Origin: Verrucomicrobiia bacterium | Lineage (GTDB): Bacteria > Verrucomicrobiota > Verrucomicrobiia > Limisphaerales > CAIMTB01 | Length of the DNA: 32,593 bases | Reading direction: 5' to 3' | Assembly: GCA_019634625.1 (NCBI GenBank) | Contig: JAHCBA010000055.1 | Location: 1 to 32,593, forward strand | Shown here: positions 1 through 32,593 of the stretch, piece by piece | Position numbering within the stretch: the stretch's first letter is position 1 | How the letters are laid out: the number at the start of each line of letters is the position of its first letter | Made by a program: the position numbers and the translations under genes | The notes under the pieces: model-generated | Told to the model about the DNA's origin: nothing | Databases searched by the model: none | What the model saw: only the letters and a program-made list of their open reading frames with translations

Positions 1-128
1 CGGTGGAGGATGTTGAGGAGCTTGTGCTTGCCAGAATCGTCGAGGAGAGGGAGGCGGCCGGCGACGCGGGACATGCAGTGATAGACCGCCGGGAGTGTGG
101 GGTCGGCTGTGATGCGTGGGGTTCTCAT
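1..128 (-). CDS. REP-associated (Y1/IS200-like) transposase, N-terminal part, cut by window edge
   Basis: Reading leftwards from an ATG at 128, the first 42 residues begin MRTPRITADPTLPAVYHCMS and continue with a basic SRVAGR stretch. The YHxxSRxxxR pattern opens the Y1 tyrosine transposase domain of REP-associated tyrosine transposases (RAYTs), which cut single-stranded DNA at palindromic REP sequences through one tyrosine. The HUH motif and catalytic tyrosine would lie outside the window, so integrity is unknown. It sits about 90 bp behind a second, broken copy in the same orientation. The REP-like motifs between the two copies (191-238) fit the usual pairing of a RAYT with its own repeats. 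The family assignment rests on a short stretch only. Confidence 0.6.
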   Translation of the reverse strand, partial: MRTPRITADPTLPAVYHCMSRVAGRLPLLDDSGKHKLLNILH

Positions 129-190
129 GTGTGTAGGGGGATGGCAAAGGAAGGAGGGTGCATCCAAAAAGCCGTGAGTCAATACAAAGG

Positions 191-238
191 GCCTGTCTTA
201 TTAAAACTTGGATCAACTTTAACGAGCCTGGCTTATTA
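191..238 (-). repeat. Two REP-like TAATAAG-C-GGC motifs next to transposase remnants
   Basis: Read on the minus strand, TAATAAGCCAGGC (226-238) and TAATAAGACAGGC (191-203) form a 13-bp motif repeated with 35 bp between starts. Near-identical words (TAATAAGGCTGGC, TAATACGGCTGGC) recur at 12135-12233. RAYT genes are normally flanked by the REP sequences they act on, so these are candidate REPs of the local transposase. The right-hand motif overlaps the last codons of the truncated transposase. No long palindrome is present, so REP identity is inferred from position and recurrence. Confidence 0.45.
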
Positions 239-593
239 CATGATACATGAAGCCCAAAGCCCTGAAGCCCATGAGGTCACGGCGGATGGCCTTGTCGCCG
301 GTGAGGGCGGCGGCGTAGCCGCAGAAGCGGTAGTCCTTGGGATGGTTGACCAGTCCGGCGCGGACGGGGTTGAGGTCGATGCAGACGGCGATGGCGCGGA
401 GGGTGCTGGGACAGTCTTCCACCAGGACACTGCGGAAGGGTTCGCCCCAGAGGTAACCGGAGCGGTCGTGGCGGCCATGGAACCAACGGGAGTTCGGAGG
501 GGCGAGTTGGGTGTTCAGGGCAATGGGTTCACACTCTGGGCGGGATCGCGGAATTCGCCCCTCCGGGAGCAGACTGATCAGGCACGCTGTCAG
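219..593 (-). pseudogene. RAYT/Y1 transposase, C-terminal half only
   Basis: The frame directly behind the cimA stop (594-596), and in phase with it, is open for about 124 codons to a TAA at 219. From about nt 495 down it reads like the second half of a REP-associated transposase: WFHGRHDRSGYLWGEPFRS, then LVEDCPSTL, the hallmark DLNPVRAGLV and HPKDYRFCGYAA. The N-terminal YHxxSR region and the HUH motif are missing and no plausible start precedes the homology, so this is a 5'-truncated remnant. It has apparently fused its dead frame to the end of the cimA locus. A second copy begins just downstream at 128. Confidence 0.7.
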
Positions 594-2381
594 TCAGGGC
601 GAAGGGGATCCAGGGTCGAGTGTGAGGGCGTACTCGAGGGAATCGACCAGGGCCTGGAGGCTGGCGGTGACGATGTTGGTGTCCACGCCGACGGTGCCCC
701 AGTCGCGCTGCCCGTTGGTGGCCTCGATGAGGACCCGGGTTCGGGCCGCGGTGCCGCGGACTTGTTCCAGATACTGGGCGGATACCTCAGTGGTCTGCCT
801 GGCGGCCGCCATGACCTTCTTGCCAAGTCGGCTGCGGTCGTCGGCCCATGCCTTCTCGGTATCCATGGTCGATCGACGGGCTTCATCGATGCTTTGGGTC
901 GTGTAGGGATCGGCATCGAGGATGCGGACCTTGTAGTCGATGAGGCGGACGGACTTGAGCTGGGGGAAGGGCTCGAGGAGGGCCTTGCGGAGGGCGTTGT
1001 CGAGCGCGTTCACGGGGCCGTCTCCTTCGGCGACGGTGTGGTAGAAGGCGCCCTTGCCGACGCGGACTTTGACGGTGGCCTCGCAGATGCCGTGCCGGGA
1101 GGGTGCGGTGTCCGGGGTTGCGGACGGGTCCTGGATGCCGGGGGGGTGAAGGGACTGCATCCGCATCGAGACGTGGTAGGACTCGACGGTGAAGAAGAGT
1201 TCGGGGTTGTGTTCGAGGACGCCGCGGATGAGGAGGGCGAGGGAGGCTTCGGCGGCCTCGTATTCGTAGCCCTGGGCTTCGAGGGTCTTGACCTTTCCGG
1301 TGATGGTGCGGGTTTCGGGGGCGTCGGGGGCGAGTTGAAAGCCGAGTTCCGCGGCTTTCAGGAGGATGTTGGTGCGGCCGGACATGTCGCTGACAAGGAC
1401 GCGGCGGTGATTGCCGACGGCTTCGGGAACGATGTGTTCGTAGCTGCGGGCGACGCGGTCGATGGCATGGACGTGCATGCCGCCCTTGTGGGCGAAGGCG
1501 GTGGCACCGACCCACGGTTGTCGGGTGTCGTGGCGGACGTTGGCGATTTCGTCCACGAACTCGGAGAGTTCCTTGAGTTTGGGGAGGGAATCGGGCGGGA
1601 CGGCGAGGCGGCCCATCTTGAGGTGAAGGGTGGGAATGACGCTGATGAGGTTGCAGTTCCCGGTGCGTTCGCCGTAGCCGTTGATGGTGCCCTGGACCTG
1701 GAGGGCGCCGGCTTCGACGGCGGCGATGGCGTTGGCAACGCCGAAGCCGCAGTCGTTGTGGGTATGGATGCCGACGGGGCAGGGGAGGGATTCGCGGGCG
1801 AGGGCGGTGATGCGGGCGATCTCGGTGGGAAGGCGGCCGCCATTGGTGTCACAGAGAACGACGCCGGCGGCGCCGGCCTGGGCGGCGGCCTTCCAGGTGG
1901 CGAGGGCGTATTCGGGTTCGTCGGCGTATCCGTCGAAGCTGTGTTCCGCGTCGTAGAGGACCATTTTTCCATGGTCCTTCAGGTAGCGGATGGTATCGGC
2001 GATCATGGCGAGGTTCTCGTCGGGTTGGGCGCGAAGGACCTCGGTGACATGGAGGAGCCAGGTTTTACCGACGATGGTGACCACCGGGGTTTCGGCTTCC
2101 AGGATCTGGCGCATGAGGGGATCGGCTTCGACGGCGAGCCCTTTGCGGCGGGTCATGCTGAAGGCGGCAATGCGGGCGGTGCGCCACGAGCGGCGGGCGG
2201 CCTGTTGGAAGAACTCCATGTCCTTGGGGTTCGATCCCGGCCAGCCGCCTTCGATGTAATGGATGCCGAAGAGATCGAGACGCTCGGCGATGCGGAGTTT
2301 GTCGGTGACCGAGAAGTTGATGCCTTCGGCCTGGGCGCCGTCACGGAGGGTGGTGTCGTAGATCTCGACAGTGGGGTTCAT
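594..2381 (-). CDS. cimA: (R)-citramalate synthase (595 aa)
   Basis: This enzyme condenses pyruvate and acetyl-CoA to citramalate, the entry to threonine-independent isoleucine synthesis, in the cytoplasm. The HMGL-like TIM barrel begins with EIYDTTLRDGAQAEG, contains the metal-binding HTHNDCGFGVANA, and continues through NGYGERTGNCNL and HKGGMHVHAI, the signature order of CimA rather than LeuA. The C-terminal LeuA-type allosteric domain follows (from about residue 420), ending WGTVGVDTNIV-SLQALVDSLEY. Between DYKVRIL (to 488) and GTAARTRVLIE (from 543) lie about 54 charged, helix-prone residues that I do not expect in this family, which explains a length 50-60 residues above usual. No clear Shine-Dalgarno precedes the ATG. 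The gene stands alone, with a structured leader upstream and a transposase remnant behind it. Confidence 0.93.
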   Translation of the reverse strand: MNPTVEIYDTTLRDGAQAEGINFSVTDKLRIAERLDLFGIHYIEGGWPGSNPKDMEFFQQAARRSWRTARIAAFSMTRRKGLAVEADPLMRQILEAETPVVTIVGKTWLLHVTEVLRAQPDENLAMIADTIRYLKDHGKMVLYDAEHSFDGYADEPEYALATWKAAAQAGAAGVVLCDTNGGRLPTEIARITALARESLPCPVGIHTHNDCGFGVANAIAAVEAGALQVQGTINGYGERTGNCNLISVIPTLHLKMGRLAVPPDSLPKLKELSEFVDEIANVRHDTRQPWVGATAFAHKGGMHVHAIDRVARSYEHIVPEAVGNHRRVLVSDMSGRTNILLKAAELGFQLAPDAPETRTITGKVKTLEAQGYEYEAAEASLALLIRGVLEHNPELFFTVESYHVSMRMQSLHPPGIQDPSATPDTAPSRHGICEATVKVRVGKGAFYHTVAEGDGPVNALDNALRKALLEPFPQLKSVRLIDYKVRILDADPYTTQSIDEARRSTMDTEKAWADDRSRLGKKVMAAARQTTEVSAQYLEQVRGTAARTRVLIEATNGQRDWGTVGVDTNIVTASLQALVDSLEYALTLDPGSPSP

Positions 2382-2421
2382 GGGGAGGGGTGTATGGGGA
2401 GATTCGGGGTTGGGAAGCGCG

Positions 2422-2452
2422 AAACCCCGTTCCGGGTCGCGGAACGGGGTTT
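2422..2452 (-). terminator. Perfect 12-bp hairpin in the cimA leader (possible attenuator)
   Basis: AAACCCCGTTCC and GGAACGGGGTTT form a perfect 12-bp stem around a 7-nt loop, 41 nt before the cimA start. The T tract after it is short in both directions (TTT on the minus strand, TTTT on the plus strand). It lies between the divergent starts of cimA and the DUF1549 gene, where a normal 3'-end terminator makes no sense, so a leader terminator is the better reading. Segments able to pair alternatively lie upstream in the leader. Confidence 0.5.
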
Positions 2453-2468
2453 TCGGGGGAAAACGCGT

Positions 2469-2594
2469 TCAGCGAACCGGCGTGACGGGAATCATCGCGC
2501 TGATATCGGCGATGAGAATGGCGATGACAGGGATCGGGGTTCCGACGGGCGGGACGGGCGGGATGTCGAAGGTCGATGGGCGGAACGAGGTCAT
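2469..2594 (-). CDS. Candidate Ile/Val-rich leader peptide of cimA (41 aa)
   Basis: An ATG at 2594 opens a 41-codon frame that ends in TGA 17 nt before the hairpin stem. The peptide has 7 Ile, 5 Val and 1 Leu, concentrated near the end: PIPVIAILIADISAMIPV. Leader peptides rich in the end product of the operon are the classical sensors of ilv/leu attenuation, and cimA feeds isoleucine and can feed leucine. There is no Shine-Dalgarno; the frame could be longer at its 5' end (an ATG at 2684) or simply non-coding. The codons most likely to stall lie after, not before, the upstream pairing segment, which departs from the textbook arrangement. Confidence 0.35.
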   Translation of the reverse strand: MTSFRPSTFDIPPVPPVGTPIPVIAILIADISAMIPVTPVR

Positions 2595-2606
2595 CGCTGG
2601 GGACGG

Positions 2607-2634
2607 TTTATGGCACGCGAGGCCCCTGGGACAA
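2607..2634 (-). promoter_or_regulatory. Possible cimA promoter
   Basis: On the minus strand TTGTCC (2629-2634) and CATAAA (2607-2612) are spaced 16 bp, a weak sigma-70-like pair. Transcription from it would begin close to the ATG of the candidate leader peptide. The match is modest and has no independent support. Confidence 0.25.
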
Positions 2635-2687
2635 GCGCGGAATTGACGGGATGGGCGATTCCCTGCGATGCATGCAGCCGACATCCC

Positions 2688-5183
2688 ATGCGACGGATCC
2701 GTTCAAGCATTCTGATGGCGGCACTGTGTTGGGTCAGCACGATGCCCGGGACCGAGGCCTGGGGCCGGCCGGGGCAATCGTTCGAGGAAGCGCGGGATCA
2801 TTGGGCCTTTCAGCCGATCCGGCGTCCGGCCCTTCCCGAGGTGCGGGATGCGGATCGGGTGCGAACGCCGGTGGACCGGTTTCTGCTGGCGCGGTTGGAG
2901 GCGGAGGGGCGGGGATTCGAGGCGCCGGCGGAGGCGCGGACGTGGCTGCGGCGGGTGACCTACGGGTTGATCGGGTTGCCGCCGACGTTTGAGGATGTCG
3001 AGGCGCTGGAGCGGGACGATTCGGCGTTGGCGCGGGAACGGGTGGTGGACCGGCTGCTGGCGGACCCGCGGTACGGGGAGCGGTGGGGACGGCACTGGCT
3101 CGATGTGGCGCGGTATGCGGACACCAAGGATCTGGTTCTCCTCTATGGGCGCGATGCGGTGCGGCCCTATGCGTACACGTACCGGGACTATGCGATCCGG
3201 GCCTTCAACGAGGATCTGCCGCTGGTGGATTTCGTGCGGGATCAACTCGCGGGCGACCTGGTGGAACCGCCGCTTCCGGCGTGGCGGCTGGCGGGGTTGG
3301 GGTTCCTCACGCTGGGCCGGTTGTTCGACAACAACCCGCACGACCGGATCGACGACCAGATCGACACGGTGACCCGGGGGATGCTGGGCCTGACGGTTTC
3401 CTGCGCGCGGTGTCACGATCACAAGTACGACGCCATCCTGATCGACGATTACTACTCGCTGTACGGGGTGTTCGCCTCGACCGAGCAGCCGTACCGGCTG
3501 CCGTTGATTGAGGAGCCGTCATTGGTGCCCGGGGGGATCGAGTTCGAGGGGAAGCTGGCGGGAGCGCTGGCGACCCTGGAGGAGCATCTGGATGTCCATT
3601 ATGAGCGGTTGCTGGGAGTGATGCGGGGGAGGCTTGGGGACTACCTGCATCGGGCGGCGACGACGAGGCCGGACCTGACGGAGACGGCGCAGTTTGCGCT
3701 GTCGCTGACGCCGGACGATTTCCGTCCGGCGCTGGTGTTGAAGACGCGGCGGCTGCTGGCGGAGCGGGTCCGCCCTGAGGACCGGGTGTTTGGAATTTGG
3801 GCGGAGTGGAACGAGCTGGCGGACGACGAGACGTTTGCGGACCGGGCGCGGGAGGTGGCGGAACGTGCGTTGGCCGTGGCCTTGGAGCATCCGTCCGGGG
3901 AAGGGCCGAGGCATCGCGGGGTGGCGGCGTGGCTGTCGGAGAATCCGCCGGCTTCGCGGGAGGAGGTGCCGCGCCGCCATGGGGAGATGCTGCTGGCGCT
4001 CGACGAGGCGCGCGGCGGGCGGAGTTGCGGGGAGGAGGCGTACTTCGAAGGGGTGGAAGTGCAGGAAGTGGCCTTGCTGGTGAAGGGGCCTTCGAGCCCG
4101 GTATGGTTTCCGCGCCGGGACACGCCGGATCATCTCTCGCGGCCGGAGAAGGACCGGTACAACCAGTTGGTGCTGGCCCTCGACAAGCTGGGGGCGCATG
4201 CGGAGCAGGCGCCGCCGGCACGGGCCATGGTGGTGACCGAACTTTCGGCACCGTATGAGCCGCGGGTGTTTGCGCGGGGCAATCCATCGAGGCCGACGCG
4301 GGCGGTGTCGCGGTCCGTGCCGCGGGTGCTGACCGGGGGCGAGGTGCGACCGTTTGGGGCGGGGGACAGCGGCCGGCTCGAACTGGCGGAAGCCATCGGA
4401 TCGCCGGACAATCCGCTGACGGCGCGGGTGATCGTGAACCGGATCTGGATGCAGCATTTCGGAGAGCCCCTGGTGGGGTCGCCTTCGGATTTCGGGACGC
4501 GAAGCGATCCGCCGACGCATCCGGAGCTGCTGGACTGGCTGGCGAGCGAGTTCATGGCCGGAGGCTGGAGGTGGAAGCCGTTGCATCGGTTGATTGTGTT
4601 GAGTGGGGCGTTCGCCCAGGGGACAGCCCTCGGCGGGGGCGGGGTCGGGGAGGGAGGTGGTCCGACGTACGAGGGGTATCCAAGGCGGCGCCTCGATCTC
4701 GAAGCCATGCGGGACACGCTGCTGTTCGTCTCCGGAAGGCTCGATCCGGCGATGGGCGGGCGTCCGGTGGATGTGGCGGGGGATGCGGGAAACCGGCGAA
4801 GGACGGTGTACGGGCTGGTGGACCGCCAGAATCTGCCGGGGCTGTTCCGGGCCTTTGACTTCGCGACGCCGGATCAGTGCGTGGAACGGCGGCCGTACAC
4901 GACGGTGCCGCAGCAGGCGTTGTTTGCGATGAACGCGCCGTTCACGATCGAACAGGCGAAGGCCCTCGCGGCGGCGACGGAACGGATCCCGGAGGCCGGG
5001 GAGCGGGTCGGGGCGATGGTGCGTCAGGTGCTTGGGCGCCGGGCGCAGGAAGGTGAGATTCGGAAGGCGCTGGCCTTCGTGGAGGGGGAGGGGGATTCCG
5101 AGGCGGAGCGGGGGACGCTTTCGGCGTGGGAACAGCTGGCGCAGGTGTTTTTGATCAGCAACGAAGCGGTGTTTCTCGACTGA
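2688..5183 (+). CDS. Secreted DUF1549/DUF1553 (PSCyt2/PSD1) protein, 831 aa
   Basis: The ATG at 2688 gives a signal peptide (MRRIRSSILMAALCWVSTMP) followed by a mature protein beginning WAFQPIRRP. DUF1549 spans roughly residues 58-265 and includes the LPPTFEDVEAL and YGERWGRHWLDVARYADT blocks and a CARCH heme-binding-type motif at C239-H243. DUF1553 runs from about 523 to 775 (NPLTARVIVNRIWMQHFGEPLV, then VPQQALFAMNAPF). Family members are usually larger and start with a PSCyt1 cytochrome c domain, which is absent here. The gene is 13 bp ahead of a DUF1501 gene, the standard partner. The biochemical role of the pair is unknown; extracytoplasmic polymer or sulfated-glycan breakdown is a common guess. 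The frame stays open far upstream of the start, but that is antisense to cimA and not protein-like. Confidence 0.9.
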   Translation: MRRIRSSILMAALCWVSTMPGTEAWGRPGQSFEEARDHWAFQPIRRPALPEVRDADRVRTPVDRFLLARLEAEGRGFEAPAEARTWLRRVTYGLIGLPPTFEDVEALERDDSALARERVVDRLLADPRYGERWGRHWLDVARYADTKDLVLLYGRDAVRPYAYTYRDYAIRAFNEDLPLVDFVRDQLAGDLVEPPLPAWRLAGLGFLTLGRLFDNNPHDRIDDQIDTVTRGMLGLTVSCARCHDHKYDAILIDDYYSLYGVFASTEQPYRLPLIEEPSLVPGGIEFEGKLAGALATLEEHLDVHYERLLGVMRGRLGDYLHRAATTRPDLTETAQFALSLTPDDFRPALVLKTRRLLAERVRPEDRVFGIWAEWNELADDETFADRAREVAERALAVALEHPSGEGPRHRGVAAWLSENPPASREEVPRRHGEMLLALDEARGGRSCGEEAYFEGVEVQEVALLVKGPSSPVWFPRRDTPDHLSRPEKDRYNQLVLALDKLGAHAEQAPPARAMVVTELSAPYEPRVFARGNPSRPTRAVSRSVPRVLTGGEVRPFGAGDSGRLELAEAIGSPDNPLTARVIVNRIWMQHFGEPLVGSPSDFGTRSDPPTHPELLDWLASEFMAGGWRWKPLHRLIVLSGAFAQGTALGGGGVGEGGGPTYEGYPRRRLDLEAMRDTLLFVSGRLDPAMGGRPVDVAGDAGNRRRTVYGLVDRQNLPGLFRAFDFATPDQCVERRPYTTVPQQALFAMNAPFTIEQAKALAAATERIPEAGERVGAMVRQVLGRRAQEGEIRKALAFVEGEGDSEAERGTLSAWEQLAQVFLISNEAVFLD

Positions 5184-5196
5184 AGCGAAGCCGGCC

Positions 5197-6642
5197 ATGA
5201 ACGCGTTTGAACATCTGCCTCCCCGATACCTGACCCGGCGCCAGATGCTGCGGCAGATGGGAACCGGACTGGGCCTGCTCGGGCTGGTGGGGGCCCTCGA
5301 CCGGGAGGGGGCGCTGGTGCCCCGGGTGCAGGGCGTGACAGCACTGGATCCGCTGGCGCCGAAGCCGCCGCCGTACCCCGCGCGGGCGAAGCGGATCATT
5401 CACATCTATCTGAATGGCGGGCCCTCGCAGGTGGACACCTTCGACCCCAAGCCGTCGCTGCGGCAGTGGGCCGGGCGGGTGATTCCCTCGGGGAACCTGA
5501 CCACCGAACGGCCGCTGGGGGCGGCGCTACCGTCGCCCTTCGCGTTTCAGCGGTACGGGCAGAGCGGGATCGAGATCAGCGAGATTTTTCCCCGGACGGC
5601 GGAGCATGCGGACAAGCTGTGCCTCATCCGGTCGATGCAGGCCAACACGCCGAATCACGAGCAGTCGATGCGGCTGATGAACTGCGGGGACGAGCGGCTG
5701 TCGCGTCCGAGCTACGGTGCGTGGATCACCTACGGTTTGGGGACGGAGAACCGGAATCTGCCGGGGTTCATCGCCATGTGCCCGGGGTTGCCGGTGTCGG
5801 ACGTGTCGAACTGGCGGTCGGCCTTTCTGCCGGGGATTTACCAGGGGACGCACATCGACACGAGGAAGCGGCGTCCGGAGGAACTGATCGAGAACATCGT
5901 CAATGCGCATCTGACGCCGGCCGCGCAGCGGCGACAGCTCGATCTGCTGGCGGAATTCAATGCCGAGCATCAGCGGGGGCGCGGGGACGATCCGAAGCTT
6001 GAGGCGCGCATCCAGTCGTTCGAGCTGGCGTACCGCATGCAGTTGGAGGCGACGGACGCATTCGATGTGGACAAGGAACCGGCGGCGATCCGGGAGATGT
6101 ACGGGGACACGGTGCAGGCGCGTCAGTTGCTGATCGCGCGGCGGCTGGTCGAGCGGGGGGTGCGGGTGGTGCAGTGCTACCACGGGGACGTGCAGCCCTG
6201 GGACAGCCACGACATGATCGCCGACGCGCACCGGAAACTGGCGAGGGAAGTGGATCAGGGGATTGCGGCGTTGCTGACCGACCTGGAACAGAGGGGTCTG
6301 CTGGAGGAAACCCTGGTCCTGTGCGGGGGCGAGTTTGGGCGGACGCCGGCGGTGGAACTACCTGCGCCGGGGACACCGGGCAACGGGCAGGGACGGGATC
6401 ACAACCACTACGGCTTCACGGTCTGGCTGGCGGGTGGGGGGGTGAAGGGCGGGCACGTGCACGGGGCGACGGACGAATTCGGATTTCAGGCGGTGGAGAA
6501 GCCGGTGCATGTGCATGACCTGCACGCGACGTTGCTGCACCTGCTGGGATTCGACCACGAGGAACTGACCTACCGGTACGCGGGCCGGGATTTCCGGCTG
6601 ACCGATGTGGGGGGCCATGTGGTGAGGGAGATCCTGGCTTGA
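5197..6642 (+). CDS. DUF1501 (sulfatase-fold) protein with Tat-like signal, 481 aa
   Basis: The N-terminus has a twin arginine before a hydrophobic run (LTRRQMLRQMGTGLGLLGLV), suggesting Tat export. The body carries DUF1501 landmarks: RIIHIYLNGGPSQVDTFDPKP near the start, the ANTPNHEQS and RPSYGAWITYGLG blocks, and near the end CGGEFGRTP, GRDHNHYG and GGGVKGGHVHGATDEFG. The family is related to the alkaline phosphatase/sulfatase fold but has no firmly assigned activity. The length is normal. The start is 13 bp after the DUF1549/DUF1553 stop, so the two are almost certainly one transcript. The stop is only 3 bp from the stop of the convergent cupin gene. Confidence 0.92.
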   Translation: MNAFEHLPPRYLTRRQMLRQMGTGLGLLGLVGALDREGALVPRVQGVTALDPLAPKPPPYPARAKRIIHIYLNGGPSQVDTFDPKPSLRQWAGRVIPSGNLTTERPLGAALPSPFAFQRYGQSGIEISEIFPRTAEHADKLCLIRSMQANTPNHEQSMRLMNCGDERLSRPSYGAWITYGLGTENRNLPGFIAMCPGLPVSDVSNWRSAFLPGIYQGTHIDTRKRRPEELIENIVNAHLTPAAQRRQLDLLAEFNAEHQRGRGDDPKLEARIQSFELAYRMQLEATDAFDVDKEPAAIREMYGDTVQARQLLIARRLVERGVRVVQCYHGDVQPWDSHDMIADAHRKLAREVDQGIAALLTDLEQRGLLEETLVLCGGEFGRTPAVELPAPGTPGNGQGRDHNHYGFTVWLAGGGVKGGHVHGATDEFGFQAVEKPVHVHDLHATLLHLLGFDHEELTYRYAGRDFRLTDVGGHVVREILA

Positions 6643-6645
6643 GGT

Positions 6646-7002
6646 TCAGGACCGGATCATCGTGAGGATCATGCGGAAGGGTTGCCGGGCGAGGACGGCG
6701 TGGGGCTGGCCGGCGGGCATGAGGAGCAGTTCGCCGGGGCGAACGGTGTGAGGTTGTCCGGCGATGGTGATCTGGGCCTCTCCGGAGATGCCCTGAACGA
6801 GGGCATCGAAGGGGGCGGTGTGTTCGCTGAGGCCCTGTCCGGCATCGAAGGCGAAGAGCGTGACGGTACCGGTGGGGCGACGAAGGATCTCACGACTGAC
6901 GATGGCGCCGGGCTGGACGCGGACCCAGGTGTCGATGGCGACCGTTTGGGAGTCGGGCAGGCCTTTGGGTCGTTCGGGAATGGGGGGCAGCGTTTCAACC
7001 AT
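6646..7002 (-). CDS. Small cupin protein, 118 aa
   Basis: This is a single cupin barrel starting MVETLPPIPERPKGLP. Motif 1 is in the region GLSEHTAPFDALVQGISGEA and motif 2 in the region PGELLLMPAGQPHAVL, ending FRMILTMIRS. Such stand-alone cupins bind a metal and are variously sensors or small-molecule enzymes; the substrate here cannot be read. The frame is open further upstream, with ATG codons at 7104 and 7113, but those would overlap the start of hemB on the other strand. The ATG at 7002 gives a complete domain and leaves a 100-bp divergent spacer, so I chose it. It converges on the DUF1501 gene with a 3-bp gap. Confidence 0.8.
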   Translation of the reverse strand: MVETLPPIPERPKGLPDSQTVAIDTWVRVQPGAIVSREILRRPTGTVTLFAFDAGQGLSEHTAPFDALVQGISGEAQITIAGQPHTVRPGELLLMPAGQPHAVLARQPFRMILTMIRS

Positions 7003-7102
7003 GGCGTCAAGATAGCGCCTGGGATCGACGTGCGGATTGATGCGGGTCAAGGGAACCCGGGGAGGCTGGTCAACCGGAGGGTGTCGCGGCAGGATCGGGG
7101 GC

Positions 7103-8137
7103 ATGTCAGGCATGGAGGCGTGGGTGGAGGGGTGGAATTCGCGGCGGCGATCGCGGCGACGACGGTTGAGCGAAGGGATGCGGGCGCTGGTCGAGGAGAC
7201 CCGGCTTGGGGTGGAGGACCTGATTGCGCCGTTGTTTGTGCACGACGGCGTGGAGGCGCAGGTGCCGGTGCCGTCGTTGCCGGGGGTGGTACGATGGTCG
7301 ATCGAGGGTCTGATTGGGGAATGCGGGGTCCTGGCGGAACTCGGGGTGCGGGCGGTGGCGCTGTTTCCGGTGACGCCACCGGGATTGAAGGATGCGCGGG
7401 GATCCGAGGCACTGAACCCGGACAACCTTGTGAACCGGTCGGTGCGGGCGGTGAAGCGCGCGGTGCCGGGACTGACGGTGATCACGGATGTGGCGCTCGA
7501 TCCGTACACTGATCATGGGCATGACGGGTTATTGGAGGCGGCAACGGGGCGGATCGACAATGACGCGACGGTGGCGCGCCTCGCGGAGATGGCGGTGGTC
7601 CAGGCCGGTGCGGGGAGCGACTGGGTGGCGCCGTCGGACATGATGGACGGCCGGGTGGGGGCCATCCGGGCGGCCCTGGACCGGGCGGGGCGGCAGGACA
7701 CCGTGATCCTCTCGTATGCGGCCAAGTTTGCCTCGGCTTATTACGGGCCGTTTCGGGACGCGGTGGGAAGCCGTGCGGCAGCCGGGGGGACGTATCTCGA
7801 CAAGCGGACCTACCAGTTGAATCCGGCCAATGCCCGGGAGGCCCTGGACGACGCCTTGCGGGACGAGGCGGAAGGGGCGGATCTGCTGATGGTCAAGCCG
7901 GCGGGGCCGTATCTCGACGTGATCCGGGCCTTGCGGGAGGCGACGCGTCTGCCGGTGGCGGCGTATCAGGTGTCGGGGGAGTACGCGGCGCTGCACGCGG
8001 CATCGGAACGGGGTTGGCTGGACTTGAAGGCGGCGCGGGACGAGTCGGTGCTGGGCATCAAGCGGGCGGGGGCGGATCTGATTCTCACCTATTTCGCCCG
8101 GGCCCTGGCCGAGGATCTGCGGGGAGGAGCACGATGA
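7103..8137 (+). CDS. hemB: Delta-aminolevulinic acid dehydratase (porphobilinogen synthase), 344 aa
   Basis: The enzyme joins two 5-aminolevulinate molecules into porphobilinogen in heme/tetrapyrrole synthesis. The two active-site lysines are visible: K208 in SYAAKFASAYYGPF and K265 in LLMVKPAGPYLD. The metal-loop region reads DVALDPYTDHGHDG (about 129-142), with Asp in place of the cysteines of zinc-dependent enzymes, so a magnesium-type enzyme is expected. The ATG at 7103 is preceded by AGGATCGGGGG; an in-frame ATG at 7112 is the alternative. The N-terminal 20 residues are unusually arginine-rich (NSRRRSRRRRLSEGMR), part of which is the normal RPRR-like start of the family. The stop overlaps the next gene's start (ATGA). 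Confidence 0.96.
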   Translation: MSGMEAWVEGWNSRRRSRRRRLSEGMRALVEETRLGVEDLIAPLFVHDGVEAQVPVPSLPGVVRWSIEGLIGECGVLAELGVRAVALFPVTPPGLKDARGSEALNPDNLVNRSVRAVKRAVPGLTVITDVALDPYTDHGHDGLLEAATGRIDNDATVARLAEMAVVQAGAGSDWVAPSDMMDGRVGAIRAALDRAGRQDTVILSYAAKFASAYYGPFRDAVGSRAAAGGTYLDKRTYQLNPANAREALDDALRDEAEGADLLMVKPAGPYLDVIRALREATRLPVAAYQVSGEYAALHAASERGWLDLKAARDESVLGIKRAGADLILTYFARALAEDLRGGAR

Positions 8138-8655
8138 GGAGCGGGGAGGTGGGGGGCATCGGGAAGCCGGGCCCGGCCGGGTGGGGGTTCCTGGGGCTGC
8201 TGTTGTTGGGTGTGGCGTTGGGCGGGGTGTCGTGCCGAACGGGGGGCAAGGTGGATCGGCACGACCGGGGGCCGTCGGTATCGGCCTGGGAGCGGGAGGT
8301 GGAGCGCTGGATGGGGACGCCGTACCGATGGGGAGGCGACACGCAGCGGGGGGTGGACTGTTCGGGGTTCGTGCAGCAGGTGCATTTCCGGGTGAGCGGG
8401 GTGCGTCTGCCGCGGACGACGGCGGAACAATTCAAGGTGGGCACCGCGGTGGCGCGGCGGGAGTTGCGTCCGGGGGACCTGGTGTTTTTCGAGACCACGG
8501 GGCGCGGGGTGTCGCATGTGGGTCTGTCGCTGGGTGGCGACCGGTTCGCCCATGCGAGCCAGTCACGGGGCGTGGTTGTCGCCGGGTTGGGCGAAGCGTA
8601 CTGGACGCAGCGGTATCTCGGGGCGCGACGGGTGGTGCGGCGGGTTGGGGGCTGA
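8134..8655 (+). CDS. NlpC/P60 family lipoprotein, probable peptidoglycan endopeptidase, 173 aa
   Basis: After a hydrophobic segment (FLGLLLLGVALGGVSC) there is a plausible lipobox with Cys as +1 residue, so the protein is probably a lipoprotein of the outer or inner membrane. The NlpC/P60 domain contains YRWGG, the nucleophile C76 in DCSGF, the catalytic H128 in SHVGL and a third polar residue H140 in HAS. LRPGDLVFF is also typical. These enzymes cut stem peptides of peptidoglycan, usually between D-Glu and the diamino acid. The start overlaps the hemB stop as ATGA, implying translational coupling. I see no functional link between the two jobs. Confidence 0.9.
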   Translation: MRSGEVGGIGKPGPAGWGFLGLLLLGVALGGVSCRTGGKVDRHDRGPSVSAWEREVERWMGTPYRWGGDTQRGVDCSGFVQQVHFRVSGVRLPRTTAEQFKVGTAVARRELRPGDLVFFETTGRGVSHVGLSLGGDRFAHASQSRGVVVAGLGEAYWTQRYLGARRVVRRVGG

Positions 8656-8741
8656 ATTGGGGGGGGGGCGGATCGGATTCCGGCGTGGCGGAAGTGACTG
8701 GCGGACGCGCGAATACGCCATTTCCAATCCCGGAGGTCTTC

Positions 8742-8771
8742 TTGACACGGTGAAATCCGGACCCTTAGCCT
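8742..8771 (+). promoter_or_regulatory. Sigma-70-like promoter for the PA14/LamG protein gene
   Basis: TTGACA (8742-8747) is a perfect -35 box, followed after 17-18 bp by TTAGCC/TAGCCT as a partial -10. Transcription would leave a 5' UTR of about 130 nt before the ATG at 8911. That UTR has a small inverted repeat (TGACG-AAGA-CGTCA at about 8823) and no Shine-Dalgarno near the start. Confidence 0.5.
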
Positions 8772-8910
8772 CGCCCGTCCGCCGCATTCCGAGCCAGAGA
8801 GTCTGGCATAGGCCCGCAGTTTGTGACGAAGACGTCATGACGGAGTGACGGGGATCGTGCCCTCAATGAGAAACCCTGCCGACAATAACTCCGATTCATA
8901 ACGAACCTTT

Positions 8911-11841
8911 ATGACACAACCGACCAGGAGAAAGCTCTGGACGCTGGCCTGCCTCACGGCGGCGTTCGGGTGGATGTCTGCACAAGCCGCCGCACCGGCG
9001 ACGCCACAGGGCTATATCAAGGCGAAGGAATTCCTGAACATTGGGGGTACCGCCATCACCGATCTGACCGGGAACGCGAAGTTTCCCGACCGTCCGGACC
9101 TGGTGGCCTATCCGACGTACTTCGAGTGGCCTCAGGCCGATCCGCCCGACATCAACACGCCGCCGCCGGGGGATGTGAAGAACAACTACGGCGTGCAGAT
9201 CATTGGCTACTTCCACCCGCCGGCGACCGAAGCCTATACGTTCTATCTGTCCGCCGACGACAACGCCGAATTGTGGTTGAGCACGGACGAGAATCCGGCG
9301 AACAGAGTGCGGATTGCGACCGAACCTCAATGGAACAACCCGCGGGACTATTTCGGGACGGACCGGCGACCGAACGCGGAGAACATTTCGGCTCCGATCA
9401 ACCTGGTGCAGGGCCGGGCGTATTACATCGAGGCCCTGATGAAGGAAGGCACCGGCGGGGACAACCTTTCGGTGTCGATCGATGGGTTCCTGCCGATTTC
9501 GGGGGACATGCTTTCCGGGTTCGAGGTGGGTCAGGCGCCGGTGATCCTGGCGCAGCCTGCGGATGCGTTTGTGTATGCCGGGGGTTCGGCGACGTTCTCG
9601 GTGGGTTTTGACATTCCGCCTCCGGGCACGTTGACGAGCATCCGCTGGCAGAAGAACAACGCGGATATTCCGGGGAGCAACGTCAGCACGCTGACCCTGC
9701 CGGTGGTGGCGGCGGACAACGGGGCCAAGATCAAGGCCATTCTGACCACTTCGGTGGGCACGGTGACGTCGGAGGAAGCGACGTTGACGGTGGCGTCGCT
9801 GGCGAATGAATTCACGCCGGGCGTGGTGAAGTTCGAGGCCTACCACGACATTGCGGGGACGGCGGTGGATCTTCTGCTGGACGATCCGAAGTATCCGGAT
9901 GCGCCGGACAACGTGGCGCTGCTGGGGGCGATCGACACGCCGAACGGGTATGGGGACAACTATGGGGCGCGGGTGACGGGGTTCTTCATTCCGCCGACGA
10001 CCGGGCAGTACCGGTTTTTCATCCGTAGCGACGACGCCTCGCGCTTTTATTTGAACACGACGGCGGGCGGAGCGACACCGGATGCGTTCCTGGATGTACC
10101 GATCGCCGAGGAGACGGGGTGTTGCGGGGCGTTTCTGGAACCGGACGACGACATGGGGCAACCCTACGAGACGTCGCTGGCGATCCCGTTGACGGGCGGG
10201 CAGCGTTACGCCTTTCTGGCGTTGGTGAAGGAAGGGGGCGGCGGAGATTTCCTGCAGGTGGCGGTGCGACGGGAGGGCGACACCACGCCGGCGGGTTCGC
10301 TGGTGCCGCTGGGCGGGTCGATGGTGGGGGTGAATGCCAAGCCCAGTCTGGGCACGCCGCAGATCACCGGCCAGCCGCAGGGCATTCCCCAGTTGCTGCA
10401 GGGCCGGAGCGCGGTGCTGAGCATCGCGGCGTCGGTCACTCCGACGGCCTACAACTTCCCGGTGCTGGTGCAGTGGCACCGGAACGGGACGGCGATTCCG
10501 GGCGCCACCGGCCTCAGCTACAGCATCGCCTCGGCCTCGGCCGCCGACAGCGGCACCTACACGGCCGTGGTCAGCGCCCCGAGTGGCGAATCCGTGACCA
10601 GCGGAGAAGCGGTGGTGACCTATGTGGCCGACACGTTTGCGCCGAGGATCAGCCGGGTTCAGGCCACCTCGGTCTCGACGTTGATCGTGACCTTTGATGA
10701 GCCGATCGACGTCGCGACGGCTGGGATGGCAGGGAACTACTCGATCTCGGGCGGCGTGACCATTTCGGCGGCCACGGCGTCGGGCAGTTCCGTGCTGTTG
10801 AGCACCAGTGCCCTGACAGTCGGGGCAGACTACACGCTGACCGCGGGCGGGGTGCGGGACCCGTACGGGAACACGATGGCGGCGGGAACGACGGCGAACT
10901 TCCGCGCGAATGTGGTGTCGTATGCCGACGTGATTCTCGCGGACGGGCCGATCCTCTATTATCGGTTCGAGGAAGGGACCGGCCAGAGGACGGTGAATCT
11001 GGGCACGGCGGGTTCGGCGGCGGACGGGCTGTGGATGACGGGCTTCGGCCCGGACGATTCCTCGCCGACCGACGTGAGTTTTGGCGAGGGACCGCGGCCG
11101 AGCGAGTTCTTCGGTTTTGCGGCGAGCAACCGGTCGGCCCGGTTCACCGGGCAGGATGACCTGCTGTGGCTGGATGCGCAGTTGCAGCTGCTCAACAACC
11201 TGGGAGCCTTCACGCTGGAGTACTGGGTGAAGCCGGCCAACCGGGTCTCGGACCCCACGACCTTCGGCAACCGCATCGGAATTGTCGGCCAGAACGACGC
11301 CGTCGAGTACGGGTTTATCAATCCGAATACCATCCAGATCTGGACGCCGGGCGGCGGGTCGCTCGACACGACCTACACCTTCCCGGACAACACGTGGCAT
11401 CACGTGGCGACCATCGCGGACGGCACCAGCATCAAGAACTACTTCAACGGCGTGTTCATCAACCAGATCACGCAATCATCGGCCAACTACGGGAGTTCCG
11501 ACTTCTCCGTGCGCATCGGTGGCGGGGGTGTCTTCGACGGGTCGGGCAATCACTTCACCGGCGAGATCGATGAAGTGGCCATCTTCGACAAGGCCATTCC
11601 TGCGGATCGCGTCGCGGCGCACTTCAGGGCTGGCAAGGAGGGTGGCAGCGCGCCCGGATCGGATCCCGCGACGCTCATCGTATCCCGCACCGCGACGGGC
11701 GTCACCCTGGCCTGGGAGGGAGGCGGTACCCTGGAGACGGCGCCAGCCGTGACCGGTCCGTGGACCCCGGTGGCGGGTGCATCGAGCCCACACGCAGTGC
11801 TCAGCAGCGGTGCAGCGGCCTACTATCGGGTGTCGCAATAG
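8911..11841 (+). CDS. Secreted PA14 / Ig-like / LamG multidomain surface protein, 976 aa
   Basis: A signal peptide (residues 1-27, ending SAQAAA) is followed by a PA14-like domain (about 33-205; GYFHPPATEAYTFYLSADD, then LVQGRAYYIEALMKEG), an Ig-like domain (210-293), a second PA14-like domain (298-470; GFFIPPTTGQYRFFIRSDD), a second Ig-like domain (480-570; AADSGTYTAVVS), an SbsA/Big_5-type Ig domain (577-665; LIVTFDEPIDV) and a LamG/concanavalin-like domain (670-900; FTLEYWVKPAN, HHVATIADGTS, GEIDEVAIFDKAI). The last ~65 residues form a short module ending AAYYRVSQ that recurs in three other proteins here. PA14 and LamG domains usually bind carbohydrate; no catalytic residues were seen, so an adhesin or glycan-binding role is inferred. 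It is transcribed alone between a good promoter and a strong terminator. Confidence 0.88.
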   Translation: MTQPTRRKLWTLACLTAAFGWMSAQAAAPATPQGYIKAKEFLNIGGTAITDLTGNAKFPDRPDLVAYPTYFEWPQADPPDINTPPPGDVKNNYGVQIIGYFHPPATEAYTFYLSADDNAELWLSTDENPANRVRIATEPQWNNPRDYFGTDRRPNAENISAPINLVQGRAYYIEALMKEGTGGDNLSVSIDGFLPISGDMLSGFEVGQAPVILAQPADAFVYAGGSATFSVGFDIPPPGTLTSIRWQKNNADIPGSNVSTLTLPVVAADNGAKIKAILTTSVGTVTSEEATLTVASLANEFTPGVVKFEAYHDIAGTAVDLLLDDPKYPDAPDNVALLGAIDTPNGYGDNYGARVTGFFIPPTTGQYRFFIRSDDASRFYLNTTAGGATPDAFLDVPIAEETGCCGAFLEPDDDMGQPYETSLAIPLTGGQRYAFLALVKEGGGGDFLQVAVRREGDTTPAGSLVPLGGSMVGVNAKPSLGTPQITGQPQGIPQLLQGRSAVLSIAASVTPTAYNFPVLVQWHRNGTAIPGATGLSYSIASASAADSGTYTAVVSAPSGESVTSGEAVVTYVADTFAPRISRVQATSVSTLIVTFDEPIDVATAGMAGNYSISGGVTISAATASGSSVLLSTSALTVGADYTLTAGGVRDPYGNTMAAGTTANFRANVVSYADVILADGPILYYRFEEGTGQRTVNLGTAGSAADGLWMTGFGPDDSSPTDVSFGEGPRPSEFFGFAASNRSARFTGQDDLLWLDAQLQLLNNLGAFTLEYWVKPANRVSDPTTFGNRIGIVGQNDAVEYGFINPNTIQIWTPGGGSLDTTYTFPDNTWHHVATIADGTSIKNYFNGVFINQITQSSANYGSSDFSVRIGGGGVFDGSGNHFTGEIDEVAIFDKAIPADRVAAHFRAGKEGGSAPGSDPATLIVSRTATGVTLAWEGGGTLETAPAVTGPWTPVAGASSPHAVLSSGAAAYYRVSQ

Positions 11842-11915
11842 CATCTCAGCGCTTCCCGTCGGGTGGGCGCAATCCGCGTCCGCCCGGGCGGAGGTCTGCT
11901 GATCAGAACTTCGCA

Positions 11916-11952
11916 GCGACCGGACCTTTTGGGGTCCGGTCGCTTCGTTTTT
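11916..11952 (+). terminator. Rho-independent terminator after the PA14/LamG gene
   Basis: GCGACCGGACC and GGTCCGGTCGC form an 11-bp GC-rich stem with a 6-nt loop containing TTTT, followed by CTTCGTTTTT. It begins 75 bp after the stop codon and is the clearest terminator in the window. Confidence 0.9.
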
Positions 11953-12134
11953 GGGGCGAAGGGTGGGGACGGGGCCCCGATTCCCTGGCGAACGAATTGG
12001 CTTGAGGATGGACGAAGGGGGATGGGTGCAAGGGTGTGACCGGGTGAGGCCGGGACACCAACGAGACGAGGGACGGCGGGCCGGAGCGGTTCGGAAAGAA
12101 CAAGCCAGGCACTGTACTGTTGATCTGTAATTTT

Positions 12135-12233
12135 AATAAGGCTGGCATAATGAATTTGACCTCTACAGCCCCAATAAAGCCGGGACACCGAACGGGTGAT
12201 TGTAATACGGCTGGCATCCTGAATACGGCTGGC
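12135..12233 (+). repeat. Cluster of REP-like TAATA-GGCTGGC motifs
   Basis: TAATAAGGCTGGC (12135-12147), TAATACGGCTGGC (12203-12215) and AATACGGCTGGC (12222-12233) lie in the 706-bp gap between two surface-protein genes. The last two are a direct 19-bp repeat (ending CATCCTGA). They match the motifs beside the transposase remnants at 191-238. The first and last copies are followed, after a few bases, by TTTGACC or TTGACC, hinting at a longer shared unit. The rest of the gap holds the terminator (11916) and a 159-bp element (12300). Confidence 0.55.
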
Positions 12234-12299
12234 ATCCTGATGTTGACCGCGATCTCGTTGCGCCTTCCGACAACTCGCCGATGCGCCCCGGGTGGTGGG

Positions 12300-12458
12300 G
12301 TGCATCCCGGAGTGGTGGGTGAGGAGGCAGGGAATCGGAGGGACGAGCCCTGCGAGTCCTCAAGCCAAAGCTCCACACCGGTGCGGCCTCGTGGAACTCG
12401 GCCCTCCGGAGCGACGCCTGGCGAAGTGGGCGCCTCTCCCCACAACTCCGGGATGCAC
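12300..12458 (-). repeat. 159-bp inverted-repeat element, copy 1
   Basis: It is bounded by GTGCATCCCGGAGTGGTGGG on the left and the inverted CCCACAACTCCGGGATGCAC on the right. The inside is the reverse complement of copies at 21997 and 32029, including the conserved CGGAGGG-CGAG words. The length is exactly that of the other two copies. GGGTGGTG lies just outside both ends, a possible target duplication. A further lone end (ACAACTCGCCGATGCGCCCC) lies at 12270-12290. The element sits about 90 bp before the SBBP gene. No coding function. Confidence 0.8.
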
Positions 12459-12547
12459 GGCGGGTGGTGCGCCGGAGGGCAAAGTCTTTGACACTCCGGA
12501 AAGGGTGTCAGCAGACTCGGGGACCTCCTTGAGGGGGTGAAACACCT

Positions 12548-15085
12548 ATGATTTTTCCGCGGGACGGCTGGACCGGTGGCACGCATGGGCGAGGGGTGTG
12601 CGCGGCGTTGGGCATGGCGCTCGGCATGGCCTTCGTGGCCGGCGGTGGGGGATGGGGGACGACCGTCGGGGCGATGCGGATTCCGGAGGTGTCGCTTTCC
12701 ATGCCGCTGTTGTCGGCGTCGGTCCGCGTGGGAGAGCGTGCGCCGCTGCCGGTTGCGGGGTCGGGGGTGCCACAGCGATGGTCGCTGCCGCTGGCCTTCG
12801 AGCCGGCCGACGAGCGGGCGCCCGGGGATGCGGGATACATCGCGAGGGGGGATGGATACACGGTGTACGTGACGGGCGGCGGGGCGCTGCTGGCGTTGTC
12901 TGGCGGGAGCGGGATGGCGTCTGGAACATCGGACGAGGCGGGGCAGCGGGCGGGGCGGCGGGAGCGGGTGACGGGAGGGGAGCGGGCGCTTCACCTGGTG
13001 CGATTGCGGTTCGAGGGGGCGGAGACCGAGGGGGAGGGGATTCCGGAGGGTCCGATGGCGGGACGGGTGCATCGACTGAGGGGGGAGGATCCGAGCGGCT
13101 GGCAGACGGGCGGGGGCCGGTATGGTCGGGTCCGGTACACGGAGGTGTACCCGGGGATCGACGTGGTGTTCCACGGGCATGGGCGCGAGCTGGAGTATGA
13201 CTTCGTGGTGGGGCCCGGTTCGGATCCCGGGCAGGCGCGACTGCGTTTCGATGGCGTGAGCGGGGTGACATTGGGGGAGGACGGGGGCCTGCGGATCGAG
13301 ACGGGGGTGGGGATGGTGCATCAGCGGGCGCCGGTGGCGTTTCAGGATGGGCCGCTGGGACGCGAGAGCGTGCGGGTGGGGTACCGGATCGAGGAGGACG
13401 GGGCGATTGGATTTGAGTTGGGGGACTACGACCGGGACCGGACCCTGGTGATCGATCCGATTCTGAGTTACGCGACGTTCCTGGGTGGGTCCGGAGTGGA
13501 CCAGTGCTGGGACATTGCGGTGGACGGGGATGGGTCGGTGTGGGTGGCCGGCGAAACGGAATCGGCGTCGCTGTCGAACCTGCGGATCCTCTCGACGAAC
13601 ACGTGGTCCCCGGTCTTTCTGGGGGGACAAGCGGGGATTGGGGGGGATGCGTTCGTGGCGCGGCTGAATGCCGACGGCACGGCGGTGGAGTGGTTCACGT
13701 ATCTGGGGGGATCCGATCTGGACGGGGCCTTCACGCTGGCGATTGGGGCGGGGGGCGAACCGGTGATCGGAGGGTTCACGTCCTCGACCAATTTCCCGGT
13801 CACGGCCGGGGCGGTGATGTCGGCGGTGCCGGGGTTGACCAACCGGTTCACGGGCCGGCTGCCGCTGTCGGGGTTTGTGACGCGGCTGACGGCGGACGGA
13901 TCGGGGATTGTGTCGTCCACGTTGTTTGGGGGGGACGGGGAGGACCAGGTGATCGATCTGGAGGTGTTGGAGGATGGGCGGGTGGTGGCGGTGGGAAGCA
14001 CAACGTCCACGAACCTGCCGTTGCCGGGGACGACGTTGCAGGCGGGGGCGGGTGGGGGGACGGATGCGTTTCTGGTGGTGCTGGATGGGGCGGGGACGGA
14101 GGTGCTCGGGGGCGGTTATCTTGGGGGGAGCGGGCGCGATTCGGCGGAGGGAGTGGCGGTTTGGGGCGGGATGGCGCATGTGGTGGGGATCACGGCGTCC
14201 ACGAATTTCCCGGTGCGACGGGCATGGCAGTCGGAACCGGGGGGGCAGGCGGACGGGTTTGTGGCGGGCTACCGGCTTGCCGGGGGTGCGGAGGCATGGG
14301 AATACGCGACGTATTTTGGCGGTGGAGAGAACGACTACGCATACCGGGGGCGGATGGGGCCGACGGGGGAGTTGTGGGTGGTGGGGGAGACGGGTTCGAC
14401 GAACTTCCCGACGTTGGGATCGTTGCAGAGCACGAACGCGGGGTTCATCGACGGGTTTGTGGCGCGGTTCACGGAGGCGGGGACGCTGGTTTCGAGCACG
14501 TACTTCGGGGGTGGGGCCGTGGATGCGCTGTGGGATGTGGCGGTGGATGGGCGGGGGCGGGCCCATGTGGTGGGAGAGAGCGCGTCGGGTACGTTGCCCG
14601 GGGTCGGGGAGGGATCGCTTCAGTCCACCAACCGGGGGGCGGCCGACCTGGTTCTGGCGTGGATCGATCCGGACGGGACGTTGCTGACGACCTATTACGG
14701 GGCGCCGGGCGAGGAGGTGGCCTACGGCGTGGCGGCGGACGCGGCGGGGAACACCTATGTCACGGGCCGGGTATTGTCGCCGCTGTTTCCGGTGAGCAGC
14801 ACCAATGTGGCGCAGGCGACGTTTGGCGGGGGACGGACGGACGGGTTTGTGTTGAAGGTGGTGCATGAACCGCTGATCGAGGCGGCGCGGGTGGAAGGCG
14901 GGGTGGAGGTGTCGTGGACGGCGCCCAATCCGGGATTCGTGCTGGAGACGGCGAGCGCGTTGGGGGGTGCGGAGGCATGGGCGCCGGCCGGGGTGGAGGC
15001 GGAGGTTCGGAACGGGCGGCATGTGGTGCGGCTGCCGATCGAGGCGGCGGACTGTGTGTTCCGGTTGCGATGGGAGCGCCAGTGA
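12548..15085 (+). CDS. Secreted SBBP-repeat beta-propeller protein (DUF7948-type N-terminus), 845 aa
   Basis: The ATG at 12548 has a good GAGGGGGTG Shine-Dalgarno 8 nt upstream. An N-terminal hydrophobic segment (ALGMALGMAFVAGGGG) suggests export. Residues ~70-300 match the domain that usually precedes SBBP repeats (YTEVYPGIDVVFHGHGRELE, then LVIDPILSYATFLGG). From ~305 to 775 there are tandem beta-propeller repeats with recurring YLGGS, DGxVWVAGET and STNFPV words. The last ~70 residues are the same C-terminal module type as in the neighbouring surface proteins (FVLETASALGGAEAW, ending VFRLRWERQ). The role is probably structural or binding at the cell surface; no active site is visible. The gene is very G-rich, giving long spurious open frames on both strands. 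Confidence 0.85.
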   Translation: MIFPRDGWTGGTHGRGVCAALGMALGMAFVAGGGGWGTTVGAMRIPEVSLSMPLLSASVRVGERAPLPVAGSGVPQRWSLPLAFEPADERAPGDAGYIARGDGYTVYVTGGGALLALSGGSGMASGTSDEAGQRAGRRERVTGGERALHLVRLRFEGAETEGEGIPEGPMAGRVHRLRGEDPSGWQTGGGRYGRVRYTEVYPGIDVVFHGHGRELEYDFVVGPGSDPGQARLRFDGVSGVTLGEDGGLRIETGVGMVHQRAPVAFQDGPLGRESVRVGYRIEEDGAIGFELGDYDRDRTLVIDPILSYATFLGGSGVDQCWDIAVDGDGSVWVAGETESASLSNLRILSTNTWSPVFLGGQAGIGGDAFVARLNADGTAVEWFTYLGGSDLDGAFTLAIGAGGEPVIGGFTSSTNFPVTAGAVMSAVPGLTNRFTGRLPLSGFVTRLTADGSGIVSSTLFGGDGEDQVIDLEVLEDGRVVAVGSTTSTNLPLPGTTLQAGAGGGTDAFLVVLDGAGTEVLGGGYLGGSGRDSAEGVAVWGGMAHVVGITASTNFPVRRAWQSEPGGQADGFVAGYRLAGGAEAWEYATYFGGGENDYAYRGRMGPTGELWVVGETGSTNFPTLGSLQSTNAGFIDGFVARFTEAGTLVSSTYFGGGAVDALWDVAVDGRGRAHVVGESASGTLPGVGEGSLQSTNRGAADLVLAWIDPDGTLLTTYYGAPGEEVAYGVAADAAGNTYVTGRVLSPLFPVSSTNVAQATFGGGRTDGFVLKVVHEPLIEAARVEGGVEVSWTAPNPGFVLETASALGGAEAWAPAGVEAEVRNGRHVVRLPIEAADCVFRLRWERQ

Positions 15086-15132
15086 ACACTGGGTTGCGAC
15101 GGCGGGTGGTGAAGGACAGGAGGGATTGAACC

Positions 15133-15171
15133 ATGAACGCGCGGTTGGGACGATGGCTGGAGGTCGCATGA
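15133..15171 (+). CDS. Possible 12-codon mini-ORF coupling translation into crcB
   Basis: The best Shine-Dalgarno in this intergenic stretch, AGGAGGG (15118-15124), is 8 nt before an ATG that opens MNARLGRWLEVA and then stops. Its TGA overlaps the crcB ATG as ATGA. Ribosomes loaded here would terminate exactly on the crcB start. crcB also has its own weaker GGAGG inside the mini-ORF. This may be a coupling device or chance; the peptide itself need not matter. Confidence 0.4.
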   Translation: MNARLGRWLEVA

Positions 15172-15566
15172 CCGGCGCGATCTGGGTGTTCCTTGGCGGC
15201 GGGTTGGGGAGTCTGGCGCGATGGGGATTGTCGGGGTGGGTGGCGCGGCAGTTTGGGGAGACGTTTCCATGGGGCACGCTGGTGGTGAACGTGACGGGAA
15301 GTTTTGTGATTGGGTGCCTGGCGGGATGGACGGGGCCGGACGGGCGCGGGCTGATGCCGGTGGGGGTGCGGCAGTTTCTGATGCTCGGGGTATGCGGGGG
15401 GTACACGACGTTTTCGTCGTTCAGTCTGCAGACGCTGGCCCTGATCGAGGATGGGCAATGGCTGCGGGCCGGAGCCAATGCCGGATTGTCGGTGGTGCTG
15501 TGTCTGGCGGCGGTGGTTCTGGGACAGATGGCGGTGACGGCGCCGTGGGCGGGTTGGCGATCCTGA
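15168..15566 (+). CDS. crcB: CrcB/FluC fluoride channel, 132 aa
   Basis: A four-helix inner-membrane protein that assembles as a dual-topology dimer and expels fluoride. Signature segments are present in order: GGGLGSLARWGLSGW, FPWGTLVVNVTGSFVIG with the conserved Asn, and GVCGGYTTFSSFSLQT with the Thr/Phe/Ser filter region. The last helix is near ALSVVLCLAAVVLG-like residues at the end. The length is typical. The ATG at 15168 has GGAGG close upstream; an ATG at 15153 is less likely. The DUF190 gene starts 5 bp after the stop, a known recurring neighbour of crcB. I looked for the conserved fluoride riboswitch core upstream and did not find it. Confidence 0.93.
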   Translation: MTGAIWVFLGGGLGSLARWGLSGWVARQFGETFPWGTLVVNVTGSFVIGCLAGWTGPDGRGLMPVGVRQFLMLGVCGGYTTFSSFSLQTLALIEDGQWLRAGANAGLSVVLCLAAVVLGQMAVTAPWAGWRS

Positions 15567-15571
15567 CGACC

Positions 15572-15925
15572 ATGGAGATTCCGAGCGACGCGCAGGTGTT
15601 GAGGATTTTCCTCGGGGAAAGCGACCGGTGGAAGGGACAGCCGCTGTACGAGGCGATCGTGCTCGCGGCCCGTGAGCGGCATCTGGCGGGGGCGACGGTG
15701 TTGCGGGGCCCGATGGGTTTCGGGAAGTCGAGCCGGCTGCACACGGCGAAGATCCTGAGGCTGTCGATGGATCTGCCCATGGTCATCGAGATCGTGGACA
15801 CGGAGGAGAAAATCGCCGGGTTCCTGCCGGCCCTGGACGAGATGATGCAGGGCGGGTTGGTGACGTTGGAACCGGTGCGGGTGATCCGGTATCGGGCGGG
15901 GGAGATGGGGGAGACCCAGCCGTAG
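15572..15925 (+). CDS. DUF190 (PII-like) protein, 117 aa
   Basis: This compact protein has the DUF190 pattern: VLRIFLGESDRWKGQPLYEA, then GATVLRGPMGFG, LSMDLPMVIEIVDTEEKI and GGLVTLEPVRVIRY. The family has a PII-like ferredoxin fold and is repeatedly found beside crcB, which suggests regulation of, or help to, fluoride export. The mechanism is not established. The start is 5 bp after crcB, so they are one operon. The GFGKSS word resembles a P-loop only by chance in this family. Confidence 0.9.
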   Translation: MEIPSDAQVLRIFLGESDRWKGQPLYEAIVLAARERHLAGATVLRGPMGFGKSSRLHTAKILRLSMDLPMVIEIVDTEEKIAGFLPALDEMMQGGLVTLEPVRVIRYRAGEMGETQP

Positions 15926-15963
15926 CCATTCAGCAAGGTCGGGCGCGCTGGCTTGGGGATTGT

Positions 15964-18258
15964 GTGGAAGCGCGGCGCCGCGGCAGGATCGCAGGCGTGC
16001 GTGGGTGGACGATGGCGCTGGCCGGGAGCTGCTGGTGGGGCATGGCCGCCGACGGGGCGGCGCCGGTGTCCTTGCCGGTCGAGCGGCTGCGTCTGGATTG
16101 GCATGCACCGGACCGGGTGTGGGAGCCGCGGTTCGAGATGGGCGAGTACGGGGTGGGGTCGGCGATTGTGTGGAGCGGCGAGGTGGCCTCGTTTGGCAGT
16201 GGTCTGGCGGTCATGGAGGGCGGGGCGGGCGATTCCCGTCCGTGGCTGGTGGTGGGGGCGCGGGCGGTAGGGTTGCAGGGGGCGCGGAGCGGCGGGGTGT
16301 TTGGGTTCCGGGCGGAGGACGCGGGTGGTGTGTGGTCGATGACGTTCGGCCTGCCGGGGGCGCTGCCGGACACGTACTTCGGAGATGACGTGGTGGTGGT
16401 CGGGGACGTGAACGGGGACGGGTGGGACGACCTGGTGGTTGCCTTCACGCGTCCGCTGGTCCGGTATGGGTTTTTCGGAGGATGGCTGCTGTTTGCCGGG
16501 GAGCCGGGCGGGTGGCGACGCGAACCCGTGTGGGCGCTTGGGAGCCGGCTTCCGATCATTCGGGGCATGGGGTGTGCCGTTTCCGTTGGCGATGTCAACG
16601 GGGATGGATACGGCGATGTTGGCTTCGGGGTGGCGGCGACGGGAGGGGAGGCGGGGATGGTGGTGGTGTATTACGGATCGCCGGACGGGCTGGGGGACCA
16701 TCCGGACTGGGCCATCCATGGAAGCGGGCCTGGCGAACGGCTGGGATTGGGACTGGCAGGGGTGGGGGATCTGAACGGGGACGGATTCGACGATGTTCTG
16801 GTCGGGGTGCCGGGGCATGGGGAGAACGGGACGGAACGGGGGCAGGTACGCGCCTACTTCGGGAGTCCGTCGGGGCTGGAGCCGGAGGCTCGATGGACGC
16901 TGTCGGGGGCACGGGATGGGATGTGGTTTGGGGCAAGAGTTCAGGCGATGGGGGAGCGGAAGGGGGATCGTCATCCGGGATTCTGCGTGGGAGCCCCGGG
17001 GCGGCGGGCGCGGGCTCGAAGGGACGTCGAGTGGCCGGGGGCGGTGTACGGGTACGACGTGGCGGTGGGACGGGCGCCGGAGGAGATGTGGCGGATTGAA
17101 GGGGAATCGCACGAAGACTGGTTTGGCGGGATTGTATCGGTGATTGGAGACATGGATGGTGACGGGGCGATGGAAGTGGCGATGGGCATGCCCCGGGGAG
17201 AGGAGCAACTGGCGACCCAGGGTCGGGTGCGGGTGTTTACCGTGGGGCCGGGCGGACTCGCGACCGAACGAAATCAGTATGCGGGCTGGGAGGCGGGACA
17301 GCGGTTCGGGTGGCGTCTGGCGGGGGCGGACTTCAATGGCGACGGTTTCGCCGACCTGGCGGTGTCAGGACCGTTTCACCGTCCGACTGCGCCGAATGCC
17401 GGGCACGGCATGGTGACGGTGATCTGGGGCGGCCCGGACGTGTTTCCTGTCCGCGCGACGGCACCGGCTGACGGGTCGTCCGGGGAGGCATTGGCGGCGA
17501 CGTTGGCGACGGGGGCGGCGGCCTTGGGCGGGAGAGCGGGCTTTTCCGTGTGGGGCCTGATGCCGCTGGGGGCGGTGCCGGTTGGGCTGGCCTTTGCGGT
17601 GTGGTGGTGGCGACGGCGGGCGAATGAGTTGGTGCAGCGGGAACGACTGCGGATCGCGCAGGATTTGCATGACCGGATGGGGGGGCAATTGACGGGGCTG
17701 GCGCTGCGGAGCGGGCAGTTGAGGCGCGTGCTGAGCGAGGGTGAGAACGGGGTTTCGGCCCAACTGGCGACCCTGGAAGCCACCGCCGGGGAGTTGGTGG
17801 ATCACCTGGCGGAGATTGTGTGGCTGACGCGGCCGAGCAACGACGCCCTGGGCCCGCTGGTGGATTACCTGATGGAGACGGTGGGCAAGGTCTTGGAGCC
17901 GGCGGACATTGAATGCCATTTCGAGGTGCCATCAGTGCTGCCCGACGTGCCGGTTCATCACCCGCTTCGGGAGGATCTGGCGCTGTCCCTGAGGGAGGCC
18001 GTGCACAATGTCGTCAAGCATGCCCGGGCCAGCCGCGTTCACCTGGCGGTGCGTCTGCAGGGCGGGCGGCTGCAGATCGAGCTGGGCGATGACGGAGTGG
18101 GTTTGAAGCCCGGGGCTGGCAACGGACGTGGCAACGGGCTGCGCAACATGCGGGAGCGTCTCAGCCGCCACGGGGGCGAGTTGCGCGTCGATTCCGGCGG
18201 GGCAGGTACCCGGGTCTGCCTGGAAGTGCCCTGGCCGCCGCGTCCATCCCTGCGATGA
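15964..18258 (+). CDS. Sensor histidine kinase with extracytoplasmic FG-GAP propeller, 764 aa
   Basis: The N-terminal third to two-thirds is an integrin-alpha-like FG-GAP propeller: calcium-type loops DVNGDGWDD, DVNGDGYGD, DLNGDGFDD, DMDGDGAME and DFNGDGFAD recur through residues ~140-465. One transmembrane helix follows (about 530-550, ending AFAVWWWRRR). Then comes a NarL-type dimerisation/phosphoacceptor domain with H569 in IAQDLHDRMGGQL, and an HATPase domain (about 650-760; HNVVKHARAS, ELGDDGVGL, GNGLRNMRERL). It pairs with the response regulator through an ATGA overlap. Start: GTG at 15964 gives a signal peptide with a basic n-region; GTG 15997 or ATG 16012 are possible. The ligand is unknown. 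Confidence 0.9.
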   Translation: MEARRRGRIAGVRGWTMALAGSCWWGMAADGAAPVSLPVERLRLDWHAPDRVWEPRFEMGEYGVGSAIVWSGEVASFGSGLAVMEGGAGDSRPWLVVGARAVGLQGARSGGVFGFRAEDAGGVWSMTFGLPGALPDTYFGDDVVVVGDVNGDGWDDLVVAFTRPLVRYGFFGGWLLFAGEPGGWRREPVWALGSRLPIIRGMGCAVSVGDVNGDGYGDVGFGVAATGGEAGMVVVYYGSPDGLGDHPDWAIHGSGPGERLGLGLAGVGDLNGDGFDDVLVGVPGHGENGTERGQVRAYFGSPSGLEPEARWTLSGARDGMWFGARVQAMGERKGDRHPGFCVGAPGRRARARRDVEWPGAVYGYDVAVGRAPEEMWRIEGESHEDWFGGIVSVIGDMDGDGAMEVAMGMPRGEEQLATQGRVRVFTVGPGGLATERNQYAGWEAGQRFGWRLAGADFNGDGFADLAVSGPFHRPTAPNAGHGMVTVIWGGPDVFPVRATAPADGSSGEALAATLATGAAALGGRAGFSVWGLMPLGAVPVGLAFAVWWWRRRANELVQRERLRIAQDLHDRMGGQLTGLALRSGQLRRVLSEGENGVSAQLATLEATAGELVDHLAEIVWLTRPSNDALGPLVDYLMETVGKVLEPADIECHFEVPSVLPDVPVHHPLREDLALSLREAVHNVVKHARASRVHLAVRLQGGRLQIELGDDGVGLKPGAGNGRGNGLRNMRERLSRHGGELRVDSGGAGTRVCLEVPWPPRPSLR

Positions 18259-18923
18259 ATCCCGTGGATCGAACCATTCGAGTGAGTCTCGTCGAGGATG
18301 TGCCCGAGCTGCGGCAGGCGTTGCGGGAAGTGCTGATGGCGGCGCCCGGCATCGAACTGGTGGGCGACTGGGGATCGGGCGAGGAAGCGGTGGCGTCGAT
18401 GCCTGCGGTGCGGCCGCGGGTGGTGCTGATGGACATTCATCTTCCCGGGATGAGCGGTGTCGAGTGTGTCCGGCGTTTGAAGCCGGCGATGCCCGACACG
18501 GAGTTCATGATGGTGAGCGTCTTCGAGGATCACGCCCTAGTGTACGAGGCGTTGAAGGCCGGGGCCACGGGGTATCTCGTGAAGAAGACACGCCCCGAGG
18601 CGCTCATCGAGGCCATCCGGGATCTCGATGCCGGTGGGGCGCCCATGTCGAGTTCCATTGCGCGCAAGGTCGTGGCCGCTTTCTCGGCGGAACGACCGGA
18701 CGATGGGAGGAGCGAGGCGGAGAAACTGTCCATGCGGGAGCGCGAGGTCCTGGAGCGGTTGAGCGCGGGGAGGCGCTACAAGGAGATCGCGATGGACCTC
18801 GGGTTGAGCGTGCACACGGTGCGGACGCATCTGCATCACATCTACGAGAAGCTGCAGGTGCGGTCGAAGGCGGAGGCGATCCGGCGGCACCGGGAGCGGG
18901 GTTCTGCGTCCGGAATCGACTGA
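18255..18923 (+). CDS. NarL/LuxR-family response regulator, 222 aa
   Basis: The receiver domain (residues ~9-130) has the acidic pair in LVEDV, the phosphoacceptor D60 in VVLMDIHLPG and the conserved Lys in YLVKKTRP. The C-terminal LuxR-type helix-turn-helix (about 155-215) has LSMREREVLERLSAG, YKEIAMDLGLSVHTVRTH and IYEKLQVRSKAEAI. It would bind DNA when phosphorylated by the kinase immediately upstream, whose stop overlaps this ATG (ATGA). Its targets cannot be read; no operator was recognised. The length and layout are standard for the family. Confidence 0.95.
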   Translation: MNPVDRTIRVSLVEDVPELRQALREVLMAAPGIELVGDWGSGEEAVASMPAVRPRVVLMDIHLPGMSGVECVRRLKPAMPDTEFMMVSVFEDHALVYEALKAGATGYLVKKTRPEALIEAIRDLDAGGAPMSSSIARKVVAAFSAERPDDGRSEAEKLSMREREVLERLSAGRRYKEIAMDLGLSVHTVRTHLHHIYEKLQVRSKAEAIRRHRERGSASGID

Positions 18924-19022
18924 TCAGCCGGCACATTCGGGATCATGAACCGCCGCGGGCCGACGTTTCCATTCGAGCCTGACGGCCCCATGGGTGCAGG
19001 GACGATGTTCGGGATGTGGAGT

Positions 19023-19039
19023 GCGGCGGTCCCCGCCGC
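19023..19039. repeat. GGAGTGCGG-type palindrome, inverted copy
   Basis: GCGGCGG-TCC-CCGCCGC is a 7-bp hairpin stem inside GGAGTGCGGC...GCCGCTTTGGG. It is the reverse-oriented relative of the two hairpins at 19113 and 19255 (TTGGAGTGCGGTGC...GCACCGCTTTGG on the minus strand). It lies in the 404-bp gap after the response regulator, where it could also act as a weak transcription stop. Confidence 0.6.
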
Positions 19040-19071
19040 TTTGGGTCGGGGGGATGGGTGATGACGGAGGC

Positions 19072-19279
19072 GGGGGTAGGTTCGGGTGGGTTTCTGGGGG
19101 CCTGGATCCAAAGCGGTGCGGAGCACCGCACTCCAAGAGGCGTGTGCGGGTTTTCGCGGGGGAACGAGGGGCGGCTCAGGGTTGTGGTGCAGACCTGGAA
19201 TGGACCCTGTGGCAGGGGGTAGGTTTGGGTGGGTTTCTGGGGCCTGGATCCAAAGCGGTGCGGAGCACCGCACTCCAAG
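19072..19279 (+). repeat. Two 65-66-bp direct repeats each with a GCGGTGC-GGA-GCACCGC hairpin
   Basis: Units 19072-19137 and 19215-19279 are almost identical, running from GGGGGTAGG through GGGTGGGTTTCTGGG and CCTGGATCCAAAG to a perfect 7-bp hairpin and ACTCCAAG. The period is 143 bp. Together with the inverted copy at 19023 this makes a three-member cluster between a response regulator and a membrane protein gene. I regard such GGAGTGCGG words as a dispersed palindromic repeat family typical of this group. No gene is seen between 18924 and 19327. Confidence 0.75.
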
Positions 19280-19327
19280 GATGGGGCGATTGGCAGGCGG
19301 GGAGGGGGACGGTAGGGTGCGGCCCGC

Positions 19328-19849
19328 ATGATGCCGATTTCGCTGGTGTTGGGGGGAGCGATGCTGGTGTTGGGGCGCCGGCTGTTCTGGGTGTTCGTGG
19401 TGGGGACGGGTTTCATTCTTGGGGCCCGGCTGGCGACGGAGTTGCTGGGCGAATCAGCGGGCTGGGGATGGCTGGCCGCAGTGCTGGGGGCGGGGTTGCT
19501 GGGGGCGCTGCTGGCGTTGCTGGCGCAGAAGGTGGCCGTGGCGGTGGCGGGATTCCTGGCGGGAGGATATCTCGCCCATGCGCTGGTGCTTCACTATCGG
19601 TGGGACGAGGCGCCTCCGTGGGTGGCGTTTGTGGTCGGGGGTGCGGTGGGGTCGTTTCTGCTGATGGTGCTGTTCGACTGGGCGTTGATCGCGATTTCGT
19701 CGCTGACCGGGGCGGCGGTGATCACGGAGCAGATTCCGGTGGAACCGCCCTGGCCAGTGGCGGTGTTCCTGGGTCTGCTGGTGCTGGGATTGGCGGTGCA
19801 GGCGCGCGGGATGAGGCGACGTCCGGCGCCCCCGAGGGGGGAGCGGTGA
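19328..19849 (+). CDS. Multi-pass membrane protein, DUF4203/TMEM198-like, 173 aa
   Basis: There are about six or seven hydrophobic segments with many small residues: ISLVLGGAMLVLGRRLFWVF, VVGTGFILGARLATELLG, WLAAVLGAGLLGALLALL, VAVAVAGFLAGGYLAHAL, WVAFVVGGAVGSFLLMVLF, WALIAISSLTGAAVI and VAVFLGLLVLGLAV. The alternating glycine-rich helices resemble the DUF4203/TMEM198 type, whose role is unknown. The C-terminus is basic and proline-rich and would be cytoplasmic. Start at the first of two adjacent ATGs. It stands alone between the hairpin cluster and the convergent hydrolase gene 18 bp away. Confidence 0.75.
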   Translation: MMPISLVLGGAMLVLGRRLFWVFVVGTGFILGARLATELLGESAGWGWLAAVLGAGLLGALLALLAQKVAVAVAGFLAGGYLAHALVLHYRWDEAPPWVAFVVGGAVGSFLLMVLFDWALIAISSLTGAAVITEQIPVEPPWPVAVFLGLLVLGLAVQARGMRRRPAPPRGER

Positions 19850-19867
19850 GAGGGAAGGACGGCGGGG

Positions 19868-21532
19868 TCAGCGGGGGCGGACGAGGGGGAGTATGAGGTG
19901 GGAGGGGCGCTTGGGATCGGCCCAGACGGAGTTGGTGGCGATGCGGGTCCGGGTGTCGGCGCGGAACGGGGCGCCGGTGTTGGGATTGGGATCGAACCCT
20001 GGGGCGCTGGAGGAGGTGACGTGGACGCGCAGGCGGTGTCCGCGGTTGAAGACGACGCTGGTGGACCAGAGGTCGATGTCAAGGCGGGTGACGCGGTTGG
20101 GAACGAGGGGCTGGGTCTGGTCGAGTCCCTGGCGGAAGCGGGCGCGGAGCATCCCTTCGCAGAGGTTGAAGGAGCGGTCGTCGGGATAGACGTCGCAGAG
20201 GCGGACGAAGAAGTCGGTGTCGGGTCCGTCGCTGGCGATCCAGAGACGGGCGCGGACGGGACCGGTGATTTCGAGGGGTTCCTGGAGGGGTTCCGAGGAG
20301 AAGACCAGGACATCATCCCGGGACTCGATGGGGCGCTGGTCGCGGGGGCCGGCGGGAAGGGTGAGCTGGATGCCGCCCAGGGTGGGGACGGGGTTCCCGG
20401 GGTCGGCGGTGAAGCGCAGCGGCGGGGAGGCGGAGGGGGTCTGGAAGGAGAGGGTGCGGTCGCCATGGAGGAAGAGGCGGGTGGCGTGAAAGGGCAGGGG
20501 TGGCCAGGTATCCGCAGTGCGCCAGACATTGCCGGGGGCGGAGGGATCGGTGACGTCGCCGAGGGTGTAGTAGAGGACGGCGGGATCGCGGTCGGCGCCG
20601 TTGTCGAGGCCCTTGAGGATGCGGTCGAACCAGCGCCAGGCGTCGTGGAGGTCGCCGGGGGGGCGATCGCCGCCGGGGAAGGCAAGTTCACCAGCCCTGG
20701 CCTGGAGGACGCCGTGGGTCCAGGGGCCCATGAGGAGCTGCTGCCGGCCGCGGGCGCCGGGGCGTCCGTGGTTCTGGTACCCGACGAATGCGTCGAGGGT
20801 CGGTTGGGCGAAGATGTCCCACCAGCCCCCGACATGAACGGCTGCGGCGCGCATGCGGCCGTAGTAGCGGGAGGCGTCGCGCTGGCGCCAGTAGGTGTTG
20901 TACACGGGGTGACCAACCCAGATGGAGAGCGCGTTGGTGGCAAACTGGGTGGCGCGGAGCCAGTCCTCGATGAGGGATTTGCGGAAGATGCCGCCGGTAT
21001 AGACGACGTCGTAGAGGTTGGGAGCGCCGACGACGAGGAACTGGGCGGTGACGGCGCGCGTGCCGGTGGCGGCGAGCTGGAACTGGGTGATGGCGGCGGC
21101 CGAACCGCCCCAGGTGCCGATCAGACCGTTGCTCCAGGGTTGCTGGGTGATCCAGCGGACGGTGTCTTCGCCGTCGGGGCCGTCGAGGTGGAAGGGGAGG
21201 TTGTCGCCCTGGGACGCGAAGCGGCCACGGGTATCCTGGGCGACCACGGCGTAACCGCGGCGGGTGCCATCGCGGGCGAATCCGGCGACGGCGTCCTTGT
21301 TGTAGGGCGTGCGGATCAGGATGGTTGGAAAGGGGGCAGGGTGGTCGGGGGAAGATTCGTCGGGCAGGTGGACAGTGGTCGCGAGGGGGATGCCGTCCCG
21401 GGTGAGAACGGATTCGTGGTGGACGAGGGTCGGGGTTTCGGCGGCCGGCGCGAGGGTGACAAAGGCGGCGGGGAACAGGCAGGCGATGAGGCGGAGAAGG
21501 TGCGGCCGGCACCCGGGGGTGGGGGAAATCAC
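19868..21532 (-). CDS. Secreted CocE/NonD-family acyl hydrolase (X-Pro dipeptidyl-peptidase S15-like), 554 aa
   Basis: The alpha/beta-hydrolase core has RTPYNKD, GYAVVAQDTRGR, the nucleophile S144 in GTWGGSAAA, and the catalytic His in LLMGPWTHG. The C-terminal half is the jelly-roll X-Pro DAP domain (EPLEITGPVRARLWIASDG, then FNRGHRLRVHVTSSSAPGFDPN). Members are cocaine esterase, glutaryl-7-ACA acylase and peptidases; the substrate here is unknown. No ATG is available. The GTG at 21532 yields a good signal peptide (LLRLIACLFPAAFVTLAPAAE), so I take it as start. The frame remains open upstream through a heptamer satellite and antisense to glcD, but that stretch is not protein-like. Confidence 0.88.
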   Translation of the reverse strand: MISPTPGCRPHLLRLIACLFPAAFVTLAPAAETPTLVHHESVLTRDGIPLATTVHLPDESSPDHPAPFPTILIRTPYNKDAVAGFARDGTRRGYAVVAQDTRGRFASQGDNLPFHLDGPDGEDTVRWITQQPWSNGLIGTWGGSAAAITQFQLAATGTRAVTAQFLVVGAPNLYDVVYTGGIFRKSLIEDWLRATQFATNALSIWVGHPVYNTYWRQRDASRYYGRMRAAAVHVGGWWDIFAQPTLDAFVGYQNHGRPGARGRQQLLMGPWTHGVLQARAGELAFPGGDRPPGDLHDAWRWFDRILKGLDNGADRDPAVLYYTLGDVTDPSAPGNVWRTADTWPPLPFHATRLFLHGDRTLSFQTPSASPPLRFTADPGNPVPTLGGIQLTLPAGPRDQRPIESRDDVLVFSSEPLQEPLEITGPVRARLWIASDGPDTDFFVRLCDVYPDDRSFNLCEGMLRARFRQGLDQTQPLVPNRVTRLDIDLWSTSVVFNRGHRLRVHVTSSSAPGFDPNPNTGAPFRADTRTRIATNSVWADPKRPSHLILPLVRPR

Positions 21533-21592
21533 GGCGTTCGGATAGGCGATCGGGAGGGGGCGGGTCAAGCGGGGGTGTGGGGGGGATGGGAG

Positions 21593-21803
21593 GTCTGAGG
21601 CCTGAAACCTGAGACCTGAGACCTGAGACCTGAGACCTGAGACCTGAAGCCTGAAGCCTGAAGCCTGAAGCCTGAAGCCTGAAGCCTGAAGCCTGAAGCC
21701 TGAAGCCTGAAGCCTGAAGCCTGAAGCCTGAAGCCTGAAGCCTGAAGCCTGAAGCCTGAAGCCTGAGGCCTGAAGCCTGAGGCCTGAGGCCTGAAGCCTG
21801 AAA
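21593..21803. repeat. Heptamer tandem repeat (GCCTGAA/GACCTGA), about 30 units
   Basis: A run of 7-bp units, first GACCTGA-like and then almost pure GCCTGAA, with a few GCCTGAG variants at the far end. Because 7 is not a multiple of 3 it leaves all frames open and creates repeated QASGFRL-like shadow peptides. It lies about 60 bp upstream of the GTG start of the CocE-type gene on the minus strand, within a 696-bp gap that also holds a 159-bp element. Unit number is likely to vary by slippage. Confidence 0.95.
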
Positions 21804-21996
21804 TCCAGTGCCCGTGCGGAATGGGAGGTTCGGGCAGGATCGAACCCATCGGGCCGGCGCCAAGGCGGCGATCGAAAGGGTGTGCCTGCGGGTTCGTGGA
21901 CGAGTACGAGTACCGCCCTTCGGGCTGAGTGCGAGTCCCCACGAGGGATGGCTTGGGCGAGTTCCAGGAACCGGAGATGTGCCCCGGGGGCACCCA

Positions 21997-22155
21997 GTGC
22001 ATCCCGGAGTTGTGGGCAGAGGTGCATACTCCGCCAAATGGCGCTTCGGAGGGCCGAGTTCCACGAGGCCGCTATGGTGTGGAGCGTTGGGTTGAGGACT
22101 CGCGGAGCTCGTCCCTCCGATTCGCTGGCTCGGTACCGACAACTTGGGGATGCAC
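21997..22155 (+). repeat. 159-bp inverted-repeat element, copy 2
   Basis: It begins GTGCATCCCGGAGTTGTGGG and ends with the inverted GACAACTTGGGGATGCAC. Inner arms also pair: TTCGGAGGGCCGAGTTCC on the left against the reverse complement of GAGCTCGTCCCTCCGAT on the right. The whole unit could fold as one long interrupted hairpin. It is in the same orientation as copy 3 (32029) and opposite to copy 1 (12300). It ends 73 bp before the glcD ATG. Confidence 0.85.
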
Positions 22156-22228
22156 CGGGAGCACCTGGATGTCCCGGCAGCGCTTGACCCTGTGCGGGTC
22201 GGGTTCCCATGCTGGACGCCCGGTCGCC

Positions 22229-23656
22229 ATGCCAGAAGAATCCCGTCGCTTCGAACCGCTCGCCGCCATCGTTGGGGCGGACCACGTGCTGACCTCGCGG
22301 GAGGATCTGATTCCCTACTCGTTCGACGGGACGGCGGCGTTGCAGGGGATGCCGGGGGCGGTGGTGATGGCACGGAGCCGGGACGAGGTGGTGGGGGTGT
22401 TGCAGTGGGCGAACGCGACGGGGACGCCGGTGGTGACGCGGGGTTCGGGGACGGGGCTGAGCGGGGGGAGCGTGCCGACACCCGGGGCGGTGGTGCTGTG
22501 CCTGGTGAAGATGGACCGAGTCCTGGAGGTGGACGCGGCGAACCTGACGCTGATGGCGGAGGCGGGGGCGACGACGGTGACGATTGCGGAGGCGGCGGCG
22601 AAGGCGGGGTTGTTTTATCCGCCCGACCCCGGGTCGATGAAGATTTCGACGATTGGCGGCAACGTGGCCGAGAACTCCGGGGGGTTGCGCGGCCTCAAGT
22701 ACGGCATCACGCGGAATTACGTGATGGGTCTGGAGGTGGTGCTGCCGGACGGGGAGGTGCTGTGGACGGGGAACAAGTGCGTGAAGGATGTGGCGGGGTA
22801 TTCGCTGCGGGACCTGTTCATCGGGTCGGAAGGGACGCTGGGGGTGATCACGCGGGTGCTGCTGCGGCTGCTTCCGCAACCGGCCGCGAAGAAGACGCTG
22901 GTGGCCACGTTCGACCGGATGGACCGGGCGGCGCAGACGGTGTCGGACATCATCGCGGCGCGGATCATTCCGTGCACGCTGGAGTTCCTCGACCGGACGA
23001 CGATCCGGTGCGTGGAGGAATACGCGAAGGTGGGGTTGCTGCTGGATTGCGAGGCCCTGCTGTTGATGGAGAGCGACGGACATCCGGCGGCGGTGGCGGA
23101 GGAGGCGGAGCGGATGGAAGCGTTGTCGCGGCAGAACGGGGCGATTGAGGTGCGGGTGGCGCGGGACGAGGCGGAGGCGGCGCGGCTGGCGTCGGCGCGC
23201 CGTTCGGCCTTTTCGGCGCTGGCGCGGGTGGCGCCGACGACGATTCTGGAGGACGCCACGGTGCCGCGGAGCGAGCTGGCGCGGATGATCCGGTTCGTGG
23301 ACGAGGTGGCGCGCAGGTACGAGCTGCGGATCGGGACCTTCGGGCACATGGGGGACGGGAACCTGCATCCGACGTTTCTGACCGACGAGCGGAACCACGC
23401 CGAGATGGAGCGGGTGCACCGGGCCTTCCGGGAGATCTTCGACGAGGCGGTGCGACTGGGGGGCACGATCACCGGGGAGCACGGGATCGGTTTGGCGAAG
23501 AAGGAGTTTCTGCCGGCGTTTGTGGGGGATGCCTCGATGCGGGTGATGCGCGAACTGAGGCGTGCGCTGGATCCGAAGGGCATCCTGAATCCGGGCAAGA
23601 TGTTCGAGGACGCGGGAGCGAGGCCGGCGGGTGTCGCCGGGGGAGCGGCCGCGTGA
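22229..23656 (+). CDS. glcD: FAD-linked 2-hydroxyacid oxidase, GlcD type, 475 aa
   Basis: This is a VAO/PCMH-fold flavoprotein that oxidises glycolate or a D-2-hydroxyacid and passes electrons to its iron-sulfur partner. The FAD-binding half contains TRGSGTGLSGGSVPTPGAV, PPDPGSMKISTIGGNVAENS, RGLKYGITRNYV and DLFIGSEGTLGVIT. The C-terminal FAD-oxidase half ends with GTFGHMGDGNLHPTFL, GTITGEHGIGLAKKEFL and DPKGILNPGKMF. The length is typical. The ATG at 22229 is the first reasonable start after the upstream repeat; there is no clear Shine-Dalgarno. It heads a tight gene run (next start 9 nt on). D-lactate rather than glycolate is possible; the sequence alone does not decide. Confidence 0.9.
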   Translation: MPEESRRFEPLAAIVGADHVLTSREDLIPYSFDGTAALQGMPGAVVMARSRDEVVGVLQWANATGTPVVTRGSGTGLSGGSVPTPGAVVLCLVKMDRVLEVDAANLTLMAEAGATTVTIAEAAAKAGLFYPPDPGSMKISTIGGNVAENSGGLRGLKYGITRNYVMGLEVVLPDGEVLWTGNKCVKDVAGYSLRDLFIGSEGTLGVITRVLLRLLPQPAAKKTLVATFDRMDRAAQTVSDIIAARIIPCTLEFLDRTTIRCVEEYAKVGLLLDCEALLLMESDGHPAAVAEEAERMEALSRQNGAIEVRVARDEAEAARLASARRSAFSALARVAPTTILEDATVPRSELARMIRFVDEVARRYELRIGTFGHMGDGNLHPTFLTDERNHAEMERVHRAFREIFDEAVRLGGTITGEHGIGLAKKEFLPAFVGDASMRVMRELRRALDPKGILNPGKMFEDAGARPAGVAGGAAA

Positions 23657-23665
23657 ACCGGAGCC

Positions 23666-24133
23666 ATGGGCGACGTACCCGAACCCCCATCCGGCCCCGA
23701 TCTTTGGGCGGTCATCGCGCCGGCCTGCGCGGCGGCGGGAGTTGGGACGCTTGCGACCATCCTGGGAGCGCTTCGACAGATCAATCCGGCGCTTCGCATC
23801 GAGTTCGACCTGGTGAGCGGGCTGTGTGGCATGGCGGGGGCCGGTGCGGGCTGGTGGCTGGGGCGTGGGCTTTGGCGGCTTGCCCGGACGCCGCCGGGAG
23901 AGGTTCCGTCGCCGGTGCTGCGGCGTCGGGTGATCCTCGGGTTTGCCGTTCTGGGCGGGGTGACCGTGCTGGCGTTTGCGGTGGCGGCGTGGAGTCTGCC
24001 CGACAGCCGGAGGCGGGACACCTTGAGTGGCGTGCTGCTGGCGGTCGTGGTGCTGGGGGCGATCGGATGGGTGCTATACCGGCTGGCGCGTTTGTTCGGT
24101 TCACCGGACGATCCCGGCCCGGACCCCGAATGA
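23666..24133 (+). CDS. Small membrane protein between glcD and glcF, 155 aa
   Basis: Four hydrophobic segments are seen: VIAPACAAAGVGTLATILGA, LCGMAGAGAGWWLGRGLW, VILGFAVLGGVTVLAFAVAA and SGVLLAVVVLGAIGWVLYRL, with a proline/aspartate-rich C-terminus (GSPDDPGPDPE). I do not recognise a family. It is embedded in the glc run, 9 nt after glcD and linked to glcF through a short overlapping ORF, so it is co-expressed. A membrane anchor or quinone-side partner for the soluble GlcD/GlcF pair is one possibility, but nothing in the sequence shows it. Confidence 0.75.
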   Translation: MGDVPEPPSGPDLWAVIAPACAAAGVGTLATILGALRQINPALRIEFDLVSGLCGMAGAGAGWWLGRGLWRLARTPPGEVPSPVLRRRVILGFAVLGGVTVLAFAVAAWSLPDSRRRDTLSGVLLAVVVLGAIGWVLYRLARLFGSPDDPGPDPE

Positions 24134-24156
24134 ACTCCACGATTTTCGAGGCATGA
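24130..24156 (+). CDS. Possible 8-codon bridging mini-ORF ahead of glcF
   Basis: ATGA at 24130 overlaps the stop of the membrane-protein gene and opens MNSTIFEA, whose TGA in turn overlaps the glcF ATG as ATGA at 24153. The result is a chain of two stop-start overlaps, able to hand ribosomes on from gene to gene. It could be fortuitous. A similar arrangement precedes crcB. Confidence 0.35.
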   Translation: MNSTIFEA

Positions 24157-25613
24157 ACGCGGTTGCCGGCGGCGGCTCGAACCCATCCCATCTGAAGGGA
24201 CTCGACTACTCGGTGGTGCAGCAGTGCATGCACTGCGGGATGTGCCTGCCCACGTGTCCGACCTACGACGCCACGAAGCTGGAGCGGAACAGTCCGCGCG
24301 GCCGGATTGCGCTGATGCGGGCGATTGCGGACGACCGGCTGGAGCCGACGAAGGCGTTTGCCGAGGAGATGTACTTCTGCCTGGGCTGTCTGGCGTGCAT
24401 GACCGCGTGTCCGGCGGGGGTGAACTACGCCGAGCTGTTCGAGCATGCGCGGGCGGAGGTCGAGTCGCGGGGATTGCTGCGATCGGTGCGGCGCGGCTTC
24501 ATCCGGGCCTTCACGGTGAAGTGGTTGTTCATGGATCACCGGCGGCTGACCGCGCTGGGCCGGGTGATGCGGCTGTACCAGGAGCTGGGGTTGCAGCGGC
24601 TGGTGCGGGGCAGCGGGATCCTGAGGCTGCTGCCGCGGCGCCTGCGGGAACTCGAGGCGATGACGCCGCCGGTGCAGCCGGAATTCTCGAACGAGCGCAT
24701 TGCGCGGGTGACACCGGCGGTGGGGCCGCGGCGATTCCGGGTGGCGGTGCTGACGGGGTGCGCGCAGGACCTGATCTTCAGCGACGTCAACGCCGACACG
24801 GTGGAGGTGCTGGCGCGCAACGGCTGCGAGGTGCACACGCCGGCGGACCAGCCGTGCTGCGGTTCGTTGCACGCGCACAACGGCGAGTGGGCGCTGGCGC
24901 AGGAACTGGCGCGGCGTTCGATCGACGCGCTGCCGCCGGAGCGGTACGACGCGATCATCACCAACGCGGGGGGGTGCGGTTCGCATCTGAAGCACTACGG
25001 GACGCTGTTGAAGGACGACCCGGCCTATGCGCGGCGGGCGGCGCTTTGGGACGGCCGGGTGAAGGACATTCACGAGTTTCTGGCGGAGCACGGGGTGACG
25101 CCGCCGGCGCCGGGGGATGCGCCTGAGCAGGTGGTCACCTACCACGAGTCCTGTCACCTGTCGCACGGGCAGAAAGTGGTCCAGCCGCCGAGGCAGGTGC
25201 TGCGGGCGATTCCGGGGCTGCGCCTGGTGGAATTGCCGGAGGCGAACTGGTGCTGCGGCAGTGCGGGGATCTACAACCTGACCCAGCCGGAGATGGCGGG
25301 GCAATTGCTGGATCGGAAGGTCCGGCACGTGCGGTCCACGGGTGCGGCGGTGGTGGCCACGGCCAATCCGGGATGCCTGCTGCAGTTGATCAACGGGTGC
25401 CGGGCGGCGGGGATGGCGTTGCGGGTGGTGCATCCGGTCACGCTGCTGGCCGAGGCCTACCGGCGCACGGGGTCGGTCGCGAAGGCGGAGCGCGGCGGCG
25501 CAACCGGAAGCGCAACCGGAAGCGCAACCGGAAGCGCAACCGGAAGCGCGACCGGAAGCGCGACCGGCGGGGTGGCGGGAGGCAGGTCCGGCACGGGAGG
25601 CGGTGCGTTATGA
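24153..25613 (+). CDS. glcF: Glycolate/2-hydroxyacid oxidase iron-sulfur subunit, GlcF type, 486 aa
   Basis: Two 4Fe-4S clusters are bound by C25-C28-C31-C35 (CMHCGMCLPTCP) and C76-C79-C82-C86 (CLGCLACMTACP). Two CCG domains follow (CCGSLHAHNGEW; YHESCHLSHGQKV with CCGSAGIYN), which bind further cofactor in this family. The protein takes electrons from GlcD and feeds the membrane quinone pool. The C-terminus carries an unusual tail, residues ~450-486, of five ATGS tetrapeptides followed by Gly/Ala-rich sequence, encoded by a 12-bp tandem repeat; the family normally ends near LLAEAYRR. No glcE-like gene is adjacent. The stop overlaps the aldolase ATG (ATGA). Confidence 0.92.
   Translation: MNAVAGGGSNPSHLKGLDYSVVQQCMHCGMCLPTCPTYDATKLERNSPRGRIALMRAIADDRLEPTKAFAEEMYFCLGCLACMTACPAGVNYAELFEHARAEVESRGLLRSVRRGFIRAFTVKWLFMDHRRLTALGRVMRLYQELGLQRLVRGSGILRLLPRRLRELEAMTPPVQPEFSNERIARVTPAVGPRRFRVAVLTGCAQDLIFSDVNADTVEVLARNGCEVHTPADQPCCGSLHAHNGEWALAQELARRSIDALPPERYDAIITNAGGCGSHLKHYGTLLKDDPAYARRAALWDGRVKDIHEFLAEHGVTPPAPGDAPEQVVTYHESCHLSHGQKVVQPPRQVLRAIPGLRLVELPEANWCCGSAGIYNLTQPEMAGQLLDRKVRHVRSTGAAVVATANPGCLLQLINGCRAAGMALRVVHPVTLLAEAYRRTGSVAKAERGGATGSATGSATGSATGSATGSATGGVAGGRSGTGGGAL
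25500..25567 (+). repeat. 12-bp in-frame microsatellite at the 3' end of glcF
   Basis: GCAACCGGAAGC repeated about five and a half times, with two late units reading GCGACCGG. It is in frame and encodes ATGS tetrapeptides, so gain or loss of units changes tail length without a frameshift. It ends about 40 bp before the start of the aldolase gene. Confidence 0.9.
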
Positions 25614-26263
25614 GCAAGCGACTGCAACAGGTTCAGAGGTTGACGGATGCGGCGGTGATTGCGGTGGTGCGGGCGCCGCGGCGGGATCTGGTGATTCCGT
25701 TGTCGGAGGCGCTGGTGGCCGGGGGAGTGGTGGCCATCGAGATCACCACGACCACCCCGGACGCCCTCAACGCCATCCGGGATGTCCGGTCGGTCCTGGG
25801 GTCCCGGGCGATGATCGGGGTGGGGACGGTGTTGCAGAACATCACCTGCCGTGGTGCGCTGGATGCGGGGGCGGAGTTTGTGGTGAGCCCGGTGTTGCGC
25901 GGGTCGATGGTGCCGTTGTGCCATGCGGTGGAGGTGCCGATCATGCTGGGGGCGTATTCGCCGACCGAATGCCAGCTCGCGTACGAGTCGGGGGCGGACT
26001 TTGTGAAGTTGTTTCCCGCGGACACGCTGGGTCCGGCCTTCGTGCGGGCGGTGCGGGCGCCGCTGCCGCATCTGCGGCTGGTGCCCACCGGCGGGATCGA
26101 GTTGCGCAATGCGGCCGACTTCATCGCCGCCGGGTGCAGTGCGCTGGGGGTGGGATCGTCGCTGGTGTCGGGGGAGATCCTGAAGAACCAGGACTGGCCT
26201 GAACTGACCCGGCGCGCCGAGGCCTTCATTCAAGCGGTCCGCTCGGTGCGGCCGGTGCCCTGA
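25610..26263 (+). CDS. eda: KDPG/KHG aldolase family protein, 217 aa
   Basis: This class I aldolase, a TIM barrel of normal length, cleaves 2-keto-3-deoxy-6-phosphogluconate or a related keto-acid to pyruvate plus an aldehyde. Visible landmarks: VIAVVRAP, the proton-relay E44 in VAIEITTTTP, GVGTVLQ, and the Schiff-base K133 in FVKLFPADTLG, followed by LVPTGGIE and ALGVGSSLVSGE. The ATG overlaps the glcF stop (ATGA). Clustering with a hydroxyacid oxidase suggests sugar-acid catabolism; a role on 4-hydroxy-2-oxoglutarate, linked to glyoxylate, is equally possible. The gene symbol is by family resemblance, the true substrate being unproven. Confidence 0.88.
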   Translation: MSKRLQQVQRLTDAAVIAVVRAPRRDLVIPLSEALVAGGVVAIEITTTTPDALNAIRDVRSVLGSRAMIGVGTVLQNITCRGALDAGAEFVVSPVLRGSMVPLCHAVEVPIMLGAYSPTECQLAYESGADFVKLFPADTLGPAFVRAVRAPLPHLRLVPTGGIELRNAADFIAAGCSALGVGSSLVSGEILKNQDWPELTRRAEAFIQAVRSVRPVP

Positions 26264-26269
26264 ACTCCG

Positions 26270-27589
26270 ATGGGCATGCGGCGTCGCGCGTTTCTGGGAC
26301 GATCCCTCGGTCTGGCGGGGGCAGGGATGCTGGGGGGTCTGGCCGGTTGCCGTTCGGGTGGCGAGGCACGACGGGCTCGGTCCGTTCTGGCGTCCGCGGA
26401 CGACGCGTTTCTGGAGAGGCTGTCGCGGGAGACGTTCCGTTACTTTGTGGAGGCGGCGCATCCGGAGACCGGGCAGGTGCTGGACCGGCGGCTGGCGGAC
26501 GGGGGGGCGGACGCGCGGCGGGTGGCGAGCATTGCGGCGACGGGGTTCGGGTTGACCGCGTTATGCGTGGCGGAGGCGCGGGGTTGGGCGTCAGGCGGGG
26601 CGATCCGGGAGCAGGTGCGGCGGACGCTGCGGTTTCTGGCGGGGTCGATGGAGACGGTTCACGGATTTCTGTACCATTTCCACGACTGGGAGACCGGGGA
26701 ACGGGTCTGGAACTGCGAACTGTCGTCGATCGACACGGCGATTCTGCTGTGCGGGGCCCTGGCCTGCCGGGCGTATTTCGACGATGAGGAGATCGGGGGG
26801 CTGGCCACGCGGCTGTACGAGCGGGTGGAGTGGCCGTGGATGCTGGCGGGGGAGGACACCTTCTCGATGGGGTGGTTTCCGGAGCGGGGTTTCATCCGGA
26901 GCCGGTGGGATCACTACTGTGAATTGATGATGCTCTATCTGCTCGCGCTCGGTTCGCCGACGCACCCGGTGGAGCCTGGGGCCTGGCGGGCCTGGACGCG
27001 GCCGGTGCGGACGTATTACGGGGAGCGGTTCGTCTGGTCCCCGGCGCCGTTGTTCGTCCACCAGTTTTCCCATGCGTGGTTCGACTTTCGGGGATGGATG
27101 GATGGCGGGGTGGACTGGTTTGCCAACTCGGCGGCGGCCACGCGGGCGCATGTGGCATGGAGCCTGGACCGGCGGGACCGGTTTCCCTGGTGGTCGGAAG
27201 ATCTGTGGGGGGTGACGTCGAGCGATTCGCAGCGCGGATATGTGGGGTGGGGAGGGCCGCCGGATTCGGGGCCGCTGGACGGCACCGTGGTGCCGTGCGC
27301 GGCGGCGGGATCGCTGCCGTTCGAGCCGGGTGCGTGTCTGCGGACCCTGCGGCACCAGCGGGAGCGGTATGGGGATCGCATCCGTGGGCGGTACGGGTTC
27401 GTGGATGCGTTTCATCCCGGGACCGGTTGGGTGAACCCGGATGTCATCGGCATCGATCTGGGGATCACCCTGCTGATGGCGGAAAATCTGCGGACCGGGC
27501 TGGTGTGGCGAATCATGGGCGGCGACGCGGCGGTGCGCGGAGGCATGGCGCGGGCGGCCGCTGCAGCGCCAACGGAAACGCCGGGATAG
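26270..27589 (+). CDS. Tat-exported lipoprotein, glucoamylase-family (PF10091/GH144-like) glycosidase, 439 aa
   Basis: The N-terminus RRRAFLGRSLGLAGAGMLGG has a Tat motif and leads into LAGC, a lipobox, so a Tat-exported lipoprotein is expected. The catalytic domain (about 45-425) is an alpha/alpha-barrel with FLERLSRETFRYFVEAAHPE, SIAATGFGLTALCVA, DTFSMGWFPE, WDHYCELMMLYLLALGSP, FVHQFSHAWFDFRG and GFVDAFHPGTGWV, as in the glucoamylase family that includes GH144 beta-1,2-glucanases. The acidic E/D residues in these blocks are candidates for catalysis. It starts 6 nt after the aldolase and ends the five-gene run, perhaps supplying sugar to it. The exact linkage cut is unknown. Confidence 0.85.
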   Translation: MGMRRRAFLGRSLGLAGAGMLGGLAGCRSGGEARRARSVLASADDAFLERLSRETFRYFVEAAHPETGQVLDRRLADGGADARRVASIAATGFGLTALCVAEARGWASGGAIREQVRRTLRFLAGSMETVHGFLYHFHDWETGERVWNCELSSIDTAILLCGALACRAYFDDEEIGGLATRLYERVEWPWMLAGEDTFSMGWFPERGFIRSRWDHYCELMMLYLLALGSPTHPVEPGAWRAWTRPVRTYYGERFVWSPAPLFVHQFSHAWFDFRGWMDGGVDWFANSAAATRAHVAWSLDRRDRFPWWSEDLWGVTSSDSQRGYVGWGGPPDSGPLDGTVVPCAAAGSLPFEPGACLRTLRHQRERYGDRIRGRYGFVDAFHPGTGWVNPDVIGIDLGITLLMAENLRTGLVWRIMGGDAAVRGGMARAAAAAPTETPG

Positions 27590-27602
27590 GCTGACGCCCG
27601 AT

Positions 27603-29777
27603 TCAGAACCCGCCTGAGAGGCGGGCTCCCGTGGGGGCATCGACTTCGATGGCGCGGAAGAAGCTCCGGGACCCCTGGGCCTCGAACACGAGCGGGTGCG
27701 GGTCCGGGGAGGGCAGGGTGAGGGTGGCGATCCCGGACCAGTCGGTGAGGTTGGTGCTGTATTCGATGCGGCAGGTGCGTCCCGGGCTGCCGGTGAGCCG
27801 CAGGTGGAATTGACCGTCGGCCAGTTCGGGAGCGGACAGGACGATGCCGGGAGCGGGGGTGGGAGGGTCCCAGGTCACCTGGAGAACACCGAGGTAGGTG
27901 AACTGGTTGGGGTTGGTGTTGGCCGGACCGGGGGAGAGGGCGACCTCGATGACGCCCTGGGGGTTGGGGCGCACGCCGGAGACGCTGGCGCTTTCGGCCA
28001 CGTTGTTGGCGGCATTGAGGAAGGTCACCGTGGTGTCGGCGCCGGTGAGGGTGTAGCGGGTTTCGCGATGATCGCTGACGCCGAGGCGTGAGGCGTAGAA
28101 GGTCAGGTGATAGGGGCGGTCGGGGGCCAGCCCGGAGAGTCGAAATCGCGGGAACACATTGGCCAGGCCGCTGAACGCCGCGGTATTGCCAAAGAGGGAA
28201 TCCCGGGTCGCGCTGGAGGGAAAGAGGCCGCTCTGGCCGGTGCCATTCTCGTTGGCGCCATTGAATCGGGAGACGATCTGCAGGCGGACTTCGGTGGCGG
28301 CGCCATCGGCGCTGACCACGGGTGAGAGAACGCCGCCGTCCTGGGCGCCGAGGGAGGCGGTGACGTTGTTCCAGTGCCGGCCTGGATCCTGGGTGCCGAA
28401 CTGCGTGGGCGACCCGGCGGCTCCGAAGTCGAACAGGATTTCGGGAACCGGCACAGGCGCCCAGGAGATCTGCAAGGCGCCCAGCAGGGCCCCCAATTCG
28501 TGGCCGTCGTCCGAGGGGATGGAACGGACCACGATGCGAAGGATGCCGTCGGGGGTCGGTCGAAGGCCGCGCAACGTGGCGGTGAGGTCGATGTTGGCGG
28601 CGGCATCGAGTTCGGCGGAGGCGGAACTGGCGCCGACGACCGAGTAGCGGGCCGGGCGTGGCGGCGCCGGTTCGAGGGTGGAGGCGTAGAAGGTCAGGTG
28701 ATACTCCGAGCCGGGATCAAGGCCGTGGAGTTCGAAGGCGGAGCCTTCCGGCGTTGCAGCCACCAGGGCATCCCGGGTGACGGAGGCGGGGAGGTGGGAG
28801 GCGGAAGTCGTGCCGTTCGCCTCCGCCCCGGCAAAGCGGGCGACCATTCGGAAACCGATTCCGGAGTCCGCGCCGTTGGTGGCGACGAGGTCCGGGAGGG
28901 TGCCGGAATCGGTGCCGGCCAGATCCGGGCCGATCACGTTCCAGGCGGGAGCGGGGCGGTCGTTTGGGCTGCCGGGGGAAGAATCCAGGAGGCCGAAGTC
29001 GAGGCCGATCGAGCGGGTGGGGAGGCGGATCGAGGGGGCGGGATGATCGCGGGCCCAGGTTTCGAGTTCGGGGGCGAGGATCGAGGCCCAGAGGGCATAA
29101 CCGTCGGGGTTGAGATGCAGCCGGTCGGCGAGGAACAACTCCGGGCGGGGCTGGCCTGCGTCATCGAGCATGGGATGGAAGACATCCGCGAACCGGAGGT
29201 GGGGATGATCCGCCGCGTGCGTTCGGACCCGATCGTTGAGTTCACGCTGGGCGTCGAGGACGCCGGCCCGGCTGGGGCTGGGCTTGACCGCGACGAAGAG
29301 GATGCCGGTGCCGGGCAGGTCCTCCTCGACGCGGGTGACAAACGCCAGCCAGTCCTCGAAGACGCGATCGACGGTCTTGCCGCCGGCGAGGTCGTTGTCG
29401 CCCTGGTACAGGGCGATCAGGGCCGGATGATACGGTGTGACGACCCGGTCGAAGAAGTGGAGCACATCGCTCAACTGCGAGCCGCCGAAACCGCGGTTGA
29501 GGACTTTGAAGCCCGGGAAGGCGGCCTCCAGATCGTGCCACATCCGGAATGAGGACGAGCCCACGAAGAGGACCGGATCAGAGGGCGGTGTCCGGAGCCG
29601 GTCGGCATTTTCGAAGGCGCGGATTTCGGCTTCGAACGGGTTTTGGGTGGCGCTGGCGCCGGGGGCGAGCGCCAGCGCCATGACGATCACCATGGCGGCC
29701 AGGGTGCTGGCGGCGCGGGCCGGAAGCTGGAAGCGCGGCCGCATGGACGTCGGCATGGACGCCGGTAGGGACGCCAT
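27603..29777 (-). CDS. Secreted SGNH/GDSL hydrolase with two unrecognised 190-aa domains, 724 aa
   Basis: After a signal peptide (to about residue 44) comes an SGNH hydrolase (about 65-245) with the four blocks visible: S75 in FVGSSSF, Gly in NRGFGGSQLSD, N128 in LYQGDNDL, and D218/H221 in ADRLHLNPDGY. Such enzymes deacetylate carbohydrates or cleave esters. Two copies of a domain seen also in the upstream gene follow (257-440, diverged; 447-636, with RFNGANENG, SATRDSLFGN, YHLTFYASRLGVSD, RETRYTLTGA, FTYLGVLQV). A short C-terminal module (650-710; RIEYSTNLTDW, SFFRAIE) ends it. The ATG shares TGATG with the preceding stop, so translation is coupled; an internal ATG at 29744 would also give a signal peptide. 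Confidence 0.88.
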   Translation of the reverse strand: MASLPASMPTSMRPRFQLPARAASTLAAMVIVMALALAPGASATQNPFEAEIRAFENADRLRTPPSDPVLFVGSSSFRMWHDLEAAFPGFKVLNRGFGGSQLSDVLHFFDRVVTPYHPALIALYQGDNDLAGGKTVDRVFEDWLAFVTRVEEDLPGTGILFVAVKPSPSRAGVLDAQRELNDRVRTHAADHPHLRFADVFHPMLDDAGQPRPELFLADRLHLNPDGYALWASILAPELETWARDHPAPSIRLPTRSIGLDFGLLDSSPGSPNDRPAPAWNVIGPDLAGTDSGTLPDLVATNGADSGIGFRMVARFAGAEANGTTSASHLPASVTRDALVAATPEGSAFELHGLDPGSEYHLTFYASTLEPAPPRPARYSVVGASSASAELDAAANIDLTATLRGLRPTPDGILRIVVRSIPSDDGHELGALLGALQISWAPVPVPEILFDFGAAGSPTQFGTQDPGRHWNNVTASLGAQDGGVLSPVVSADGAATEVRLQIVSRFNGANENGTGQSGLFPSSATRDSLFGNTAAFSGLANVFPRFRLSGLAPDRPYHLTFYASRLGVSDHRETRYTLTGADTTVTFLNAANNVAESASVSGVRPNPQGVIEVALSPGPANTNPNQFTYLGVLQVTWDPPTPAPGIVLSAPELADGQFHLRLTGSPGRTCRIEYSTNLTDWSGIATLTLPSPDPHPLVFEAQGSRSFFRAIEVDAPTGARLSGGF

Positions 29778-31900
29778 CACGGGAGCCGTGCTTGGAAGAA
29801 CTGGGCGGCGTCGGTCGATTCGATCTCCACGGTACGCGACGGTCCGTCGAGGGTGACCTGGGGGCCGTCGGACCAGGCGGCTCCGAGGGTGGCGCTTCGC
29901 TGGATGAGGTAGGTGGCGCCGGGGGTGCCGTGGAGTTCGAAGGTGACGGTGGTATTGGAGCGGCTCAGGGCCGACAGGCTCGGAGGCGTGGAGGGCGGGC
30001 GGGCCGTCCAGTCGAGCTGGAGGATCCCGAGGTAGGTGAAGTGATTGCCGTTGTCGTTGTTGGGGCCGGGGGTGAGGGCGATGGTGAATGCGCCGGCGGC
30101 ATTGGGGCGCAGGCCGGTGACGACGGCGGCCTGGTCTTCGTTGTTGGCGACGTCGAGGTCCGCGATCGCCTCGGTGGCGCCGGTGACGGTGTAGCGGGTT
30201 TCGCGATTGTCGCCGACGCCGAGACGGGAGGCGTAGAAGGTCAGGTGGTAGTCGGTCTGCGGGTCCAGGCCGGTGAGTTGGAAGATGGGGGTGACGTTCT
30301 CGAGGCCGCTGAAGGGTTCGGTATTGCCGAACAGGGAATCCCGCGTGGCGCTGGGCGGAAAGTCCGGGTGGGTCAGGGTGCCGTTCTCGTTGACGCCATT
30401 GAACCGGGAGACCATTTGGAGGCCGAACGGGGTGACCGTGCCGTCGGTCATGACCAGCCCGGCCAGGGAGCCGGTGTCGGTGCTGCCGATGGCGCCGGAC
30501 ACGTTGTTCCACTGTTGAAAGGGATCGTCGGTCCCCAAGGTGGTCGGGGCCCCGGCGGCGCCGAAGTCGATGAGCACACGCGGGGAGAGGATCGGGGTGT
30601 ACTCGACGCGCAGGGCTCCGAGGTAGGTGAAGTGATTGGCGTTGTTGTTGTCCGGTCCGGGCGCGAGGGAGATCCGGATTTCGCCGGAGGCATCCGGGGC
30701 GATGTCGTCCACCCGGACCGTGGCATCGATGTTGTTGGAGGCGTCGAGATCGGCGGTGACGGAGGTGGCGCCGGTGACGGTGTAGCGGGTTTCGCGACGG
30801 TCGCCCACGCCGGTGCGGGAGGCGTAGAAGGTGAAGCTGTAGTGGAATGCGGGATCGAGGCCGGTGAACTTGAAGGCGGGGAAGACGTTCTCGAGGCCGT
30901 TGAAGGCTTCGGTGTTTCCGAAAAGGGAATCGCGGGTGGCCGATGCGGGGAACACGGTGGCATCGAGGGAGCCGTTGAGGTTGGCCCCGTTGAACCGGGC
31001 CAGCATCTGGAGGCCCATGGAGGTGACGGTTCCGTTGGTGGTGATCAGGCTGGCCAGTTCACCGGTGTCCGAAGTGCCGATCGGGGTGTCGAGGTTGTTC
31101 CAGGCGATCTCGGGAGCGGGTTCCTCGAATTCGGTGGGCCAGCCGCCGCCGCCGAAGTCGAGCAGCAGCCTGGCGCCATCGGGCAGCCGGACATCGAGCA
31201 CACCGAGGTAGGTGAAATGGTTGGCGTTGTTGTTGTCGGGGCCGGGCGTGAGGGAGATGGCGATTTCGCCCGCGGCGTCTGCGGCCATTCCGGTGACGGT
31301 GACGGTGCGATCGACGTTGTTGCCGGCGTCCAGTTCGACCGTTGCCTCGGTGGCGCCGGTGACGGTGTAACGGGTTTGGCGATTGTCACTCACCCCGAGG
31401 CGGGAGGCATAGAACGTCAGGTCGTGAGTGGCGCCCGGGTTGAGGCCGGTGAGTTTGAACGACGGGTAGATGTCCTCGAGGCCGTTGAACGACTCGGTGT
31501 TGCCGTACAGGGAATCGCGGGTGGCGGTCGAGGCGTAGAGTCCGGAGGCGAGGGTGCCGTTCTCGTTGGCCCCGTTGAAGCGGGCCACCATTTCGAGGGA
31601 GACGGTGGTGAACTCGCCGTCCGTGCGGATCAGGTCGGGCAACCAGCCGAAATCGTTCGCCCCGACGCTTGGGGTGACGTTGTTCCAGTAGAGGGGCTGG
31701 CCGGCGTCGCCCGGGACGGTGGCGTGCTCGGTGGAACCGAAATCCACCAGGAGGACGCTCGCCATGGCGGCGGTGGGTGCCAGGGCGAGGGCGGCAGCGG
31801 CCAGAGCGGCAGCGGCGAGGGCGGCGTGTGAGGCAGGTTTCAGGCGGTGCAGCATGGCCCGCCCCGTCGTACCCATCTCCCTTGCGAATTGTATTGGCAT
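29777..31900 (-). CDS. Secreted protein with three tandem ~191-aa repeats, 707 aa
   Basis: A signal peptide with a long Ala/Leu core (ALAAAALAAAALALAPTAAMA) is followed directly by three repeats at residues 48-238, 244-434 and 441-631. Each runs LIDFG..., WNNV, a GxLxxLIxTDG segment, ARFNGANENG, ATRDSLFGN, GLENVFPxFxLTGLDP, LTFYASRLGVGDNRETRYTV TGAT, DxxNN and ends HFTYLGVL. No cysteine bridges or catalytic residues are evident. I do not know a named family; a beta-sandwich binding or structural domain is inferred. The C-terminal module (640-707; YLIQRSATLGAAW, FFQARLP) is shared with other secreted proteins here. The ATG at 31900 has an AGGAAGGA site 8 nt upstream. It is coupled to the SGNH gene. 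Confidence 0.85.
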   Translation of the reverse strand: MPIQFAREMGTTGRAMLHRLKPASHAALAAAALAAAALALAPTAAMASVLLVDFGSTEHATVPGDAGQPLYWNNVTPSVGANDFGWLPDLIRTDGEFTTVSLEMVARFNGANENGTLASGLYASTATRDSLYGNTESFNGLEDIYPSFKLTGLNPGATHDLTFYASRLGVSDNRQTRYTVTGATEATVELDAGNNVDRTVTVTGMAADAAGEIAISLTPGPDNNNANHFTYLGVLDVRLPDGARLLLDFGGGGWPTEFEEPAPEIAWNNLDTPIGTSDTGELASLITTNGTVTSMGLQMLARFNGANLNGSLDATVFPASATRDSLFGNTEAFNGLENVFPAFKFTGLDPAFHYSFTFYASRTGVGDRRETRYTVTGATSVTADLDASNNIDATVRVDDIAPDASGEIRISLAPGPDNNNANHFTYLGALRVEYTPILSPRVLIDFGAAGAPTTLGTDDPFQQWNNVSGAIGSTDTGSLAGLVMTDGTVTPFGLQMVSRFNGVNENGTLTHPDFPPSATRDSLFGNTEPFSGLENVTPIFQLTGLDPQTDYHLTFYASRLGVGDNRETRYTVTGATEAIADLDVANNEDQAAVVTGLRPNAAGAFTIALTPGPNNDNGNHFTYLGILQLDWTARPPSTPPSLSALSRSNTTVTFELHGTPGATYLIQRSATLGAAWSDGPQVTLDGPSRTVEIESTDAAQFFQARLP

Positions 31901-31906
31901 GATTGA

Positions 31907-31916
31907 CTTCCTTCCT
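31907..31916 (-). promoter_or_regulatory. Strong ribosome binding site fixing the start of the repeat protein
   Basis: AGGAAGGAAG on the minus strand, with 6-9 nt to the ATG at 31900. It chooses this start over the ATG codons upstream (31999) and downstream (near MLHRLKP), which lack such a site. Most genes in this window have weaker or no Shine-Dalgarno. Confidence 0.7.
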
Positions 31917-32028
31917 GAGCTGGTTCGCGGCACGGACGGTTCCCTGCGGGACCGTGCGGCGTGACCACGAGCGTAAGGGGACAGCGGCATGGCGGGCAAG
32001 TGTGGTCCGTGGACCCAAGTCGCCGCCC

Positions 32029-32187
32029 GTGTATCCCGGAGTTGTGGGGAGAGGTGCGAACTCCGGTCAGCGTGGCTTCGGAGGGCCGAGTTCCACGAGG
32101 CCGCAGGGGTGTCGAGCGTTGGGATGAGGACTCGCGGAGCTCGTCCCTCCGATTTGCTGCCTCCTTGACCACAACTCGCAGATGCGC
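32029..32187 (+). repeat. 159-bp inverted-repeat element, copy 3
   Basis: It begins GTGTATCCCGGAGTTGTGGG and ends ACCACAACTCGCAGATGCGC, which pairs with the start. The interior keeps TTCGGAGGGCCGAGTTCC and CGCGGAGCTCGTCCCTCCGA at the same places as copy 2. It is again exactly 159 bp. It lies about 130 bp upstream of the repeat-protein start on the minus strand and directly before the 160-bp tandem array. Confidence 0.85.
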
Positions 32188-32209
32188 CCAGTCGTCGCGC
32201 ACGGATCTC

Positions 32210-32593
32210 CGAGGGCGGACGGGAAGTGGAACGGTGCCGGCAAAAAGGACTGAATCATCGTGCATATGCACGAAGTTTGAGTGGATTTGGAGGAGGGGGG
32301 AAGGTGGGGGTGGAGACGAGGCGGGGGGCGGGGATACGTGCGGATTGGGCAAGGGCGCGAGATTGGCACCGGGTGCGGGCGGGAAACGGAACGGGGCCGG
32401 TGAAAAGGACTGAATCATCGTGCATATGCACGAAGTTTGAGTGGATTTGGAGGAGGGGGTAAGTGGGAGGTGGAGTCGAGGGGCGGGGCGGGGATACGTG
32501 CGGATTGGGCAAGGGCGCGAGATTGGCACCGGGTGCGGGCGGGAAACGGAACGGGGCCGGCGAAAAGGACTGAATTATCGTGCATATGCACGA
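32210..32593. repeat. 160-bp tandem repeat with a 16-bp perfect palindrome, running off the window
   Basis: TCGTGCATATGCACGA, a perfect palindrome, recurs at 32258, 32418 and 32578, exactly 160 bp apart, each inside GGACTGAAT-AT...GAAGTTTGAGTGGATTTGGA. The remainder of the unit is G-rich (AGGCGGGGGGCGGGGATACG-like) and ends GGCGGGAAACGGAACGGGGC. A degenerate copy of the unit end precedes the first palindrome. The period is not a multiple of 3 and no frame is conserved, so it is non-coding. The array continues past 32593; its size is unknown. No gene lies between 31901 and the window end. Confidence 0.92.

Follow-up and report, generated by a model that had tools for sequence, protein, structure and literature searches.

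The cimA gene of a Verrucomicrobiia bacterium of the order Limisphaerales is in all likelihood preceded by a ribosome-mediated, isoleucine-specific transcription attenuator that responds to charged tRNA-Ile; we put the probability of this reading at about 0.9. The reading is based on a comparison of the analyzed stretch of 32,593 nucleotides (the window) with related loci, which show a conserved isoleucine frame, two alternative helices that exclude each other, a geometry that allows a ribosome to choose between them and a constant link to cimA. A preliminary description of the window had proposed a leader-peptide attenuator with branched-chain codons in front of cimA, and the isoleucine frame, the helices and the linkage to cimA in relatives now support this proposal.

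Organization of the cimA leader region

Leader and gene are encoded on the minus strand, and the following features were assigned (window positions).

594-2381, minus strand: cimA, citramalate synthase, the gene that would be regulated (TIGR00977 equivalog, 663 bits against a cut-off of 450)
2422-2452, minus strand: predicted terminator hairpin AAACCCCGUUCCG CGACC CGGAACGGGGUUU, followed by a short U run (UUUCGCGCUUCC); -22.8 kcal/mol
2438-2454, minus strand: predicted antiterminator 3' strand GAAAACCCCGUUCCGCG, overlapping the 5' arm and loop of the terminator; antiterminator of -18.1 kcal/mol for the window, loop covarying with the last leader codon
2459-2474, minus strand: predicted antiterminator 5' strand CGCUGAACGCGUUUUC, which holds the leader stop codon; from the comparison of loci
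2490-2492, minus strand: ATT, the last Ile codon, codon -7 from the stop, predicted stall codon with more Ile upstream; from the codon profile, placed from the coordinates of ATGATTCCC
2469-2594, minus strand: leader ORF, 41 codons plus TGA, Ile-rich; Ile enrichment limited to its frame in 35 non-redundant loci
2629-2634, minus strand: -35-like box TTGTCC (in CTTGTCC), 40 nt before the leader ATG, with the best -10 candidate CATAAA 16 nt further; from box recurrence across loci

All measures given for the leader in the preliminary description were reproduced. The ORF runs from the ATG at 2594 to the TGA at 2471-2469, and its 41 codons encode the peptide MTSFRPSTFDIPPVPPVGTPIPVIAILIADISAMIPVTPVR with 7 Ile, 5 Val and 1 Leu. 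The stop codon is followed after 17 nt by a perfect 12-bp stem (AACCCCGUUCCG/CGGAACGGGGUU, 5-nt loop), which ends 41 nt before the cimA ATG at 2381. The gene on the other side of the leader (DUF1549/DUF1553, from about 2690 onward) is encoded divergently on the plus strand; this excludes that the hairpin terminates a co-directional gene located upstream.

No IlvA above the TIGR01127 cut-off of 379 was detected in the window's genus (five genomes, best 68 bits), and isoleucine synthesis there is therefore probably entered through cimA alone. In the window CimA, some 48 extra residues appear to interrupt the LeuA_dimer allosteric domain (residues ~490-539), since relatives align to residues 1-490 and 539-587 as adjoining stretches; this apparent insertion is partly common to genome G002. 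Downstream of cimA, two pieces resembling IS200/REP-associated transposases were seen by eye on the minus strand (window 1-127 and 219-422; MRTPRITADPTLPAVYHCMSRVAGRLP... and CIDLNPVRAGLV).

The element is conserved in front of cimA

The 25-nt hairpin core is present as a single copy in the 6.74 Mb genome and does not occur elsewhere at up to two mismatches, which rules out that the hairpin is a genome-wide repeat. RNA folding, which had been suggested as a check, was run on the region and gave z = -3.0. A covariance model, R1, was built from A1, an 11-sequence alignment taken 5' of cimA; the training sequences included the Ile region, which gives a slight bias, and most of the score comes from the hairpin. 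R1 gave strong matches in 46 of the 320 genomes searched from the order, a single one in each, and these fall into three families: the window's genus with all five of its genomes, family f7 with 40 and f33 with one. In a set of 384 genomes from the class, strong matches were confined to families f1 and f7, and none of the three weak, near-threshold matches found there outside the order adjoins cimA.

In all 45 loci that could be judged, the window included, cimA is the next gene after the R1 match, 7-65 nt downstream; one match, L124, was left out of this count since its contig stops short of the following gene. Apart from the window's genome, 44 genomes have kept the element 5' of cimA, with L124 at its contig end in addition. 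Relatives have kept both parts whose loss the preliminary description had named as speaking against an attenuator, the Ile codons and the stem, the latter with compensatory pairs. DNA similarity to these relatives is limited to about 53 nt between the leader stop codon and the terminator (BLASTN, centred on 2474-2422), and only the 3' hairpin and a short segment around the stop codon are kept as DNA. The Ile codons are thus kept as codons, with little conserved DNA around them.

Upstream of 64 additional cimA genes, almost all of them in other families of the order, there is no Ile frame with terminator, and the same scan found none at 29 cimA genes drawn from elsewhere in the phylum. Limisphaerales cimA loci without the attenuator (L005, L008, L013-L018, L022 and others) often contain two motifs immediately upstream of the ATG: TTTGCAA-N17-TAGAAAT, apparently a direct promoter, and a short CCGC..GCGG repeat. 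At L176 (minus strand), in another family of the class, a leader MMTESDIIIIGL* is located directly before cimA, followed by a GAACGG..CCGTTCCG..CGGAACG hairpin without a U run.

The leader is enriched in isoleucine codons in one frame

At codons -15 to -1 of 35 non-redundant loci, 122 of 525 codons in the leader frame are Ile codons (23%), versus 11 and 10 in the other two frames (2%) and 18 ± 4 in shuffles. Ile is found at codons -9, -8 and -7 in 16, 22 and 16 of the 35 loci and is nearly absent at -5 to -1; ATT is used 81 times and ATC 41 times. The peptides have lengths of 17-57 codons and sequences that differ by locus, and what they have in common are runs of Ile and a final codon matching the loop of the terminator. 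The non-Ile residues show no conservation, as would be the case for a leader whose role is to be read. An excess of synonymous changes, sought because it had been proposed as a test, was not seen over the codons of the whole leader in close pairs (synonymous to non-synonymous 26:80 in frame, versus 35:81 and 13:94 in the other frames).

The leader ORF abounds in codons for the amino acid in which the pathway ends, with frame-specific Ile enrichment ahead of a confirmed cimA. Ile and Val had both been suggested as the signal; the Ile part of this claim stood, but Val is not enriched in the leaders of relatives (35 loci). Judged by its codons, the signal read by the leader is isoleucine, the product of the pathway opened by cimA.

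Leu-rich leaders such as MRSALPNLLLPEALLLSGAVVGL and NLLLPEALLLSGAVVGL stand before the leuA genes of the window's genome and five relatives (loci L222-L227; genomes G000, G001-G004 and G010), together with a hairpin that is GC-rich and has a U run; these leaders are likely leucine attenuators. Leu at leuA and Ile at cimA in the same genomes provide an internal control of specificity.

A promoter-like box is located close to the leader start

The motif CTTG[TC]C occurs 22 times upstream of the leaders of the 35 loci, in 21 of them, where 3.4 occurrences are expected. In 16 of 20 measurable cases the box lies 34-41 nt before an in-frame ATG or GTG leader start, and in none for the other two frames. 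A consensus scan called no sigma-70 promoter in the window. With a -35 box at this distance, the transcript would begin with the leader ATG or only a few nt away from it, giving a leaderless or nearly leaderless mRNA. Such a start, indicated in the window by the box 40 nt before the ATG, would explain the missing Shine-Dalgarno sequence, which had been counted against an attenuator.

Terminator and antiterminator exclude each other

A predicted intrinsic terminator hairpin lies between the leader ORF and cimA. It is conserved with compensatory pairs, and two-sided compensatory changes of the kind sought were seen in 4 of 15 pairs. The conserved strand CGCUGAACGnGUUUUC (2474-2459, segment 2) overlaps the leader stop codon, with the UGA inside it, and pairs with GAAAACCCCGUUCCGCG (2454-2438) to form an alternative antiterminator that excludes the terminator. 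Three basal pairs of this helix form between the final codon of the leader and the loop of the terminator; 97 of 105 cells are paired in register, versus 0, 19, 49 and 34 when the pairs are slid, and the third basal pair occurs as three Watson-Crick types (C-G 19, U-A 6, A-U 3), these counts coming from related sequences and not from independent events. In L114 and L115 the terminator 3' arm is altered, and the segment pairing with GAACG is unaltered.

With a ribosome placed at the Ile codon, the modelled RNAs fold into the antiterminator in 33 of 35 loci; with one at the stop codon, they fold into the terminator in 35 of 35. The Ile peak at -9 to -7 and the overlap of segment 2 with the stop provide an arrangement in which stalling frees, and completion masks, the antiterminator strand. 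For the full RNA of the window with segment 2 free, the antiterminator is favoured in the model. At equilibrium most of the 35 models favour the terminator, so that the antiterminator must act kinetically, through timing. A conserved 1:2 pairing of the trp/his type, that is a protector or pause hairpin, was not found, segment 2 pairing upstream with a probability above 0.5 in 5 of 35 loci; an untranslated leader would consequently read through.

The U tract is good in family f7 and short in the window's genus. In the window only three U directly follow the stem (UUU CGCG CUUCC), and a consensus pattern scan called no terminator in the window; other genus members are similar. The short U tract, held against the attenuator in the preliminary description, stands as a true weakness for this genus.

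A conserved terminator or pause that acts without regulatory translation, insulating cimA or fixing its level, would leave the Ile-rich frame incidental. It would fit the finding that the hairpin and the stop-codon segment are the sole parts kept as DNA while the non-Ile residues are free to change. We consider it improbable, since Ile codons are enriched in a single frame only, and there only at -15 to -6, the antiterminator helix covaries, the divergent upstream gene of the window leaves nothing to terminate and leuA in the same genomes has Leu instead of Ile. Still less credible is a leader that acts as a functional small peptide, with the hairpin as its terminator and no role in cimA control: ORF, plausible promoter and following hairpin would make up a complete small gene, but peptides of such different length and sequence have little beyond Ile runs and a loop-matching last codon in common, and the element always precedes cimA.

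Another pairing scheme had been drawn from the words GTTCCG and CGGAAC at 2581, 2539, 2440 and 2429, which would pair as 1:2, 2:3 and 3:4, with Ile and Val both sensed. The words exist at these positions and are complementary, but those at 2581-2586 and 2539-2544 have no counterpart in relatives, Val is not enriched and the Ile codons would come after segment 2; the comparison refutes this scheme, and we give it next to no credence. The related objection that Ile codons after segment 2 and about 95 nt to segment 3 do not suit an attenuator also falls. Segment 2 in fact lies at the leader stop, a few nt from segment 3 and with Ile 7-9 codons before, so the classical stalling geometry fits. A direct RNA sensor (T-box or riboswitch) in place of a translated leader is equally hard to believe: T-boxes too place a terminator-bearing leader ahead of biosynthetic genes, but no Rfam family, T-box or other described leader reached the gathering score on the element or elsewhere in the window, and there is no conserved domain upstream of the leader stop codon.

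Proposed mechanism of the attenuator

For the preferred reading, the isoleucine attenuator, we infer that the leader is translated, that transcription terminates in vivo ahead of cimA and that the cimA leader responds to isoleucine. Translation is suggested indirectly by the frame-specific codons and by the promoter-like box at a set distance from the start. Transcription would begin with the leader ATG (2594) or a few nt upstream of it, and a ribosome would translate the ORF behind the RNA polymerase. When isoleucine is ample, the ribosome would reach the UGA at 2471-2469 and cover the antiterminator 5' strand that holds this stop. With that strand masked, segment 3 would pair with segment 4 as the terminator (2452-2422), and transcription would end before cimA. 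When Ile-tRNA is scarce, the ribosome would stall on the Ile codons 7-9 codons before the stop; the antiterminator (2474-2459 with 2454-2438) would then form first and block the terminator, and cimA would be transcribed.

Similar leaders are present in planctomycetes

Planctomycete-type cimA loci passed the same scan for an Ile frame with terminator in 11 of 29 cases, versus 0 in the reverse-complement control. A second model, R2, was built from nine planctomycete cimA loci and applied to four planctomycete genomes and 198 genomes of the class of G706, which yielded 23 loci, 22 of them before a cimA homologue. Planctomycete cimA loci with an Ile-rich frame whose TGA lies in CCTGAGG, which pairs with CCTCAGG of the following terminator, were seen among L199-L221 (except L203) and L081-L110. 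The remaining R2 match, L203 in planctomycete G707, precedes a leuA-like gene and has the leader MNNLLLTLGLLLLPS* with CCTCAGG..CCTGAGG..CCTCAGGGTTTTTTT. In one planctomycete locus Rfam gave an unrelated sRNA match.

These leaders resemble that of the window in the Ile-rich frame, the UGA within a strand that pairs with the following terminator (CCUGAGG with CCUCAGG) and the position directly before cimA; they differ in hairpin sequence and in having a long U tract, and shared descent is not established. With some reserve, we incline to describe the element of the window as a two-state attenuator on a leaderless mRNA, lacking a Shine-Dalgarno sequence and pause hairpin, with its stop codon inside the antiterminator stem and its last codon pairing with the terminator loop. 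It may belong to a wider set of leader attenuators in Planctomycetota and Verrucomicrobiota, with Ile at cimA and Leu at leuA, in which the cimA device possibly arose at least twice because the hairpins differ between the two phyla.

Comparison with known attenuators and implications

In the enterobacterial trp, his, leu and ilv attenuators the control codons lie few codons before the stop, a ribosome at the stop masks segment 2, and the RNA chooses between 2:3 and 3:4 pairing. The element of the window is predicted to agree with them in all three respects. It differs in lacking a conserved 1:2 pause or protector hairpin, in its probably leaderless start and in gene and phylum, and has no sequence relation to them.

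The ilvBNC leader of Corynebacterium glutamicum starts one nucleotide from the transcription start and encodes the peptide MTIIRLVVVTARRLP (PMC11857589). It shares with the window the branched-chain leader codons and the overlapping antiterminator and terminator, but it controls acetohydroxy acid synthase through Val, Leu and Ile codons, whereas the element of the window stands before cimA and has Ile as its only signal codon. Moreover, ilvBNC has three hairpins including an anti-antiterminator (PMC11857589), while no third hairpin is conserved for the window, and the stop codon inside the antiterminator is a feature of the window. Attenuators of leuA and ilvB were found in Actinobacteria by genome comparison, that of leuA involving a pseudoknot; like the window, they have a short ORF with runs of pathway codons and then a terminator, and the text of that work does not mention citramalate, Verrucomicrobia or Planctomycetes (PMC1262725).

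In the literature searched, whose coverage leaves out most subscription journals, no description was found of a cimA attenuator or of attenuation by leader peptides in Verrucomicrobiota or Planctomycetota. By its architecture, the putative cimA element belongs to one type with the attenuators of ilv, leu, trp and his, at a gene and in phyla for which this search gave no description.

As a covarying two-state switch the element is amenable to a laboratory reporter, and isoleucine and leucine genes can be annotated with the leader device as a simple marker. If the attenuator is real, it would mean that coupled transcription and translation serve amino-acid sensing in phyla with little known gene regulation. 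Since cimA is seemingly the only route to isoleucine in the window's genus, the attenuator would be the main control point of isoleucine synthesis there.

Follow-up and report, generated by a model that had tools for sequence, protein, structure and literature searches.

The C-terminal domain of the type IX secretion system (T9SS; Por_Secre_tail) is a small beta-sandwich that dozens of secreted proteins carry at their very C-terminus. PEP-CTERM, GlyGly-CTERM and LPXTG tails are C-terminal families as well, each specific to a lineage, borne by many exported passengers and composed of a motif, a transmembrane (TM) helix and a basic cluster, and Haft and Varghese take lineage-specific families of this tripartite kind to imply sorting systems (PMC3237569). 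In the type II secretion system (T2SS), signals have been located in two loops of the Fn3 domain of Pel3 and PelI, loop 5 and the C-C' loop (loop 3), the latter of which, in PelI, binds GspC/GspD (PMC7949064). The tail described here resembles the pattern of the earlier sorting systems as PMC3237569 presents it, in that unrelated exported proteins of one lineage have only the last 60 residues in common and the stop codon comes where the last predicted strand ends; unlike the tripartite tails, it is a predicted soluble beta domain.

The window, by which we mean the whole stretch of 32,593 nucleotides analysed (contig JAHCBA010000055.1 of a Verrucomicrobiia bacterium, order Limisphaerales), encodes four proteins, P1 to P4 (Table 1), to which the original prediction had ascribed a common C-terminal tail. 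A broad profile free of window sequences, built on 55 tails from other parts of the genome, bore this out, matching exactly four of the 260 window ORFs, all C-terminally, with E values of 4.9e-10 (P4), 4.8e-7 (P3), 3.3e-6 (P2) and 3.4e-6 (P1) and with matches that stop 0-13 aa short of the stop codon; the next-best window ORF scored 4.3 bits, and 13,000 shuffled ORFs reached 10.5 bits at most. The placing of all four proteins at 8911-15085 had to be corrected, as this interval holds P1 and P2 only and P3 and P4 lie 12 kb away on the minus strand; likewise P3 had been thought to end in FFRAIE, and its true end is about 12 residues further on, the last 8 with pLDDT <50. The four had also been called unrelated, which stands for P1 and P2, between which there is no meaningful similarity, but not for P3 and P4, whose common repeats are identical at 211 of 473 positions, so that there are three kinds of body and not four.

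Table 1. Tail carriers of the window and their tails, with positions in the window
Feature	Position	Strand	Basis
P1: PA14 x2 / Ig / LamG protein, 976 aa	8911..11841	+	signal-peptide-like N-terminus read from sequence
P1 tail, narrow form (LETAPAVTGPW ... YYRVSQ), reaches stop codon	11650..11838	+	profile; AF2 mean pLDDT 88.3
P2: DUF7948 + SBBP-repeat protein, 845 aa	12548..15085	+	domain scan
P2 tail, broad form, 3 aa ahead of stop	14861..15073	+	profile
P3: SGNH/GDSL hydrolase with two P4-type repeats; ATG overlaps P4 stop	27603..29777	-	ORF, repeat comparison
P3 tail, broad form, then ~12 extra residues, last 8 predicted disordered	27648..27842	-	profile, structure model
P4: three-repeat protein; 31876 is an alternative possible start	29777..31900	-	ORF, repeat comparison
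P4 tail, broad form	29786..29998	-	profile

Aligned with one another over some 65 residues, the four window tails have few positions that do not vary. A narrower window-free iterated profile, from which 7 loci with 40-mers common to the window had been left out, found P1 strongly, P2 at 7e-6 and P4 weakly (0.003; 14.7 bits vs 12.4 bits for the top shuffle), and did not find P3. We therefore distinguish a narrow type, with the pattern LQSAPAVTGPW...YYRVRQ (P1), from a broad type (P2, P3 and P4), and judged by their sequences the four tails are one family only through intermediate sequences; two window-free sub-profiles, one narrow and one broad, were homologous by hhalign (E 3.8e-15). In the unbiased alignment A2 just three residues, an L, a G and an R, were 90% invariant, and the most conserved sites included the G in the PAVTGPW loop and the R in the last strand; the W of this loop was also highly conserved, in a set partly selected for that stretch. 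Loci of other genomes had been fetched by peptide patterns that included APAVTGPW, and the conservation of this stretch in alignments A3, A5 and A6 is therefore partly due to selection, from which A2 is free. Alignment A3 holds 30 of these 34 loci, with two left out for unknown residues (L111, L134) and two as near copies (L121, L126), all four of which are counted among the 34 below; 23 of the 34 went into alignment A6 and, as external rows, into A5. No Pfam or NCBIfam model fitted the tail (34 tails against both libraries and 23 further tails against Pfam only), and a literature search turned up no paper describing it.

A genome-wide profile count had been proposed along with the original prediction, and we carried it out on the genome to which the window belongs (88 contigs, 6.74 Mb in total). 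There were 39 tblastn matches with the P1 tail alone (E up to 1), at least 73 matches with a profile of 24 tails (E up to 0.1; best 150 of 313 candidates scored), and at least 149 with the broad profile (best 150 of 538 candidates scored). The 113 matches that we read comprised all 73 from the narrow profile, including the window's four, and 40 further broad ones, these being every second of 80 places picked by hand as new. The match was C-terminal in 101 of the 113, within 5 aa of the stop codon in 80 of these, and all 34 loci from other genomes were C-terminal as well, 0-4 aa ahead of the stop. The tail is an abundant, unnamed C-terminal domain, and the observation is both confirmed and larger than first stated. 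The 12 internal copies include one right after a signal peptide, one ahead of CHRD domains, one after Ig repeats, and five in large proteins (L074, L082, L088, L096, L100) where the tail domain is followed by Big_5 and CarboxypepD_reg, the Big_5 of L074 being unlisted at 0.001. The last residue was Q or R in 16 of 21 narrow-tail carriers vs 45 of 223 background genes, and is thus part of the domain; this background, used for signal peptides too, was a greedy choice of long ORFs around the carriers and not a set of annotated genes.

Carriers had a median length of 965 aa, and the bodies of the 101 C-terminal ones gave 65 clusters at a threshold of 1e-20 and 38 at 1e-5. Among 30 of these 101 that were scanned, 20 had a Pfam family at 1e-5, such as LamG, PA14, Ig, TIG, Big, FN3, TSP3, PPC, multicopper oxidase, beta-lactamase fold and 5'-nucleotidase, and none of the 20 was judged to be cytoplasmic. 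A crude signal-peptide rule was passed by 69 of 97 C-terminal carriers (17/20, 27/40 and 25/37) vs 63 of 223 background ORFs, and from their sequences the carriers look exported. An equal frequency of the tail inside proteins, or on cytoplasmic ones, was looked for as a sign against the original prediction and was not seen.

Beyond this genome, the narrow profile had matches within the order in 88 of 97 genomes, as many as 61 in a single one, and across the phylum in at least 23 of 240 genomes, mostly one or two; the broad profile matched at least 84 of the 240. At most 24-64 candidates were scored per genome in these searches, and the figures are lower bounds. The 34 loci came from named records, of which 28 have titles that name Verrucomicrobi-, Pedosphaera or Limisphaera, five are titled 'bacterium' and one 'Akkermansia muciniphila'. 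A plasmid search with the P3 tail gave zero matches.

The AF2 model of the P1 tail (mean pLDDT 88.3, core blocks 93-97) has strands at 19-24, 28-34, 38-42, 59-62 and 69-73 and a short bridge at 50-51, and that of the P3 tail (mean pLDDT 83.8) has six strands, the last at 70-76. Since the P1 model covers about the first 75 of the 90-96 residues of FN3 domains (3mpc_A 3-76 of 96; 4lpu 1-74 of 93; 7jgu 2-73 of 90), we read it as strands A to F without G, and both modelled tails are read as FN3/Ig-like sandwiches that would halt after strand F. PelI/Pel3 rank top among solved structures for both models (Z 5.0 over 59 residues and 7.2 over 70, both at an rmsd of about 2.5), tied with others, and a Z below 8 may indicate a common arrangement only; Foldseek returned no significant match (best E 0.34). 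The PelI/Pel3 Fn3 domain may share an FN3-type arrangement with the tail, but is N-terminal, has seven strands including G and is gammaproteobacterial, and the likeness is a structural one, with ranks tied with those of many FN3/Ig folds. By sequence, the only matches of the broad profile in the PDB below 0.01 were the glucanase/chitosanase chains 2rv9/4zxe (E 1.2e-4, ~50 residues), which we take to be discoidin-type domains that bind chitosan, and the next was the Fn3-like 3mpc (0.034). These discoidin-type domains differ from the tail in that their solved chains have 136-138 residues, and the match halts before the last strand; Pfam fn3, CBM and F5/8C had no match in the 57 tail rows scanned (34 + 23).

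Two enzyme families allowed the tail to be followed on homologous bodies. A multicopper oxidase carrier has homologs in 8 of the 97 genomes, its own included, with the tail directly behind the enzyme in five and a bare end in three, and one of the tail-free orthologs, that of genome G321, sits in a genome with 35 tail matches. Two of the oxidases are identical at 450 of 805 positions in the enzyme and at 7 of 69 in the tail, as though the presence of the tail had been kept but not its sequence, or as though tails had been exchanged. Nucleotidase homologs have the tail at their end in 4 of 6 cases, the other two running off the locus. In both families, sequence comparison shows the domain to be gained, lost or exchanged at precisely the point where the enzyme stops. 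By reading, several of the oxidases start with twin-arginine-like N-termini, for which a machine accepting folded proteins would be needed.

Exported proteins that otherwise differ have the tail in one fixed place, their very end, which suggests that it serves as a tag for delivery or attachment; we give nearly even weight to the reading that Verrucomicrobiota use it as a C-terminal sorting/export module, in the form of an FN3/Ig-like domain of 55-70 residues without strand G. Its very variable sequence, the 12 internal copies among 113 and the tail-free ortholog in tail-rich G321 speak against this. The main rival is glycan or surface binding, in which a FN3/CBM32-like module would hold secreted proteins to the cell's polysaccharide or to substrates; we consider this possible, and the FN3-like fold and the glucanase-domain profile match fit it equally well. 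The broad-profile matches to discoidin-type 2rv9/4zxe and Fn3-like 3mpc, the many LamG, PA14, Ig or TIG carriers and the occurrence of internal copies argue for binding, and a sandwich without strand G would cap a chain well, which would account for its position. Against it are the lack of any Pfam CBM, F5/8C or FN3 match in the 57 tail rows and the rarity of tandem copies among the matches read; moreover about 90% of tails are at the extreme C-terminus with almost nothing behind them, a place where binding modules rarely sit. It is improbable, in our estimate, that the tail is a neutral end-cap, a partnerless mobile domain that stabilises or lengthens secreted proteins and has spread by recombination at gene ends: tails do diverge far faster than bodies in the oxidase pair, and three of the eight oxidases dispense with them, but 88 of the order's 97 genomes have kept the tail, with as many as 61 matches apiece, and so have homologous enzymes of different families.

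Of the described systems, T9SS has the same logic and a domain of the same size, a beta-sandwich at the far C-terminus of many secreted proteins, and the tail has the same extreme C-terminal position on exported proteins (101/113; 34/34). A SprB repeat was weakly matched by 3 of 34 tails (best E 0.0021), but no NCBIfam or Pfam C-terminal T9SS model matched (four whole proteins with E up to 1; 34 tails; 23 tails with Pfam only) in libraries that presumably include models of T9SS tails. SprA (TIGR04189) matched in none of the 97 genomes, and in none of 14 control genomes either, so that its absence is unproven; the structural match lists for the tails contained no T9SS tail structures and are uninformative either way. 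Membership in T9SS is unsupported, and we hold it to be highly improbable. Still less probable is that the tail proteins are an exosortase (PEP-CTERM-type) substrate class. PF09721 is present in 90 of the 97 genomes, five times in the window's own, and co-occurs with tails (86 genomes with both, 5 with neither, 4 with exosortase only, 2 with tail only; Fisher 3.8e-5), but the five genomes with neither belong to two families, and the correlation of tail count with exosortase number over the 97 genomes (rho 0.35, kinship not corrected) falls to 0.13 given genome size. One exosortase gene of the own genome (L182:836-1852, G000:C48) lies ~130 nt behind a PA14/tail gene in an exopolysaccharide-like cluster; this adjacency was dropped as evidence, since 14 exosortase loci of other genomes hold zero tails. 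PF07589 (PEP-CTERM) had no match in the four window proteins and only 6 in the own genome, and membership is unsupported for a predicted beta domain with no PEP motif, TM helix or basic cluster. The profile scans agree with the original prediction that T9SS and PEP-CTERM motifs are absent.

For sorting or anchoring as originally predicted, then, the C-terminal position and the exported carriers speak in favour, and the lack of a discriminating secretion or processing partner against: exosortase and GspD are present but too widespread to discriminate, and SprA gave the result above. As between sorting and surface binding we infer rather than observe. If the tail is a sorting module, its passengers would exit the cytoplasm through Sec or Tat, and from there on we infer every step from what was observed, namely a tail family with its position and carriers, the fold predicted for it, the swapping on enzymes and the near-universal GspD-like secretins. 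The folded tail would be recognised in the periplasm by an export or surface-attachment machine common to very different passengers. GspD (TIGR02517) matched in 96 of the 97 genomes, 52 of them over cut-off, the own genome included; the 96 comprise all 88 genomes with tails and also 8 of the 9 without. Tail number tracks GspD matches weakly beyond genome size (rho 0.45 over 97 genomes, 0.30 given genome size; kinship not corrected). This, the likeness to the PelI/Pel3 Fn3 domain and the presence of GspD-like secretins nearly everywhere make T2SS the most concrete proposal: it would read two neighbouring loops, C-C' (which in P1 is PAVTGPW) and E-F, in the way that GspC/GspD read the Fn3 domain of PelI/Pel3, with the F strand of the tail as the chain end, at the stop codon. 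By this analogy T2SS is the likeliest reader of the tail, though taken by itself we think this step unlikely; rather doubtful, too, is the wider picture of a portable export ticket that in each genome would serve one to two hundred folded passengers and be read through the C-C' loop by a secretin-type machine of an undescribed T2SS-like sorting system.

Were the tail a sorting signal, sequence alone would tell which proteins make up the surface proteome in an order of bacteria that is large and mostly uncultured, and the long-standing question of how folded substrates are recognised by type II-like machines could be put to a portable, testable signal domain. Were it a binding module, it would still be a very abundant unnamed domain that deserves a family model.

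Several further features were recorded along the way. GspD-type matches, of which there are 20-36 per genome, lie in ORFs of 3,000 to 5,155 aa (G279:C60, G293:C27, G322:C76, G300:C25 and others); these giant ORFs are possibly secretins with many N-domains, and also occur in the tail-free genomes G265 and G269. Several GspD-like matches contain one in-frame stop codon, for example G264:C18:9387-11540 and G000:C7:102875-104377. The exosortase gene at L182:836-1852 precedes genes that by reading are EpsI-like and sugar-transferase-like. In the window, a dispersed repeat of ~163 nt recurs at 12298-12460, 21994-22156 and 32026-32189, with copies 82-84% alike, two direct and one inverted, and loci elsewhere in the genome have 40-mers in common with the window. 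Tandem arrays are found at 21595-21802 (the 7-mer CTGAAGC, 29.7 copies, 95% matches), at 32215-32593 (2.4 copies of a 160-nt repeat, cut off where the contig ends), and at 25498-25567 (5.8 copies of a 12-nt repeat), close to the 3' end of a gene that by reading is iron-sulfur/glycolate-oxidase-like.
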